Shown in pieces: positions 1 through 64,000 of a stretch of 64,000 nt of DNA (position 1 is the first letter of the stretch; the number at the start of each line of letters is the position of its first letter). The notes beneath the pieces are model-generated. The model made no database searches, had not been told where the DNA came from, and saw nothing but the letters and a program-made list of their open reading frames with translations. Both the position numbers and the translations under genes were made by a program. The stretch comes from Candidatus Tectimicrobiota bacterium. Its GTDB lineage: Bacteria > Tectomicrobia > Entotheonellia > Entotheonellales > Entotheonellaceae. The DNA is taken from assembly GCA_026005175.1 (NCBI GenBank), contig BPKO01000012.1:1-64000 (forward strand). Reading direction: 5' to 3'.

Positions 1-101
1 TGGAGCGTCATGCTCTCTCCTGCTTTTCCTTCCGTAGAATTTCTGCTATAGTCACAACGCCCTTTCACCCCAGTATACCACCGCAGCACGGGTCCAAGGA
101 G

Positions 102-1219
102 ATGACTTCAAGCAGCAAGCGGCGCCGGCAAACGCACCCCGCTCTACGAGATCCACCGCCGGCTCGGGGCGCGCATGACCCTCTTTGGCGGCTGGGAAAT
201 GCCCCTTTCTTACACCGGGATTCTTGACGAACACCGACAGGTGCGGACCCATGCCGGCCTCTTTGATGTCAGCCACATGGGCGAAATCGAAATTAGTGGC
301 CCGCAAGCAGAAGCCGCCGTGCAGTATCTGACCATCAACGACGTGCGGTCTCTCCAGCGCGGCCAGCTGCAGTATAGCGCCATGTGCAACGACCGCGGCG
401 GCATCCTCGACGACCTCACCGTGTATCGTCTGGCAGCCGACCGCTTCTTGCTCATCGTCAACGCCACCAACACCGACAAGGATCTGGCTTGGATCGAGCA
501 GCACGTGGGAGCCGGAGCGCGGGTGCGCGACGTAAGTGCCGCCAAAGGGTTGCTGGCCCTGCAGGGGCCCGAGGCCGAAGCCATCCTGCAGCGGCTGACC
601 CCCACCGACCTGGCAGCCCTGCCCTACTATCACGCCACGTGGAGCACCGTGGCCGGCCTCGAAGTGCTGGTGTCGCGCTCGGGCTATACTGGCGAAGACG
701 GCTTTGAGCTGCTGGTGGCTGCCGAGGATGCCCCTGCCCTGTGGGAGGCCTTGATGGAGGCAGGAGAAGATTTTGGCCTGATGCCGGCAGGCCTGGGCGC
801 CCGCGACACCCTGCGGCTGGAAGCCCGCTACTTGCTCTACGGCACGGATATGGACGAGACCACCAATCCCTTTGAGGTGGGGCTGGGCTGGATCACCAAG
901 CTGGATAAGGGGGCGTTCATCGGCCGCGAAGCCCTGCAGCGCATCAAGGAAGCAGGGGTGCAGCGCCGCCTGGTGGGCTTTGTCATGGAGGAACGCGGCG
1001 TGCCGCGAATGCACTACGCGGTCTGGCACCACGACGAGGCGGTCGGGGAGGTGCGCAGCGGTACCCTGTCGCCGACCCTGGGCCAGGGCATTGGGACGGC
1101 GCTGGTGCGCGCTGCGTGTGCCAAAGCGGGCACCGAGTTGGCGGTGGACATTCGCGGCACCAAACGCAGGGCCCCGCGTTGTGCCCCCACCTTTTGTTCC
1201 GCGTCGGGTCAAGCGCTGA
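102..1219 (+). CDS. gcvT: Aminomethyltransferase, glycine cleavage T protein (two apparent frameshifts)
   Basis: GcvT takes the aminomethyl group from lipoylated GcvH, releases ammonia and forms methylene-tetrahydrofolate in the cytoplasm. Family hallmarks are visible: DVSHMGEI, SGYTGEDGFEL and LGARDTLRLEARYLLYG. An ATG at 102 with AAGGAG just upstream opens the gene, but the conserved KRTPLYEIHRRLGAR that must follow lies one base out of frame (break near 120-130). The closing FVPRRVKR lies one base out again (CCCC at 1172-1175). Removing one base at each place gives 371 aa, normal for the family. A start at ATG 175 would lose the conserved N-terminus. gcvH follows after 22 bp, so the two are surely co-transcribed. 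The breaks look like sequence errors. Confidence 0.93.
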
Positions 1220-1241
1220 ATGAGGCAAGCAGGAGAGGCCT

Positions 1242-1646
1242 ATGGAGATCCCGGCAGAGCTCAAATACACCAAAGAACACGAGTGGGCGCGGATTGAGGG
1301 CAACCGCGTGGTGGTCGGCATCACCGACTTTGCCCAGAAGGAACTGGGAGACGTCGTCTATGTCGAGTTGCCCGAGGTGGGCAAAACCGTCGAAGCCATG
1401 GGCACCTTTGGGGTGGTGGAGTCGGTCAAAGCGGTGTCGGACCTCTACGCGCCGGTGAGCGGCACCATTGTGGAAGTGAACAGCGTACTGATTGACCGCC
1501 CGGAGCTGGTCAACGAGTCGCCCTATGGAGAGGGCTGGATGGTGGTCATTGCCCCCAGCAACTTGGAGGCCGAGCTGCCCCAGCTGCTGAGTGCCGAGGA
1601 ATACCGGGCTTACATCGAGGCGTCCGGGCAGACGACCGTGGGGTAA
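1242..1646 (+). CDS. gcvH: Glycine cleavage system H protein
   Basis: Lipoyl carrier of the glycine cleavage system, shuttling the aminomethyl intermediate between GcvP, GcvT and the L protein. The 134-aa product is intact and of normal size. It starts with the typical [12 protein letters not shown] segment and carries the lipoylation site in [14 protein letters not shown], the modified lysine being Lys63. AGGAGAGGCC precedes the ATG at 1242. It sits between gcvT and a lipoate-attachment enzyme, so carrier and modifying enzyme are probably made together. No gcvP is present in the window. Confidence 0.96.
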
Positions 1647-1649
1647 GCC

Positions 1650-2547
1650 ATGCACCGCGTTTGGCGGTTCCTCGATACCGGGTACCACGATGCGGCGACC
1701 AACATGGCGCTCGATGAGGCCCTGCTGCTCCTGCACGAGGCGGGGGCGAGCCCGCCCACCCTGCGCGTGTACGGCTGGCACCCGCCCACCCTCTCGGTGG
1801 GCTATGCCCAGGACGTGGCTCGGGAAGTCGACGCTCGCGGCGTGCCAGGCCCTGGGCATTGCCCTGGTGCGCCGGCCCACCGGCGGTCGTGCCGTGCTGC
1901 ACGAGCAGGACGTCACCTACAGCGTGGTCCTCCCCATCGGCTTAGGGGGAACGACGCTGGCCGCCGACTACTGCCGCATCGGCACCGCCCTGGCCACTGC
2001 CTTGCAGGGACTGGGCCTCCCCGTGTCGCTGGCGCGGCGGCACGGAGCGCCGCCACGCACCGCCGCTGCGGCGTGCTTCGCCGCTTTGTCGCGCTACGAA
2101 ATCGGCGTGGCTGGCAAGAAGCTCGTCGGCAGCGCCCAGAAGCGCCTGCAGCGCACGCTGTTGCAGCACGGCTCCATTCCGCTGTGGCTAGACCGCGAGC
2201 GGCTGCTGCGCTGCCTGCGGGTTGCCGATCCCCGCCGCGCGGCCGCCGAAGCGGCAGCCACGATGACCGCGGTGAACGAACTCGCCCCGGCGCCCGTAGC
2301 CCCCGCAGCGCTGCACGCTGCCCTGCGGCAAGGCTTTGCTGCCACGTTTGGGGTCGACTTCACGCCCGCTTCCCCAACCCCACAGGAGTGGGCGCTGGCC
2401 CATTACCTGCGGCAGACCAAGTACGCCACCGCAGCCTGGAACCTCGAGGGGCCAGTCGCGTGGCGGCGCCTGGCGTCGGCAGCGGGCGTGGATGCCACCA
2501 CGAGCAACCGGGTATTGACAGTTGCCACGCCGGCAGGTAATGTGTAA
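1650..2547 (+). CDS. lipM: LipM-like octanoyl/lipoyl protein transferase (one apparent frameshift)
   Basis: Member of the biotin/lipoate protein ligase fold (BPL_LplA_LipB), expected to put octanoate or lipoate on GcvH. Visible motifs are RRPTGGRAVLHEQDVTYSV, a Cys in ACFAALSRYEI and KKLVGSAQKR followed by LLQHGSIPLW. The Cys shortly before the YEI...GKK motif fits the acyl-cysteine site of LipM-type transferases and argues against ATP-dependent LplA. The N-terminal part (MHRVWRFLDTG...) and the rest are in different frames. Dropping one base near 1833 (gacgctcgc) joins them into 298 aa. Only 3 bp separate it from gcvH. LipM versus LplA is inference from motifs. Confidence 0.82.
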
Positions 2548-2555
2548 ACAGGCAA

Positions 2556-2627
<72 letters not shown>

Positions 2628-2638
2628 CTAAGTTAGGG

Positions 2639-2961
2639 ATGCGGCGGCTGCTTTGCGTCGTGCTGGTCTTGGGTGGGTTGGCAGGGTGCCGCCCTTCCCT
2701 GCTTGAGCAAGCCCTGTCCGGCAAGCTCCCTCCCGAAGAAAGCAACGCCATCATCACCGAGTACTGCCAAAGCTGCCACATCCACCGGGCGTTTGATCCC
2801 AGCGGCCACGCCGAGCGTATGCAAGCGTTCTACGACCGCCCACCGTACAACGTGGCAACGGCCTGCCGGGCCTGTCACTTGGTGCAGGAAGACACCTGGG
2901 GCGTCAAGCGGCGCAAGACCCTGTGGCCGGCGCAGGTGGCCGCGCAGGCGGGCCCCGCTGA
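2639..2961 (+). CDS. Small lipoprotein with two CxxCH haem-binding motifs (3' end uncertain)
   Basis: An exported lipoprotein, probably a c-type cytochrome-like electron carrier. Residues 1-17 form a lipoprotein signal peptide ending in LAGC (lipidated Cys17). CQSCH (43-47) and CRACH (76-80) are two haem c attachment motifs. I do not recognise a named family. The frame reads through to 3487, antisense to the ABC permease gene, and loses any protein-like character after about KRRKTLWPAQVAAQAG. A single-base loss near 2950-2956 would close it at the TGA at 2959-2961, just before the permease stop on the other strand, and that is the end given here. It starts 12 bp after tRNA-Gly. Confidence is good for residues 1-100 and low for the exact end. 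Confidence 0.6.
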
Positions 2962-2968
2962 GGCGGGA

Positions 2969-3811
2969 TCAGGCTCCCCCCTGCGGCCGCAGCAGGGTCC
3001 GCAGGCGCGGGTCGAGGGCGTCGCGCAGGGCGTCGCCCAGCAAGTTGCACCCCAGCACGGCAAGCAGGATGGCCAAGCCGGGAAAAGTCGTGAGGTGCGG
3101 CGCCACGAGCAGGAAGTGGCGCCCCTCGTTGAGCATGGCGCCCCAACTCGGCGTTGGCGGCTGCACCCCCAGGCCGAGAAAGCTCAAGCCGGCTTCGGCG
3201 ACGATGATCCCGGCGAGGCTGAAGGTGGCCTGCACCAGCAGCGGCCCGGCGATGTTGGGCAGGATGTGCCGGCACAGGATATACCCGGCGGTGGCCCCGG
3301 TGGCCCGTGCTGCCGTCACGTACTCTTGCTCCCGTGCGCCCAGCACCAAGGCACGCGTCAGCCGCGCGTAGGCCACCCACCCCCCCAGGCAGAGGGCGAC
3401 TATTACGTTCACCACGCTGGGCCCCAGGATGGCCATGATCGCCAGGGCGAGCAGAATGCCAGGAAAGGCAAGGAAGAGGTCGGTTAAGCGCATGAGCAGC
3501 TCGTCGAGCGCGCCCCCACCGTAGCCGGCAAGCGCCCCTACCGTGACCCCCAGGCTCAGCGGCACGACAACGCAGACCAGCCCCACCAGCAGCGAGACAC
3601 GCGCCCCATAAAGCAGCCGCGCACAGACATCGCGTCCGAGCTTGTCCTGGCCGCAGGGATGGGTCCGCGACGGCGGCTGCAGCCCTTCGGCCAGCACCTG
3701 GGTACGCGGATCATATGGCGTCAGCCAGGGCGCGCCGGCCGCACCGCAGACAAGCAGCAGCAAGAGAGCGGCCCCCAGGTAGCCAGAGGGAGAAAGCCGC
3801 CAGCGGCGCAT
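2969..3811 (-). CDS. dppC: Dipeptide/oligopeptide-type ABC transporter permease, DppC family
   Basis: Second inner-membrane permease of a family-5 (peptide/nickel type) importer. It has an N-terminal membrane segment, then the DppC-typical HPCGQDKLGRDVCARLLYGA loop, further hydrophobic helices and the cytoplasmic EAA-like loop AARATGATAGYILCRHILPN that contacts the ATPase. The end LDPRLRTLL is also family-typical. I chose ATG 3811, which has GAGGGT upstream and follows the dppB stop by 7 nt. Upstream in-frame starts would overlap dppB. No ATPase gene follows; downstream lie the lipoprotein and tRNA genes of the opposite strand. Confidence 0.92.
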   Translation of the reverse strand: MRRWRLSPSGYLGAALLLLLVCGAAGAPWLTPYDPRTQVLAEGLQPPSRTHPCGQDKLGRDVCARLLYGARVSLLVGLVCVVVPLSLGVTVGALAGYGGGALDELLMRLTDLFLAFPGILLALAIMAILGPSVVNVIVALCLGGWVAYARLTRALVLGAREQEYVTAARATGATAGYILCRHILPNIAGPLLVQATFSLAGIIVAEAGLSFLGLGVQPPTPSWGAMLNEGRHFLLVAPHLTTFPGLAILLAVLGCNLLGDALRDALDPRLRTLLRPQGGA

Positions 3812-3818
3812 GGCACCC

Positions 3819-4755
3819 TCAGCGCCGCGCGCCAAAGTGCAGGCGCGGGTCGAGCCAGGCGTAGCAGAGGTCGGTGAGCAGGTTCACGACCACGTAAATG
3901 AGGGCAATGACCAGCACGCAGCCTTGCACCACCGGGTAGTCCCGCTGCTGGATGGCCCGCACCGTCAGCTCGCCCAGGCCGGGCCAGGCAAAGATGGTCT
4001 CGGTGATCACTGCCCCTGACAGCAGCGCCCCGCCCTGCAAGCCGAGCAGGGTGACCAGGGGCAGCAGCGCATTGCGGAAAGCGTGCTTGCCCACCACCAC
4101 CCATTCGCTCAGCCCCTTGGCCCGCGCCGTGCGGATGTAGTCTGCTTGCAGCACCTCGAGCAGCCCGGCACGCGTCATGCGCGTCAGCAGCGCCATGAGC
4201 GCCGTGCCCAGAGTAACAGCGGGCAAGACGAGGTAGGCTAGGCTGCCATCGCCGCGCCCGGCCACCGGCAACCAGCCCAGGCGCACGGCAAACGCCAGGA
4301 TGAGCAGCGGTCCGAGCCAGAAGCTGGGCATCGACACGCCAATCAGGGCCACGAAGGTGGCTGCCATGTCAATCCAGGTGCGGGGGAAGAGGGCAGCCAC
4401 GGTGCCAAGCGGCAGCGCCAGGAGCACGGCCACCAGCAGCGCCGCCAGCGCCAGGAGGGCAGTGGCCGGCAGCCGCTCTGCGATCAGGGCGCCCACCGGC
4501 CGCTGCGTGTAAAGCGAGCGGCCCAGGTCGCCACGCACGGCGCGCGCCAGGAAGGCCAGGTACTGCTGTCCCAGGGGGTGGTCTAGCCCTAGCTGCCGGC
4601 GCAGCGCCGCGCGGTCAACCGCGCTCGCCGTTTCCCCCGAGTAGCAAGTCCACCGGGTCGCCAGGGACGAGATGGAGCAGCAGGAAGACAAACGTCACCA
4701 CCCCCCACACCACGGGCAGCAGCAGGAGCAGGCGCCGCAAGACCACCGTGCGCAT
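3819..4755 (-). CDS. dppB: Dipeptide/oligopeptide-type ABC transporter permease, DppB family (one apparent frameshift)
   Basis: First permease of the importer. It begins MRTVVLRRLLLLLPVVWGVV with the typical HLVPGDPVDLLLG, and continues in another frame with GETASAVDRAALRRQLGLD, the LARAVRGDLGRSLYTQRPV loop, membrane helices and the EAA loop DYIRTARAKGLSEW. The join is a run of five C on the plus strand at 4634-4638; one base fewer gives an uninterrupted 311-aa protein of normal length. The start ATG at 4755 lies 4 nt after the stop of the binding-protein gene, so A, B and C form one operon. Confidence 0.91.
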
Positions 4756-4759
4756 CGGC

Positions 4760-6316
4760 TCAGCGGGCTGCCGTGGCGAGCCGAGACACGTGCTGCAAGG
4801 CGCGCAGGCTTCCCGTCGGCGACAGCCGGTAGCCGCCAAAAGTGGCCCGCAGCACCGCCACGTTGGTCTCGTGCCACAGCGGGAGGTATGGAAGCTCGGC
4901 GGCAATGAGCTTCTGCGCCTGGCTGTAAAGACGGCGTCGCACCTCTACGGCCGCCGCTCGGCGTCCCTGCTCGAGCAAGGCATCGAGGGTAGCGTTGCGG
5001 TAGCGGCCGCGGTTGGCCCCCGCCGGAGGCACCGACCGTGAGTGGAAAACGTAGTAGAGAATGTCGGGATCCGTCACCCCCACCCAGGTGAGGGCGTAGA
5101 CCTGGAAGTTGCCGGCGCGGATGTCGGCATAAAACGTGCCCCACTCGTAGCTGCGGATGTCGACCGCCACCCCTACCTGGCGCCAAGCCTCCTGCACCAC
5201 TTCGGCCAGACGCCGCCCCAGGTCACTTTGCGACGTCTTGTACTGCAAACGAAAGCGCGGCGCCGGGCCGGGACCATCGGGGTCAGGGAAGCCGGCGGCG
5301 TCGAGCAGCTGCGCTGCCCGTACCGGGTCGTACGCATAGCGGGGCACGTCTGCCTCATAGGCCCAGTGGCCGGGAGGAAGAAGGCCGTCGGCCAGGCGTG
5401 CCTGCCCCCGCAGCAGGTGCTGGATCAGCGCCTGGCGGTCGAGGGCATGCGCCAGGGCCTGCCGGACCTGCACGTGGCGCAAAATCGGGTCCTCACAGTT
5501 AAAGCCCAGGTACGTGAACTGCGTCCCCGGCGCCTGCAGGACGCGGAAGCGGGCATCGTGGGCGACGGCGGGTAGCAAGTCAGGAGGCAGGGCGTTTTGC
5601 ACCATGTCGAGCGTGCCTTTTTGCAGGGCAAACAGGCGTACCATGGCATCGGGAATGACACGCAGCTCGAGGCCGTCGAGCGCGGGGTGCCCCTCGAAGT
5701 ACGCGGCATGGGCACGCAAGACAAGAGTCCCGTCGTCCTGCCGGCCGGCAAAGGCAAAAGGTCCGGTGCCCACGGGGTGCTCGTCGAGGGCGGGGGTACC
5801 GGGAGCACGGGGGCGGGGGACGATGCCCAGGGTCAGGTTGTTGGCCAGAAAGGGGGCAAAGGGGAAAGCGAGCTCGAAGCGCACCTGATCCTCTGCCAGC
5901 ACGTCGATGCGGCGGATGTGGGCAAAGCTGGCGCGCTTTGGCGAGCCGGTGGCAGGGTCAAGGAGCGAGGCAAACGTGTAGCGCACGTCTTCTGCCGTCA
6001 GCAGCGAGCCGTCATGAAAGCGCACCCCACGGCGCAAGCGAAAGACGTAAGTTGTGGGCGTGGGGGTCTCCCAGCTCACCGCCAGGTCGGGAACCGCGCG
6101 CCCCTGGGCATCGAGGCGCACCAGGCCGTTGTAGAGCAGCTCGATGACGCGCTGCGAGGTGGCATCAAGGGCCAGACGTGGATCGAGGTGCAGCGGCGCA
6201 CGCTCCAGGCCAAGCCGCAAGACCTGCGATGGCGGGGACGCCGGCGTGCACGCCCCTCCCCACAGGACCCATCCCAGGAGTAGGAGTCTGAGGCCGAAGC
6301 GACGGAAACGCGCCAT
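4760..6316 (-). CDS. dppA: Peptide-type ABC transporter substrate-binding lipoprotein (SBP family 5)
   Basis: Extracytoplasmic solute receptor of the importer, 518 aa. The N-terminus is a lipoprotein signal (RLLLLGWVLWGGAC, Cys23). The SBP_bac_5 pattern follows: LHLDPRLALDATSQRVIELLYNGLV, YVFRLRRGVRFHDGSLLTAEDVRYTF (given in parts: RRGVRFHDGSLLTAEDV is the signature), then the FVLGPPDF-free large lobe and a C-terminal YLPLWH segment. Family members bind di/oligopeptides, nickel, haem or glutathione, and the ligand cannot be told here. It is the first gene of the operon and is read from a promoter back to back with that of recJ. Confidence 0.92.
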   Translation of the reverse strand: MARFRRFGLRLLLLGWVLWGGACTPASPPSQVLRLGLERAPLHLDPRLALDATSQRVIELLYNGLVRLDAQGRAVPDLAVSWETPTPTTYVFRLRRGVRFHDGSLLTAEDVRYTFASLLDPATGSPKRASFAHIRRIDVLAEDQVRFELAFPFAPFLANNLTLGIVPRPRAPGTPALDEHPVGTGPFAFAGRQDDGTLVLRAHAAYFEGHPALDGLELRVIPDAMVRLFALQKGTLDMVQNALPPDLLPAVAHDARFRVLQAPGTQFTYLGFNCEDPILRHVQVRQALAHALDRQALIQHLLRGQARLADGLLPPGHWAYEADVPRYAYDPVRAAQLLDAAGFPDPDGPGPAPRFRLQYKTSQSDLGRRLAEVVQEAWRQVGVAVDIRSYEWGTFYADIRAGNFQVYALTWVGVTDPDILYYVFHSRSVPPAGANRGRYRNATLDALLEQGRRAAAVEVRRRLYSQAQKLIAAELPYLPLWHETNVAVLRATFGGYRLSPTGSLRALQHVSRLATAAR

Positions 6317-6339
6317 GCCATCCTCACCCGCTGCCAGGA

Positions 6340-6368
6340 AGGCTAGAAGAAAACCCTTGCCCTGTCAA
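6340..6368 (-). promoter_or_regulatory. Sigma-70-like promoter of the dppA-B-C operon
   Basis: On the minus strand a perfect TTGACA (plus-strand 6363-6368) is followed after 17 bp by a weak TAGCCT (6340-6345), 24 bp before the dppA start codon. The -35 box is only 2 bp from the -35 box of the oppositely directed recJ promoter. Confidence 0.5.
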
Positions 6369-6370
6369 CC

Positions 6371-6399
6371 TTGACACCTGGGGGCGGCTGGGCTATGGT
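6371..6399 (+). promoter_or_regulatory. Sigma-70-like promoter of recJ
   Basis: Perfect TTGACA (6371-6376), 17-bp spacer, TATGGT (6394-6399). The predicted start is about 15 bp before the AGGAGAGG ribosome site and the ATG at 6421. Confidence 0.6.
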
Positions 6400-6420
6400 C
6401 TAGCGCCTAGAGGAGAGGCC

Positions 6421-8147
6421 ATGCATTGGCGTCTTGTCCCCCCCGATCCTGCCACCCAGCACCGCCTGCACGCCGCCACCGGGCTTTCTCCCCTGCTTTG
6501 CCAGCTGCTTATCAACCGGGGCATCACCGACCCCGCCGCGGCGCAGGCTTTTCTTGCCCCGTCGTTGCACGACCTGCACGATCCCTACTTGCTACACGGT
6601 ATGGCGCCGGCGGTGCACCGCCTGGTGACGGCCCTGCGCCAGGGAGAACGGCTGGCCGTCTACGGCGATTACGACGTCGACGGGGTGACGGGCACGGCGC
6701 TGCTGGTGACGTTTTTTCCGCGAGCTGGGCCGCGACGTGCCTTACTACATTCCCGAGCGGTTGCGTCACGGCTACGGGCTGCACGCCGAGGCTATTCGCC
6801 AGCTCGCCGCGGCCGGCGTGCGGGTGCTCATCACCGTTGACTGCGGCATCACCGCCCAAGAGGAAGTCGCGCTGGCGCAGCAGCTCGGGATTGACGTCAT
6901 CATTACCGATCACCACCAGCCCCCGGCCGTGCTGCCGCCGGCCCTGGCGGTGCTCAACCCACACCAGCCGGCCTGCCCGTACCCCAACAAAGACCTCTGC
7001 GGCGTCGGGGTGGTTTTTAAGCTGCTCACCGCCTTGCGCGCTGCCCTGCGCCAGGCCGGGCTTTTTGGCGAGCGCTTGCCCAACCTCAAACGCCACCTCG
7101 ACCTGGTAACCTTGGGCACCATCGCCGACGTCACGCCCTTGCGAGGCGAAAACCGGATCCTCGTATACCATGGCCTGCAGGAACTGACCCGTACGCGCAA
7201 ACCCGGTCTGCAGGCGCTGCGGCAGCTCAGCGGCCGCAGCGACAAGCCGGCCAGCACGCGTGAAGTGGGCTTTTATTTGGCGCCCCGGCTCAACGCCAGC
7301 GGCCGCCTCGACTCGGCCGCCCACAGCGTGGCGCTGCTTACCGCCGCCGATGCCCAGGCCGCAGCGCCCCTGGCTGCTGCCATCGAGGCCGTTAACGCGC
7401 AGCGGCGCACGCTGCAGCAGGAAATCGAAGCGGCGGTTCACGCGCGCCTTGCCCGGGACTACGACGGCCGTCCCCCAGCGGCGATCGTGCTCGCCGATGC
7501 CGCCTGGCACCCGGGGGTGGTGGGCATTGTGGCGGCCAAAATCGCCCAGGCGTACTACCGCCCGACGCTGCTCTTGCACCTCGACGGAGACACCGCCCGC
7601 GGCTCGGGCCGCAGCATTCCCGCATTTGATCTCTACGCCGCCCTGCACCACTGCGCCCGCTGGCTGCGCCAGTACGGTGGTCATCCCCAAGCGGCGGGAT
7701 TGACCCTTGACGCCGCCCACCTGCCCCGCCTGCAGCAAGAGCTGGTGCGCTACACGCAGGCCACCCTTTCTCCGGCTGCCCTCCAGCCTACCCTCGAGCT
7801 AGAGGCGCGGGTCACCCTCGACGAGCTCACCCCGGAGGTGGTGGCGCAGCTGGCCTCCCTGGCCCCCCCACGGCGCGGGCAACCCGGTGCCGCTGCTGTG
7901 TGCCCAAGCGGTACAGTGCCTGACGCCGGTGCGGCCCGTGGGCGCCCAGGGGCAGCACGCCCGGTTTCGCGTGCAGCAGCACGGCACCCGCCTCGATGCC
8001 GTGGCCTTTGGCCTGGCCGCGCAAGTGGCGGCGCTGGCCGGGCAGCCTGCGCTAGACATCGCCTTTACGCCCGTACTCAGCCACTGGAACGGGGAGGCGC
8101 GCGTCGAGCTGCACGTGCGGGCCCTGCGCCCCCACGCCCCGCTGTGA
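6421..8147 (+). CDS. recJ: Single-strand-specific 5'-3' exonuclease RecJ (two apparent frameshifts)
   Basis: RecJ degrades single-stranded DNA in mismatch and recombinational repair. DHH-superfamily motifs occur in order: YGDYDVDGVTGTALL, VDCGI, ITDHHQ (the DHH motif), LVTLGTIADVTPL, APRLNASGRLDSA, then the DHHA1 motif YGGHPQAAGLTL and a C-terminal OB-like domain. The gene crosses three frames. Breaks are a T-run at 6712-6717 (six where five are needed) and a C-run at 7863-7869 (seven where six are needed). Removing one base in each gives 574 aa, the usual size. AGGAGAGG precedes the ATG. Confidence 0.93.
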
Positions 8148-8159
8148 GCGGGAAAGCTA

Positions 8160-8188
8160 TTGACACAGTGGGGGGAATTTTTTACATT
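8160..8188 (+). promoter_or_regulatory. Sigma-70 promoter of the type II secretion-like operon
   Basis: Perfect TTGACA (8160-8165), exact 17-bp spacer, TACATT (8183-8188), lying 12 bp after the recJ stop and about 85 bp before the chosen gspA start. AT-rich discriminator and spacer stand out from the GC-rich surroundings. Confidence 0.7.
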
Positions 8189-8273
8189 TCAACCAACTCC
8201 CAGCGCCAAGGCCGGGGATGAGGCGATCGCCTCGAGTTCCCCCTTGCTTCCCCGCAAGAGAGGCCGCAGCGAG

Positions 8274-9897
8274 GTGTACCTCAGCTTCTTCAACCTGCGC
8301 GAGCCCCCGTTCAGTCTCACCCCGGATCCCCGCTTCCTGTTCCTCAGCCGCCAGCACGAAGAAGCCTTAAGCCACCTGCTTTACGGGATTTACGAACGCA
8401 AGGGGTTTATCGAGATCACCGGCGAAGTGGGCACTGGCAAGACTATTCTCTGCCGCACCCTGCTCGACCGCCTTGACAAGACGGTGTCCACGGCGCTGAT
8501 TTTCAACTCTTACTTGACCGAACTCGAACTGCTGCGGGCCATCGTGCGCGACTTTGGTCTCGTTCCTGCCGAGGCGACGCGCGCTGGCTACCTCGACACC
8601 CTCAACCAGTACCTCCTGGAGGAGTTTGCAGCCGGCCGTAACGCCGTGGTCATCGTCGATGAGGCGCAGCACCTCGACGCCACGGTGCTCGAGCAGCTGC
8701 GCATGCTCTCCAATCTGGAAACGGAACGCGGCAAGCTGCTGCAGGTGGTGCTGGTGGGACAGCCGGAACTGCGTGACAAGCTGGCCATGCCGCACATGCG
8801 CCAGCTGGAGCAGCGCATTGCCGTGCGCTACCACATCCACGGCTTGTCGCGCACCGAGACACGGCAGTACATCGTGCACCGTATGAGCGTGGCCGGCGCG
8901 GCCAACACGGTGACGTTTACCCGTGCTGCCTTTGCCCTTATCCACCGAGCCTGCGATGGCATTCCCCGGCGTATCAACCTCCTCTGCGACCGGGTGCTCA
9001 TGCTGGCTTACGTGCGCGGCACGCGGCGGGTGACGGCCACCTTGGTGCGCCAGAGCCTGCGCGAGCTCGGCGGCCGCCGCCGCGCGGCCGCCGTGCCACG
9101 CCCCGTGCCGCTGCGCCTGGCCGCCCTGGCCGGCGTTGGCAGCCTGGCCTTGCTCGCCGGCCTCGCCGCATGGCCGACGGTACGCGAGCAGGTGACCACT
9201 CGGCTGGCCCCGCAGACGCCACCCGCCCCGCCGCTGCCCCAGCCCGTGTTGCCGGCGCCGCCACCCGTTCCTGTCCCTCCCCCGCTCACGGTTCCCGAGG
9301 CGGAGCTAAGCTGGGCCCAGAAGCTGTGGCGCCTGGCGGCGCGCGCCACCGCCTTGTCTGAAGCCACCGCGCCGGTAAGGCGCTGGGAAGCGCTGCTGGC
9401 GCAGGCCGCCCAGGAGGTTGGACTCGAGGTGCTGCCGCTCCAGGCCTCCCTCCCCCAGCTCCAGCGCCTCTCCCGTCCCTGCCTCATCGAAGTTCTCCCC
9501 GCCGCAGCCACGGCTTCGCAGCTGTGGGTCCTGGTGCAGCTCCACGATACCTATGCCGTCACTTACCGCGAGCCCGCAGGGCTGGCCGCCCTCCCCTTGT
9601 CCCAACTGCAGGCCATGTGGTCCGGGAAACTCTTCCTGAGCACCGCCGCCGATACCCCCCCAGGGGCCGGTGTTGCGTGCCGGCATGCGCGGCACAAAAA
9701 TCGAATCCCTACAGCAAAGCCTAAAAGAGCTGGGTTATTATGAGGGGATGATTTCGGGTCAGTTTGACGAGCAGACGGTGCAGGCGGTGAAGCAATTTCA
9801 GCAGGACTACCGGCTTCAGGTCGACGGCATTGTGGGGCGGCAGACGTGGATCGTGCTGCGGCATTTTGGAGCGGTGCCGCTGGCGGAGACGACTTGA
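8274..9897 (+). CDS. gspA: GspA/ExeA (MshM)-like AAA+ ATPase with membrane segment and peptidoglycan-binding domain (one apparent frameshift)
   Basis: Assembly ATPase that helps insert the secretin through the peptidoglycan. The N-terminal YLSFFNLREPPFSLTPDPRF is diagnostic of the ExeA/MshM family. Walker A is GEVGTGKT, Walker B is VVIVDEAQ, and sensor-type GQPELRDKL follows. After the ATPase come one membrane helix (about residues 285-305), a Pro-rich linker and, in another frame, a PG_binding_1 domain (LRAGMRGTKIESLQQ ... VDGIVGRQTW). The join is a C-run at 9655-9661 (seven, six expected); corrected length 540 aa. GTG 8274 is preferred because the family starts there and AGAGAGG lies upstream. 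First gene of the gsp operon. Confidence 0.88.
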
Positions 9898-9907
9898 CGG
9901 AGGCGGG

Positions 9908-10867
9908 ATGAGCGTCATCAACCAGGCGCTAAAAAAAGCGCAGCGCGAGCAGCTCTGGTCCGGAGCGCGGCCGCTGCCGCTACCGCTACCGCCGGTGGCC
10001 GGCACGCCGCCGCGTCGGCGCTGGCGCTGGCTGGTGCTGGGGCTGCCGGTGGTCACCGCGGTTGGTCTCTGGCTGTCTCTGCGCTTGGTGCCGGGGGAGG
10101 CCTCGCGGGCCCTGCCAGGGGCCTGGCGCCTTGCGCCGGTGGCTCCACCGCCGGCGACGAGTCCCCCACTTCCGGCAGCCGCGGCAGCCAGCGGGACGGC
10201 AGCAGCAGTCCCTGGGGGAGAAAGGGCAGAACAACTGGCACGTATGGGTGTGCCAGATGCGGAAGCCGCGGGGACCACAGCGGCAGTCCCGGCGGCGCCG
10301 CTGACGCGCCGCGCGCCGGAGCGCCGTGTAGCGCCGGCGGCGGTGCCGCGCCAGGAGGCGTCTGACACGGCGCGCGCGCAGGCCCGCGCGCTGTTCAACC
10401 AGGCCGTAGAGGCCTTGGAAGCCGAGGTGTGGCCGCAGGCGCACCGGCTCTTGCAGCAAGCCGTTGCCTTGGCTCCGGACTTTAAGGAAGCCTACACCAG
10501 CCTGGGGAACCTGTACTACCGCCAGCAGCAGTACCAGCAGGCCATCGCCATGTACGAAAAAGCGCTGGCCCTCGACCCTGCCTACGTCAAAGCGCGCAAC
10601 AACCTGGGCAGCGCTTATCTGCGCCTGGCCAAGTACGATCAGGCCATTGCGGCCTTTGAGCAGGCGCTTCAGGCCGACCGCACGTTTAGCTTGCCCTACT
10701 ACAACCTGGCCTGCGTGTATGCCCGCCAGGGGGACAGCGGCACGGCAGCCCGCTACCTGCGGCAAGCCATTGCCCTAGAGCCGCAAGCGCGGCAGTGGGC
10801 GCAGCGCGACGAAGACTTTCGCCAGGTGCGGGCGGCGCCCGAAATCCAGCAACTCCTGAGGCCCTGA
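9908..10867 (+). CDS. GspB/MshN-like membrane protein with C-terminal TPR repeats
   Basis: Inner-membrane protein of 319 aa. The N-terminus MSVINQALKKAQREQL resembles the short cytoplasmic start of both GspB and the MSHA protein MshN. One membrane helix follows at about residues 40-60, then a long Ala/Pro-rich periplasmic linker and, from about residue 165, three to four TPR motifs (FKEAYTSLGNLYYRQQQYQQA, YVKARNNLGSAYLRLAKYDQA, given separately). ATG 9908 has GGAGGCGGG upstream and lies 10 bp after gspA. GspB proper lacks TPRs, whereas MshN has them, so MshN-like is the better guess. It probably partners the GspA ATPase in secretin assembly. Confidence 0.75.
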   Translation: MSVINQALKKAQREQLWSGARPLPLPLPPVAGTPPRRRWRWLVLGLPVVTAVGLWLSLRLVPGEASRALPGAWRLAPVAPPPATSPPLPAAAAASGTAAAVPGGERAEQLARMGVPDAEAAGTTAAVPAAPLTRRAPERRVAPAAVPRQEASDTARAQARALFNQAVEALEAEVWPQAHRLLQQAVALAPDFKEAYTSLGNLYYRQQQYQQAIAMYEKALALDPAYVKARNNLGSAYLRLAKYDQAIAAFEQALQADRTFSLPYYNLACVYARQGDSGTAARYLRQAIALEPQARQWAQRDEDFRQVRAAPEIQQLLRP

Positions 10868-10870
10868 GGC

Positions 10871-11793
10871 ATGTGGCGGCGAGGATTCTGGCTCGCTTAC
10901 TTGCTCCTTGTCACTTTGGCGGCGGTGCTGGTGGCCGACATGGTCAACGCCGCCTTGAGCGCACGCCTCAGCGCGCCGCGGCCGACGCCCCCCGCCGCCG
11001 GTGGGCCCGACGACCGCGCCGGTGGACGCCAAAGAGCGCCTCGACTACCGCGTCATTGTCACGCGCAACATCTTTGATGCCTCGCCGCCGCCTGCCACGC
11101 CGGCGCCGACGACGCCGACGCCGCAACCGGTACCCCAGCCGGTGCAGGCCACGCAACTGCGGCTGCGGCTGGTGGGCACGGTGAGCGGACCGCAGGGGCA
11201 GCGCTACGCGATCATCGAAGACCTCAACGCCCGCGGCATGCAGGGACTCTACCAAGTCGGCGATGCCGTGCAGCAAGCCATTCTTGCCGAAATTGGCACC
11301 GATTGCGTGGTGCTCAGCGTCGATGGGCGCTACGAGTCGCTCTGCTTCCAGTACGAGGCCAGCCCGCCGCCGGCAGCGGCACGGGCCCAGCCGGCGCCGC
11401 CGCGTCCGCGGCCGGCGCCCCGCCAGGAGGCCTCTGCCGTCCCCCGGGGAGCGGGCATCCAGCGCGTTGATGCGGCCACCTGGCGGGTGAGCCGCGAACT
11501 GCTCATGGAGCAGTTTGCCGACTTGGGCAGCCTCTCGACCCCAGGCGCGCCTGCAGCCTTACCTTGTGCAAGGGGAGGTGCGCGGGTTTCGGCTGACGCG
11601 GCTACAACCTGGCAGCCTGCTGCAGCGCCTTGGCCTGCAGCCTGGGGACGTGATCCAGAAAGTAAACGGCCTCAGCCTCAACTCCCCCGAAGAAGCCCTG
11701 GTGGCCTACCAGCAGCTACACAACGAAGGTACGGTGCGCCTGGAAATCCTGCGGCGCAACCGCCCCTTTACGCTAACTTACGAAATACGCTGA
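10871..11793 (+). CDS. gspC: Type II secretion GspC-like protein with PDZ domain (two apparent frameshifts)
   Basis: GspC links the inner-membrane platform to the secretin. Visible parts are an N-terminal membrane helix (WLAYLLLVTLAAVLVADMV), the homology region (ATQLRLRLVGTVSGPQG ... YAIIEDL ... YQVGDAV) and a C-terminal PDZ domain (LTRLQPGSLLQRLGLQPGDV, then NGLSLNSPEEAL). The reading frame changes at a C-run at 10988-10993 and at CCCC near 11540-11543. One base fewer at each gives 306 aa. It starts 3 bp after the TPR gene, and its TGA overlaps the gspD ATG (TGATG). Confidence 0.86.
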
Positions 11794-13866
11794 TGCGCAC
11801 GCTACAAGCAACCCCCATCGCGGTTTTCTTGTTGCTGACGGCTCTGAGCCTGGCGCGTCCCGCGCCGGTCGCGGCGGCCCGCCTGGCCACCGAAGGCAAA
11901 GTCGAGACGGCCGCAGAGCGGTCCGAAGCAGACCAGCAGCAGGTGTACCTCAACTTCCGCGACGCCGACCTCTTGCAAATTATTAACTTGATGAGCGAGC
12001 TCACCGGCAAGAACTTCCTTGTCGACGAGAAAGTGCGGGGCAAAGTGACCATCATTGCCCCCAAGCCGGTGAGCCTTGACGAAGCCTACCAGGTCTTCCT
12101 GTCCATTTTGGAAATCCAGGGCTATGCCGTGGTGCCGCAAGGGCCCATCATTAAAATCGTCCCGGCGCGCGAGGTCAAAGAGCGCCCCCTGCCCACGGCG
12201 ATCGACGGCCGCCTGCCGCCGCCGCCGGCGCGCGACGAGTTCATTACCCAGCTTATTCCCTTGGAGCATGCCGACGCCAACGAGATTCGCAACCTGCTGA
12301 GCCCGATGGTGTCGCGGGAGAGCAGCCTGCTGGCCTATGCCCCGACCAATACCCTGATTCTGACCGACGTAGCTTCGAACATTTCACGCTTGCTCAAGAT
12401 CATCCGCGCCCTCGACGTGCCGGCCCCCCGAGGCGGTGCTCAACGTCGTCACTCTGAAGCACGCTTCTGCCGAGCAGCTGGCCACCTCGCTTCAGGCGGC
12501 GCTGGAGGGCCTGGCGCAAGCCGGCCGCACCGACGGCACCGCGCCGCGCCTGCCGCGGCGGCGGCGAGCGGCGCCAACGCCGCAGCAGGCGCCGCCGGCG
12601 CCCAAGATCATTCCCGACGGCCGCACCAACAGCTTGATCCTTATTGCCCCGCCGGAAGTGATGGCAGCCGCTGAGGACTTGATTGCCAAGCTCGACATTC
12701 CCACCCCCGAAGGGCGCGGGCAAGTGCACGTTTACTACCTGGCGCACGCCAACGCCGAGGAGCTGGCCAAAGTGCTCACCGCCCAGGCGGCCGACATCGC
12801 CCGGGCGGTGGCCGCCGAAGAAGCCCAGCGCGGCCGCCAGCCGCCGCAGCGCCAGCCCACCCCCGGCGGCACCACCCCCATGGGCATCACCATTACTGCC
12901 GACAAGCCCACCAACTCCCTGGTGATCACCGCGCCGCCCGAAGCCTACGCCGTCCTCAAAGACATCATCGCCAAGCTGGACATTCGTCGCTCACAGGTTC
13001 TTGTAGAAACGCTTATCGCTGAAGTCACTTTTGACAAAGCCAAAGCGCTGGGCGTTGAGTGGCGGGTGATCGACGAACCCAACGGCGTGCAGGTCTTTGG
13101 CAGTTCCACAGGCTCGCGGGAGACGGGGGTGCTCAACACCCTGACCACCAATCCCTTTGCCGCCCCTTCCGGACTGCTCATTGGCGCCTTGCGCCAGTCG
13201 ATCACCATTGGCGGGCAGGAAGTGTTCAACATCCCGGCCATCTTGCGCGCCTTTCAGAGCGACGCCGACGTCAACATCCTCGCTACCCCCAACCTGATCA
13301 CCACCGACAACGAGGAAGCCGAAATCATCATCGGCGAAGAGCGTCCCTTCCTGCGCACCGCCCAGGATACGCCCTCGGGAGGCGTGGTGTCGACGGTGAG
13401 AACGTTTGAGTTTCGCGACGTGGGCATCACCCTGCGCATCACGCCGCAAATCAGCCAAGGGCGTACGGTGCGGCTCAACCTCTTTCAGGAAATCACCAAC
13501 TTCGTGGCGGAAGCCGAAACCGGCGCCGTCACCACCACCAAGCGCTCGGCTAAAACCACGGTCATCGTTGACGACGGACAAACCATCGTCATCGGTGGCC
13601 TCATCCAGGAAAACCGCAACGAAACACAGACTCAAGTCCCCTGCCTGGGCAACCTGCCCCTCTTTGGCTGGGCCTTCAAGCAGACCGCGGCGCAGCGGCG
13701 CAAGACCAACCTGCTCATTTTTCTCACCCCGCACATCATTACCTCTCCGGAGGACGTGCGGCGCATCACCGAGCACAAGCGGCAGCAGTCGGACAAGGCC
13801 GACGAAATCGAGGAGCGCCTGCGGCAAGGGCGCCCGCAGGAAAACGAGGAGCTTTTGGTAGAATAA
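11793..13866 (+). CDS. gspD: Type II secretion secretin GspD (one apparent frameshift)
   Basis: Outer-membrane secretin. A signal peptide (residues 1 to about 29, ending APVAAA) precedes an N0 domain (VYLNFRDADLLQIINLMSEL), repeated N1-N3 secretin domains (several LKHASAEQLA / YYLAHANAEELA-type segments) and the secretin barrel (VETLIAEVTF, FRDVGITLRITPQI, TTVIVDDGQTIVIGGLI, PLFGWAFK). No pilotin-binding S domain is evident; the tail is Glu/Arg-rich. The frame changes within a C-run at 12424-12429 (six, five expected), between ALDVP and PEAVLNVVTL. Corrected length 690 aa. Translationally coupled to gspC. Confidence 0.93.
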
Positions 13867-13893
13867 AACAGGCGTCCTGCGAGGACAGCGGCC

Positions 13894-15594
13894 ATGAAGC
13901 GGATGTCCCTCAGCGAGATCTTGCTGGCCACCACGGCCCTCACTCCAGAGCAGCTGGCCCAGGCGCAGGAGTTGAGCGCCCAGAAGCACCTGCGGCTCGA
14001 GGAGGTGCTGTTGCAGCAGCGCCTTCTCAGCGAAGACGAACTGCTGCAGGCACAGAGCCAGCAGCTTGGCCTGCCGTACTGGAAAGAGCTGCCCGACAGC
14101 GAGTTTGATCCTGCCCTCATGCTGCAGGTGCCGCTGGCCTTTGCCCGGCAGCACAAGCTGGTGCCCATCCGTAAAGAAAACGGGGCGGTGCTGGTGGCCA
14201 CCTGCCGGCCGCTGGCGCTGCAGCCCCTGGACGACCTCAGTGCCCTGCTCGGTGCCCCGGTGGAGCCGGTGCTCAGTAGCGAGCGCGAGATCATCAGCGC
14301 CCTCAACCGCCTCTATGACACCAGTGCCCAGGCGGCCGCCAAAGTCATCGAGGACCTCGACGTGAGGGCGCTCGACAAGCTCGCCCACGAGCTCGAAGGG
14401 CCGCAGGACCTCCTCGACCAGGACTCCGAAGCCCCCATCATCCAGCTGGTCAACTTGATCCTGGCGCAGGCGGTGCGCGACCGTGCCAGCGACATCCACA
14501 TCGAGCCCTTCGAGCGGGCCCTGCGCGTGCGCTACCGTATCGACGGGGTGCTGCACGACGTGCTCACCCCCCACAAGCGCCTGCAGGCGGCCATTACCTC
14601 GCGGCTCAAGATCATGGCCGACCTCAACATCGCCGAAAAACGCCTGCCGCAGGATGGCCGCATGGCCATCCGGGTGCGCAACAAAGACATCGACATCCGG
14701 GTCTCCGTGATTCCCACGGCTTTTGGCGAGCGCGTGGTGCTGCGGCTGCTCGACAAGTCCAGCATGCTCATGGCGCTCGAAGACATCGGCATGGCCCCGG
14801 ACGTGCTGCGGGTCTACAGTCGCCTCATCCGCCGCTCACACGGCATCATCCTGGTTACCGGCCCCACGGGCAGCGGCAAGACCACCACGCTGTATGCCAC
14901 GCTGCAGCGCCTCAACTCGCCGCAGGTGAACATCATCACCGTGGAAGACCCCATCGAGTACCAGCTCGACGGCATCGGTCAGATTCAAGTCAACCCCAAA
15001 ATCGACCTTACCTTTGCCAACGGCCTGCGCTCTATCTTGCGGCAGGACCCCGATATCATCATGGTGGGCGAGATCCGCGACCGGGAGACGGCCGAAATCG
15101 CCATGCAGGCGTCGCTGACCGGCCACCTGGTGCTGAGCACCCTACATACCAACGATGCCGCCAGTGCTATCACCCGCCTGCGCGACATGGGGATCGAGTC
15201 TTTCCTGATTTCGTCGTCGGTGCTGGCCATCATGGCGCAGCGCCTGGTGCGGCTGCTGTGCCGCAGCTGCCGTGAGCCCTTTAGGCCTGACCCCGAACTC
15301 CTGCAAGAACTGGGGCTTTCCCCGCAGGCGTGCCACCAGGTGCAGTTTTACCGTGGGCGCGGCTGCGAGGCCTGCCGCGGCACCGGCTACCGGGGCCGCA
15401 CCGGGATTTACGAGCTTCTAGTCATCGATGACCCCATCCGTGCCCTCATCATGCAGAACGCCAATGCGGCGATGATCAAAAACGCCGCGGTGGCCAGCGG
15501 CATGCGCACGCTGCTGCACGACGGCGCCAGCAAGGTCTTGGCCGGGCTGACCACCCCCGAAGAAGTCTTGCGGGTGACGCAGGAGAGCGAGTAG
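13894..15594 (+). CDS. gspE: Type II secretion / pilus assembly ATPase GspE
   Basis: Hexameric cytoplasmic ATPase that powers the secretion pseudopilus. The 566-aa product is intact. It has an N-terminal GspE_N domain (MSHEN type), the ASDIHIEPFERALRVRYRIDG region, Walker A GPTGSGKTT, the Asp box VEDPIEYQ, Walker B RSILRQDPDIIMVGEIRD, a His box TGHLVLSTLHTNDA and the zinc tetracysteine CRSC...CEAC. It follows gspD by 27 bp. The tetracysteine fits GspE and PilB/MshE alike, and GspE is preferred because of gspC in the same operon. Confidence 0.95.
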   Translation: MKRMSLSEILLATTALTPEQLAQAQELSAQKHLRLEEVLLQQRLLSEDELLQAQSQQLGLPYWKELPDSEFDPALMLQVPLAFARQHKLVPIRKENGAVLVATCRPLALQPLDDLSALLGAPVEPVLSSEREIISALNRLYDTSAQAAAKVIEDLDVRALDKLAHELEGPQDLLDQDSEAPIIQLVNLILAQAVRDRASDIHIEPFERALRVRYRIDGVLHDVLTPHKRLQAAITSRLKIMADLNIAEKRLPQDGRMAIRVRNKDIDIRVSVIPTAFGERVVLRLLDKSSMLMALEDIGMAPDVLRVYSRLIRRSHGIILVTGPTGSGKTTTLYATLQRLNSPQVNIITVEDPIEYQLDGIGQIQVNPKIDLTFANGLRSILRQDPDIIMVGEIRDRETAEIAMQASLTGHLVLSTLHTNDAASAITRLRDMGIESFLISSSVLAIMAQRLVRLLCRSCREPFRPDPELLQELGLSPQACHQVQFYRGRGCEACRGTGYRGRTGIYELLVIDDPIRALIMQNANAAMIKNAAVASGMRTLLHDGASKVLAGLTTPEEVLRVTQESE

Positions 15595-16821
15595 GTGCCG
15601 GTTTACACTTACAGCGCGCTTGACCAGCGCGGCCGGGCAACCAAAGGCATCATCAACGCCGACAGTGCGCGGGCAGCACGCAGCAAGCTCCGCCAGGCGG
15701 GGCTCTTCCCCACCGAGCTCCTGGAAGTCGAAAAAGCTGAAGCCCGCCAAAGCGGCCACCGCCTGGCTGCTTTGGCCTTGTGGCGGCGCGTGCGGTCGCA
15801 GGACCTCACAGTGATGATTCGCCAGTTTGCCACTCTGCTGGCGGCCAACCTCACCGTGGTCGATGCCCTCACCGCGCTCATCGAGCAGACGGAAAACGCC
15901 ACCCTGAAAAAGACCCTCATCCAGGTCCGCGAGCGGCTCAACGAAGGCAGCAGCCTGGCGGCGGCCCTTGCCGAGCACCGCCGCGTCTTCTCCCCCCTGA
16001 TGGTCAACATGGTACGCGCCGGCGAAGCCAGCGGGGCGCTGCCCCCGGTGCTGCTGCGCCTGGCCGACTTCAGCGAGCGCCAGCTCGAGACCCGCAAGCG
16101 TATTACCGCCAAGATGTACTATCCGCTGTTCATGCTCGCAGTAGGCACTCTGGTTCTCTTTGCGCTTTTGACTTATGTGGTGCCAACCGTCACGACGATT
16201 TTTGCCACCATGCAGCAAACGCTGCCGTGGCCCACGCGGGTGCTCATCGCGGTGAGCACTTTCTTGCGCCGCTTCTGGTGGCTCCTGGCCTTGGGGGTCG
16301 CGGGACTGCTGTTGCTTCTACAGCGCTACGGCCACACCGAGGGCGGTCGCCAGCGGTTTGACGCCTGGAAGCTCCGGGCCCCGCTTGTGGGCAAGCTGGC
16401 CCTCAAAGTGGCCATGGCCCGCTTTACCCGCACCTTGGGCATGCTGCTGCGCAGCGGCATTCCCCTGCTCGACGCCCTCGACATTGCCAAGGCGGTGGTC
16501 AACAACACGGTGCTCGCCGCCGCCCTTGACAAAGCCCGTGAGGCGATTCGCGAAGGGTCAGACATCGCCACCCCGCTCAGGACGAGCGGCCACTTCCCGC
16601 CCCTGGTCGCTCACATGATCGCCATTGGAGAAAAAAGCGGGCAGCTCGAGGAGATGCTGCTGCGGGTGGCCGATGCCTACGACAACGAAGTCCATACCAG
16701 CGTGGAAGGCCTGACTTCTCTGGTAGAACCGGTTATCATCGTCATCATGGCGGGTGTGGTCTTCGCCATCATGCTGGCGGTGCTGCTGCCCATTTTTGAG
16801 ATCAATACCTTGATTCGCTAG
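15595..16821 (+). CDS. gspF: Type II secretion inner-membrane platform protein GspF
   Basis: Polytopic platform protein interacting with GspE and the pseudopilus. The 408-aa product has the two-fold T2SF repeat: RQFATLLAANLTVVDALTALI in the first half and RTLGMLLRSGIPLLDALDIA in the second. Membrane helices lie at about residues 172-196, 220-242 and 378-402. It starts with GTG directly after the gspE TAG (no gap), which implies coupled translation. Confidence 0.94.
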   Translation: MPVYTYSALDQRGRATKGIINADSARAARSKLRQAGLFPTELLEVEKAEARQSGHRLAALALWRRVRSQDLTVMIRQFATLLAANLTVVDALTALIEQTENATLKKTLIQVRERLNEGSSLAAALAEHRRVFSPLMVNMVRAGEASGALPPVLLRLADFSERQLETRKRITAKMYYPLFMLAVGTLVLFALLTYVVPTVTTIFATMQQTLPWPTRVLIAVSTFLRRFWWLLALGVAGLLLLLQRYGHTEGGRQRFDAWKLRAPLVGKLALKVAMARFTRTLGMLLRSGIPLLDALDIAKAVVNNTVLAAALDKAREAIREGSDIATPLRTSGHFPPLVAHMIAIGEKSGQLEEMLLRVADAYDNEVHTSVEGLTSLVEPVIIVIMAGVVFAIMLAVLLPIFEINTLIR

Positions 16822-16833
16822 TGCGGAGGAGCC

Positions 16834-18330
16834 ATGGCCAAGCACGCCCTTGGCATCGAGCTGGGTAGTCACCACCTGGCTTTGGTTCAGCTCACCGGTA
16901 CGGGCAAGGCCTACACGCTCACCGCGGCTGCCCAACGCCCCCTGCCGGGGGTTCCCGAGGAGGAACACGCTGCCTCGTGGCGGCAAGCCCTGCAAGAGCT
17001 GCTCGCCCCCCTCTCTCTGCGTGGGGACACCGTGGTCGTCACCTTGCCTGCGGCTCGCGCCGTGCTGCGATACCTCACCTTCCCGTTTAAGGATCCGCGG
17101 CGCATCCGCCAGGCCCTGCGGTTTACCCTCGACGAGCACATGCCCTTTGAGCCCGAGGAGGTGATTGCCGACTTTCAGCCGCTTCCGAGCTCCAGCGACG
17201 ACGCCACGTCGCTTCTGGCGGTCGCCACGCCCCAGACGGGCATTGCCGAGGCGCTGTCGCTCCTCCAGGAGGCGGGTCTGGAGCCCGTTATCGTCGATCT
17301 CGATGTCTTTGCGCTAGCCCATGCCGCTTGGTGCGGCTCGCGTGCCCTGCCGCACCATACGGTGGTGCTCGACTTGCAGCCCACGCATACGCTGATGACC
17401 TTTCTCCACCAAGGCACCCCCGTCTTTGCCCGCAGCCTGGCCTACGGGTTGCCCTCGCCCGAGGTGCCACTGGAGAGCTATGTGGCGCGCTTGAGCAAGG
17501 CGCTGCAACACTCGCTGTACGCCTGCGAAATGACCCTTACGGTGCCCTATACCCCTGACCTTCTCCTTTTGGCAGGGGCGCACCGAGACCGCCTCGACAT
17601 TCTGGCCACCGCGCTTCAAGAGGCACTCGAGGTGCCGGCAGCGGTCTGGCAAATTAGCGCCGACGCCTACCGCCCTAGTGCCATGAGCCCGCCGCCTGCC
17701 GAGCAGACACGTTATGCGGTGGCTTTCGGTGCCGCCCTGCGCGCGCTGCACCGCCATCCCATTGGCATCAACCTGCGACGGGAGCGTTTTGCCCTGCACC
17801 GCGAGGTCGCTGAACTGCGCGGTCGCCTCGTGGGCCTTGGCCTCATGCTCATGGCCGTCGCCGCCCTGGGGGTGGGCAACCTTTACCTCCACAACCAGTA
17901 CAAGGCCCAGCGCTACGCCCAGCTGCAGCGCGAAATCGCCCAGGTGTTCCACGCCACCCTGCCCGACACGCGCCTGGTGCACCCCGTGGTCCAGATGCAG
18001 GAACAGCTGCGCCGCCTCAGCGAGCGCCTGCGCGCGTTTGGCGGCTTGACCGGCACGGCCCTCTCTGGCCTCCAGATCTTGCGCGAAATCAGCGCCCGCA
18101 CCCCCCCCACAATCACCGTCAACGTCGACAACCTGACGATTACCGACGAGACCATCGACCTTAGCGGCACCACGAACGCCTACGATGACGTGGTCAAGCT
18201 TAAGGAAGCGCTCGAAGCGTCTCCTTACTTCGCCGCGGTCAAAATCACCAGCACCAAAACCGACGTGAGCAGTAAGGTGGCTTTCAAGCTCACCATCCAG
18301 ACGGTCAAAACCCTGGAGAACCTGTCATGA
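16834..18330 (+). CDS. gspL: GspL-like protein: PilM-type actin-fold domain fused to PilN-type membrane domain
   Basis: Platform protein of 498 aa that recruits the GspE ATPase. Residues 1 to about 300 are a PilM/GspL cytoplasmic actin-like domain (LGIELGSHHLALVQL at the start; VLDLQPTHTLMTFLHQG). After INLRRERF a single membrane helix at about 331-352 leads to a periplasmic PilN-like part with a coiled-coil (about 355-400) and a small ferredoxin-like fold. In type IV pili these are two proteins, PilM and PilN; here they form one chain, as in GspL. GGAGGAGCC precedes the ATG. The end overlaps gspM by ATGA. Confidence 0.88.
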   Translation: MAKHALGIELGSHHLALVQLTGTGKAYTLTAAAQRPLPGVPEEEHAASWRQALQELLAPLSLRGDTVVVTLPAARAVLRYLTFPFKDPRRIRQALRFTLDEHMPFEPEEVIADFQPLPSSSDDATSLLAVATPQTGIAEALSLLQEAGLEPVIVDLDVFALAHAAWCGSRALPHHTVVLDLQPTHTLMTFLHQGTPVFARSLAYGLPSPEVPLESYVARLSKALQHSLYACEMTLTVPYTPDLLLLAGAHRDRLDILATALQEALEVPAAVWQISADAYRPSAMSPPPAEQTRYAVAFGAALRALHRHPIGINLRRERFALHREVAELRGRLVGLGLMLMAVAALGVGNLYLHNQYKAQRYAQLQREIAQVFHATLPDTRLVHPVVQMQEQLRRLSERLRAFGGLTGTALSGLQILREISARTPPTITVNVDNLTITDETIDLSGTTNAYDDVVKLKEALEASPYFAAVKITSTKTDVSSKVAFKLTIQTVKTLENLS

Positions 18331-18869
18331 CCCTGTGGCAGAATTTGCAGCTGCGCGAGAAGCTGTTCGTCCTCGGCGCGGCGGTGGCCGTTCTTCTGGC
18401 CCTCTTATTCCTGCTGGTCATCGATCCGCTGCTTGCCCGTGCCGCCCTGCTTGACCGCCAGATCCAGGCTGCCGAGCGGCAGTTGCGCGAGCTGCAAGAC
18501 TTGCGGCGCCAGTACTTGCACCAAAAACAGCTGCTCGATCAGATCAATGCCCGGCTGCGGCAGCAGCAGAACTTTTCGCTTTTTTCTAAGCTCGAAGAGC
18601 TGGCGCGCGAGAGTGGCCTGCGCGAGAAACTGCTCTACATGAAACCGGTGGTCAGTGCTCCTAGCGAGGCGTACAACGAAGAAGCCGTGGAAATCAAAAT
18701 GGAAGGGGTCACTCTGGCGCAGCTGGTGCGTTACTTGCAGCAGGTGGAAACCGCGCCCCAGTTCCTCAAGATCAAGCGCCTGCACATCAAGCCGCGCCTG
18801 GACGACCGCCAGCAGCTCAGCGCCGTGTTTCGGGTCTCGACGTTTACCCTGAAGGAAGAGAAGCGCTAA
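18327..18869 (+). CDS. gspM: GspM/PilO-like inner-membrane protein
   Basis: 180-aa bitopic protein with a short cytoplasmic start, a membrane helix at about residues 14-35, a periplasmic coiled-coil (LDRQIQAAERQLRELQDL) and a C-terminal ferredoxin-like domain (VEIKMEGVTLAQLVRYLQQVE). This is the GspM/PilO plan. The ATG overlaps the gspL stop, so the proteins are made in register, as expected for partners that dimerise. It is the last gene of the operon; its stop overlaps that of the convergent aldo/keto reductase gene. Confidence 0.85.
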   Translation: MTLWQNLQLREKLFVLGAAVAVLLALLFLLVIDPLLARAALLDRQIQAAERQLRELQDLRRQYLHQKQLLDQINARLRQQQNFSLFSKLEELARESGLREKLLYMKPVVSAPSEAYNEEAVEIKMEGVTLAQLVRYLQQVETAPQFLKIKRLHIKPRLDDRQQLSAVFRVSTFTLKEEKR

Positions 18870-19831
18870 CCCTCCGCCAGGAAGTCCTCCAAGCCAGCGC
18901 CCAGCGCTTCGCGGATGGCCGCGCGCTCGGCAGCGCTCAGCGGCGGCAAGTGGCTGGCCGCCAGGTTTTCTTCTGCCTGTGCCACGGTCTTGATACCAGG
19001 GATGACCACCGACACGGCAGGCTCGTCGAGCACAAAGCGCAGTGCGGCTTGCGCCAGGGTGCGCTCTCCGGCGCGGGCCAAAAAGCGCACTTTGTTCACC
19101 ATCTCTACCAGCGCCGCCAGGTATTCCCGCGGCCAAGCAGCGCGAAAGTCTCCCTCGGCAAAGGCGGCCTCGGCCGTGTACTTGCCGGTGAGCAGGCCGT
19201 TGGCCAGCGGCTCGCGCACGATGATGCCCACGTCGTGCGCCTGCGCCAGCGGGAAGAGCTCCTCGCGGGCTTCTGGCCGCAGCACGTTGTAGGTCACCTG
19301 AATCACCTCGGGCTTGCCGCTGTAAATGGCCATCATCCCCTCGTAGGGGTCGTGCACCGAGACGCCGTAAGCGCGGATCTTGCCCTGCTGCTTGAGCTCG
19401 TCAAGGACGGCGTAGTGCTCGGCACGCTCAAGCAGCATCAAGGGTGGGTTGTGCAGCTGGTACAAGTCGATATAGTCGGTGCGCAGCCGCTTGAGGCTCT
19501 TTTCCAAGGCAAAGCGGATGTAGTCGGCATCGAAGTTCTTGCGAAAGCGGCCGTGGTAAAAGTCGTTGCCTACTTTGGTGGCAATCACGCACTGGTGCCG
19601 GCGTTTTTGCAGCGCCTGCCCTAACAGTTTTTCGCTCAGCCCGTGCCCGTAAATGTCGGCAGTATCAAAGAAAGTGCACCCTAAGTCCAGTGCCCGCGCG
19701 ATGGCCCGCAGCGACTCGGCGTTGTCCGTGGGGCCGTAGCTGTGGCCGTGTTTGTTGCCGCCAATGGCCCAGGCGCCAAAGCCTATCTCGGAAACCTGCA
19801 ATCCGGTCTTTCCCAAGCGTCGGTACTGCAC
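18866..19831 (-). CDS. Aldo/keto reductase
   Basis: NAD(P)H-dependent oxidoreductase of the AKR superfamily, 321 aa, TIM barrel. All four catalytic positions are visible: Asp and Tyr in FFDTADIYGHG, Lys in VIATKVGND and His in DLYQLHNPPL. GIKTVAQAEEN near the end is the cofactor loop. Substrate not predictable. Starts with GTG; single gene, divergent from the methyltransferase to its right and convergent with gspM (4-bp stop overlap). Confidence 0.93.
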   Translation of the reverse strand: MQYRRLGKTGLQVSEIGFGAWAIGGNKHGHSYGPTDNAESLRAIARALDLGCTFFDTADIYGHGLSEKLLGQALQKRRHQCVIATKVGNDFYHGRFRKNFDADYIRFALEKSLKRLRTDYIDLYQLHNPPLMLLERAEHYAVLDELKQQGKIRAYGVSVHDPYEGMMAIYSGKPEVIQVTYNVLRPEAREELFPLAQAHDVGIIVREPLANGLLTGKYTAEAAFAEGDFRAAWPREYLAALVEMVNKVRFLARAGERTLAQAALRFVLDEPAVSVVIPGIKTVAQAEENLAASHLPPLSAAERAAIREALGAGLEDFLAEG

Positions 19832-19890
19832 AGGCCGTCTCCTTCTGCCCTTGACCGGGCGTTGGCGGATCGGGTATTGTCTTTTGCGCG

Positions 19891-20607
19891 ATGTTCCTGC
19901 ATCACCACGAAGCCCATCTCTTCTTCCAGCCTCACCTGCCGTGGCACGAGCAGCATGCCACTCTCAACCCACGGTTACTCCAGTGGATTGCGGCCGAGCA
20001 GCCGGCGGGAAAGTGCCTGCTCGACGTGGGCTGCGGCAGTGGCCGCCTCACTTTGGCAGTGGCCCCGCTGGCGGCGGTGGTGGTCGGGATTGACCGCGAC
20101 CGCCATGCCCTCGCGCTTGGCCAGGCGCAGGCCCGCGCCGCCGGCCTGACCCACGTCTACTTCGTGGCGGCCGACGCCGAAACCACCCCTTACGCCGCCT
20201 TGCTGGGCGGGCGGCCTCCCGACATGGTCATCGCCCACCTGTGCATGTCGCCGGCCATTCTCCAGCGCGCCCATGCGGCCTTGCCCCCTGGGGGCTGCCT
20301 TGTCTTTGCCGCCTTACACCGCGCACAGTGGCAAGAAACGGGCCGCCCCTCGCGCTTTGCTTTCGAGGCCGAGGCGCTGCACGCCTTGCTCCGTGAGGGA
20401 GGCTGGCACTGCGAAGCCATGGAGCTCGACTCCGAAGTCGTCCACTTTGCGCGGCCCGAAGACCTCGACCTCTACTTTGCCACCAGCCCGCTGCGCCAGC
20501 GCTGGCAGCAAGACGGGCGCTGGCAGCGCCTGGTGGCACACCTTGCCCGCGGCGGCGAGTGCTTCACAGCACGCAGCCATCTGCTGGTCAAAGCCCGCAA
20601 GTGCTAA
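19891..20607 (+). CDS. SAM-dependent class I methyltransferase
   Basis: 238-aa cytoplasmic protein with the SAM-binding motif LLDVGCGSGRLTLAVA, an acidic ribose-binding end VVGIDRDRHAL and motif IV-like PPDMVIAHLCMSP. It resembles methyltransf_11/25 small-molecule methylases. The substrate is unknown and the neighbours (an aldo/keto reductase and the UGSC locus on the other strand) do not define it. It ends 6 bp before the UGSC gene's stop, convergent. Confidence 0.85.
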   Translation: MFLHHHEAHLFFQPHLPWHEQHATLNPRLLQWIAAEQPAGKCLLDVGCGSGRLTLAVAPLAAVVVGIDRDRHALALGQAQARAAGLTHVYFVAADAETTPYAALLGGRPPDMVIAHLCMSPAILQRAHAALPPGGCLVFAALHRAQWQETGRPSRFAFEAEALHALLREGGWHCEAMELDSEVVHFARPEDLDLYFATSPLRQRWQQDGRWQRLVAHLARGGECFTARSHLLVKARKC

Positions 20608-20613
20608 GCGACT

Positions 20614-21160
20614 TCAGCCCTCACCCAGCAGCTGCGCAACGAGGGACTTGATCACCGCGTCGGCGCGGGCAATGACCTCTTGGGGAGAAATGGCCGCCAA
20701 GGGGTGCTCGATGGCCACCACGCGCGCCTGCGGGCAGCCGTATGTGGCGGCGTGCGCCGCTGCCGCATCCATGAAGGCCTCGGTGCAGACGACCACCGTG
20801 GGCACGCCGCGAACTTCCAAGGCCATGGCGTCGTGCAAACTGCACGCCACACAAGAGCCTCAGTCGCCAATGGCAGTGATCACGCACTGGCAGTGCTGCG
20901 CCAGCTCTTCCAAAAGCTCCGGCGCGGCCGGGCGCGAGTAAATGAACTTGCTGCGCCACAGGGCGTCGGCCAGGCCGTACTGCGCCTGCAGTACGTCGCG
21001 GATGCGGGCCAGGAGCTTGTCGGCGTTGGGCTTGCGGTTGTCGAGAAAGCCGGCCACCGCCCCCTGCAGGGTGGGCAGCGGCGGGGGCCAGGCGCCGCGG
21101 CGACGTGGGTTCTTCAGCCACGGGAGACAGCAAGCCGAGTCGGTGCAAGCGGTCGTCCAT
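20614..21160 (-). CDS. UGSC-family protein with in-frame UGA: predicted selenoprotein
   Basis: The family is named after a Gly-adjacent U/C-G-S-C motif (unknown glycine/selenocysteine-containing protein); its biochemical role is not known to me. Here the frame reads ...CVITAIGD, then TGA at 20860-20862, then GSCVACSLHDAMALEVRGVPT (20 residues shown in part), exactly the family motif with U100 in place of Cys. Both halves match the family: FLDNRKPNADKLL before, VPTVVVCTEAF and HPLAAISPQEV after. A hairpin follows the UGA as a bacterial SECIS would. A separate one-base break at the G-run (plus-strand C 21060-21064) is needed to join the ATG at 21160; corrected length 181 aa. It ends the acyl-CoA ligase operon. 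The selenocysteine call is inference from the motif. Confidence 0.85.
20827..20848 (-). promoter_or_regulatory. Putative bacterial SECIS hairpin of the UGSC gene
   Basis: Read on the minus strand: GTGC (20845-20842), loop AGTTT (20841-20837), GCAC (20836-20833), extended by GGC (20848-20846) pairing with GCC (20829-20827) over a 3-nt bulge. The apical loop starts 19 nt after the UGA and has G as its second base, which agrees with the known bacterial SECIS pattern (loop roughly 16-37 nt downstream, G in the first two loop positions). An alternative 6-bp TGGCGT/ACGCCA pairing is also possible. Confidence 0.6.
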
Positions 21161-21181
21161 AGGGTCCCTTTCTGCAAGAGC

Positions 21182-22210
21182 TCAGGAGACGATTTTGCGC
21201 GTGACCGAGCGCGAGCCCCAGCCCGGTAGGACCACCGAGTGCTTGCCCGCCCCGCCGGCCACGAGCACGACGATGTCTTCGGGATGGCGCGTGGGCGGCA
21301 CGAGGGCGTCGGGGTTGTGGTGGTCCACCCAGCGTGGCCACAGGTTGCGCTGGGTATCGGCGCCGTACATGCCGCCCAGGCGCAGCAGCCGCACCGGCTG
21401 GCGCGCATGCTCGTAGAGAAAGGCCTGTACGTCGCGCTTTTTCCAGCCGCTGGCAGCAATGGTGGCGGCATGCTCCGGCGACAGGATGAGGAAGCACTCC
21501 CCTCCCACGTACAGGTGGTTGCTGCCCAGCGTGGACAGGCAGTCGGCAATGACGGTGAGCAAGTCACGCGCGTTGTCGCTGCCGTGGTTGTTGACGTTGT
21601 GCGGCGCCTCGGCCGCGTAGACGGTGACCGTGCTGTCGTCGGCCTGAAAGCCGCGAGAGACGTGCAGCGGCTCCCAGGGGTTGGCCGCTTCATTTTCGGC
21701 AATACAGTATGTGTACTTGCCGGGATGGCCGAACGTCGCTTTGTCCACCACGCCGGGAATGGCGCCGCCGATGTTAACCAAAATGAGCTGTACGGCCCGC
21801 CCGATGGTGGCGTTGGCCCGCCAGCCCGGGCCAAAGAGGTTGTGGCCGCAGTTGACCTGCAGCTCTTTGACGATGGGGCCGTTGAGGATGAGCAGCGGGG
21901 TGGCCATGTGCGTTGAGCAGAGCACGCCGTTGAGGTTGAAGCGGGGATCCATAAGCGCTTCGAGGGCGGTGAGAATCACCGGCATGTACTCTGGCAGGCA
22001 GCCGGCCATCACCGCGTTGGTAGCGATTTTTTCCACCGTGGCCTTACCGCCCCGCGGCGGCAGCTCCGCGATAACCTCGCTGGCAGCACGGCCGGAGCGC
22101 TCGATCATCGCCCGCACGCGCTCCACGGTCGGCGGCACCACCGGCAGGCCGTCGGTCCACCCCTGCTCGTAGAAAAACTCGATGGCGTCGACCGTCTCAT
22201 CGGGCTGCAC
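21182..22210 (-). CDS. Conserved large partner protein of the UGSC locus, function unknown
   Basis: 342-aa soluble protein with no recognisable nucleotide- or haem-binding motif. Features include YEQGWTDGLPVVPPTVERV near the start, conserved-looking Cys positions (MAGCLPEYMP, VLCSTHMATP, QVNCGHNLFG, GGECFLIL), EAANPWEPLHVSRGF, and NNHGSDNARDLL. It resembles proteins found next to UGSC genes, and I infer the two work together. GTG 22210 is chosen over ATG 22252 because GGAGGGG lies at the right distance and the latter would overlap the CoA ligase by 56 bp. The GTG still overlaps the ligase stop by 14 bp. The UGSC gene follows after 21 bp. Confidence 0.7.
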   Translation of the reverse strand: MQPDETVDAIEFFYEQGWTDGLPVVPPTVERVRAMIERSGRAASEVIAELPPRGGKATVEKIATNAVMAGCLPEYMPVILTALEALMDPRFNLNGVLCSTHMATPLLILNGPIVKELQVNCGHNLFGPGWRANATIGRAVQLILVNIGGAIPGVVDKATFGHPGKYTYCIAENEAANPWEPLHVSRGFQADDSTVTVYAAEAPHNVNNHGSDNARDLLTVIADCLSTLGSNHLYVGGECFLILSPEHAATIAASGWKKRDVQAFLYEHARQPVRLLRLGGMYGADTQRNLWPRWVDHHNPDALVPPTRHPEDIVVLVAGGAGKHSVVLPGWGSRSVTRKIVS

Positions 22211-23879
22211 GGCCTTCCCCTCCTCCCTGGCCCGCCTGCTGTTCTTGGGCAATCATGGCAGCAATGCGCTGCCGCAGCACGTACTTCTGGATCTTGCCGC
22301 TGGGCGTCATAGGGAACTCGGAAACCACTTCCAGCCGCTCGGGGAAGTACTGCTTGGCCAGCTGCTGCGCCTGCAAGTAGGCCACCATCTCCTCAAACGT
22401 GAACGTCTCGCCCGGTTTGGGAATGACAAAGGCGCAGGCCTTTTCCTGCAGCCGCGGGTCAGGCATGGCAACAATGGCCACGTTTTGCACTTTGGGGTGC
22501 TTGTGCAGGAGGTTTTCCACTTCCACCACGGGGATGTTCTCCCCGCCGCGGATGATGATATCTTTGCTGCGGCCGCTGATGCGGATGTAGCCGTCGGCGT
22601 CGAGCACCGCCCGGTCGCCGGTCTTGAACCAGCCGTCGGCGGTCCAGCTCTCCGCGGTGATCTGGGGCCGCTGGTAGTAGCCGGCAAAGTGCTGCGGCCC
22701 CCGGCACAGCAGCTCGCCTTCCTGCCCAGGCGGCAGCGGGCGCCCGGCCTCGTCGACCACTTGCACCGCCATGCCGCGCAGGCAGCAGCCGTCGGTACCA
22801 AAAACCTTCTCGGGCGGGTCTTCGACCCGGTTCACCGTCACCAGCGCGTTTTCCGTCATGCCCCAGCCGGCGAGTACGGCGCACCCCAGGCGCTGGCGCC
22901 CGTCGATGACCAGCTGGCGCGGAATGGCGGCACCGGCGCAGAGGAAAATGCGCAGGGTCTGCACGTGCTGCGGCGTCAGGTTGGGGGCATACGTTAAGTC
23001 GCTCAGAAAGGGCGTGGCGCCCATCGTCCAGGTAACGCCCTCGGCGGCAATCAGCTCCACAGCCCGCGCCGCATCCCACACGTCCATGTACACGCCGGTG
23101 CCCCCGAGCACGGTGGGCATGTGCACGCCGTAAAGGTAACCCGTCTGATGGCCAAAAGTGGAAGCCATGAGCACCACCTCGTCTGCCGTTAGCCGCAAGC
23201 GCTCGATGAGGCTGAGGACCGGGCACAGAATGGTGTTGTGGGTGTGCATGACCCCCTTGGGCTCGCCGGTGGTGCCGGAGGTAAAGATGATTTCGGCCAG
23301 GGCATTGGGATTGACCTGCCGGGCGTGCAGGGCGGCCACATCGCCCTTCTCTTCCCAGGGCGTGGTCAGCAAGGCGTCAAACGAGAGCATGTCGTCGGGC
23401 ACGTCCTTGCCGATGACGTAGATGCGCTCTAGAGAAGGCAGCTCGGGGCGCAGCTCGCGCATCATGGCGGTGTAGTCAAAGCCGCGAAAGGTGTGGGGGA
23501 TAATCATCACCTTGGCCTCGGCCAGGCGCAGCATAAAGCGCAGTTCGCGCTGGCGGTAGATGGGGATGAGCGGGTTGCCCACGGCACCGATGCGGCTCAG
23601 GGCGTACTGGATGACCACGAACTGGTGCCAGTTGGGAAGCTGGAACGACACCACGTCACCTGGGCCAAGGCCCATGTCGAGGAAAGCGAGGGCCAGGCGA
23701 TCCACCAGCCGCACCAGCTCGGCGTAGGTCAGACGCCCAAAGGGATCGACGATGGCCGTCTTGTGCGGGTAGCGCCGTGCGGCCGCATCAAGGTAGCTGC
23801 AGATGGTGGTATTGGGCCAGTAGCCGGCGGCCGTGTACTGGGCAATCGTCTCTGGCGGAAAGAGCGATTCGCTCGCCAT
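22197..23879 (-). CDS. AMP-forming acyl-CoA synthetase (cyclohexanecarboxylate/medium-chain CoA ligase-like)
   Basis: 560-aa member of the ANL superfamily: activates a carboxylic acid with ATP to the CoA thioester. Motifs: P-loop IFTSGTTGEPKGVMHTH, A5-like AGWGMTENALV, A7 GWFKTGDRAVLDADGY, hinge IRISGRSKDIIIRGGENI and catalytic Lys in MTPSGKIQK. The ATG at 23879 (GAGGACGAAGAAAC upstream) is preferred to an upstream in-frame start. It leads a three-gene minus-strand operon with the partner protein and the UGSC selenoprotein. The substrate is unknown. Confidence 0.93.
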   Translation of the reverse strand: MASESLFPPETIAQYTAAGYWPNTTICSYLDAAARRYPHKTAIVDPFGRLTYAELVRLVDRLALAFLDMGLGPGDVVSFQLPNWHQFVVIQYALSRIGAVGNPLIPIYRQRELRFMLRLAEAKVMIIPHTFRGFDYTAMMRELRPELPSLERIYVIGKDVPDDMLSFDALLTTPWEEKGDVAALHARQVNPNALAEIIFTSGTTGEPKGVMHTHNTILCPVLSLIERLRLTADEVVLMASTFGHQTGYLYGVHMPTVLGGTGVYMDVWDAARAVELIAAEGVTWTMGATPFLSDLTYAPNLTPQHVQTLRIFLCAGAAIPRQLVIDGRQRLGCAVLAGWGMTENALVTVNRVEDPPEKVFGTDGCCLRGMAVQVVDEAGRPLPPGQEGELLCRGPQHFAGYYQRPQITAESWTADGWFKTGDRAVLDADGYIRISGRSKDIIIRGGENIPVVEVENLLHKHPKVQNVAIVAMPDPRLQEKACAFVIPKPGETFTFEEMVAYLQAQQLAKQYFPERLEVVSEFPMTPSGKIQKYVLRQRIAAMIAQEQQAGQGGGEGRAAR

Positions 23880-24016
23880 GTTTCTTCGTCCTCCTGTCGA
23901 CCTCACCCCGAAGAAGCGGCGCTGCGCTAATGACATAGCACATTTTTGCCGCGGTCACAAATACCCTGCCGTGTCCGGATATGCAGCCTGGCGCCAAACC
24001 TGGTACCATTGTCGCC

Positions 24017-24448
24017 ATGAAAACGACCCTGGCCTACCTCCATCCGCTGCTGCAAGTGCTGGCCTTGCTCATTGCCCTGGCGACGCTGCGGCTGGGCCTG
24101 GCGCTCAAGGGCCACCGCGGCGGCCGACGCCGGGTGGCCAACTGGGCCGAGATCTTCGAGCGGCATACGCAGCTTGGCCTGCTCGGGGTAGGGCTGCTCA
24201 GCGGCGGCTACTTGCTGGGGCTGCTCAGCATGCCGCTGCTGCGCCAGCGCCCGCCGCTGCGCTCGGCGCACTTTTTCTTTGCCACCCTGGCGCTCGCGCT
24301 GTTTCTTGCCGGAGGCTACAGTGGCTGGCGCTTGAAGCGCGGCACCAAGAAGTATGCCGAGGTACGCGACCTCCACGGCTTCCTCGTCTACCTGGGGCTG
24401 TTTCTGTCCCTGGGGGCGGCCATCATGGGGTTTGCCTTGCTGCCCTAA
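24017..24448 (+). CDS. Four-helix membrane protein, DUF4079-like
   Basis: 143-aa polytopic protein with about four hydrophobic helices (about residues 6-25, 52-70, 80-100, 118-140). Basic RGGRRR and KRGTKK loops sit on one side, and His residues (ERHTQLG, RSAHFFFA, DLHGFLV) could bind haem. The layout recalls DUF4079 and cytochrome b561-type folds. No function assigned. Single gene; the divergent CoA-ligase operon starts 137 bp upstream. Confidence 0.6.
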   Translation: MKTTLAYLHPLLQVLALLIALATLRLGLALKGHRGGRRRVANWAEIFERHTQLGLLGVGLLSGGYLLGLLSMPLLRQRPPLRSAHFFFATLALALFLAGGYSGWRLKRGTKKYAEVRDLHGFLVYLGLFLSLGAAIMGFALLP

Positions 24449-24453
24449 GCCAC

Positions 24454-24482
24454 CTGACGGCCAGTGCCAAACGTGGTATGAT
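24454..24482 (+). promoter_or_regulatory. Sigma-70-like promoter of the M20 peptidase operon
   Basis: CTGACG (24454-24459), 17-bp spacer, TATGAT (24477-24482; five of six bases match the consensus), about 33 bp before the GTG start at 24515. Confidence 0.55.
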
Positions 24483-24514
24483 GGCAGGCGCGGTGCGACA
24501 GGGAGGAGGAACAG

Positions 24515-25681
24515 GTGCGGCAGCGCGTGCCAGAGACCGTGCGGCGCGAGGGGTGTGCTTGGCTGGCGGCCCGGCTGGCGCCGGTGATCGAAGAGACCCT
24601 GCACATTTGCCGCATCCCGGCCCCGACGTTTGCAGAGGCAGAGCGCGCCGCCTACGTGGCGGCCCGCATGCGCGCCATTGGCCTTGAAGACGTTCGCCTC
24701 GATGCCATACACAATGTCACCGGGATGCTGCCCGGCCAGGGGCCAGGGCCCACGGTGCTGGTGGTGGCACATCTCGATACCGTCTTTGCCGCCACCACGC
24801 CCCTGGAAGTGCGGCGCACGCAGCGGCGGCTCTACGGCCCCGGCATTGGCGACAACAGCGTGGCCGTGGCGGCGCTGCTGCACGTGGCCGAGGCGCTGCG
24901 CCGCCTGCCTTCCCTGCCGGGTGGCCGCCTTCTCTTTGCCGGCAGCGTTGGCGAGGAAGGGCTTGGCAACCTGCGCGGCATGCACGCCTTACTCGAAGCC
25001 TGGGACGGCGCCCTCGATGCCGTCATTGCCGTAGAAGGGCACGGCCTTGACGAGGTCCGCACCACCGCCATTGGCAGTACCCGCCTTGAGGTGACCTTTG
25101 AGGGCAAAGGCGGCCACAGCTGGAGCGCCTTTGGCACCCCTAGCGCCATTCACGCCATGGGCCAGGCCATCGACGCCCTTTCTCGCCTTGCCGTGCCCAG
25201 CGACCCCAAAACGACGTATAACGTCGGCCTCGTTGAGGGCGGCGAGAGCGTCAACACCATCGCCGCGCGAGCCCGCATGGTGGTTGACTTGCGTTCGGTT
25301 GACCCCGCCCAGCTGCGGCGTCTCGAGACCCAGGTGGCGCAGCTGTTGCGCCAAGTGGCGCGCACCAGTGGAGTGCGGGTGCGCAGCCGCATCGTCGGCC
25401 AGCGCCCTGCTGCCGCTTTGGATCCTGCCCACCCGCTGTTGCAGCGCCTTGGCGCCGTGCGCCGCCACCTCGGGCTTCCCCCAGCCACCTTCAGCGCCGG
25501 CAGTACCGATGCCAACTTGCCCCTCAGCCGCGGCATTCCCGCGCTGTGCCTGGGAATCACCCGTGGGGGCCGGGCCCATACCGTGCACGAGTTCATCGAG
25601 CTCGCGCCGCTGCCGGCGGGGCTGCAGCAGCTCTTCCTGTTTCTTCTTGCCATCCTCGAGACCGAAGGAGCACCTGCATGA
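24515..25681 (+). CDS. M20-family metallopeptidase (peptidase T / carboxypeptidase G2-like)
   Basis: 388-aa di-zinc amidohydrolase/peptidase. Metal and catalytic residues are visible: VAHLDTVFA (His and Asp), GPGIGDNSVAVAALL (bridging Asp), SVGEEGLGNLRG (catalytic Glu and metal Glu), and RAHTVHEFIEL (C-terminal His). The lid domain contains EGKGGHSWSAFG. Starts at GTG 24515 behind GGGAGGAGG. The stop overlaps the next ATG (ATGA), so it is coupled to the enoyl-CoA hydratase. Substrate unknown. Confidence 0.92.
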   Translation: MRQRVPETVRREGCAWLAARLAPVIEETLHICRIPAPTFAEAERAAYVAARMRAIGLEDVRLDAIHNVTGMLPGQGPGPTVLVVAHLDTVFAATTPLEVRRTQRRLYGPGIGDNSVAVAALLHVAEALRRLPSLPGGRLLFAGSVGEEGLGNLRGMHALLEAWDGALDAVIAVEGHGLDEVRTTAIGSTRLEVTFEGKGGHSWSAFGTPSAIHAMGQAIDALSRLAVPSDPKTTYNVGLVEGGESVNTIAARARMVVDLRSVDPAQLRRLETQVAQLLRQVARTSGVRVRSRIVGQRPAAALDPAHPLLQRLGAVRRHLGLPPATFSAGSTDANLPLSRGIPALCLGITRGGRAHTVHEFIELAPLPAGLQQLFLFLLAILETEGAPA

Positions 25682-26475
25682 GCGACGCCCTGGTCCTTTA
25701 CGACAAGCGCGACAGTATCGCCACCCTGACCTTGAACCGTCCCGAGACGCTCAACGCCATGAACGAGGCGATGATGGCGGCCTTCGAGCGCCACCTTATG
25801 GCCATCGAGGCCGACCCCGAGGTGCGTGCCGTGGTGATCACCGGCGCTGGCCGCGCTTTTTCTTCGGGCGGAGATCAGAAACGCGCCCGCAGCGAAGGAG
25901 AAGAGAAGTTTTTCGACGGGGACCTGGGCGGCTCGCTGCTCGAGCGCCTCAATCGCTGTGTGGTGCGCCTGCAGCGCCTGCCCAAACCGGTCATCGCTTC
26001 CGTGGGTGGCGCAGCCGTAGGCGCCGGCTGCAACCTGGCGCTGGCCGCCGACTTGCGCATTGCCGCCGATACGGCACGCTTTGGCGAGGTCTTTGCCCGC
26101 GTGGGGCTGATTCCTGACGGCGGCGGCACCTACTTCCTGCCCCGGCTGGTGGGGGTGGGCAAAGCCATGGAGCTGATTCTGCTCGCCGAGATCATCGACG
26201 CCCAGGAAGCCCTGCGCATCGGCCTGGTTAACTGGGTGGTGCCTGCCGATCGCCTGCCTGCGGAGACGGCGCAGCTGGCCACGCGGCTGGCGCAAGGGCC
26301 GACGCTGGCTTACGGGCTGGCCAAAGCGGCCCTCTACCAGGGCCTCAACCTGCCGCTGGAAAGCGCCCTCGACCTGGAAGTGCGCTATCAGGCCCTGGCC
26401 GCCCGCTCGCAGGACCGGGCCGAGGGGGTGGCGGCCTTTCGCGAGAAGCGCCCGCCGCGCTTTATCGGACGCTAG
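25678..26475 (+). CDS. Enoyl-CoA hydratase/isomerase family protein
   Basis: 265-aa crotonase-fold enzyme acting on a CoA thioester. The oxyanion-hole segments are RAFSSGGDQKRA and GGAAVGAGCNLALAADLRIA; the active-site region is VFARVGLIPDGGGTYFLPRL, with Pro-Asp-Gly-Gly-Gly at the usual second-glutamate position. The Glu-to-Asp exchange suggests a hydratase/isomerase variant. ATG 25678 overlaps the preceding stop codon. Confidence 0.92.
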   Translation: MSDALVLYDKRDSIATLTLNRPETLNAMNEAMMAAFERHLMAIEADPEVRAVVITGAGRAFSSGGDQKRARSEGEEKFFDGDLGGSLLERLNRCVVRLQRLPKPVIASVGGAAVGAGCNLALAADLRIAADTARFGEVFARVGLIPDGGGTYFLPRLVGVGKAMELILLAEIIDAQEALRIGLVNWVVPADRLPAETAQLATRLAQGPTLAYGLAKAALYQGLNLPLESALDLEVRYQALAARSQDRAEGVAAFREKRPPRFIGR

Positions 26476-26499
26476 CCCGGCAGCGCAAGGCAAGACGCC

Positions 26500-27654
26500 A
26501 TGGCCGAGCCTTACGATCTCCTGCTTACCGGCGGCGAGGTTCTCGATCCCTCGCAAGACCTGCACCGGCGCTGTGACGTGGCGTTTGCCCAGGGGCGGGT
26601 GGCGGCACTGGCCCCATCGCTGCCCCTCGACAGCGCCCGCGAGGTGATCGACGTCTCGGGCTACCTGGTGACGCCCGGCCTCATCGACCTGCACGGCCAC
26701 TTTTTCTACCGGGGCTGGCCCGGGGCGGTGGCGCCGGATGCCGCTTGCCTCACCGCCGGGGTCACCACGGCCGTCGACGCCGGCAGTACCGGCTGGGGCA
26801 ACTACCCGGCCCTGGAGGCGTACGTCATGCGCGCGGCGCAGACGCGGCTCTACGCTTTCGTGCACCTTTGCGCCATCGGGCTGGTCTCGCTAACGGCACG
26901 GGTGGGGGAGCTGCACAACCTGGCCTTTGCCCAAGTGGAGCAGGCCATCGCCTGCATCGAAGAGCACCGCGAGCGAGTCCTGGGGGTCAAAGTGCGCATC
27001 GACCACCGCGCCACCGGCGCCGACAACGCCTTGCCGGCGCTGGCCATGGCACGCCAAGTGGCAGAAGCCACTGGCACGCGGATGATGGTCCACGTCAGCG
27101 GCTCGCCGGTGCCGCTGGCCACCCTCTTTGCCGCCATGCGCCCCGGAGACATCGCCACCCATATCTTTCACGGCCACCCCCACGGCGTCCTCGACGCCGA
27201 CGGCCGCCTGCGGCCAGAGGTGCGCCAGGCGCAAGAGCAGGGCATTTACCTTGATGTAGGCCACGCCGGGGTGCACATCGACCTCACCGTGGCCCGCGCG
27301 GCCCTTGCGCAGGGCTGCTGGCCGAATACCTTAAGTACCGACATCCACCAGCCGCCGCCGGGACGGGTGGTGTATGACTTGCCCGGCGTGATGTCGACTT
27401 TCCTGGCCCTGGGCATGCCGCTGGCAGCAGTGGTGGCCAGCGTCACCTGCAACGCGGCCGCTGCCCTTGGCCAGGCGCACGAGCTCGGCACCCTGCGCGT
27501 GGGCAGCGTTGGCGACGCCGCGGTGTTTGCCCTTCAAGAAGGCGAGTTTACGTTTGTCGATGCGGCGGGCAACCGCGTGCAGGGAAGCCAGCGGCTGGTG
27601 CCCCTGCTGACGGTCAAAGGGGGCCGCCGCTGGCGCCCGCCGCCGGAGGACTAA
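26500..27654 (+). CDS. Amidohydrolase/deacetylase (dihydroorotase/D-aminoacylase-like metallohydrolase)
   Basis: 384-aa TIM-barrel metal hydrolase. Metal ligands are the HxH pair in LIDLHGHFF, a Lys in VLGVKVRIDH (likely carboxylated), His in MMVHVSGSP, His in THIFHGHPHG, and Asp in LSTDIH. The N- and C-terminal strands form the usual sandwich domain (LLTGGEVLDPSQDL; LRVGSVGDAAVFAL). It most resembles the EF_0837/AHA_3915 type of deacetylase. It follows the enoyl-CoA hydratase by 24 bp in the same direction. Confidence 0.9.
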   Translation: MAEPYDLLLTGGEVLDPSQDLHRRCDVAFAQGRVAALAPSLPLDSAREVIDVSGYLVTPGLIDLHGHFFYRGWPGAVAPDAACLTAGVTTAVDAGSTGWGNYPALEAYVMRAAQTRLYAFVHLCAIGLVSLTARVGELHNLAFAQVEQAIACIEEHRERVLGVKVRIDHRATGADNALPALAMARQVAEATGTRMMVHVSGSPVPLATLFAAMRPGDIATHIFHGHPHGVLDADGRLRPEVRQAQEQGIYLDVGHAGVHIDLTVARAALAQGCWPNTLSTDIHQPPPGRVVYDLPGVMSTFLALGMPLAAVVASVTCNAAAALGQAHELGTLRVGSVGDAAVFALQEGEFTFVDAAGNRVQGSQRLVPLLTVKGGRRWRPPPED

Positions 27655-27659
27655 ATGCC

Positions 27660-27980
27660 GTGCGTCGGGCCTGCGGCCTCTTGGTTTTCCTGCTCGCCTG
27701 GCTGCTCATCGGCCACGGAACTGCCGGGGTGCTCAGCCAGGCCTCGTGGCGCCCTTACGCCAACCCCTCGGTGCTGATCACCCTGGGCATGAGCAAAGGC
27801 GAAGTGCTGGTCAAGGCAGGAAAACCGGTGGCAGAGGAGCTGGTGTCGCTGGGGATTGCCGGCAGCCCGAGCATCACTGTGTGGACTTACATCCGCTCCG
27901 GGCACAACGCCGCCGTCACCACCCTGACGTTTAGGGGCCCCAAGCTGGTGAAAATCGAGACGCGGCTGCTCAAACCTTGA
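27660..27980 (+). CDS. Small exported protein, DUF2845-like
   Basis: 106 aa, starting at GTG 27660, 5 bp after the amidohydrolase stop. A signal peptide (ACGLLVFLLAWLLIGHGTAGV) precedes LGMSKGEVLVKAGKPV, the G-x-S-K-x-E-V-L pattern of DUF2845 and SmpA/BamE-like small periplasmic domains. Then come WTYIRSG and a strand-rich end. Function unknown. Its stop overlaps by 11 bp the 3' end of the convergent gene. Confidence 0.6.
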   Translation: MRRACGLLVFLLAWLLIGHGTAGVLSQASWRPYANPSVLITLGMSKGEVLVKAGKPVAEELVSLGIAGSPSITVWTYIRSGHNAAVTTLTFRGPKLVKIETRLLKP

Positions 27981-28422
27981 GGCGCTCTGCCGCCGTTTGG
28001 GGTGCCGAGGGCACAGCGGAAGACAGGGTGGCAGGTGGGCGATGCCCTAGGGGGGCTGAAGTGTGCTCGGGGGCGAGGATCTGCTCGATCATGCGAATGG
28101 CCGCCTCGAGGCGCGCTTCTTCGCCATCGGGACGAAAAGCAGTGTTTGTGACCTGAGGGGAAGGCATTTCAAACGCTTCGAGCCGCTTTTGCAGCCGGTT
28201 GAGGCGCGTGGTCAGGCCGGCTTCAAGGTCGGTCACCGCCTTGAGGACCTGCTGCAGCCGCGCCACCACATTGTCCTCACTGACGTAAATCGAAGTGGTG
28301 ACAAAAAACGTCAGGAGGAACAATCCCACCAGAAAACCGGCCACGTCGGAAACGTAGGCCATGGTGGCCAGCGTGGGCACGCACACCAAAAGGCCGGCAA
28401 CGAATCCGTACAGGAGGGTCAT
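27970..28422 (-). CDS. Membrane protein with coiled-coil cytoplasmic tail, unknown
   Basis: 150 aa. Two hydrophobic helices (about residues 4-25 and 28-47) are followed by a probable coiled-coil (VARLQQVLKAVTDLEAGL, then RLNRLQKRLEAFEM) and a low-complexity Pro/Ala-rich tail. No family recognised. ATG 28422 is the first credible start; further upstream in-frame residues look non-coding. Single gene, convergent with the DUF2845-like gene. Confidence 0.5.
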   Translation of the reverse strand: MTLLYGFVAGLLVCVPTLATMAYVSDVAGFLVGLFLLTFFVTTSIYVSEDNVVARLQQVLKAVTDLEAGLTTRLNRLQKRLEAFEMPSPQVTNTAFRPDGEEARLEAAIRMIEQILAPEHTSAPLGHRPPATLSSAVPSAPQTAAERLKV

Positions 28423-28552
28423 GGCGGCATCCTCTGCGTGGTGCTGGCGCTGCTGTGCGGGCTCGTTGTTCACAATGTACCTCGCTGGTGTACGTCCTGT
28501 CCAATCAATCGGCATTCCGGAGCACCGCTTTACGCCTGGCCAAGCAGCGGCG

Positions 28553-30236
28553 CTATCCGGTAACGGCAGCGTGCTGCCGCGGGGTGGTGGCGGGAGTAGG
28601 CAGCTCCTCGGGGTCGATGGGGAATTCGACCACCGCCGGCTTGCCGCAGGTTAGGGCTGCCTGCACTGCATCGCCGATCTGGTCTGGGTACTCGACGTAG
28701 TACCCTTGGGCTCCAAACAGCTCGGCCAGGCGGTCGAAGCGCGGATTGCCAAGGTCGGCGCCAATGTAGCGCCCTTGGTAGAAGTGCTTCTGGTAGGCCT
28801 TCTCCGAGCCCCAGCAGTGGTTGTTGAGCACCAAGGTGACAACGTGGATCTCGTGGCGCACCGCGGTTTCGAGCTCCTGCGCGTTCATGAGAAAGCCGCC
28901 GTCGCCGTGGATGGCCACTACCGGAGCCTGTGGCCGGCCCAGCTTGGCGCCCAAGGCGGCAGGGAAGGCAAACCCCAGCCCGCCGAGGTCGAGGGGGGTG
29001 AGGAAAGTGCGGGGTTGCGAGAAGTGCAGGCGGTCGTAGCCGTAGGCCGGGGCCGCCCCGGCGTCGAGGGCGACGATGGTCTGCGGGGGCAGCACCCGGC
29101 GCAGCTCGGCATAAATGCGCTGCGGTTTGAGCGGCACGGCGTTGAGCTGCGCTTCGGCCGCCAGGCGCGCTTGGCGCCGCTGGCGCAGCGCCTGCGTCAT
29201 TTCCTGCCAGGCTGCCGGCGCCGGAGACCCCGGATGGCGGTCAAGCTCGCACAGCAGGGCGCGCAGGGTTTCGTGCACGTCGGCCTGGATGCCGAGAGCT
29301 ACCGGATAAATGCGGCCAAGGTCGCGGCTGTCGAGGTCGACCTGGATAAGGGGCACCCCGGGCTGCAGGTAGCGGTGGTCATAAAACGTAGTAAAGTGCC
29401 CGAGCCGCGAGCCCAGGGCCAGCACCAAGTCGGCGTGGCGACACGCCTCGGCTGCTTCCGGAGCGCCGGCGCGGCCCAGCGGTCCCAGATACAGCGGGTG
29501 GGCGTTGGGCACCGCGTCGTTGCGGCCGTAAGCGGTGATCATGGGCAGGTGCAGGCGCTCGGCAAAGGCCACCAGGGCGTCGGTGGCTTCTGACCAAGTG
29601 ACCCCGCCACCGACAAGCAACAAAGGCCGCTGCGCTTCCCCCAGCAAGCGCAGGGCCTGGGTTACTGCCGCCGGTGGCGGCGGCACGGGGTGCTGCGGCC
29701 GGTACTGCGCCGGGGAGAGCGGCTCGACGTCGATCACCTGATCGGTAAGCACGTCGCGCGGGATGTCGAGAAAGACCGGTCCCTTGCGCCCGCTCATCGC
29801 CAGGCGCAAGGCGTGGCGCAGCATCTCGGGGAGGCGCTCGGGCTGGTGGACGCCCACCGACAGCTTGGTCACCGGTTTAAAGATGCTGACGAGGTCGAAC
29901 TCCTGGAAGGCGTCGCGGCCGTAGTGCTGGCGTAGCGGCCCGCCGGCAATCGCCACCACCGGCGAGTGCGCCACGTGGGCGGCAGCAATGCCAGTGAGCA
30001 GGTTCGTCGCTCCAGGACCACTCGTTACCAAACAAACCGAAGGGCCACCGGTGATGCGGGCCAGGCCATCGGCCATGAAGGCACCGCCCTGTTCGTGGCG
30101 CACGTTGATGTAGGTGAGGCTGCGGTCATCGTAGAGGGCATCAAGCACTTCGAGAAAGCTCGACCCCACAATGCCAAAGATGATACCGCACGCCTTCGGC
30201 TTTGAGCAGCTCCAGCACCGCCTGTCCCACACGCAT
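28553..30236 (-). CDS. Thiamine-diphosphate enzyme, acetolactate synthase-like (one apparent frameshift)
   Basis: 560-aa (corrected) ThDP enzyme with three domains. The catalytic Glu lies in NVRHEQGGAFMADGLARI, and the middle FAD/DHS-like domain spans about residues 195-330. The ThDP/Mg motif is AIHGDGGFLMNAQELETAV ending at LNN. These features fit the ALS/benzoylformate decarboxylase/oxalyl-CoA decarboxylase superfamily. No regulatory subunit or ilv genes are adjacent, so a catabolic role is likelier than valine synthesis. The start ATG 30236 encodes MRVGQAVLELLKAEGVRY, and the following IFGIVG is one base out; an extra base near 30178-30184 explains it. Confidence 0.88.
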
Positions 30237-30334
30237 CCGTGTCACCGGCTCCCTCCTCCGCACCGTCTGCTTTAACCAAGCCACAGCCTGTTCATTCTAG
30301 CCTGAGTGCTGCGAAAAGAAAACAGAAGGCGGCG

Positions 30335-31721
30335 TCAGGGGTCCTCGTGCGGCACTTCGGGGGCGGCCGTTTCCTGCTGTGACGCGTCCGGCGCGGCGGT
30401 TTCGCTGGCCGGGCGTTTTTCTACGCGCACGCGGGTGATACGCGGGCCGTCCACGTCGACCACGGTGAAGGTGTAGCCCTGTTCGCTCACCGTCTCTCCG
30501 CCCTGGGGAATGTGCCCCAGCCGCGCCAGCAGGAAGCCAGCCAGGGTGTGGTAATCGGGCGACTCTTCCAGCGGCAGCTGGTACTGCTCGCGCAAATCGC
30601 GCAGCGGTGCACTGCCCTGAATCACCAGGGCGCCGTCGGGCAGCACGGTCACCATGGCCGCTTCCTCGGGCTCACCCTTCGTCGCGAATTTCCCCGACCA
30701 GCTCCTCGAGAATATCTTCGATGGTCACCAGCCCGGCCACGCCGCCGTGCTCGTCGACGACGATGGCCATGTTGAGGCGACGCTGCTGGAGCATGCGCAG
30801 CAGCCGGCTGAGCTGGACCGTCTCCGGCACAAACAGCGGGGGATGCAGCAAGCTCCGCACTTCCCAGGGTTTCCCTTCGCCCAGCACGCGCAGCACGTCT
30901 TTGAAGTAGAGGACGCCAACGATGTGGTCGAGGTCGCCGCTGTAGACCGGCACGCGCGAGTGACCGATTTCGCTCATCTTGCGCACCACTTCTTCGGGGG
31001 GCGTATTGACCTCCAGGGCCTGAATGCGCACTCGTGGCACCATGATTTCGCGCACCGCGGTGTCGGCAAACTCAAAGACTCCCTCGATGAGCTCGTGCTC
31101 TACTTCCTCGAAAATGCCGCGTTCGGCCCCCTCGCGCACCATGGTGGTGACCGCTTCTTCGGTAATCGCCGTGATCGACACCGACTCCGGCGGACGCCGT
31201 TGTCCCAGGAGCCACAGCACCAGGGTCAAGGACGCATCGAGGAGCGCCTGCACTGGGCCAAAGAGCCGGCGCAAGCCCATGAGTAGCCGGGCTGTGCCGC
31301 AAAGAATGCGCTCCGGATGCTGCAAGGCAAACGCCTTGGGCACCAGCTGCCCGGCAATCAGGGTCACGTAAGCCAGCACGGCAATGGCCACGGCCAGGGC
31401 AAAATTGAACGCCCAGGCCGCAGGCAGGGAAAGGTGGGCCATCGTCCAAGGCGTCAGGAAGCGAACGGCCACCGCCCCCGCCAGTACAGCGGCAAAGACG
31501 CTCAGAAAGGTCGTCGCCATGCGTACCGTCGCCAGGTAGGGCTCTGGCGCCTCGCGGATCCGCAGTGCCGCCGCTGCTCCCGCCCTGCCGGCGTTTTCCC
31601 ATTCCCGCAGGCGGCCTTTCTGCGCCGACAGCAGCGCCACCTCAATGGCTTCGAAGCCTCCCGAAAGGACCACCGCCACGGCGATGAGGACCACTTCTTC
31701 CCAGAGAGGGTCGGCTTCCAT
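30335..31721 (-). CDS. CorC/HlyC-type CNNM transporter with CBS pair (one apparent frameshift)
   Basis: Membrane protein of the CNNM/CorC family (magnesium or cobalt efflux, tetracycline-resistance-like relatives). It has a four-helix DUF21 domain (about residues 5-190) with the family GGFEAIEVALLSAQKGRL start, two CBS domains (VREIMVPRVRIQALEVN; VVDEHGGVAGLVTIEDILEE) and a C-terminal CorC_HlyC domain (LPLEESPDYHTLAGFLL; LGHIPQGGE). That last domain is in another frame after EIRDEG; one G too many near 30676-30680 explains it. Corrected length 461 aa. ATG 31721 has GAGGAGAG upstream. Confidence 0.89.
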
Positions 31722-31888
31722 GGTGGTATCTCTCCTCACACCACGACCAGCCTGCCGGGTCGTACCAGGTCTGCCTGAGTTGTAGCGTGTCGGGGTAGCG
31801 AAGGCAAGAGCGAAAACCGCCGGCCTCGCGCTTGCGCTGGCAGCCGGGTTTTGCTACTTTCGCGGCACCACGCACGAGGAGAAACGCG

Positions 31889-33307
31889 ATGGATGACTTG
31901 ACGCTCTGCTACACCCCAGCCACGCAGCTGGCGGCGATGCTGCGCCGCCGTGTTGTCTCTCCGGTAGAGGTGGTCGAGGCCTGCCTGCGCCGCATCGCGC
32001 AGCTCAACCCGCGGCTGCTGGCATACGTCACCGTGGCGGAAGAACAGGCGCGGGCTGCCGCCAGAGCAGCCGAACAGGCTTTCCTGCAGGGCAAGCCGCT
32101 GGGGCCTCTGCACGGCATCCCGGTTTCCGTCAAGGATCTGGTCCCCACCGCTGGCATACGCACCACCTTTGGCTCGAAGATCTATGAGCACTTCATCCCC
32201 GAAGAAGACGGGCTCATCGTGCAGCGCCTCAAAGCGGCTGGCGCCATCATTTTGGGCAAAACCAACACCCCCGAGTTTGGCGCCGGTGCCAATACCTACA
32301 ACGCCGTTTGCGGCGCCACCCGCAACCCCTGGAACCCGGCGCTCACCTGTGGTGGCTCCAGTGGGGGCGCCGCGGTGGCCCTGGCCACGGGAATGGGACC
32401 GCTGGCCACCGGCAGCGACCTGGGGGGCTCGCTGCGCATTCCCGCCAGCTTCTGCGGCGTGGTGGGCTTCCGCACCACCCCCGGTCTGGTGCCCGTCTAC
32501 CCGAGTGTGCTGGGCTGGGACACGCTGTCGGTGCAGGGTCCTATGGCGCGCACCGTGGCCGACACAGCGCTGATGCTGTCGGTGATTGCCGGCGAGGACG
32601 AGCGCGTGCCCATTTCCTACCCGGTCGACACCCGCGCTTTCCTGCGCGCCGTACAGCGGCCACAGGTGGCCGGCCTGCGGGTGGCCTGGACGCCCGACCT
32701 GGGCGGCCTGCTGCCGGTCGCGGCGGAGGTCAAGGCGGCGGTGGAAGCTGCGGTACGCGTCTTTGCCGACCTGGGCGCCGTGGTCTGCGAGGCCACCCCG
32801 GACTTCAGCGGCGTCCAGGAGATCATCCACGTCACCCGCGCTGCCGGCATGATTACCCGCCACGGCGACAAGCTGCCGCAGTGGCGCGAGGTGATGAACC
32901 CCAACCTGGTGTGGAACATCGAGCAGGGCGCCAAGCTGTCGGCACGCGACTGGGGACTGGCAGAGCAGCGCCGCACCGAGCTGTGGCTGCGGGTGCAGGC
33001 CTTTTTCCGTCACTATGACCTGCTGCTCACCCCCACGGTGGCCATCCTTCCCTTCCCCGTCGAGGAGAGCTACCCCCAAGCGATAGCCGGCCACCGCGTG
33101 GCCTCGTACATCGACTGGTTTCTTTTCACCTACGCCATCACCCTGACGGGCCTGCCGGCGATCTCCGTGCCTTGTGGCTGGACGGCCGCCGGCTTGCCGG
33201 TAGGCTTGCAGATCGTGGGCCGCCGCCGCGCCGAAACCACGGTGCTGCGCGCCGCCGCCGCCTTTGAAGAGGCGGCGCCGTGGGCCGAGCGCCGGCCGCC
33301 GCTGTGA
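31889..33307 (+). CDS. Amidase (amidase signature family)
   Basis: 472-aa amidase-signature hydrolase. The Ser-cisSer-Lys triad is complete: Lys82 in SVKDLV, Ser157 in GGSSGG and Ser181 in GSDLGGSLR. It resembles GatA in fold, but it lies alone with no GatB/GatC, so it is more likely a catabolic amidase. ATG 31889 follows GAGGAGAAACGCG. Divergent from the CorC-type gene (167 bp apart). Confidence 0.92.
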   Translation: MDDLTLCYTPATQLAAMLRRRVVSPVEVVEACLRRIAQLNPRLLAYVTVAEEQARAAARAAEQAFLQGKPLGPLHGIPVSVKDLVPTAGIRTTFGSKIYEHFIPEEDGLIVQRLKAAGAIILGKTNTPEFGAGANTYNAVCGATRNPWNPALTCGGSSGGAAVALATGMGPLATGSDLGGSLRIPASFCGVVGFRTTPGLVPVYPSVLGWDTLSVQGPMARTVADTALMLSVIAGEDERVPISYPVDTRAFLRAVQRPQVAGLRVAWTPDLGGLLPVAAEVKAAVEAAVRVFADLGAVVCEATPDFSGVQEIIHVTRAAGMITRHGDKLPQWREVMNPNLVWNIEQGAKLSARDWGLAEQRRTELWLRVQAFFRHYDLLLTPTVAILPFPVEESYPQAIAGHRVASYIDWFLFTYAITLTGLPAISVPCGWTAAGLPVGLQIVGRRRAETTVLRAAAAFEEAAPWAERRPPL

Positions 33308-33312
33308 GCGCC

Positions 33313-33993
33313 TCACGCGTTATTTTCCTCTGGTGGCAGGCGATCGACGTAGAGGGTGAGGCGCTCGACGGCAAGGACTTCCACCCGCTCTCCGGCGGCA
33401 ATAGGCTCGCCACTCAGCGACACGGCATTCCACAGGGCTCCTTGCAGCGAGACCTTGCCGGCCGGCAGGAGTGGCTCCACCACCCTGCCCTCCTGGTAGA
33501 GCAGCCCTTCCGCCCCTGACCAGGCCTCGCTGCGGTACTGGTAGTAGAGAGGACCGTGGCGCTTTTCGTACCCGATCACGCAGCCGGCCAGCACGCCCAT
33601 GGCCGCCAAGCCAAAGCTCGCGGCGGCAATTGCCCCCCAAGAGGCCGCGCGCAGTGCCAGCAGCAGGCCAGCGGCCCCGAGGCCGCCCAGCGGCAAAAGC
33701 AGCAAGGGATTGTAGGCCACGGCGGCAAGCAGCCCCTCGCCCCAGGTGAGGGCGTGCACGAAGATCTTGTTGCGCTCAAAGCGCCGATTTCGGCGGGCAA
33801 TGCGGCGCCGCAGGGCCCACCAGCGGCCGACACCGTAAAGCGCCCCGCTGCTCAGCCCCAGGAAGAGGGCATCGGGGTGGGTTTCCAGGTGGGCGCGCAG
33901 CAGCCACAGCCCGCCAGCGCACAGCAGCAGCAGGGCCAGGACGTTGCGCCGCACCCGCACCTGCCGCACCATGGCCGCCAGGGCCTTTGTCAC
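33313..33993 (-). CDS. NfeD-like membrane protein
   Basis: 226 aa with several hydrophobic helices (about residues 15-45, 85-140) and a C-terminal OB-fold of the NfeD type ([17 protein letters not shown], then [12 protein letters not shown] and LYVDRLP). NfeD proteins normally pair with a stomatin/flotillin or carry a ClpP-like protease; neither is adjacent. GTG 33993 overlaps the SDR stop (GTGA), so translation is coupled. The N-terminal half could not be assigned to a family. Confidence 0.7.
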
Positions 33994-34748
33994 CTCCGGA
34001 TGCCGGCCACCGCAAAGCCCCCGTCGACGACGAGCACCTGGCCGGTGATATAGTCGCTGGCCGGCAAGCACAGAAAGGCAATAGCATGGGCGATGTCGTG
34101 CGGTTGGCCCAGGCGCGGCACCGGCGTGAGGCGCTCGTAGCCCTCGCGGTCGGCGGGTGTCCAAGCGGCACGCGTCAGCTCCGTTTCCACCGCACCCGGA
34201 GCCACGGCGTTGACGCGGATGCCGTAAGGGGCCAGCTCTACGGCCAGCACGCGCGTGAGGGCAATGAGGCCGCCTTTGGCCGCCCCGTAAGCGGCGCGGC
34301 CCACCGAACCGACCAGGGCGGAAACCGAGCTGACGTTGACGATACGGCCGTAGCGGCGGGTCACCATGTGGCGCGCCGCTGCCTGGGTACAGAAAAAGGT
34401 GCCGTAAAGGTGGACTTTGAGGGTGCGGTCCCACACCTCGGGGGTCGTCTCCAGCAGCGGCGTCAGCGCCGCCGTGCCGGCGTTGTTCACCAGGATATCG
34501 ATGCGGCCAAAGGTCTCCATAGTGCGCTGCACCATGGCTTCCACCTGCGCTGGCTCGGCCACGTCGGTGGGGACGGCCAGGGCACGCTGTCCCAGGGCTA
34601 CGAGCTCTGCGGCGGCGTCCTGCGCCCCGGCGGCGTTGACGTCGGCGATGACCACGGCGGCACCTTCCTGGGCCAGCCGCCGCGCGGTGGCCCGCCCGAT
34701 GCCGCGGGCCCCGCCGGTGACGATGGCCACTTGCTCGGCAAGCAACAT
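33990..34748 (-). CDS. Short-chain dehydrogenase/reductase
   Basis: 252-aa classical SDR. Cofactor motif [12 protein letters not shown], Asp in VIADVNAAG (NAD preference), NNAGTAAL, catalytic Ser in [10 protein letters not shown], Tyr/Lys in AAYGAAKGG. Substrate unknown. It follows the tldE-like gene by 10 bp and overlaps the NfeD-like gene, so these four genes (tldD, tldE, SDR, nfeD-like) probably share a transcript. Confidence 0.93.
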
Positions 34749-34758
34749 GGCACTTCCC

Positions 34759-36081
34759 CTACAGGGTAAACGTAAACGCGTCCACCAGGGCACCCGGCAC
34801 CCGACCGCTTTTTGTCGAGCGCTGGTGGTAGGTGGTGGGGTCGAGGATAAAGTCGCGCTCCGCCGTCAGCCCCAGCAAGTGGGTGCCAAACATGCGGTAA
34901 AGCGACTCGTCAAAGCGCATGACGTTGAGCGGCGCCTGCAAGACGCCGTTTTCGACCCAGAAGGTGGCAAAGCGCGTCAGGCCGGTGATGCGACAAGCCG
35001 CGCGGTCGGAGTAGTTGAGATACCAGACGTTGCCGATGTACACGCCGGTGTCCAGCCGTTGCAGAATTTCGGCCCGGGGGAGGTCGCCGGCGGCCATGTC
35101 GATCGATTCCGGCGCTTCCCAGGCCGAAGCGCCGTTGGTGGGAACACCATACTCCTGCGCCGAGCGCGGCGACACCAGACAGTGGCGAAAGGCGCCGGCC
35201 TCGATGAGGGTGACGCGGTCGGGCTTGAGAAAGCCGGCTTCCTGGAAGTTGGGGGCCACGCCGTCACGGGTGTTTTCTACCAGGGTCACCGCCGGGTGCA
35301 GGCGCACGCCCTCTTCGACCATCTTGAGCAGGGTTGTCTGCTTGGTGCGGTGGTCTTTGAGGCCAAAGCCGCCCCAGGCAAGCAAGTCGAGGATCTCGTA
35401 CACCGCGGCCGGGGCCAGGTAGACGCGGTAGCGCCCCGGGGGGATGGTGCGCGGGGGGCGGCGCAGCAGCTCGAGCTGCGCTGCTGCCTCGGCCACTTTG
35501 GCGGCAAACGCCTCGCGATCCCAGACAAAGCCGGCATAGGTGGCTTTCACCGCCTTGTCACCCTGCACGTAAAAGCTCCAGTCGCAGTTGAAGCTGTAGC
35601 TGGAGAACCAGTTACGCTGCCCCAGGGAGTTGGCAAAGCCGGCATAAATGCCGCCGGCGGCGTAGAGGCCCACCAGGTCGCGGCCCTTGCCGGCCTCCAA
35701 GAGGGCGGCGGTGGCCTCCTCACTGGGAGGCAGGCGATTTTCCCCATGATGCTCCGTGGAGTGCACTTCGGTGGCGTACAAGAGATAGGGATCCTCGGGC
35801 ACGTGCGGCAGCCGGTCGCGCAGGGTAGCCAGCAGCGCCGTGACGCGGTCGCGGTCGAGGGCGAGGTCGCCGCTCAGCGCCACCTCGGCCGCGGCGTGGC
35901 GCCGGCCTTGGATGAGGTCGAGGGTGAGGTAGCGCTGCACCACCGAGCCTGGCTGGCGCACGGCGCTGCGGTTGAAGCGCACGAAGTCCGACGTCTCACC
36001 GCGGAAGGTGCACGTGAAGACTTCCTCGCCGCGCAGCTGCGCGCTAAGGACCTCCACCAAGGCGTAAAACGCCTCCTGCAT
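34759..36081 (-). CDS. tldE: TldE/PmbA-like subunit of the TldD/E metalloprotease
   Basis: 440-aa PmbA/TldE-type protein lacking the zinc motif of TldD. Family-typical parts are [13 protein letters not shown] near the start, [10 protein letters not shown], and the C-terminal [14 protein letters not shown] with GLTAERDF. With TldD it forms a heterodimeric protease that trims unfolded or modified peptides. It starts 3 bp after the tldD stop, in the usual order D then E. No modified-peptide biosynthesis genes are near, so the substrate is open. Confidence 0.88.
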
Positions 36082-36084
36082 GGG

Positions 36085-37518
36085 CTACTCTCCTCCAAAG
36101 ACCTCGACGTTGGCGAACAGGCAGGCCGGCGCGGCGTGGCCAACGCGGATCACCTGGTTGGGTTCGCCCTTGCCGCAGTTGGGGGTACCCAGCACGGCAA
36201 ACGTGCTGCGGTTGCCGACCATCTTCAGGCTGCGCCAGAAGGTGGCCGAGATGCCGCGGTAATTGGGCTTTTTGACCACTGTGGTGAGGCGGCCGTCTTC
36301 GATGAGCTGCCCCCATTCGCAGCCAAACTGGAACTTGTTGCGCGAGTCGTCGATAGACCACGAGCAGTTGGTTTGCATGTAAATGCCCCGCTCCACCGCG
36401 GCGATCATTTCCTCCAGGGTGGCGCTGCCCGGCTCCAGGTTGAGGTTGGCCATGCGATCGATGGGCGGGCGGTTCCAGCTGCAGGCGCGGGCCGTGGCCA
36501 CCCCCGGGATGTCGGCGCGCACTTGCGAGGTGAGGCCGCCCAGGGCGCGCAAGAGGATGCCGTCTTTGATCAGGTACTCGCGCCGCGCCGGCTGTCCCTC
36601 GTCATCAAAGGCGTAGCTGGCAAACTCCTCGGGCCGCGTGGGGTCGAACGTGACGTTGAGCAGTTCTGAGCCGTAGCGGTAGTGGCCGAACATGTCAGGG
36701 GTGACGAAGCTGGTGCCGGCGTAGTTGCGTTCGTCCCCCAGGATGCGGTCGAGCTCCAGGGGGTGGCCGATCGACTCGTGGATCTGCAGGATCATCTGGT
36801 CAGGAGCCAGCAGCAGGTCCATGACCCCCGTAGGGCAGTTGGGCGCCATGAGGAGCTGCAGGGCCTCTTCGGCGATGCGCGGCGCAGCATGGCGAAAGCC
36901 GACCTGGTCGAGCACTTCCAGGCCCCCTTGCCGGCAGACGCCGCGGCCGCCAAAGGTGCGTGTCTGGGTTTCGGCGCCGGCGTTGGCAGTGGCGCTCAGC
37001 ATGGGCACCAGGTAGGAAAAGCGCTGCTGCACGTGCCCGCCGTCGGCGGTGAGGTAGAGCGAGTCGACTTCCGTGTACCACAAGGACGCTTCCCAGTCGA
37101 CGATGCGAGGGTCGGTCTTCAGGCGGGCGCACTCCTGGCGCAGGAGATCGAGCTTCTCGGCCAGCGGCACCGTTTGCCAGGGGATCTGCACCGGGGTGGC
37201 ATAGCTGCCCTGCGGGGCGCCGTACACCACTTTGGAAAAATCCATCACCGCGCGTCCGGCGCTGTGGCGAGCCCAGGCCAGCGCCCGCTCGGCCGCGCGC
37301 CGCAAGCCACCGGCAGTAAGATCGCTGGTGGCGGCATAGCCCAAGCCGCCACCGTGGCAAATGGTGATCATCGCCCCCAGGTCTTCGGAACTGACAACCG
37401 GCTGCACGACGTTTTGGCGCACGCTGAGCATCTCAGAGCGCTGGTGCACCAGGCGCAAGGAGCAGAAGTCCACTGCTGGCGCCACGTCGCGGAAGCGGGC
37501 GGCAACTTCGGCGTGCAT
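36085..37518 (-). CDS. tldD: TldD-like metalloprotease subunit
   Basis: 477-aa catalytic subunit. The HExxxH zinc motif is HESIGH at residues 247-252, with the third ligand expected in the later Cys/His-containing IPGVATARACSWNRP region. GGGLGYAATSDLT and ADGGHVQQRF are other family segments. In known systems TldD/E cleaves leader-containing or unstructured peptides inside a narrow cavity. First gene of the run tldD-tldE-SDR-nfeD-like. Confidence 0.9.
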   Translation of the reverse strand: MHAEVAARFRDVAPAVDFCSLRLVHQRSEMLSVRQNVVQPVVSSEDLGAMITICHGGGLGYAATSDLTAGGLRRAAERALAWARHSAGRAVMDFSKVVYGAPQGSYATPVQIPWQTVPLAEKLDLLRQECARLKTDPRIVDWEASLWYTEVDSLYLTADGGHVQQRFSYLVPMLSATANAGAETQTRTFGGRGVCRQGGLEVLDQVGFRHAAPRIAEEALQLLMAPNCPTGVMDLLLAPDQMILQIHESIGHPLELDRILGDERNYAGTSFVTPDMFGHYRYGSELLNVTFDPTRPEEFASYAFDDEGQPARREYLIKDGILLRALGGLTSQVRADIPGVATARACSWNRPPIDRMANLNLEPGSATLEEMIAAVERGIYMQTNCSWSIDDSRNKFQFGCEWGQLIEDGRLTTVVKKPNYRGISATFWRSLKMVGNRSTFAVLGTPNCGKGEPNQVIRVGHAAPACLFANVEVFGGE

Positions 37519-37592
37519 AGGCCCTCCTTGCTAGCGCGTAAAAACCTGTGATAGCCTCCTACCAGACCGTAACGCGATAGGGACATTGTAGC

Positions 37593-39155
37593 ATGCAGGC
37601 CCCTCCCCAAGCAGCCGTTGCCTCACCGCCGGAACCCCCGCGGCCCTCTTCGGCCTACCGGGGATGGGCCATGACCTCGATCGTGCTCGGGGGGTACATC
37701 AGCGTCCTCAACAACCACGTCATCAACGTCGTCATCCCCAAGATGATGAGCGGCCTGGGCACCGACGTGGTCACCATCCGCTGGGTAGTGACCACGTACA
37801 TGCTGGCCAACGCCGTGGTCATCCCCCTGGTGGGGTGGCTGGCGCGGCGGCTTGGGGCACGCGAGGTGTATATCCTGGGGCTGCTGCTGTTTACCAGCAG
37901 CGCCGTAGTGTGTGGTATGGCTGGCAGCGTCGCCGTGCTCGTCGTCTTTCGCGCCCTCCAGGGCATCGGCGGGGGACTGATCATGCCGGTGACCATGCTG
38001 CTCATGCTCGACCTCTACCCGCCCGAGAAGCGCGGCCTGGGCACTGCCATCTGGGGCATGGGGGCGTCGTGCGGCTCGCTCACCGGCATTCCCCTGGGCG
38101 GCTTTCTCGCCGAGCACCTGAGCTGGCGCGCTGCCTTCTACGCCAACTTGCCTCCCGGTCTGGTGGCCCTGCTCATCGCCGTCTTTGTCATGCACCCCTC
38201 ACCGCGGGAGCGCCACGTCCCCTTTGACTGGTGGGGGTTTCTCACCCTGGGTACGGCGCTGGTGGCGCTGCTGCTGGCGGTGAGCAACGGCCAGCGCCAG
38301 GGCTGGGACGCCTCACCGATCGTGGCCCTCTTTCTGCTTTGCGGGGCGGCGTTTGTCGCCTTTTTGCTTATTGAGCCACGTGTGGCCACGCCGCTCGTCG
38401 ACCTTGGCACCTTTCGCAGCCCGCAGTACGCCATGGCCATTGTCTTGTCGCTTATTGCCGGGGCCATGTTTTCCGGCGGCCCGTTTCTCGTCTCCCTGTT
38501 TTTGCAGCGCCTCTACGACTTCTCCGTGCAGCAGGCAGCGCTCATCATGTTTCCCAGCTCCGCCTTCCTGGTGCTCTGCACCCCGGTGGCCGGCTGGCTC
38601 AGCGACCGTCTCGATGCCCGCCTGCTGATGGTCGTCGGCTACCTGAGCTATGCCACTTTTGCCGCTATCATGACCTTTGCCGACTTGCGCTTTTCGGCGT
38701 TGGCCATTTTGATTCTCTACTTCGGGCGCGGCATTGGCCTGGGGCTGTCTTACCCGGTGATTTACCCCATTGGCATCAGCGGCTTGCCTGCCGCTCGCGG
38801 CAAAGCAGCCACCACCCTTCTCAACCTGTGCATCACCCTGGGCGGCGCCCTATCGGTCTCCATCCTCGGAGCGCTGCTAGAGCAGCGCCAGCTCATCCGC
38901 CAAGCGCTGCTGGCGGAAACGCAGCACCTGGCGGCGCTGGGCACGCAGCGTGCCCTGGCTGCCCTGCAGGCCCTGGCCGTCCAGCTCGGCGGGGCGCTTC
39001 CGCCAGCCCTGCACGCCCGCGTGCTGCTGGCGCGCCTGATCGACCGCGAAGCGCTGCTGCTGGCTTTTAACGACTGCTTTGGCTTCTTCGTCGTCATCTG
39101 CCTGGGCGCGGCGGGACTGAGCCTCTTTTTCCGCCGCGCCCGGCCGCCGGCTTAA
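37593..39155 (+). CDS. MFS multidrug efflux transporter, DHA2 (EmrB/QacA) family
   Basis: 520-aa inner-membrane protein with about 14 helices. DHA2 features: a VINVVIPKM start in helix 1, WVVTTYMLANAVVIPLVGWLA, motif A-like GWLARRLGAREVYI, and motif C-like GIGGGLIMPVTMLLMLDLYP with GAS(C)GSLTGIPLGGFLAE. Likely proton-driven export of hydrophobic drugs. No membrane-fusion partner adjacent. Divergent from tldD; the stop overlaps the convergent VOC gene. Confidence 0.92.
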   Translation: MQAPPQAAVASPPEPPRPSSAYRGWAMTSIVLGGYISVLNNHVINVVIPKMMSGLGTDVVTIRWVVTTYMLANAVVIPLVGWLARRLGAREVYILGLLLFTSSAVVCGMAGSVAVLVVFRALQGIGGGLIMPVTMLLMLDLYPPEKRGLGTAIWGMGASCGSLTGIPLGGFLAEHLSWRAAFYANLPPGLVALLIAVFVMHPSPRERHVPFDWWGFLTLGTALVALLLAVSNGQRQGWDASPIVALFLLCGAAFVAFLLIEPRVATPLVDLGTFRSPQYAMAIVLSLIAGAMFSGGPFLVSLFLQRLYDFSVQQAALIMFPSSAFLVLCTPVAGWLSDRLDARLLMVVGYLSYATFAAIMTFADLRFSALAILILYFGRGIGLGLSYPVIYPIGISGLPAARGKAATTLLNLCITLGGALSVSILGALLEQRQLIRQALLAETQHLAALGTQRALAALQALAVQLGGALPPALHARVLLARLIDREALLLAFNDCFGFFVVICLGAAGLSLFFRRARPPA

Positions 39156-39559
39156 TCGGTCCCCACCCAGCCGCTGGCAGAGACGTCGAAAATGACGCCA
39201 TCGGGGCCTTTGAACTTGATTTCCACGTTGCGGGGCGTCGCTGCCGCCGCGTCCTGGTGCAGCGTCTGCCGCCGCTGGGCGCCGGCCTTTTCCAGGCGCC
39301 GCAGGGTCTCTGCCAGGTCGTCGACTTGAAAGCCAAAGTGGTGTAGCCCCACAAAGGCAGCGCCTTCGGGCACGTCGGCCGCCTCGTCGGACTTGAAGCG
39401 CAGCACGGCGATGTTAATGTGGCCGTCGCTCAGGTAGTAGCCCTCGGCCAGGGGGGAGGTGATTTTGCTGACTTCCTGGAGGTCGAAGACGTCACGGTAA
39501 AAGGCCGCCGTCTTGTCCGGGTCCTGGGTGGCAATGGCGATGTGCTTGAGCCGGGCCAT
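39152..39559 (-). CDS. VOC/glyoxalase-family protein
   Basis: 135 aa with two beta-alpha-beta-beta-beta units. Putative metal ligands are His6 (LKHIAIATQD), His in FVGLHHFGFQV and Glu in NVEIKFKGPDG. Family members include glyoxalase I, methylmalonyl-CoA epimerase and ring-cleaving dioxygenases; the substrate is not readable here. Next upstream gene, 76 bp away in the same direction, is an SDR. Confidence 0.88.
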   Translation of the reverse strand: MARLKHIAIATQDPDKTAAFYRDVFDLQEVSKITSPLAEGYYLSDGHINIAVLRFKSDEAADVPEGAAFVGLHHFGFQVDDLAETLRRLEKAGAQRRQTLHQDAAAATPRNVEIKFKGPDGVIFDVSASGWVGTD

Positions 39560-39635
39560 AGCGGTCTCCTCCGTACGGGTGTCCTGCGAGGATAATCGCC
39601 TGCAGCGGGGTGGAGGTCAAGCGCCATCGCCTCCT

Positions 39636-40427
39636 TCAGCGATAGCGCTGCCGCGTGGTGGCCGTGAGGCCGCCGTCGACGGGCAGGACCACGCCGGTGA
39701 CCCAGCGGGCCTCGTCGCTGGCCAGATACACTGCCGCCCAGGCCACGTCCCAGGCCGTACCCTCACGCTCAAGGGGCACGCTGAGGCGACGCGCCTCGCG
39801 CTGCTCTGGAGTCATGCCCGCGGCCACCAGGGGCGTGTAGACAGGACCGGGCGCGATGCAGTTGACGCGGATGTTGTCCTTGCCGTGCTGCACGGCCATG
39901 GTGCGGGTCAGGGCAATGACCCCGCCTTTGGCCGCGGCGTAGGCCACCAGCCCGTGACCACGCATGCCGGCGACCGAGGCGACGTTGATAATGGCGCCGC
40001 CACCGCCCCGGATCATCTCGGGAATGGCATACTTGCTGCAAAAGAGGATGCCCTTGAGATTCACTGCCATGATGCGGTCCCAGTCGGCTTCGCTGACCTC
40101 CAGCACGGAGCCGGGCAAGCCAAAGCCGACGTTGTTGTGGAGGATGTCGAGGCGGCCGTAGTGGGCCACCGTGGTCGCTACCACACGCCGGGCCTCGGCT
40201 TCGCGCGTGACGTCGGCGACGCAGACGAGACTCTCACCGCCTTCCTCGCGGATCATCGCCTGGGTTTCTTCGGCGCGGGCAGCGACATGGTCGACGAGGA
40301 CGACCCTGGCGCCTTCGCGGGCAAAGAGAACGGCGGTCGCCTTGCCGTTGCCCACCCCAGGGCCGCGCGAGCCGGCACCGGTGACAATGGCCACCTTGCC
40401 TTCTAGTCTTGGCCTACGCTCTGGCAT
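39636..40427 (-). CDS. Short-chain dehydrogenase/reductase
   Basis: 263-aa classical SDR. Cofactor motif TGAGSRGPGVGNGKA carries an unusual 3-4 residue extension before the Gly-x-Gly. VLVDHVAA, NNVGFGLPG, catalytic Ser in NVASVAGMRG and Tyr/Lys in VAYAAAKGG are present. VTGVVLPVDGGL closes the fold. The extended glycine loop is found in a subset of SDRs from environmental bacteria. Probably co-transcribed with the VOC gene. Confidence 0.92.
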   Translation of the reverse strand: MPERRPRLEGKVAIVTGAGSRGPGVGNGKATAVLFAREGARVVLVDHVAARAEETQAMIREEGGESLVCVADVTREAEARRVVATTVAHYGRLDILHNNVGFGLPGSVLEVSEADWDRIMAVNLKGILFCSKYAIPEMIRGGGGAIINVASVAGMRGHGLVAYAAAKGGVIALTRTMAVQHGKDNIRVNCIAPGPVYTPLVAAGMTPEQREARRLSVPLEREGTAWDVAWAAVYLASDEARWVTGVVLPVDGGLTATTRQRYR

Positions 40428-40586
40428 GGGTGCTCCTCCCGTGGTGAGCAGGTCTGTACCCTCTGGCTCCCGAGTGTACCAGCCGGCGGCAGGGCTGCCC
40501 AGCCGGGGCGCTCAGACCTGGCGTGGGGCCACCAGATGTAGTATTCTTCTCCCGACTTGACCTCATCGGCGTGGAAGGAGGAAGCC

Positions 40587-40805
40587 GTGGCGCAGCTGAC
40601 GACGGCCGAGCTGCAACAGCTGGCTCGCGAGACCTTTGGCCGCGACCTGACGGCAGCGCAGGCCGAGGCGTACCGGGGCCGCCTGCCGGTGATGGCGGCG
40701 GCGGTGCGTCTCTTGCAGGCGTGGGAGGAGCGCCTGGGGGAGAGCGAGCCGGCAGCGGTGTTTCGCCTTGCCCCTCCGCAAGGGGTCCCGTATGGCTCTG
40801 CCTGA
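40587..40805 (+). CDS. AtzG-like small amidase partner (DUF4089-type)
   Basis: 72-aa protein starting at GTG 40587 (GGAGGAAGCC upstream) and overlapping the following amidase start by 14 bp. Its helical plan, LTAAQAEAYRGRLPVMAAAVRLL followed by an acidic stretch and the ending EPAAVFRLAPP, resembles AtzG, the GatC-like subunit that stabilises the amidase AtzE of cyanuric-acid degradation. The likeness is to size, position and the PAxxFRxxP tail; I infer that it clamps the amidase next door. Confidence 0.68.
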   Translation: MAQLTTAELQQLARETFGRDLTAAQAEAYRGRLPVMAAAVRLLQAWEERLGESEPAAVFRLAPPQGVPYGSA

Positions 40806-42183
40806 GCTGCCTTTTGCCAGCATTGCCGAGCTGGCACCGCGCCTGGCGCGCCGCGAGCTGTCGCCGGTGGAGGTAACCGAGGCGGTGCTGGCGCGCATCG
40901 AGCAGTACAACGACGTGCTGAAGGCTTACATCACGGTCACCGCCGACAGCGCCCGCCACGCGGCCCGCGCCGCCGAGGCAGCGATTCTGGCCGGCCACTA
41001 CTTGGGACCGCTGCACGGCATCCCGGTGGCCGTTAAGGATCTCTTTGCCACGCGCGGGGTGCGCACCACCTTTGGCTCGCCGCTGTTTGCCGACTGGGTT
41101 CCGGACTTCGACGCCGCGGCGGTGGAGCGCTTGAAGCGTGCTGGAGCGGTGATCGTGGGCAAGACCAACCTGCACGAGCTGGCCTTTGGCACCACCAGCG
41201 CCAATCCCCACTTTGGGGCGGTGCGCAACCCCTGGCAGACGCAGTGCCATCCTGGTGGCTCCAGTGGCGGCTCGGCGGCGGCAGTGGCGGCGGGACTGGC
41301 CTTTGGCGCCCTGGGCAGCGACACCGGGGCGTCGATTCGCCAGCCGGCTGCCTGCTGCGGTATCGTGGGACTCAAGCCCACTTACGGGCTGGTGAGCAAG
41401 TTCGGCGCCTTGCCACTGTCTTGGTCGATGGACCACGTGGGACCCATGACCCGCACGGTGGCCGACGCTGCCCTCCTACTGCAAGTGCTGGCCGGTTACG
41501 ACTCCCGCGATGCCACCAGTGTGGCATGTTCGGTTCCGGATTATACCGCTGCCTTGCAGCCTGACCTACGCGGCCTGCGCCTTGGGGTAGCCCGCGACTT
41601 TTTCTTTGCCGAGTGTGATCCCGAGGTGGTGGCGGCGGTGGAAGCGGCCCTGCCAGTGCTGCGCGAGCTGGGGGCGGCGGTGGAGGAGGTGGTTTTGCCC
41701 GACATGGCCGCCGCGCGTGCTGCCGGCACGGTGATCCTGTTCGCCGAAGCGGCGGCCTACCATGCCGCCAACCTGCGCCAGCGGCCACAGGCCTTCAGCG
41801 ACGAGGTGCGGGCCTTGCTGGAGATGGGCCAGTTCTACACGGCAGTGCAGTACGTACAGGCGCAGCGCCTGCGCCGGCAGCTGACGGCAGCCACCTGCCA
41901 GGCCCTGGCCGGCTTCGATGCCGTGGTGATGCCTACGGCGCCGCTGCCGGCCACGCCCATTGCGCCCGAAGTGCCTGGGCATGCGGCCCTGCGGCCGCGC
42001 AACACCCTGCCTTTTGACTTCACTGGTTTGCCGGCGCTCTCGGTGCCCTGCGGCCTTACGCGCGCCGGCTTGCCCGTGGGCTTGCAAATCGTCGGCAAGC
42101 CGTTTGCCGAAGCCACGGTGCTGCGGGTGGCTTACGCTTACGAGCAGGCGACGCCGTGGCACCGGCAGCGCCCGCCGCTGTAA
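40792..42183 (+). CDS. AtzE-like amidase (amidase signature family)
   Basis: 463-aa amidase with a complete triad: Lys82 in VAVKDLFA, Ser157 in GGSSGG, Ser181 in GSDTGASIR. The overlapping AtzG-like gene suggests an AtzE/AtzG (GatCA-like) complex. In the known system AtzE hydrolyses 1-carboxybiuret; here atzD and atzH partners are absent, so the substrate may differ. ATG 40792 is preferred because MALPELPFASIAELAP is the family-type start. hisS follows 32 bp later. Confidence 0.88.
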   Translation: MALPELPFASIAELAPRLARRELSPVEVTEAVLARIEQYNDVLKAYITVTADSARHAARAAEAAILAGHYLGPLHGIPVAVKDLFATRGVRTTFGSPLFADWVPDFDAAAVERLKRAGAVIVGKTNLHELAFGTTSANPHFGAVRNPWQTQCHPGGSSGGSAAAVAAGLAFGALGSDTGASIRQPAACCGIVGLKPTYGLVSKFGALPLSWSMDHVGPMTRTVADAALLLQVLAGYDSRDATSVACSVPDYTAALQPDLRGLRLGVARDFFFAECDPEVVAAVEAALPVLRELGAAVEEVVLPDMAAARAAGTVILFAEAAAYHAANLRQRPQAFSDEVRALLEMGQFYTAVQYVQAQRLRRQLTAATCQALAGFDAVVMPTAPLPATPIAPEVPGHAALRPRNTLPFDFTGLPALSVPCGLTRAGLPVGLQIVGKPFAEATVLRVAYAYEQATPWHRQRPPL

Positions 42184-42215
42184 GTACGACCAGGAAACGG
42201 TGCGGGAGAGCGGTT

Positions 42216-43565
42216 ATGGTGAGTACCAAGCCCCCCAGTGGCATGCGCGACTATTTGCCCGAAGCCGTATACAAGCGGCGCTACGTCATCGAGGTCATCG
42301 AGCGGGTCTTTCAGCGCTACGGCTTTCATCCCCTGGAAACGCCGGCCATGGAACACCTCTCGACGCTGCTTGGCAAGTACGGGGAGGAGGGCGACCAGCT
42401 CATTTTCCGTATCCTGCATCGCGGCGAGCGGCTGACGCGGGCCTTAGCCAAGGTGCACCCCGAGGTGGCCGACTTGGCGGAACTCGGGCTGCGCTACGAC
42501 CTCACTGTGCCGCTGGCGCGCGTGGTGGCCCAGTACGGCCATGCCCTGCCCCGCATTTTCAAGCGCTACCAGATCCAGCCGGTGTGGCGGGCCGACCGCC
42601 CTGCCAAAGGACGCTTTCGCGAGTTTTACCAGTGCGACGTGGATATCGTCGGCACTTCGTCGTTGCTGGCCGAAGTGGAAGTTCTCAACGCGGTGAGCGA
42701 GGTGTTAGGAGAGCTTGGCTTTCAGCGCTTTACCATCGCGCTGAACCACCGCGTGCTGCTGCGCAGCATGCTGGAAGCTGCCGGGGTGGCTGCCGAGCAG
42801 GAAGAGGCGGCGCTGGTGGCCATTGACAAGCTCGACAAAATCGGGCCTGCCGGCGTGGAAGCCGAACTGCGCGCGCGTGGCCTTTCTGCGGCAGTGGCCA
42901 CGCGCCTACTGGCCATGATCGGCGGCGAAGCCGGCACCGACAACACGGAACGCCTCAAGGTGCTGCGCGACTTGCTGCCGGCGGCGCCGGCGCAGGCGGC
43001 CTTGGCAGACCTCGAGCGCCTGCTGGTGCTGACTGCCGATGCCCCGGCAGGGCCGCACCTGCGGCTAACGCCAGCGCTGGCGCGCGGTCTGAGTTACTAC
43101 ACTGGTCCCATTTTCGAGATCCTCTGTGAGGAACTGCGCAGCTCGCTCGGCGGTGGCGGGCGCTACGACAACCTCATCGGCATGTTCAGCGGCAAGCAGG
43201 TGCCGGCGGTGGGCTTTTCGCTGGGGCTGGAGCGCCTGTTGCTGCTCATGGAAGCCGAGCAGATGTTCCCGCCGCTGCGCCTGACGGCCCAGGTGATGGT
43301 CTGCGCCTTGCCTGATACCCCTTTGGCCCCCGTGATCGCCCTGGCTACCCGCCTGCGGCGGGCCGGCATTCGCGCCGATCTCTACCCAGAACAGAGCCGC
43401 ATTGGCCGCCAGCTGGCCGCTGCCGACGCCCAGGGCATTCCTTACGCCCTGATCGTGGGACCCGACGAGCTGGCGCACCAGGCGTACACGCTGAAGCACC
43501 TGCGCAGCGGCGAGCAGCAGACTCTCGACGAAGCAGGGCTGATTGCCGTGCTGCAGCAGGCTTAG
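42216..43565 (+). CDS. hisS: Histidyl-tRNA synthetase
   Basis: 449-aa class II aminoacyl-tRNA synthetase charging tRNA-His. Motif 1 region KPPSGMRDYLPE, motif 2 FREFYQCDVDIVG, histidine-binding LSYYTGPIFE, motif 3 GFSLGLERLLLLM and a C-terminal anticodon-binding domain are all present, which makes HisS more likely than the regulatory paralogue HisZ. ATG 42216 has GGGAGAG upstream. The first motif has KPPSGMRD where most have PRGTRD. Confidence 0.9.
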   Translation: MVSTKPPSGMRDYLPEAVYKRRYVIEVIERVFQRYGFHPLETPAMEHLSTLLGKYGEEGDQLIFRILHRGERLTRALAKVHPEVADLAELGLRYDLTVPLARVVAQYGHALPRIFKRYQIQPVWRADRPAKGRFREFYQCDVDIVGTSSLLAEVEVLNAVSEVLGELGFQRFTIALNHRVLLRSMLEAAGVAAEQEEAALVAIDKLDKIGPAGVEAELRARGLSAAVATRLLAMIGGEAGTDNTERLKVLRDLLPAAPAQAALADLERLLVLTADAPAGPHLRLTPALARGLSYYTGPIFEILCEELRSSLGGGGRYDNLIGMFSGKQVPAVGFSLGLERLLLLMEAEQMFPPLRLTAQVMVCALPDTPLAPVIALATRLRRAGIRADLYPEQSRIGRQLAAADAQGIPYALIVGPDELAHQAYTLKHLRSGEQQTLDEAGLIAVLQQA

Positions 43566-43590
43566 GGGCGCCGCCAGGGCTGCCCTCTCG

Positions 43591-44988
43591 TCACGCGTGG
43601 CGCCGCACCCGGTGCCGGGCAAACCCCCACCAAAAGAGGAGCCCGGCGGCGGCCGCCGCTGCGGTGGCACCCCAGAAGACCCCCTGGAAAGCCGGCAAAA
43701 AGGCCAGCTTGCTGCCCCAGCGGGCCGCGTAGCGCGCTTGTAGCAGCTCAAAGAACAGGGAACCAAAAGTGGCGCAGCTCACCACGCCAAGCGTGCGGGT
43801 GAACATGCTCAGGCTGCCGGCCACCCCTTGCTGGCTGCGCGGCAGACTGCCCATAACGAAGTCCATGCTGGCGACCTGAAACAGGCCCAGGCCAAAGCCT
43901 TGTAGTCCTAGGGAGAGGGCCACCGCCACCGCCGACGTGCGAGCGTGCCACTGGCTGACGGCCAGCAAGCCCCCCACCAGCAGGGTCAGCCCCAGCAGGC
44001 TCAAGCGGCGTGCGGTCTGGACGGCCAACAGCCAGCCACCCAGGGGCGAAGCCAGCACCATGCCCAGCGGCGCCATGGCCAGCAGCAGCCCGCCTGCGGG
44101 GGCTGAAAACCGCCGCAGGTTGAGCAAGTAGTAAGGCACGAGCAAAAAAACGGTAAAGTGGGCGCCGTGGGCCAGCATGTGCGCCAGGTTGGTCACCGCA
44201 AAAGCCCGCTCGCGAAAAGGGTGTATGCTGAGCACCGGCGCCTCATGGCGGGCGGCATGCCGCACAAAAATTCCCAGGCTGGCTGCCGCGGTCGCTGCCA
44301 GCGCCAGGGTGGGCAGCGCCCTCCAGCCCAGCGCATAGCCGCGGTTAAAGGCCAAGAGCATGCCAGCAATGCCCAGGGCCAACAGCGTAGCGCCCAGGAG
44401 GTCAAAACGCCGCGGGTCGGCACCCGCCGGCAGTCGCGGAACCAGCAGCGGCACCAACACGACCGAGAGTACCGCCAGCGGCACGCGGAATGTGTAAACG
44501 GCAGGCCAACCCCAGCGCGCCACCAGCCAGCCCCCCAGCAGCGGACCAAGGGCAAACGCGAGTGCCGTGAGCATGTTGTACAGCCCCAGCACCCGCGGCC
44601 GTTCCTCTTCGGCAAAGGCCAGAGTCACCAGGGCCGGCGCACAGCTCAACACCAGGGCCGTGCCCACCCCTTGCAGCCCGCGAAAGAGCAAAAACCAGCC
44701 AAAGGTCGGGGCCATGCTGCACAAGAGCAGGCTCAGCGCACTCCACCACAGACCACTCAGGAAAACCCGCCGGTGCCCAATCAGGTCGCCCAAGCCGCCA
44801 CACCCGAGCAGCAAGCTGGCATAGGTGAGCACGTAACAAATAATGACCCACTGGATGGCGGCAAGACGAAGAGTAAAGGCCGCGGTAATGGCAGGAAAGG
44901 CGATGTTTACCGCCGTATCGAGGGGGCCAATGGCCACCCCTATCCCGACCACGGCAAGGGTGAGCCAGCCCCGCGACGCCAAGCGCAC
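43591..44988 (-). CDS. MFS transporter, DHA2-like
   Basis: 465-aa membrane protein with about 14 predicted helices. Typical parts are LDTAVNIAFPAI in helix 1, WVIICYVLTYASLLLGCGGLGDLIGHRRVFLSG (motif A: GDLIGHRR), and FRGLQGVGTALVLSCAPAL. GTG 44988 is the only plausible start, 15 bp after the fimV-like stop with GGAGC before it. Drug or metabolite export is likely; substrate unknown. Confidence 0.88.
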   Translation of the reverse strand: MRLASRGWLTLAVVGIGVAIGPLDTAVNIAFPAITAAFTLRLAAIQWVIICYVLTYASLLLGCGGLGDLIGHRRVFLSGLWWSALSLLLCSMAPTFGWFLLFRGLQGVGTALVLSCAPALVTLAFAEEERPRVLGLYNMLTALAFALGPLLGGWLVARWGWPAVYTFRVPLAVLSVVLVPLLVPRLPAGADPRRFDLLGATLLALGIAGMLLAFNRGYALGWRALPTLALAATAAASLGIFVRHAARHEAPVLSIHPFRERAFAVTNLAHMLAHGAHFTVFLLVPYYLLNLRRFSAPAGGLLLAMAPLGMVLASPLGGWLLAVQTARRLSLLGLTLLVGGLLAVSQWHARTSAVAVALSLGLQGFGLGLFQVASMDFVMGSLPRSQQGVAGSLSMFTRTLGVVSCATFGSLFFELLQARYAARWGSKLAFLPAFQGVFWGATAAAAAAGLLFWWGFARHRVRRHA

Positions 44989-45003
44989 CAGCGCAAAAGC
45001 TCC

Positions 45004-46272
45004 CTAGCGCGGCCGGCGCACCCAGCGCCAGAGCAGGATGACGGCACAGAGCAAGATGAGGGCGTTTTCCACCACCAGCACGTAGGGCGTGGCCAGCAAC
45101 AGGCGCTGCCACGCGCGCTCTTCAGACGGCGCTGGGGCCAGTGGCGGGGACAGTGACACGCTGCCCTGGGCCGACGTGCTGCGGAGCTGCCCTGGGGAGC
45201 GGTCGTGCAGGAGCTGCTGCCACTGTCGGGTAAGGCGCTCTTCGAGGCGTTGCAGCGCCGCCTGTAACTCGGCGGTGCTCACGAAGCCAAGGGACCGCTC
45301 CGCCGCCGGATGGGAAGGTAAGGGCGGCAGCCGGCCGGTTTCCAGTCCCTGCAACACGGTGCGCAATTCGGTCACGCTGACGGTTTCCGGCGAGTCTTCG
45401 GTGGACAGGACGACGGTTTGGGGTGAAGGGGACGGCGCAGCGACCTCTGCTTTTTCGGGTTCAGACCGCACCGGGGTGGTCGGCGGCTCTGGCCTCGTGG
45501 TGTACTGGCGTTCCTGCCACGCTTCCCACTGCTCGGCCACCAGGCGCTGGGCTTCTGCTCGGCTCAGCTTGGCCACCTCTTTGTCAAGATGCGGCGGTAC
45601 GGTGAGAAACGTCCCCACCAGGAGCCCGTGCATGTTCCCCGCGGCAAACCGCTCGCGGTTGGCCTGCCAGATGAGCACCACCGCCTGCCACACTGCCTCT
45701 TCCGGCACCCCCAGGGCGCGGACGATCCCATAGAGCGTCTCACCCCGCTTCACCGGCCCGTACCGCGCCGGCAGCCGCTGCACCCACGCCGGCGGCGGCA
45801 AGGCGGCCTCTTGCCGTGCGGCCGGTGGGGGAGCAGGCGACAGCGCGGCCCGTGCCACGGGAGAAGCGGCCGGCGGCGCGGGCGGAGGAGGTAACGCCAC
45901 GCGATAGCTCTTGACAATCGTCACTTGCCCGGCACGCACCAAAAGGACGAGGTCAAAGCTGGGAACCTGGATGGCCTCTTCAGAAGTGAGGCGGATGAAG
46001 TCCGGTGGCCCAAGCACCAGGCTGAGCCGCAGGCGATCGACGAAGGCGGGCCGCTGCAGTCCCTCGGCGGCGTACTCCTCGGCCGTGCCCAGGGTGGCGG
46101 CTATGTCCAGTTCACGCTCGTAGGGGTGCAGCCCCAGCGGCACGGTCGCCACCAGAGGCTCACCACGCCGGCTGTGGACGTTTAGCTCGCCCACCGCAAC
46201 CGCCCACAGGGAGGTGGCCAGGCTCAGGGAGACAAAGCCACAAACCGCCATGAGAAAGCCTGCCCTGTGCAT
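45004..46272 (-). CDS. FimV-like protein with LysM-type domain
   Basis: 422-aa envelope protein. A signal peptide (FLMAVCGFVSLSLATSLWAVA) is followed by the FimV core start VGELNVHSRRGEPLVATVPL, an Ala/Pro-rich linker, a LysM-like module (YGPVKRGETLYGIVRALG ... GNMHGLLVGTFLTVP) and a C-terminal membrane helix close to the end (LILLCAVILLWRW). FimV binds peptidoglycan and supports polar type IV pilus and type II secretion assembly, which fits the gsp operon of this window. GGAAGGACC precedes the ATG. Confidence 0.82.
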   Translation of the reverse strand: MHRAGFLMAVCGFVSLSLATSLWAVAVGELNVHSRRGEPLVATVPLGLHPYERELDIAATLGTAEEYAAEGLQRPAFVDRLRLSLVLGPPDFIRLTSEEAIQVPSFDLVLLVRAGQVTIVKSYRVALPPPPAPPAASPVARAALSPAPPPAARQEAALPPPAWVQRLPARYGPVKRGETLYGIVRALGVPEEAVWQAVVLIWQANRERFAAGNMHGLLVGTFLTVPPHLDKEVAKLSRAEAQRLVAEQWEAWQERQYTTRPEPPTTPVRSEPEKAEVAAPSPSPQTVVLSTEDSPETVSVTELRTVLQGLETGRLPPLPSHPAAERSLGFVSTAELQAALQRLEERLTRQWQQLLHDRSPGQLRSTSAQGSVSLSPPLAPAPSEERAWQRLLLATPYVLVVENALILLCAVILLWRWVRRPR

Positions 46273-46471
46273 CGCGGTCCTTCCTCCAAGCAGCGGGGAT
46301 CATCCTGCGCGCCCTGCGGCACACGCGCCCACCGGCTGTCCGCTCAACTTATTCCTTGCGTGCAAAGCGCCGTCGTAGCCATGCCGGACAGTGGCGCCTA
46401 CACCGGCGCTACCGACAGTCAGGGACCGGTACGGTTGCCCTTCTCTTGTGTGGGGGACAACGGCAAAACGG

Positions 46472-46500
46472 CTTTGCACCCACAAGGAGAGGGTGCAAAG
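46472..46500. repeat. Perfect 10-bp inverted repeat in the fimV-like leader
   Basis: CTTTGCACCC (46472-46481), 9-nt spacer, GGGTGCAAAG (46491-46500). It lies about 200 bp upstream of the fimV-like start. It could be an operator, or a hairpin in the leader; no U-run follows on either strand, so it is not a typical terminator. Confidence 0.6.
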
Positions 46501-46548
46501 AGGATAGAGGATTCGTGGCAGAAGATCGAGATTACAAAGACAGGGTCA

Positions 46549-46577
46549 GCGCCCTCCCCCACCCCTTGGGTGGGCGC
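46549..46577 (-). terminator. GC-rich hairpin after the small gene, possible terminator
   Basis: GCGCCC (46549-46554) pairs with GGGCGC (46572-46577), and ACCC with GGGT inside, with a C-rich bulge. On the minus strand it lies 50 nt after the stop of the 62-aa gene and is followed by only a moderately T-rich stretch, so terminator function is uncertain. Confidence 0.3.
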
Positions 46578-46626
46578 CGCGCGAGAAGACAGAAAGTAAG
46601 TCTACACGCCGGGGTGGGCCGAGGCG

Positions 46627-46815
46627 TTACTGATAGCTGTGATTAAACACGCGGTACTCTTCCACCAACTCCTTCCACGCCTGCTCGTCAAACTCGTAGC
46701 CGCGTTCCTTGACTTCCTTAAGGGAAAGCTCCACGAGATCACCCGTCTCCGTCTGCGCCACCAGCATCACCGGCCATTCCCTGTACACGGCGTGGATTTT
46801 GACGATCTTATGCAT
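46627..46815 (-). CDS. Small conserved-looking protein, unknown function
   Basis: 62-aa soluble protein starting at the ATG at 46815: a strand-rich N-terminal half (MHKIVKIHAVYREWPVMLVA, then TETGDLVELSLKEV) and a helical acidic C-terminus (FDEQAWKELVEEYRVF). Composition is protein-like and unlike shadow frames. I do not recognise a family. It has its own promoter-like sequence about 170 bp upstream and an unusually long leader. Confidence 0.55.
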   Translation of the reverse strand: MHKIVKIHAVYREWPVMLVAQTETGDLVELSLKEVKERGYEFDEQAWKELVEEYRVFNHSYQ

Positions 46816-46986
46816 AGCCATCCCTCGCTGCAAGTCCCAGCGGTTGTCGTTACCGGCATGGTGATCAGCGCGCCGACCCCGTTTGGACGGGTCTGTACCA
46901 CGTTATCGGCCTGCTGCCGCGCGGCCTTTAGCCTCCTGCCTCCCGCAGGAAGCCTACACCGGGGTCTTGCCTGCGTCTCTGCCAAT

Positions 46987-47015
46987 AGTGTAACCGCAAC
47001 GGCGGTCGACGGCAA
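46987..47015 (-). promoter_or_regulatory. Promoter-like sequence before the long leader of the 62-aa gene
   Basis: On the minus strand TTGCCG (plus 47010-47015), exact 17-bp spacer, TACACT (46987-46992), each four of six consensus bases. A transcript starting about 46980 would carry a leader of about 165 nt before the ATG at 46815. Confidence 0.4.
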
Positions 47016-47028
47016 GAGCCCCCACGCC

Positions 47029-48156
47029 TTACAGGCGCAGCACGTGGATGGCGCAGACGCCCCCCGCCCCCACCATGTGTGCCAGGGCCACGCGCACCTG
47101 CCGGGCGACCTGCCGCTGCCCGGCCGTGCGCCGCATCTGCCAGAGGATTTCGGCAATCTGTCCCAATCCGGTTGGCCCCAGGGGATGTCCCATGGCGGTC
47201 AGCCCGCCGCTGCTGTTGACCGGCAAGCGCCCGGCCAGCGTCGTGTCTCCATCGACGATTAGCCGGGGGCCTTCGCCCGCCGCCACCAGCCCCAGGGCCT
47301 CGTAGTACACCACTTCCTCGATGCTGAAGGCATCGTGCAGCTCGATCAGGTGGAGGTCTTCTGGGCCATAGCCGGCGCGTGCATACGCCTGCCGCGCTAC
47401 TACTGCCGTCAGGTGCACCGGCGACCAGACAGGATCGAGCGCCGCGTTGGGGATGCTCTGCAGGACCGACGCCACCAGGGTGGGACACGGCTGGCGGGTA
47501 AAGCGTGCGGCCACTGCACGCGCGGCCACCACCACCGCGGCGGCGCCCTCGTCCCAAGGACAGCAGTGCAGGACAGTGAAGGGCTCGACCACCGGGCGCG
47601 CCTGCAACACCTCTTCGAGGCGCACGGCGGTCTGGAAGTGGGCATAGGGGTTGAGGCTGGCATGGTAGTGGTTCTTGACCGACACCTGGGCCAGCTGCTC
47701 CCGCGTCATCCCGCAAGCTTGCATGTACTGGCGGGCCAGCGCGGCAAAGGCGTGCACAGGCAGCTTGCGGTGCGTTTCCGCTTTGCCCTCGGGGTCTTCC
47801 TGTAATACCCGCTCGGGGCGCGCCCCCAGCTTGTCGACGCCCAGCGCCAGCACCACGTCGTGCGCGCCGGCGGCCACCGCCAGGTAGGCCTCGCGCAGCG
47901 CCGAAGAGCCACTGGCCGAGGCGTTTTCGACGTTGGTCATGGCCAGTCCGGTACTGCCCAGCACGCGGCAGATGTGATGGCCGGCCGCCATGCCCAGGCG
48001 AGCGGTGCCGCAGTAAACGGCCTCGATGTCGCGCCAGTGGCAGCCGGCGTCGTCGAGGGCCCGGCGGATGGCGGTAACGCCCAGTTCCACAAACGACTTG
48101 TGCGGGAACACCCCGTAGCGATGCAGCCCTGCCCCTAGGACCACCACTTCGCGCAT
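47029..48156 (-). CDS. Thiolase-like protein with Ser in place of the nucleophilic Cys
   Basis: 375-aa thiolase-fold protein of the SCP-x/lipid-transfer type. The residue that is normally the acyl-accepting Cys is Ser80 (ENASASGSSAL). The other thiolase motifs are kept: ELHDAFSIEE, NSSGGLTAMGHPLGPTG and the C-terminal GAGGVCAIHVL. Such proteins in actinobacterial and environmental steroid pathways often work with a DUF35 partner as retro-aldolases or act without thiolysis; no DUF35 gene is adjacent here. Divergent from the DUF309 gene. Confidence 0.85.
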   Translation of the reverse strand: MREVVVLGAGLHRYGVFPHKSFVELGVTAIRRALDDAGCHWRDIEAVYCGTARLGMAAGHHICRVLGSTGLAMTNVENASASGSSALREAYLAVAAGAHDVVLALGVDKLGARPERVLQEDPEGKAETHRKLPVHAFAALARQYMQACGMTREQLAQVSVKNHYHASLNPYAHFQTAVRLEEVLQARPVVEPFTVLHCCPWDEGAAAVVVAARAVAARFTRQPCPTLVASVLQSIPNAALDPVWSPVHLTAVVARQAYARAGYGPEDLHLIELHDAFSIEEVVYYEALGLVAAGEGPRLIVDGDTTLAGRLPVNSSGGLTAMGHPLGPTGLGQIAEILWQMRRTAGQRQVARQVRVALAHMVGAGGVCAIHVLRL

Positions 48157-48228
48157 GTCGCTCCCTTTCCGCTGTCGCTGCGCGTGCCGTATGGTATGCT
48201 TACCTCATACCTGCTCGGAGGCCCCCCC

Positions 48229-48633
48229 ATGGCATTGACGGCTGAGGACCGCGCCCTGCTGCGCCAGGGGATTGCCTTGTTGCGCCAAGGCGATTACTTT
48301 GGCGCACACGACGCCTGGGAAGAGGTGTGGCGCCACCTGCGCGGGCGCCAGCGGCTCTTCTGGCAGGCGATGATCCAGCTGGCCGTCGGCGCCCACCACT
48401 GCCAGCACGGCAACCTCACCGGCTGCCGCAGCGTCTGGCACAAGGCCCTGGCCAAGTGCGACGCCCTGGGCCAGCAGTACGCCCACGAGGTACCGTCCCC
48501 CCTGCTCCACCTCACCGCCCTGCTGGCCGACTGCCTTGAAGCGGTGGCGCGTGGCGAGGATCCCCTCCCCCGCGTGCAGCGCTTTGCCGCTTGCGAGCTC
48601 GACGACGCCTGGCTCGACGTCGGCGAGCCGTAG
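48229..48633 (+). CDS. DUF309 domain protein
   Basis: 134-aa helical protein with the family pattern YFGAHDAWEEVWR, QRLFWQAMIQLAVGAHH and HGNLTGCRSVWHKAL. The conserved His, Glu and Trp residues line a pocket, but no activity is known to me. ATG 48229 follows GGAGG closely. Single gene. Confidence 0.82.
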   Translation: MALTAEDRALLRQGIALLRQGDYFGAHDAWEEVWRHLRGRQRLFWQAMIQLAVGAHHCQHGNLTGCRSVWHKALAKCDALGQQYAHEVPSPLLHLTALLADCLEAVARGEDPLPRVQRFAACELDDAWLDVGEP

Positions 48634-48694
48634 GAGTCCCTCTGGCTTCCGGCCATGGAAGCCGTTCCGGCGGGGAATGTCGCTGCGGACACGC

Positions 48695-49666
48695 TCAGAT
48701 GCGAACCTCGTCGGTGGTTTTCACCACGTGCATCCCTGCCTGGCGCATGTCCGCCATGGTTTGCTCGGCCAGCCGCGGGAAGTCGAGTTCTGGCGGCAAG
48801 GGATCAAGGGGCGGGGGTGGCACCGGGCTCATGGCGTCTTCGAGGATCCACACCCGCTCGGCCAAGGCAGGGTCGATTGCCTGAATGTGGTCGCGCAGGT
48901 CATAAAGCGTGGCGCGCACGCAGTGCGACTTGGCCTCTCCGAAGACGTAGATGCGGTCGTACTCAAGCAGCATGCGAAACAGCGCCTCGTTAAACGCCCC
49001 CACGCGCTGCCCCCGCAGCTCTTGCACTTCTGGGGAAAAGACCGAGTAGTTTTCGGTTAGCGGGTGGGTGCCTTTGATTTCGAAGTGTGTCTGCTGCTTG
49101 CGCACCAGGCTGTGGAAAATGGCCGCTTCCATCAGCGCCGGCACCAGGGTGTGGCTCACCCCACCTAGCAGCACGTGGTAAGGCCAGATGGTGAGCACGT
49201 ACTTGCCGCTGGCCTCCAGCTTCTCGCAGTACTCCAGGCACGCTTCGTAGTCGCGCATGGGGATCCACTTGCCGCTGCGCACGTCTTCAGCGGTGATCGG
49301 GGTAAAAGGCTGCGGGTGGCGTCCCTGCGGATCGCGCCACCAGGCGGGGTGGAAGATCTGGTAGACGCGGTGGGTATCGAGGGAGAAGCAGAGGCTGGTG
49401 ATTTTGTCGAGGTGGGCATAGAGCCAGGCGAGGACACGCTGCATGTCTTCCACCGCCCCGGGGACAAAGAGGCTGGCCCCAGGGGTACAAAATCCTACCT
49501 GGCAGTCGATGCCAAAGGCGACGATGCGGTAAGTATCTTCGGCAGCAGGCTTGATCTGGTACTGCCGCTGGTAAGCCTCGGCGGCTTCTGCTACCAGTGT
49601 TGCGCGTTCGATATAGACCTCGGCGACCTGTGCCGGATCGTAAAAGCTCGGGATGGGCAACGCCAT
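48695..49666 (-). CDS. Isochorismatase/nicotinamidase-family cysteine hydrolase
   Basis: 323 aa, longer than most family members (about 200). The catalytic triad is plausible: Asp in FGIDCQVGF, Lys or equivalent in the ISIDTH-like SLDTHRVYQIFHP region and Cys in FGEAKSHCVRATLYDL. IWPYHVLLGGVSHTLVPAL is also typical of nicotinamidase relatives. Metal-binding residues Asp/His are seen in LDTHRVYQIFH. It lies 12 bp after the LLM gene, so the two may be co-transcribed. Substrate unknown. Confidence 0.78.
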   Translation of the reverse strand: MALPIPSFYDPAQVAEVYIERATLVAEAAEAYQRQYQIKPAAEDTYRIVAFGIDCQVGFCTPGASLFVPGAVEDMQRVLAWLYAHLDKITSLCFSLDTHRVYQIFHPAWWRDPQGRHPQPFTPITAEDVRSGKWIPMRDYEACLEYCEKLEASGKYVLTIWPYHVLLGGVSHTLVPALMEAAIFHSLVRKQQTHFEIKGTHPLTENYSVFSPEVQELRGQRVGAFNEALFRMLLEYDRIYVFGEAKSHCVRATLYDLRDHIQAIDPALAERVWILEDAMSPVPPPPLDPLPPELDFPRLAEQTMADMRQAGMHVVKTTDEVRI

Positions 49667-49678
49667 GGCCGTCCCTCC

Positions 49679-50620
49679 TCATGCTTGGCGAAAGTGCGGA
49701 ATCACTTCGGTCCCGAGCACGCGGATGGTCTGCAGGGCCTTGTCCTGCTCGCGCAGGGCGCAGCGAAAGAGGACCAAGGTGATGCCCAGACGCTGCATGT
49801 GCTCTAGGTAGCGAATGCAGGTGGCGGCATCGCCGACGATGAGTGACTCTTGCAGCTGCTGTGGGCTGAAGCCGCGATAGCCACGTGACAGAAGTGCTTC
49901 GACTTCCCGGCGTGCCGTCTGTGGCGAAGCGGCCAGGTGCAGGTCGCGTCGCAGGACGACCTCGGTCACCTGCGTGCTGCGGCCATAGGCCTGTAGCGCC
50001 TGACGGTAGAGCTGGAGCTTCTCCTCGATGTGGCCCGGCGTCCAGCTTGGGCTGATGACCCAAGCATCGGCCAAGCGTGCGGCACGGCGGATGGCGCGGT
50101 CCGCATGGGCACCGATCCACATGGGCAAAGGCTGCTGAAGGGGTTTGGGCTGCACGCAGACGTTGTCAAACGCAAAGTGCCTGCCGTGGAAGGAGACGTG
50201 GTCTTCGCAGCACAGGCGGCGGATGAGGGCAAAGCTCTCTTCGAAACGGCTGACGCGTTCCTGCGGCCGGAGCTGGAAAGCGGCGTGGGCTTCGGGCTGC
50301 TCTCCCAGGCAGCAGATGACGGTAAGGCGGCCGTCGCAGAGGACATCCAGCGTGCCCAGTTGCTCTGCCAGCAGCACCGGATGGTAAAACGGCAGCAGGA
50401 AGAGGGGCAGCAGGCGCATGGTGCCGCTGTAGGCCGACAGGCGGGCCATAGTGGGCAGGACCTGGAAGTAATAGTCGCGCGTCAGGTGGTGGTCACCTAG
50501 AGAAAGGGCTGCAAACCCCAGTTCTGCCATCAGCGCCACCCGCTCCTGCAGGTGGGTGAAGTGGCGGCGGCTCTGGCCGTCATAGGGGTAGTGGCTGGTT
50601 AGCGACATGCCGATGTGCAT
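49679..50620 (-). CDS. LLM-class flavin/F420-dependent oxidoreductase
   Basis: 313-aa luciferase-like monooxygenase fold (TIM barrel). Family segments are LGDHHLTRDYYFQVLPTMARL, LPFYHPVLLAEQLGTLDVLCDGR, FHGRHFAF and PLPMWIGAHADRAIRRAARLADAW. Uses reduced FMN or F420; which cannot be decided. ATG 50620 has GAGG at a good distance. A second ATG at 50647 is possible. Probably co-transcribed with the cysteine hydrolase. Confidence 0.88.
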   Translation of the reverse strand: MHIGMSLTSHYPYDGQSRRHFTHLQERVALMAELGFAALSLGDHHLTRDYYFQVLPTMARLSAYSGTMRLLPLFLLPFYHPVLLAEQLGTLDVLCDGRLTVICCLGEQPEAHAAFQLRPQERVSRFEESFALIRRLCCEDHVSFHGRHFAFDNVCVQPKPLQQPLPMWIGAHADRAIRRAARLADAWVISPSWTPGHIEEKLQLYRQALQAYGRSTQVTEVVLRRDLHLAASPQTARREVEALLSRGYRGFSPQQLQESLIVGDAATCIRYLEHMQRLGITLVLFRCALREQDKALQTIRVLGTEVIPHFRQA

Positions 50621-50682
50621 GGGCAGAATCCTCACGGCATAGAACATAATCCGCGGCAAGCGTGCTGGCAACCTCCGACAAA

Positions 50683-50713
50683 AAAGGGGCACAGCGGTAC
50701 CGTGCCCCTTTTA
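50683..50713 (-). terminator. Intrinsic terminator of the liv operon
   Basis: An 11-bp perfect stem (AAAAGGGGCAC / GTGCCCCTTTT) with a 9-nt loop. On the minus strand it ends in a run of six T, 15 nt after the livF stop codon. The plus strand also ends in TTTTAATT, so it may stop transcription both ways. Confidence 0.9.
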
Positions 50714-50728
50714 ATTAGCGGTAGCGGC

Positions 50729-51523
<795 letters not shown>

Positions 51524-51549
51524 GGCGATCCTGGCCCTCCGGGTGCAGG

Positions 51550-52788
51550 TTACTTCATTGCCGTCTTGCCCGCCTTACGGATCTCATCCCAGACGATGTC
51601 GCGGTAGCCGCGGAACCAGTCGGTGTAAGGCACCAGCTGCTCGCCTTTGGTCTGGTAGAGTCGCACCCAGCCTCCGCCTTCGTGGTCCTTAGCCGAGAAC
51701 GTCAGCGGCGGCAGGAAACCGCCCAGCGAGAAGTTCTGGATCTGCTCGAAGCCGTTCTTCACTTTCTCGCCGGTCACCGGCATGCCGTACTTCTCGATGG
51801 CCAGCCGTACGGCCTCCACCAGCAGCGCCCCATTGAGGATGCCCCGGTTGTAGTAAACGGTCCCCACCATTTCAGGGACTTCCTGTCCCTCGTCCCGGTA
51901 CATTTGCATGATTTCCTGGACGATTGGGAAGTCGCGACCAACGCCGGCGAAATGCATGCCCAGGTAGCCCTGGGCCGTGTCCCAGCCGGCTGCGATCATG
52001 TCGTGCTCGCCAGCTCCCCACACCAGGCTGACCACGTGATCAAGCCGGTAGCCGTTCTTGCGAAACTCGCGGATGGAGATCGAGGGGGACTTGCCGAAAA
52101 GGTGCGACACCACCCAGTCGGCGCGGAAACGCCGCACGATATCAAGCACCTGCGAAGCCATCTCCACCCCCGGCGGGGGTACGGCAAAAGTACGGCACTG
52201 GTAGCCTTCCAGACTGCAAATACGCTCGAAAATGGGCAGCGGTTCACGCCCGGCAGGGTTGTCATAGTAGATGTAGGCGATTTTGCTGCCTTTCTTGGCC
52301 CCCTTGTCCTTGAGGAACTGCATGGCCGCGCCCATCTGCGACCAGTACGTCGCCGCCGCCGGGAAGATGTAAGGGAAACGCTCGCCGTCGGTGGCATCGG
52401 CGCGCCCAAAGCCAGGGGTGATGCCGAGGATTTTATCCTCCAGGTGCCGTGGCGTCAGGGCGTAGACAATCGGCGTTCCGTAGTCCACCAAGGCCACAGC
52501 GCCCTCACGCTTGAGGCGCTCGTAAGCCTCTACCCCGCGGTCCACTTTGTAGGCGTGCTCCACTTCGATGTAGCGAATAGTGTTGCCGTGCACGCCGCCT
52601 TTTTTGTTTACCAGCTTGACATAGTCCAGCACGCCGGGGCAGATAATGGTTCCCACCAGCTTGGTGGGACCCGTGCGGTCGCAGGTACCCCCGATGATAA
52701 TTTCGGCGGCAAACGCCGAGGACAACCCGGCCAGTCCCACGAGCAAAAGACCAACGAGCAGAGCCGTGTGCATGCTGCGGAGCCGCAT
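51550..52788 (-). CDS. livK: ABC transporter periplasmic binding protein (Peripla_BP_6, LivK-like)
   Basis: 412-aa receptor for the importer. A signal peptide (residues 1-28, ending SSAFA) precedes IIIGGTCDRTGPTKLVG and a two-lobed type I fold. Family-typical parts include YEVEHAYKVDRG-like YIEVEHAYKVDRGVEAY, PYIFPAAATYWSQ, and VYYNRGILNGALLVEA near the end. ATG 52788 has AAGGAGAAAGCG upstream. Members in environmental genomes bind aromatic or dicarboxylic acids as often as leucine. Confidence 0.93.
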   Translation of the reverse strand: MRLRSMHTALLVGLLLVGLAGLSSAFAAEIIIGGTCDRTGPTKLVGTIICPGVLDYVKLVNKKGGVHGNTIRYIEVEHAYKVDRGVEAYERLKREGAVALVDYGTPIVYALTPRHLEDKILGITPGFGRADATDGERFPYIFPAAATYWSQMGAAMQFLKDKGAKKGSKIAYIYYDNPAGREPLPIFERICSLEGYQCRTFAVPPPGVEMASQVLDIVRRFRADWVVSHLFGKSPSISIREFRKNGYRLDHVVSLVWGAGEHDMIAAGWDTAQGYLGMHFAGVGRDFPIVQEIMQMYRDEGQEVPEMVGTVYYNRGILNGALLVEAVRLAIEKYGMPVTGEKVKNGFEQIQNFSLGGFLPPLTFSAKDHEGGGWVRLYQTKGEQLVPYTDWFRGYRDIVWDEIRKAGKTAMK

Positions 52789-52826
52789 CGCTTTCTCCTT
52801 TTGCTGAGAAGTTACACCCCGGCCCT

Positions 52827-53909
52827 CTAGTACGAAAAGGGCCACAGCCGGAAGTACCGCTTGACGTTTTCCCACATGCGGGCCAGCCCTTCTGGCTCCG
52901 CGATGAGGAAGACGATGATCAGCGCCCCGAAGACAAAGAGCTGAAAGTTGGCAAGAAAATCGGCCACCGCGCCGTAGCGCACCCCAAAGATGCCTTCGGA
53001 AATCCCGATGACAGTGAGGTCGAGCGCAATGGGGAACAGCTTGATAAAAATTGCTCCCAGCACGGCGCCTAGGACGCTGCCCAGGCCACCGATGATGATC
53101 ATCGCCAAGTACTCGATCGACACCACCAGGGTGAAGTTCTCGTAGTTGGCAATGCGCAGGTAGTACGTCCACAGTGCCCCGGCCACCCCGGCATAAAAAG
53201 AACTCACGGCAAACGCCAGCAGCTTGTACTTGAAGATGTTGACGCCGATGATCTCGGCGGCGATGTCGCGGTCCCGAATGGCGATAAAGGCGCGGCCGAC
53301 GCGCGAGCGCACCAGGTTCTGGGCAGCGAAGTAAGCCAGCAAGAAAAAGACCAGAATGAGGTAGTAGCGCCGAAACTCGTTGTCGAGCTCCCAGCCAAAG
53401 ACGGTGGGATTCTGCACGTAAATCGACGACTGCGCGCCGCCGCTGATCCAGGTGACGTGGTTGATGGTCCACTCCATGATCAGCTGCGCCGCCAGGGTGG
53501 CAATGGCCAGATAAAGCCCTTTGATGCGCAGCGAGGGAATACCAAAGAGCACCCCCACCAGGGCCGACATGGCGCCGCCGGCGAGGATACCCACCCAGAA
53601 AGGCATGCCGTAGCGCGTCGAAAGAATCGCCGCCGTGTAGCCCCCTACCATCATAAAAGCGCCCTGGCCAATAGAGATCTGGCCCGTGTAGCCCACCAGA
53701 ATGTTGAGGCCAATAGCGCCGATGGCCGCCAGGGCAATGGTGTTGACGATGCTCATCAGGTGCTCGTTCTGCAGCAGCGACAGCGGCAGGGGCAGCAGGA
53801 CGAGCAGGGCCACCATGCCCCAGGCGGTAATTTTGGCCAGCGGCAAGGCGTACAGAGCCATATCACTTTCGTAGCTGGTATGAAAAACACCTGCTTCGCG
53901 GTTGATCAT
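52827..53909 (-). CDS. livM: Branched-chain-type ABC transporter permease LivM
   Basis: 360-aa inner-membrane permease with about ten helices. Family marks: NILVGYTGQISIGQGAFMMVGGY, GLYLAIATLAAQ, and the coupling segment RSRVGRAFIAIRDRDIAAEIIGVN. IGGLGSVLGAVLGAIF near the end. It follows livH by 5 bp in the same transcript. Confidence 0.95.
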   Translation of the reverse strand: MINREAGVFHTSYESDMALYALPLAKITAWGMVALLVLLPLPLSLLQNEHLMSIVNTIALAAIGAIGLNILVGYTGQISIGQGAFMMVGGYTAAILSTRYGMPFWVGILAGGAMSALVGVLFGIPSLRIKGLYLAIATLAAQLIMEWTINHVTWISGGAQSSIYVQNPTVFGWELDNEFRRYYLILVFFLLAYFAAQNLVRSRVGRAFIAIRDRDIAAEIIGVNIFKYKLLAFAVSSFYAGVAGALWTYYLRIANYENFTLVVSIEYLAMIIIGGLGSVLGAVLGAIFIKLFPIALDLTVIGISEGIFGVRYGAVADFLANFQLFVFGALIIVFLIAEPEGLARMWENVKRYFRLWPFSY

Positions 53910-53914
53910 GACGC

Positions 53915-54799
53915 TTACACCCGTTCGATGGTTTCGTGACCAAAGAAGCCGTATGGCCTCACGAAGAGCACCAGAATCATCAGCACGTAAGGGATAAAAT
54001 CCTTGGTGCCGCCTCCGACGTAAGGATCAAGGTAGCCGGCCGCCAGGCTCTCCACCGCTCCCAGGATGAGGCCGCCGATGATCGCTCCGGCGATGCTGTC
54101 CAGGCCGCCCAGGATCACCACCGGAAAGACCTTGAGGCCCACCAGGGCCAAGAATGTGTCCACCCCCAGCATGTTTCCCCAGATCACCCCGCCCGCCGCG
54201 GCGGCCAGGCCGGCAATGGCCCAGGAAAGGGCGAATACCCGCGGCACTTTGATGCCGATCACCATGGCCGCCTGCTGGTCATCGGCCACAGCGCGCATCG
54301 CTACGCCCAGGCGGCTGCGGGTGAAAAAGAGGCCAAAAGCGATGAGAAACACAATCGCGATGACCGCAGCCACGAGGTTAATGGGGGAAAGAAACACCGG
54401 GCCGAGGATGTACGGCTCCATCCGCACCGGCAGCGGCAAATCCCGCGTGCTGGCCCCCCAGAGAATGGCCACCAGACCCTGCAAAACAAAGCTCAAGCCG
54501 ATGGTCACCATGATCACCGCAATCACCGGCTGCCCCACCAGCGGCCGCAGGATGCCGCGTTCGATAACAAAGCCCAGCACCACCATGCCCACAGCCAGCA
54601 CGAGGGCCATGAGCCACACCGGCATGCCGCGCATCCCCAGCATCACCGCCGCCGCATAGCCAGCAAACATCACCAGGTCGCCCTGGGCAAAGTTGATGAC
54701 GCTGGTGGCTTTGTAAATGAGCACGAAGCCCAGGGCTACCAGGGCGTAGGTCAGCCCCACCAGGAGGCCGTTGGTGACCAGATCGAAGAAAAACTCCAT
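53915..54799 (-). CDS. livH: Branched-chain-type ABC transporter permease LivH
   Basis: 294-aa inner-membrane permease, about eight helices. Features: YALVALGFVLIYKATSVINFAQGDL, FTRSRLGVAMRAVADDQQAAMVIGI, and VILGGLDSIAGAIIGGLILG. It pairs with LivM; the two are separated by 5 bp. The CoA-ligase gene lies 10 bp upstream in the same operon. Confidence 0.95.
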   Translation of the reverse strand: MEFFFDLVTNGLLVGLTYALVALGFVLIYKATSVINFAQGDLVMFAGYAAAVMLGMRGMPVWLMALVLAVGMVVLGFVIERGILRPLVGQPVIAVIMVTIGLSFVLQGLVAILWGASTRDLPLPVRMEPYILGPVFLSPINLVAAVIAIVFLIAFGLFFTRSRLGVAMRAVADDQQAAMVIGIKVPRVFALSWAIAGLAAAAGGVIWGNMLGVDTFLALVGLKVFPVVILGGLDSIAGAIIGGLILGAVESLAAGYLDPYVGGGTKDFIPYVLMILVLFVRPYGFFGHETIERV

Positions 54800-54809
54800 C
54801 GTCTGCTCC

Positions 54810-56720
54810 TCATACCGAAACCGCGGCGGTCTCGACGTTCCAGATGGCCAGCTTGGTCTCGATGGTGGCCTGGCGGCCGTCCTGGTAAGTAATCACCGAC
54901 TTCACCGGCACTTCTGCCACATCGGCGTAGAGCGCTTCGATGATGTTCTCGTACTTTTTGGCCACAAAGGCGCGGCGCACCTTGCGCGTGCGGGTGATTT
55001 CCTCGTCATCGGCGTCGAGCTCTTTGTGAAGCAGAACGAAGCGCCGGATCTGCGTGGTCTCGGGCAAGTCGCGGTTGACGCGTTCCACCTCGCGGGCGAT
55101 GAGCTCGTAGACTTGCGGCTTCTGCGCCAGGTCGGTATAGGTCGTATAGGCCACGTGCTGCCGCTCGGCCCACTTGCCCACGTTGTCCATGTCGATGTTG
55201 ATCATTGCCGCCACGTAGGGCCGCCCCTGCCCCACGGCCACCGCCTCTTTGATGTAAGGACTGAACTTGAGCTTGTTCTCGATGAACTGCGGAGCAAACT
55301 TGGTGCCGTCGGCAAGCGAGGTGACGTCTTTGGCGCGGTCGATGACCACCAGGTGGCCGTTGGCGTCGAAAAAACCCGCATCGCCCGAGTACAGCCAGCC
55401 GTCACGGACGGTGTTGGCGGTGGCCTCAGGGTTTTTGTAGTAGCCAAGGAAGACCGTGGGGCCGCGGGCGATGATTTCTCCCTCCTCGGTGAGCTGCACC
55501 TCGACGTTGGGGAAGGGCTTGCCCACCGTGCCCAAGGCCACGTCGTCGTCGCGGTGGATGCAGGAGACCCCCGAGATCTCGGTCTGGCCGTAGACTTGCT
55601 TCAAGTTGACGCCAATGGCGCGGAAAAAGAGAAAGACTTCCGGCCCCAGGGGGGCCCCGCCGGTATAGGCCGAGCGGATGCGCCGGAAGCCCAGATGGTC
55701 GCGCAACGGGCCAAAGACAAAAAACTCTCCTAGGGCGTGCAGCAGGCGCAGCGGCAGCGACAGCGGCCGCTTTTCCATGCGCCGCCGCGCCACTTCAAAG
55801 CCCACGGGCAGCAGCCGGTTGTAAATCCAGCGCTTGGCCAACGTGGCGTCTTCCATGCGCACCTGCACTTGCGACACCAGGTTTTCCCAGATGCGCGGGG
55901 GCGCCACCAGGAAGTGGGGGGCGATCTCGCGGATGTTTTCCTGCACGGTCTCAGGCCGCTCCGGGCAGTTGACGGTAAAGCCCACGATCAGCGCGGCCGC
56001 CAGCGACCAGAAGGTGTCGCCTACCCAGGCCGGTGGCAAGTACGCCAGCGTCTCGTCGCCGCGCTGGTAGCGCTCGATTTCCTGCAGCCCGGCAATGGCG
56101 GCAACGAGGTTGGCGTGCGACAGCATGGCCCCTTTGGGCGCCCCCGTGGTGCCCGAGGTATAGGCCATGAGGGCCACGTCCTCGGGCTGCCCGGCCGCCA
56201 CCAACTCCTCGAACAGCCCCGGGCGCTGCCGCGCCAGCTGGCGGCCTGCTTCCTGCACCGCGACAAAGCTCGTCAGCAGCGGATCGGTATAGTGGCGCAT
56301 GCCCTTGGGGTCGTCGTAAATGACCTTGCGCACTTTGGGCAGGTGCTCTTTGATCTCGAGCACCTTGTCCACCTGCTCCTGGTCCTCGGCCAGCACCATA
56401 ACGGCATCGGAGTGGTCGATGACGTACTGCAGTTCCCGGCTGATCGAGTCCTGGTAGAGCGGCACCGGCGTGCCACGCACCGCCTGCGCTGCCACCATGG
56501 CCCAGTAAACCTGCGGGCGGTTGTCGCTGAGGATGGCCAGCTTGTCGCCGGCGTTAAACCCCAGCGCCACCAGCCCCAGGGCGAAGTCGCGCACTTCTTG
56601 CAGGTACTGCGCCCAGGTCCACTGCTGCCAGATGCCGTACTCTTTTTCCCGGATCGCCACCTCGTGCGGGAAGTCACGCGCGTTGCGCACCAGGAACTGC
56701 GGCAGGGTCTTTGCTGCCAT
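54810..56720 (-). CDS. AMP-forming long-chain-type acyl-CoA synthetase within the liv operon
   Basis: 636-aa ANL enzyme of the FadD15/AMP-binding type. P-loop AYTSGTTGAPKGAMLSH, VYGQTEISGVSC, hinge DGWLYSGDAGFFDANGHLVVIDRAKDV (split: GDAGFFDANGHLVVIDR), and a C-terminal lid with RRAFVAKKY. The usual PSGK lysine region is replaced by the FadD15-type TRTRKVRRAF end. It lies between livG and livH with short gaps, so substrate import and CoA activation are probably coupled. Confidence 0.92.
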   Translation of the reverse strand: MAAKTLPQFLVRNARDFPHEVAIREKEYGIWQQWTWAQYLQEVRDFALGLVALGFNAGDKLAILSDNRPQVYWAMVAAQAVRGTPVPLYQDSISRELQYVIDHSDAVMVLAEDQEQVDKVLEIKEHLPKVRKVIYDDPKGMRHYTDPLLTSFVAVQEAGRQLARQRPGLFEELVAAGQPEDVALMAYTSGTTGAPKGAMLSHANLVAAIAGLQEIERYQRGDETLAYLPPAWVGDTFWSLAAALIVGFTVNCPERPETVQENIREIAPHFLVAPPRIWENLVSQVQVRMEDATLAKRWIYNRLLPVGFEVARRRMEKRPLSLPLRLLHALGEFFVFGPLRDHLGFRRIRSAYTGGAPLGPEVFLFFRAIGVNLKQVYGQTEISGVSCIHRDDDVALGTVGKPFPNVEVQLTEEGEIIARGPTVFLGYYKNPEATANTVRDGWLYSGDAGFFDANGHLVVIDRAKDVTSLADGTKFAPQFIENKLKFSPYIKEAVAVGQGRPYVAAMINIDMDNVGKWAERQHVAYTTYTDLAQKPQVYELIAREVERVNRDLPETTQIRRFVLLHKELDADDEEITRTRKVRRAFVAKKYENIIEALYADVAEVPVKSVITYQDGRQATIETKLAIWNVETAAVSV

Positions 56721-56747
56721 CGCCCCCTCCTCTTGCTTCTTCCCTCC

Positions 56748-57527
56748 TTACTGGAGGGCCTTGGCCCCGAGATAGGCCTTGATCACCTGCGGGTTGGTGC
56801 GCACCTCTGCCGGGGTGCCCTCGGCGATTTTTTCGCCGAGGTCGAGCACGATGACCCGCTGGGAAATGTCCATGACCACCCCCATGTCGTGCTCAATGAG
56901 CACGATGGTGGTCCCCCACTCCTCGTTGACGTCGAGGATGAAGCGGGCCATGTCCTCCTTTTCCTCGACGTTCATCCCCCCCATGGGCTCGTCGAGCAGC
57001 AGCACTTTGGGATGCGCCGCCAAGGCGCGGCCGAGCTCGACGCGCTTTTGCAGCCCGTAAGGCAGCGCCCCCACCGGCCGCTTGCGCAAGGGCTCGATTT
57101 CGAGAAAGTCGATGATGTCTTCGACAATGCGGCGCTGCTGCATTTCCTCGCGCAGCGCCGGACCATAGCGCAGCATGGCGCTGAGCACCCCGGTGCGCAT
57201 GTGGATGTGCCGGCCCAGCATGAGGTTGTCGAGCACCGTCATGCCGCGGAAGAGGGCGATGTTTTGAAAAGTGCGCGCCACGCCCAGCGCGGCGATGCGG
57301 CTCGGCGACAGGTGCGTGATGTCGCGGCCTTCAAGCCAGATGCTGCCGCGCTCTGGGTGGTAAAAGCCGCTGATCATGTTGAGCAACGTGGTCTTCCCTG
57401 CCCCGTTGGGACCAATCACCGAGACGATTTCGCCGCGCCTGACGTCGAGGCTCACCCCGTTCACCGCCACCACGCCGCCAAAGTGCTTCGAGACGTCCCG
57501 TACGCTGAGCACCACCTCCGCTGCCAT
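56748..57527 (-). CDS. livG: Branched-chain-type ABC transporter ATPase LivG
   Basis: 259-aa ATP-binding subunit. Walker A GPNGAGKTT, the LivG-specific long insert (ALREEMQQRRIVEDIIDFLEI), signature LPYGLQKRVELGRAL, Walker B KVLLLDEPMGGMNVEEKEDM and VLIEHDMGVVM. First gene of the operon, with a strong promoter about 70 bp upstream. Confidence 0.95.
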   Translation of the reverse strand: MAAEVVLSVRDVSKHFGGVVAVNGVSLDVRRGEIVSVIGPNGAGKTTLLNMISGFYHPERGSIWLEGRDITHLSPSRIAALGVARTFQNIALFRGMTVLDNLMLGRHIHMRTGVLSAMLRYGPALREEMQQRRIVEDIIDFLEIEPLRKRPVGALPYGLQKRVELGRALAAHPKVLLLDEPMGGMNVEEKEDMARFILDVNEEWGTTIVLIEHDMGVVMDISQRVIVLDLGEKIAEGTPAEVRTNPQVIKAYLGAKALQ

Positions 57528-57594
57528 GCGTTTCCCCTACTTCGCGGCTTGCCCGGCCGCGTCTTTGCGCTGTGGCTCTGCCCGACGCGGCCCG

Positions 57595-57624
57595 TTTATA
57601 TAATGAGCATCTGGCACCTGTCAA
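57595..57624 (-). promoter_or_regulatory. Sigma-70 promoter of the liv operon
   Basis: On the minus strand TTGACA (plus 57619-57624) and, after 16 or 18 bp, TATATA/TATAAA (plus 57595-57602). It lies about 70 bp before livG. A plus-strand TATAAT at 57655-57660 may serve the divergent methyltransferase gene, but I see no good -35 box for it. Confidence 0.75.
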
Positions 57625-57707
57625 CCCCAAACTGCCTCATCGATCGTTCCCGAGTATAATGCAGCTGCTTACCACAGGACCAGAGCAAAGACAAGAGGCG
57701 ACCTTCC

Positions 57708-58686
57708 ATGCCGGTGACGCTGACCGTGCACGACTCGCAGTATCCCGCGCGGCTGGCGGCGCAACTGCAGCGGGGGCCTGCGCTGCCGCCAGCTGCCTGG
57801 CAAGTTCCTCTACGACTCGCCGGCGCAGGCGCAGCGGTGGCTGGCTTACCACCGCGCCTACGCCCCGTGGCGCACGGCCGCCGAGGCGCACGCGTTCTAC
57901 GCCCAGGGCTTTGGCGCGGCACGGCAGCGGCTGGGCGGCGGGGCCCTGCACTACGTCAGCCTGGGCTGCGGTGACGGCAGCAAGGATGCTTTAGGGCTGG
58001 AGATCCTTTTTCCCCAGTGCCGGCCGCTGCACCTTACCCTTCTCGACAGCAGCGTGGCGCTGGTAATCGAGGCGGTGCTGCGCCTGCGCCAGGACTCTCC
58101 CGATGTGTCTCTCTTCCCGCTGGTGGCCGATGTCGAGGCGGTGCCGGAGCTGGCGGCGCTGCTCGCAGCGCAAGCCCCGCCGGCCGGCCGGCGGCTGCTG
58201 GCGTGCTTTGGGCTACTGCCTAACCTCGATTATGGGACGTTTTTGCCGGCACTGCGCCGCCTGCTGCGGCCGGGCGACTGGCTGCTGCTGTCGGCCAACC
58301 TCTCGCCGCAGCCTTATCCCGACGCCTGTCCGGCGATTCTTCCCCAGTACGACAACCCGCTGGCGCACGCCTGGTTTCTGGGCCTGCTCGACAGCCTGGG
58401 GGTGCCGCCGAGGCACGCCGAGCTCCGCGTCACCGCGCAGCCGCTGCGCGTCGACGGCCACATCTGGCAAATTCGCGCCGTGGCGGTGTTTTGCCGTCCC
58501 ACCACGCTGACCCTCTACGGCGAGTCTTTTGCTTTTGCCGCCGGCGAAAGGGTGCAGCTGTTTTTTTCTACCCGCTTTACTCCCGAGGCGGTGCCCGAAG
58601 TGCTGGCTGCCGCCGGCCTTCCCGTGGTGGCGGCGTGGGTTTTTGCCGGCCAGGAAGAAGGGCTGTACCTCTGCACGCCGGGCTAG
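57708..58686 (+). CDS. EgtD-like SAM-dependent methyltransferase (one apparent frameshift)
   Basis: 325 aa (corrected). Resembles the L-histidine N-alpha-methyltransferase EgtD family (Methyltransf_33): LPGKFLYDSPAQAQRW near the start, SAM motif VSLGCGDGSKDALGLEIL, ACFGLLPNLDYGTFLPAL, and the C-terminal FAAGERVQLFFSTRFTPEAV with VAAWV. N-terminal 20 residues and the rest are in different frames; one G fewer at 57772-57776 joins them. No egtB lies nearby, so an ergothioneine role is only a possibility. The stop TAG shares CTAG with the convergent SDR stop. Confidence 0.72.
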
Positions 58687-59405
58687 CCCAGGTTCCAGGC
58701 CCCGCTCACCAGCAGGTTGGTGCCCGAGACGTAGTCCGCCGCTTCTGACAGCAAGTAGTCAAGCGCTGCCAGCACGTCGCGGTAGTGCCCCGGACGGCCG
58801 GCGGGCAGGTGCTGGGGGGGCGGGCCGACGCTGTGTTCCAAAAAGCCAGGAGAGATCAGGTTCACGGTGATGCCTTTGGGCATGAGCAGCTGCGCGTAGC
58901 TGCGCGTCAGCACGTGGAGTCCCAGCTTGCCGATGTGGTATGGCGTGGCCATGGAGCGCGCGGTGATGCGGTCACAGGCAGAATCGCCCAGGTTGATGAT
59001 GCGGCGGGGTGGGGCTGCCGCTTCGAGCAGGGGCAAGGTCAGCTGGATGAGGTGGAAAGCCACGGTGCAGTTGAGGGTGAACGCGTACTCCCACTGCTCC
59101 ACGGTGAGCTCGGGCAGCCGCACCGGCAAGTACCAGCCGAGGTTGTTCACAAGCACGTGTAGCTCGCGCGTCACTGCCGCTATGTGCTGCACCAGGCGCT
59201 CGCGCGCCTCGCGGCGCGAGAGGTCGGCTTGCAGGCTGCAGGCCCAGCCGCCGGCAGCGCGGATCTCGGCTTCCAGCGCCGTGGCGGCCTGCTGGCTGGT
59301 GTAGTAGTGGATGAAGAGGGCGTAGCCCTGGCGCGCCAGGTGCTGCACGATGGCGCGGCCAAGCCCCCGGGCTCCGGCGGTCACAAGCGCGTAGCGCGGC
59401 TTCAC
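58683..59405 (-). CDS. FolM-like short-chain reductase (pteridine/ketoacyl reductase type)
   Basis: 240-aa SDR. Cofactor motif TAGARGLGRAI, NNLGWYLPVR, catalytic Ser in LGDSACDRI and Tyr/Lys in PYHIGKLGL. HYYTSQQAA after the second strand points to NADPH use, as in FolM and pteridine reductases. GTG 59405 overlaps the stop of the DHPS-like gene (GTGA at 59402-59405), so translation is coupled. The frame continues into the DHPS-like gene only because of a one-base break there; they are two proteins. Partner choice suggests pterin chemistry. Confidence 0.8.
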   Translation of the reverse strand: MKPRYALVTAGARGLGRAIVQHLARQGYALFIHYYTSQQAATALEAEIRAAGGWACSLQADLSRREARERLVQHIAAVTRELHVLVNNLGWYLPVRLPELTVEQWEYAFTLNCTVAFHLIQLTLPLLEAAAPPRRIINLGDSACDRITARSMATPYHIGKLGLHVLTRSYAQLLMPKGITVNLISPGFLEHSVGPPPQHLPAGRPGHYRDVLAALDYLLSEAADYVSGTNLLVSGAWNLG

Positions 59406-60299
59406 GGCTGGTAGAGATCCAGCACCTGACGGATGCGGTGGACGGTGCGCACTTCGTGGGTGCGGAGGACGTGGGTGCCACCCAGCAAGCGCCAGCACGC
59501 TGAAGAAGGGCTCGGCGGCGCGGCGCTCGTCCTCACGGAAGATCTCCGGCGCGTGCGGCAAAATGTTGAAAATGGGATAACCCAGCGGGTGCAAGCGGAA
59601 GCAGTGCACGAAGGTGTGCAGCTGGTAGTTCACGCGCTGGCGGCTGTCCTGCAAGTTGGCATAGTAAAAGCCCAGGCCGGGATCGAGGAAGCACTTGGTC
59701 AGCCCTAGCCGTGCCGCGCGTGCCGTCAGGTCGCGAAAGTAATCGGTTATTGCCGCAATCATATCTTCGGAGAACTGGAACTCGCTCACTTCTCGCACCG
59801 TCTCGCCCTGCACGTAGCAGAGCACCACCGCCACGTCGTACTGCACAGCGAGCTTGAAGACCTCCTCGCAGTCGCGCAGGCCGGTGAGGTTGAAAACGTC
59901 GGCGCCGGCCTGCGCGCAAGCGGCGAGCACCTCCGGGTAATAGCTCTCTACCGACACCAGCATGCCGCGGGCCTTCAGGGCTTCTACCACCGGCAGCAGC
60001 CGGTCGAGCTGCTGCTGCACGTCGGCGCGGCGCGCCTCTGGCAAGGTGGACTCGGCCCCCAAGTCGATGAGGTCGGCGCCGTCAGCGCAGAGCTGTTCTG
60101 CCCGCGCCACCGCCTCGGCAAGGGTGAGGCAGATGCTCTCGCGGTACCACGAATCCGGCGACAGGTTGATGACGCCAACGAGGTAGCGCCGCCGGTTGAA
60201 GTCAAAGAGGCGCCCGCCAATGGAAAACGTGCGCACCGGCGTCTCGAGCGCCTCCCCGTAGCGGCGCAGCACCTCGCGCAGAACGCGATAGTCAAGCAC
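59402..60299 (-). CDS. Divergent dihydropteroate synthase-like protein (one apparent frameshift)
   Basis: 298 aa (corrected). TIM-barrel pterin-binding family: VGVINLSPDSWYRESI, GADLIDLGAESTLPEA, SVESYYPEVLAACAQAG and CFLDPGLGFYYANLQDSRQ are seen in order. However, the SRKSF-type pterin/pABA loop of true FolP is replaced by NILPHAPEIF, so the reaction may be different. The end GGTHVLRTHEVRTVHRIRQV is one base out of frame (break near 59484-59490). GTG 60299 follows GGAGAGCGGGCC. Coupled to the SDR. Function is open. Confidence 0.72.
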
Positions 60300-60327
60300 G
60301 GCCCGCTCTCCTTACTTAACCCCCTGG

Positions 60328-61158
60328 TTAAAACGTCCGGAAGAGCACCTCACACAGGCGCTGGCCTTTTTCCACGTCGCCGGTGATGGCCAGGGCGCCG
60401 CTTTGTCGCTTGGCGGTCATGTCGGCCCGGCCCATGGTGAGCAGGATCAGGGTCTCGGCGTCGGCGCTCAGGCAGGCGTCAAACTGGGGCGGGGCCGCGG
60501 CGTGGTAAGTCACCGTAGTCCCCTGGATCATGAAAGCCCAGGCCGCCTCGCCGGTGCGCAAGATATAGACGCCATCGAGCCCGTTGGCCAGCCGTTGCTC
60601 AAGAAACTGCTGCTGCAGCTCGGGCAGCACGGTGAGCATGGCCGGCAGCGCCGTAGGAGACAGGGAGGCGGCAGCCTCGTGCGGCTGGCGGATGTCCCAG
60701 TCGTGAATCACCAGCTCGTTGAGGCGCATGCCCACCCAGCAGCCGATGGGCACCAGACCGCGGGGATGCCAGGCCACTTTGCCCAAGTCGGCTTCCTGCA
60801 GCGAGGTCAGTACCTCCTGCAGCGTTGCCGCCTGGCGCTCAAAGCCCTCTAGCAGCGCCGCCGGGCCGCCCTCGATGAGGCGCCGTGCTTCTGCCGCCCG
60901 GCGCTGGCGAAACGCCGCCACATCCGCCACCCCCCAGGGGGGCTGCGGCGTGCCGGCGCGGCCAGCGGTGATCACCTGGGCATAAAAGTCGGCACCGGTG
61001 GCCAGGTGCGCCACCACGTCGGCGGCGTTCCAACCCGGGCAGTAGGTCTGGCGCCACCAGTGTGCCTCTGGCCAGGCGCGAAAGTCACGCGCCATGCGGG
61101 CCGTCTCGTCGGCCACCACGGCGATGTTGGCCAGCTGCTCGCGTGCGTCAAAGGCCAT
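60328..61158 (-). CDS. Maleylpyruvate isomerase-like (MDMPI/DinB-fold) protein
   Basis: 276 aa. The N-terminal DinB-like four-helix bundle carries the metal-ligand His candidates in WNAADVVAHLATGADFY and LNELVIHDWDIRQP. The C-terminal 80 residues resemble the SCP2-like domain (FDACLSADAETLILLTMGR; ALAITGDVEKGQ). Actinobacterial relatives are mycothiol-dependent isomerases, but the thiol used here is unknown. ATG 61158 has GGAGACTGCA upstream. Confidence 0.78.
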   Translation of the reverse strand: MAFDAREQLANIAVVADETARMARDFRAWPEAHWWRQTYCPGWNAADVVAHLATGADFYAQVITAGRAGTPQPPWGVADVAAFRQRRAAEARRLIEGGPAALLEGFERQAATLQEVLTSLQEADLGKVAWHPRGLVPIGCWVGMRLNELVIHDWDIRQPHEAAASLSPTALPAMLTVLPELQQQFLEQRLANGLDGVYILRTGEAAWAFMIQGTTVTYHAAAPPQFDACLSADAETLILLTMGRADMTAKRQSGALAITGDVEKGQRLCEVLFRTF

Positions 61159-61181
61159 TGCAGTCTCCTTGCTCGCCTCTC

Positions 61182-62159
61182 TTAAGGGCGGGCAGCCGTC
61201 TCATTGCACTTGACGAGCTTGCGCAGGCTGCGCAGCTCCCGCGGCGGCTGCAAGTGGCGCCCCAGGGTGGTCCAGGAAACTTCCCCCACGTAAATGTCGC
61301 CATGGGAATCGACCGCCACGCCGTGCGGGGCCAGGAACTGAGTGGGCCCCTCCCCAGCGCCGCTGGGGTCGCCCAGGCGCGCCAGCAGCTCGCCCTGCGT
61401 GGTGTAAATGCTCAGGCGCGGGCCAAGGTTGGGAATGCGGCGGTTGACCTCCATGCCGGGGCCGAGCTCGCCGATGTAGCACAGATCCTGGCCGTGGGCG
61501 GTGTCGATGTAGAGGCCGCAGGGGCGGTGCATGTTGACCCACTGGGTTTCGAATTTGCCCTCAGGGGTAAAGACCTGCACGCGGTGGTTTTCGCGGTCGG
61601 CCACGTAGACGTAGCCCTCGCGGTCGGTGGCAATGTTGTGCACGATGTTGAACTGGCCGGGATCGGTGCCGGGTTCCCCCCAGGAAAAGAGCAGCTTGCC
61701 GTCGGGGGAAAACTTGTGCACGCGCGAGTTGCCATAGCCGTCGGCCACGTAAATGGCCCCGGTACGCGGACACAGGGCAACGTGGGTGCAGCGGTTAAAA
61801 GGCTGGCCGCTTTGAAACGGGGCCGGGCGGCCGGGGATGCCCAGCTGCAAAAGCACCTTACCCTCGTAAGTGCACTTGCGCACCGTGTGATCGCCGTCGT
61901 CGGTACAGTACACGCACTCGTCGGGGCCCATGGTGAGGCCGTGGGGGCGGGTAAACACCCCTTCTCCCCAGGCGCGCAGGAAGTTGCCAGCGCGGTCAAA
62001 GACGATCATGGGATGCTCGCCGCGGTTGAAGACGTAGACGTTGTCGTTGGCGTCCACGCCCACCGCCGCCACTTCCCGGTACGACCACCCCGGCGGCAGC
62101 TTGCCCCAGTCGAGGTCGACGGCATACACAAAGGCGCCACTGCCTAGTTGCGTCGCCAT
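61182..62159 (-). CDS. NHL-repeat beta-propeller protein
   Basis: 325 aa, made of about six NHL repeats: PHGLTMGPDECVYCTDDGDH, ICVADGYG-like IYVADGYGNSRVHKF, HNIATDREGYVYVADRENHR, and HGVAVDSHGDIYVGEV. The catalytic domain of peptidylglycine amidating lyase has the same plan, but no other part of that enzyme is present. No signal peptide seen, so probably cytoplasmic. It starts 23 bp... upstream of the MDMPI-like gene (24 bp gap), same direction. Confidence 0.85.
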   Translation of the reverse strand: MATQLGSGAFVYAVDLDWGKLPPGWSYREVAAVGVDANDNVYVFNRGEHPMIVFDRAGNFLRAWGEGVFTRPHGLTMGPDECVYCTDDGDHTVRKCTYEGKVLLQLGIPGRPAPFQSGQPFNRCTHVALCPRTGAIYVADGYGNSRVHKFSPDGKLLFSWGEPGTDPGQFNIVHNIATDREGYVYVADRENHRVQVFTPEGKFETQWVNMHRPCGLYIDTAHGQDLCYIGELGPGMEVNRRIPNLGPRLSIYTTQGELLARLGDPSGAGEGPTQFLAPHGVAVDSHGDIYVGEVSWTTLGRHLQPPRELRSLRKLVKCNETAARP

Positions 62160-62264
62160 ATTCTCTTTCCTTTCCGCGAGGTGTCCTGCGGCTACCGCTT
62201 TGGTGTGCTGCCGGCATTATGGCAGACTTCGGCGCCGGGAACAAGGGACACGACAGGGGGTATG

Positions 62265-63917
62265 CTAGAGGGGCAGGGCGCGGCGCACCAGGGCCAGCAC
62301 CTCGCTGTTGCGCTGTGGCAGCGGCACGCCGCGTACCCCGGGGCCGCAAGCGGCAAGCAGGGCCTGCAAGAAGGGGCTCTCGTGCAGGGAAGTCTGGTGG
62401 TGGCCGCCGACTTCGGGGGGCCCGGCGGCAGGGCCGAAGAAGTGGGGCCGCAATTCGGCCTCCGGCGGCCCCCACACGAACAGGTCTCCCGGCGGCGGGG
62501 CGCTACCCGTCCAGAGCGCGCGGCTGTGGCGCAGGCCCAGGGGGCGGCCACTTCGCGGATCAACGGCGGCTTCCAGGCAGCGCTCGACCTCGCGCAGCGT
62601 GCTTTCGTAAGCAGACGGCGGCACGATGCCGCCAGGGCGGTCAGCGGTGTTGATGAGGATCCAGCCGCTGCTGTGAAAGAGGGCCCGGGTGTGGGCCAGG
62701 TCGACTTGCTCGCCTTTGAGGCGCAGCAGGCCGGCCTGGCGCAAGACCACGTTGGGGCGCAGGCAAGTGCGGATGGGCAGCTGGCCGTGGTCGGAGGAGA
62801 TCAGAAGGGTGTCCTCGGCCCTCAGGTAAGGCAGCAAGCGGCCCAGCTGGCGGTCGACTTCGCGGTGCACGGCGATCACCGCTTGCGCGGCCGCGCCCTG
62901 GGGCCACGCGGCGAGGGCGTCGGCCAGGAGCTGGTGGGCGATTTCGTCGAGCGCCGGCTGGTAGAGGATCACCAAGTCGGCGGGGTGGGCGGCCAGGGTA
63001 TGCACGGCCAGATCCCCGAAGAAGCGGGCCAGGCGCAAGGTGACGGCTTTGAGGGCCGTCAGGGAAAGGCGCGGGCCCTTGCCGATTTTGCCGCGGCTGT
63101 AGTGCCAGCCAAGCCCGGCGCCCAGAAAGGGCCCCAGTTCCCTGGGCCAGAGATGGGGCGGCGACACCGCCAGGCGGGTGATGGCCGAGCACCACAGCCA
63201 CTCGGCGGCCTCGCCGCTGCTGACCTCAGGGGGCGTTAGGCGGGCCACGTAGCCGCCGAGGCCGACGGCGGCATCCACCCACAGGGGCACCACCTCGGCC
63301 GGGCCACGCAGGGGCGGCAGGAACACCGCCTGGCCGTCCGGAGCGACGAGAAAGGCGGCGTTTCCCTCGCAGCGCACCGTATAGCGCCTTTCGGCCAGCG
63401 TCACCGCCGTTTCCCGCCCCTTAAGCGGCACCAGCTGCGCCTCGGCCACCTCGTGCCGGTAGCCGTCGACAAGGTAGCGGTACTCCGGCAAGGGGTAAGG
63501 CCAGGGGTAAGGGTGGCGCAGCAGCGGGTCGGGGGCAAAGGCGGTGGCGGCCAGCGCCACCGTGCGGCCTTGCGCCACGGCCTCCACCCAGATGGGAGGA
63601 TGGCGCAGCCAGGAGAGGTCAAAGCCACTGCAAGACTCGGCAATGGCGCGGTGCGCCGCGCGCGGCGGCGGGCCCTGAAAGCCAGGGGTGCCGTGGTCGG
63701 GCTCTTCGCGGCCAGTAAAGAGGGTCATCAGGCCGGGCGGGGTCTCGCTGTTGGGCCCCGGGGGGGCGGTCGCGACAAAAAACCCCTGCGCGACGACCCG
63801 CTGCAGGTGGGGAAGCAGGCCACGCGCCAGGAGGTCGGCCACCAGCGGGTATGCCGCGCCGTCCCATACCAGCCACACACACCGTGCCACCGGCGTTCTC
63901 CCTTGCTCGAGGTGCAC
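62265..63917 (-). CDS. Alkaline phosphatase superfamily phosphodiesterase (type I phosphodiesterase/nucleotide pyrophosphatase-like)
   Basis: 550 aa, soluble, no signal peptide. Metal-site residues: Asp in VWLVWDGAAYPL, Asp/His in LYQPALDEIAHQLL, the SDHG motif in LLISSDHGQLPI and His pair in EVGGHHQTSLHESP. Nucleophile is probably the Thr/Ser in PNSETPPGLMTLFTG. Members hydrolyse phosphodiesters, phosphonates or cofactor pyrophosphates; the substrate is not readable here. Left end of the minus-strand genes shown; 83 bp of unassigned sequence follow it to the window edge. Confidence 0.87.
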   Translation of the reverse strand: MHLEQGRTPVARCVWLVWDGAAYPLVADLLARGLLPHLQRVVAQGFFVATAPPGPNSETPPGLMTLFTGREEPDHGTPGFQGPPPRAAHRAIAESCSGFDLSWLRHPPIWVEAVAQGRTVALAATAFAPDPLLRHPYPWPYPLPEYRYLVDGYRHEVAEAQLVPLKGRETAVTLAERRYTVRCEGNAAFLVAPDGQAVFLPPLRGPAEVVPLWVDAAVGLGGYVARLTPPEVSSGEAAEWLWCSAITRLAVSPPHLWPRELGPFLGAGLGWHYSRGKIGKGPRLSLTALKAVTLRLARFFGDLAVHTLAAHPADLVILYQPALDEIAHQLLADALAAWPQGAAAQAVIAVHREVDRQLGRLLPYLRAEDTLLISSDHGQLPIRTCLRPNVVLRQAGLLRLKGEQVDLAHTRALFHSSGWILINTADRPGGIVPPSAYESTLREVERCLEAAVDPRSGRPLGLRHSRALWTGSAPPPGDLFVWGPPEAELRPHFFGPAAGPPEVGGHHQTSLHESPFLQALLAACGPGVRGVPLPQRNSEVLALVRRALPL

Positions 63918-64000
63918 GAGAGGTTATGTAGCGGATGTGGGGCGCCAAGTCAAAACGCCTCAGGAAAAGGAAGGCGAAAGGGTGACGTCGGGGACCGCGG

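Follow-up and report, generated by a model that had tools for sequence, protein, structure and literature searches.

An in-frame UGA in a UGSC-family gene of a Candidatus Tectimicrobiota bacterium very likely encodes selenocysteine, and the gene pairs with a near-constant partner

INTRODUCTION

Among the described systems closest to the locus reported here is GrdB, which releases ammonia from glycine with a carboxymethyl selenoether as the proposed intermediate and thioredoxin as the reductant (PMC10298544). GrdB-like proteins have also been proposed to cleave the carbon-fluorine bond of fluoroacetate (PMC10838667). The UGSC family itself is already known. In the 2008 GOS selenoproteome, which counts 255 UGSC sequences, the family ranks with the most abundant selenoproteins of aquatic metagenomes, and a fusion of UGSC to an unknown domain termed 'Unknown_1' is reported (PMC2398784). 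The original prediction for the present locus described the family as known by its motif and unsolved in its biochemical role. No published functional study of it was found in the open literature.

The window analysed here is the whole stretch of 64,000 nucleotides of DNA at the start of contig BPKO01000012.1 (assembly GCA_026005175.1). The genome it belongs to comprises 3.99 Mb in 14 contigs and is 77% complete. The window encodes another UGSC member, which had been expected to be split and missed by standard annotation. That expectation holds in part, as Pfam and NCBIfam by now have models for the family, under the name '(seleno)protein', and such annotation need not overlook it entirely. 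Coordinates of the features discussed are collected in Table 1.

Table 1. Features of the UGSC locus, in positions of the window.
Feature	Coordinates	Strand	Basis
UGSC-family selenoprotein gene	20614..21160	-	Stop TGA 20614-20616; profile matches with TGA read through; N-terminus by alignment with sister gene L055
In-frame TGA, predicted Sec codon of U-G-S-C	20860..20862	-	TGA kept in 40/40 TGA-spanning homologues from the same and related genomes
SECIS-like hairpin	20832..20846	-	6 bp, loop GUU, 19 nt from UGA to loop; within bSECIS constraints (PMC13188914)
Run of five C (C5), reading-frame change, probable one-base assembly error	21083..21087	-	Sister gene alignment; other frame breaks in the genome
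Partner gene, 356 aa	21185..22252	-	Adjoins or is fused with UGSC in nearly all loci
Acyl-CoA ligase (AMP-binding enzyme)	22197..23936	-	Upstream; PF00501 E 8e-84; best NCBIfam TIGR03208 636 bits, below cut-off 792
Aldo-keto-reductase-like gene	18866..19831	-	71% identity to L055:6407-7357; family name by sequence inspection

RESULTS

The in-frame UGA and the UGSC family

Around the codon the minus strand reads GTG ATC ACT GCC ATT GGC GAC TGA GGC TCT TGT GTG GCG TGC AGT TTG CAC GAC, so that TGA GGC TCT TGT supplies U-G-S-C at 20862-20851 within the protein context ...VITAIGD-U-GSCVACSLHD.... With the TGA translated through, the UGSC body is a single open frame from about 21096 to 20617. This read-through ORF matches the Pfam UGSC profile PF24696 with E 2.6e-47 and 161.6 bits (cut-off 25) over profile positions 22-171 of 172, and NCBIfam NF041046 with E 4.8e-43 and 146.7 bits (cut-off 125). 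Both scores lie above their cut-offs, which bears out the predicted family membership. The placement of the TGA at the reactive residue of the U/C-G-S-C motif is likewise seen in the minus strand and conserved in homologues. Each of the 40 homologues read has it at the U position of this motif, which is UGSC or, rarely, UGTC or UGGC. The nearest homologue, which belongs to a different genus of the family and is hereafter called the sister gene (L055:5838-6380; 67% identical), likewise carries a TGA at this position. Since that gene and all 40 TGA-spanning homologues carry TGA rather than TGT or TGC, a sequencing error at the codon is ruled out as far as such comparison reaches.

A bacterial SECIS model with a loop of 3-9 nt, a stem of 4-16 bp, a G in the first two loop positions, a distance of 16-37 nt from the UGA and an MFE of at most -7.5 has been described (PMC13188914). 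The hairpin found here occupies nucleotides 17-31 counted from the U of the UGA (CGUGCA-GUU-UGCACG) and agrees with that model in every respect, its 3-nt loop opening with G then U and its energy being -7.6 kcal/mol. Over 31 distinct sequences 89.9% of cells were paired, with two-sided changes in five of eight pairs, and the covariation score was 0.315 compared with 0.097 for shuffled and at most 0.153 for slid controls. The folding energy fell below that of synonymous recodings only where the folded stretch covered the hairpin site. TGA genes show all five core pairs in 95% of cases, where synonymous shuffling would give 22%; in Cys genes, the strongest control, the figure is 7%, with 10% expected. 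As the core pairs are kept in TGA genes and stay at expectation in Cys genes, the hairpin goes with the UGA rather than with the encoded protein. An Rfam scan of the region returned sub-threshold matches only; among them, a match to RF02826, a Streptomyces sRNA, at 20709-20845 of the minus strand inside the UGSC coding sequence (28.9 bits, cut-off 50) is probably due to chance.

Selenocysteine machinery of the genome

The predicted selenoprotein depended on the genome encoding selA, selB, selD and tRNA-Sec, and all four are present. The tRNA-Sec, with anticodon UCA (tca), scores 76.5 bits, and the genes score 637.8 (selA), 391.5 (selB) and 378.9 bits (selD), selA and selB adjoining each other on one contig. 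In genomes with TGA-form UGSC genes a tRNA-Sec of at least 67 bits was found in 10 of the 10 tested, one of which (G077) holds just a contig-edge UGSC fragment; several Cys-form genomes have no match above 52 bits. The selD ORF (C9:120631-121554, L016) contains one in-frame TGA of its own, which makes the selenophosphate synthetase a probable selenoprotein as well.

Given the machinery, the conserved TGA and the TGA-specific downstream hairpin, the window gene is almost certainly a genuine Sec-containing member of the UGSC family, its UGA being read as Sec by way of the downstream SECIS and the organism's own SelA, SelB, SelD and tRNA-Sec. The selenoprotein reading offered by the original prediction is thus right, about as certainly as sequence allows.

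A frame change near the N-terminus

The two flanks of the TGA had been taken to form one protein. This is correct from about 21096 to the stop but not over the full 20614-21160, where a frame change near the N-terminus was overlooked: the span, at 547 bases, does not divide by three. MDDRLHRLGLLSPVAEEPTSPRRLA, which begins with the ATG at 21160, lies in a frame other than that of the UGSC body, and the 25 N-terminal codons are affected. When the sister gene (MWDQFRHLGLMIPIDEELTPQRRAAPPLQTL...) was aligned over the N-terminus, a single gap fell in the C5 run. Frames are also broken elsewhere in the assembly, in the essential infB (several frames), the UGSC paralogue on contig C6 (two) and the partner gene on contig C2 (two); therefore a one-base assembly error at the run is likely the simplest account of the frame change. 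Position 21160 is plausible as the gene start, though not as the reading frame. A GTG at 21057-21055, in frame with the body, is a less likely start and would cost about the first 30 residues. Given the break, the window copy itself could be damaged. The infB region (C7:10013-10664 and its neighbourhood, L013) is split over several frames in an assembly seemingly rich in one-base indels, and many such indels may be the cause of its 77% completeness.

Paralogues, homologues and the Sec/Cys distribution

The genome encodes seven UGSC paralogues, each with exactly one in-frame TGA. In total, 11 of 98 genomes, this one included, encode UGSC, and every motif-spanning match contains a single TGA. 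Cys forms, with TGY at the aligned position, were found in 80 GTDB loci by a search pattern that could find Cys forms only. In a quick tree the seven paralogues fall in seven separate places, six with copies of other genomes as neighbours and one without a resolved position, so the expansion to seven copies appears to be old. By the same quick method, on a tree with many long branches, Sec and Cys were interchanged at least four times. TGA-form UGSC genes also occur on the conjugative plasmids p2-T1 of Acidovorax sp. T1 (L095:5467-5958) and pBEN of Paracoccus versutus (L097:5429-5842); at the p2-T1 site the gene table, which is incomplete, shows just a 291-nt hypothetical.

A near-constant partner gene

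Directly upstream of the UGSC gene in the window lies a partner gene that matched no Pfam or NCBIfam family, and 27 members of the partner family gave no consistent match to Pfam. The genome has seven UGSC genes and seven partners with no orphan. Of 40 Sec-form loci, 38 have a partner beside UGSC (a contig-edge fragment accounts for one of the other two), as do 76 of 80 Cys-form loci; the partner may be upstream or downstream. In at least 11 loci the two form a single ORF of about 550 aa with UGSC first; a natural fusion lies at L089:11091-12677. The pairing spans relatives of the organism, Actinomycetota, Burkholderiales, Rhodobacterales and haloarchaea. The partner beside the sister gene is 79% identical to that of the window. 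Among partners one Cys is near-invariant, and there is no conserved iron-sulfur set of cysteines. The pairing fails rarely, as for the Cys-form UGSC genes of Microbacterium lacus SDZm4 (L164) and Microbacterium sp. BR1 (L166), which have no partner in the fetched stretch. The UGSC protein and the product of 21185-22252 very likely make up one two-subunit enzyme.

Gene neighbourhood

The acyl-CoA ligase gene overlaps the partner ORF by 56 nt and is probably part of the same operon. A sigma-70 promoter scan found no promoter. In the window and in the sister locus alike, an aldo-keto-reductase-like gene lies 3' of UGSC on its strand; in the sister genus this homologue follows UGSC directly. Other UGSC neighbours include CoA ligases, CoA transferases, enoyl-CoA hydratases, aldehyde dehydrogenases and TRAP/TTT transporters. 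In raw counts, 14 of 128 UGSC loci have trxB in the fetched flanks and five of these also have trxA; Arthrobacter sp. ERGS1:01 (L100:4680-7854) shows the order trxB-trxA-partner-UGSC. No trx genes were found near the UGSC modules of close relatives in 40 loci. On the plus strand of the window, ORFs at 13894-18869 resemble by eye a pilus/type II secretion ATPase, an inner-membrane PilC/GspF protein and PilM/N/O-like proteins.

Relation to GrdB and predicted structure

Aligned by hhalign, the UGSC profile matches the C-terminal Sec domain of GrdB (E 3e-7, probability 93, 96 columns, 30% identity), with Sec column on Sec column and the HPL motif on the HPLG motif. The window protein weakly matches residues 324-416 of TIGR01917 (E 0.004). 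As its 16.1 bits compare with a cut-off of 602, the protein has a homologous Sec domain but is not a GrdB. The partner shows no relation to the GrdB profile (probability 0.1). A search for GrdA in the 77% complete genome gave no match, nor did the control genomes, so that the search had no positive control; on that basis the glycine-reductase pathway as a whole seems not to be reproduced in this organism.

An AlphaFold2 model of a natural UGSC-partner fusion (pLDDT 93, pTM 0.93) predicts the UGSC half to be a parallel alpha/beta, Rossmann-like domain in which Sec (residue 94 in our count) sits between strand 86-92 and helix 95-110. The structural matches of this half in the PDB are Rossmann-like, with Z of 9-11 (up to 11.2), and, as far as a model can indicate, do not favour the thioredoxin-like fold assumed earlier for UGSC. 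By sequence, no relative of UGSC was found in the PDB, where the best match (E 0.0012) is a designed protein, and none of the partner at E up to 1. A fold search with the partner placed class I fumarate hydratases first (Foldseek E 3e-4; VIA Z 4.9, rmsd 5.4, 169 aligned); these matches are weak and were set aside as evidence of the partner's function.

DISCUSSION

On balance, the data are best explained if the Sec-containing UGSC protein and its partner act as a two-subunit GrdB-like reductase, which we consider probable. Two other accounts of their chemistry have to be weighed, each of them rather unlikely. Under the first, which is what the selenoprotein literature has assumed, UGSC proteins would be general thiol-disulfide oxidoreductases of the thioredoxin-like kind and would not cleave a substrate. 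The UxxC motif and the trxB/trxA neighbours of some loci fit such a role. However, the model and its best structural matches (Z 9-11) are of the parallel alpha/beta Rossmann-like type, the near-constant partner of some 340 aa is fused to UGSC in many species, the neighbouring genes are catabolic rather than concerned with oxidative stress, and the domain is homologous to that of GrdB. The second account keeps the two-part enzyme and gives it other chemistry, such as hydratase, dehalogenase or lyase activity, with Sec or Cys acting as a nucleophile and no net reduction taking place. It would agree with class I fumarate hydratases being the best, if weak, fold matches of the partner and with the Sec-form modules of relatives having no trx genes nearby. 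Yet a Z below 8 may reflect merely a common arrangement, the partner has no conserved iron-sulfur cysteine set, and homology to GrdB points to reduction.

A pseudogene, in which the TGA would be a genuine stop codon and the change of frame near 21085 another lesion, is very improbable. One gene with two departures from an open frame might suggest decay, but the seven paralogues and every full-length relative share this TGA position together with a TGA-specific covarying hairpin, protein conservation persists downstream of it, and the frame change lies in a homopolymer run of an assembly whose essential infB is broken likewise. As TGA also ends the UGSC gene itself (20614-20616), the in-frame codon is always at the U of UGSC and the genome has a complete Sec system, genome-wide reassignment of UGA (code 4 or 25) has next to no chance of being right, even though several genes have in-frame TGA codons.

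Returning to the GrdB-like reductase, the likeliest mechanism is a tentative one, drawn by analogy, that we regard as possible: the UGSC subunit would be equivalent to the Sec domain of GrdB, working by Sec attack, loss of a leaving group and a reset by thiol. With the substrate bound to the partner subunit, the Sec selenolate at the start of the helix would attack a substrate carbon adjacent to a carboxyl or carbonyl group, and a leaving group would then be expelled. A selenoether or selenenyl-sulfide might be resolved by the cysteine of the UxxC motif, with thioredoxin or another dithiol resetting the active site. The seven paralogous UGSC-partner pairs of the genome may differ in substrate. 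Substrate binding by the partner is something we infer only, because that subunit has neither a sequence relation to GrdB nor a firm fold match. Given the homology to the GrdB domain and the trx, catabolic and transport neighbours, a substrate-specific, thiol-driven reductase in carboxylic acid breakdown is proposed. It is conceivable, if doubtful, that UGSC and its partner are a widespread undescribed two-subunit selenium/thiol reductase, occurring also in aerobic bacteria and haloarchaea, in which thioredoxin is the reductant and a GrdB-type Sec/Cys domain on a new scaffold breaks bonds between carbon and a heteroatom in carboxylic acids or their CoA esters, here in seven substrate-specific copies.

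The partner, the natural fusions, the homology to the GrdB Sec domain and the trx neighbours turn 'function unknown' into a testable proposal, and the added interest of the case lies in the near-constant unnamed partner and the link to GrdB-type chemistry.

Compared with known systems, the window protein is not set apart from the UGSC family (PF24696; NF041046, 'UGSC family (seleno)protein'; 'UGSC-containing protein' in GOS, PMC2398784), with which it shares a full-length match, the UGSC motif, the TGA/Cys forms and the SECIS; only the N-terminal frame break of the window copy differs. Unknown_1 of the GOS selenoproteome (PMC2398784) is, like the partner, a conserved unknown domain fused to UGSC, and it is probably the partner domain. 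A further relative is encoded in the genome itself, where a GrdB/PrdB-like ORF (C5:119379-119765, L093) carries, immediately beyond its GRDB profile match, a UPVC motif that includes an in-frame TGA, and is probably another selenoprotein. This 'UPVC' protein has a UxxC Sec motif and belongs to the same superfamily as UGSC, but its motif and domain layout differ and its profile similarity to UGSC is weaker (E 7e-4, probability 26). With the C-terminal Sec domain of GrdB (TIGR01917, PF07355), UGSC shares the aligned Sec, the UGxC motif, the helix that follows and an HPLG-like motif, and the trxA and trxB genes beside UGSC in some loci add to the likeness. Unlike in GrdB, UGSC is a separate small subunit or an N-terminal fusion domain, and the remainder of GrdB is replaced by the unrelated partner.
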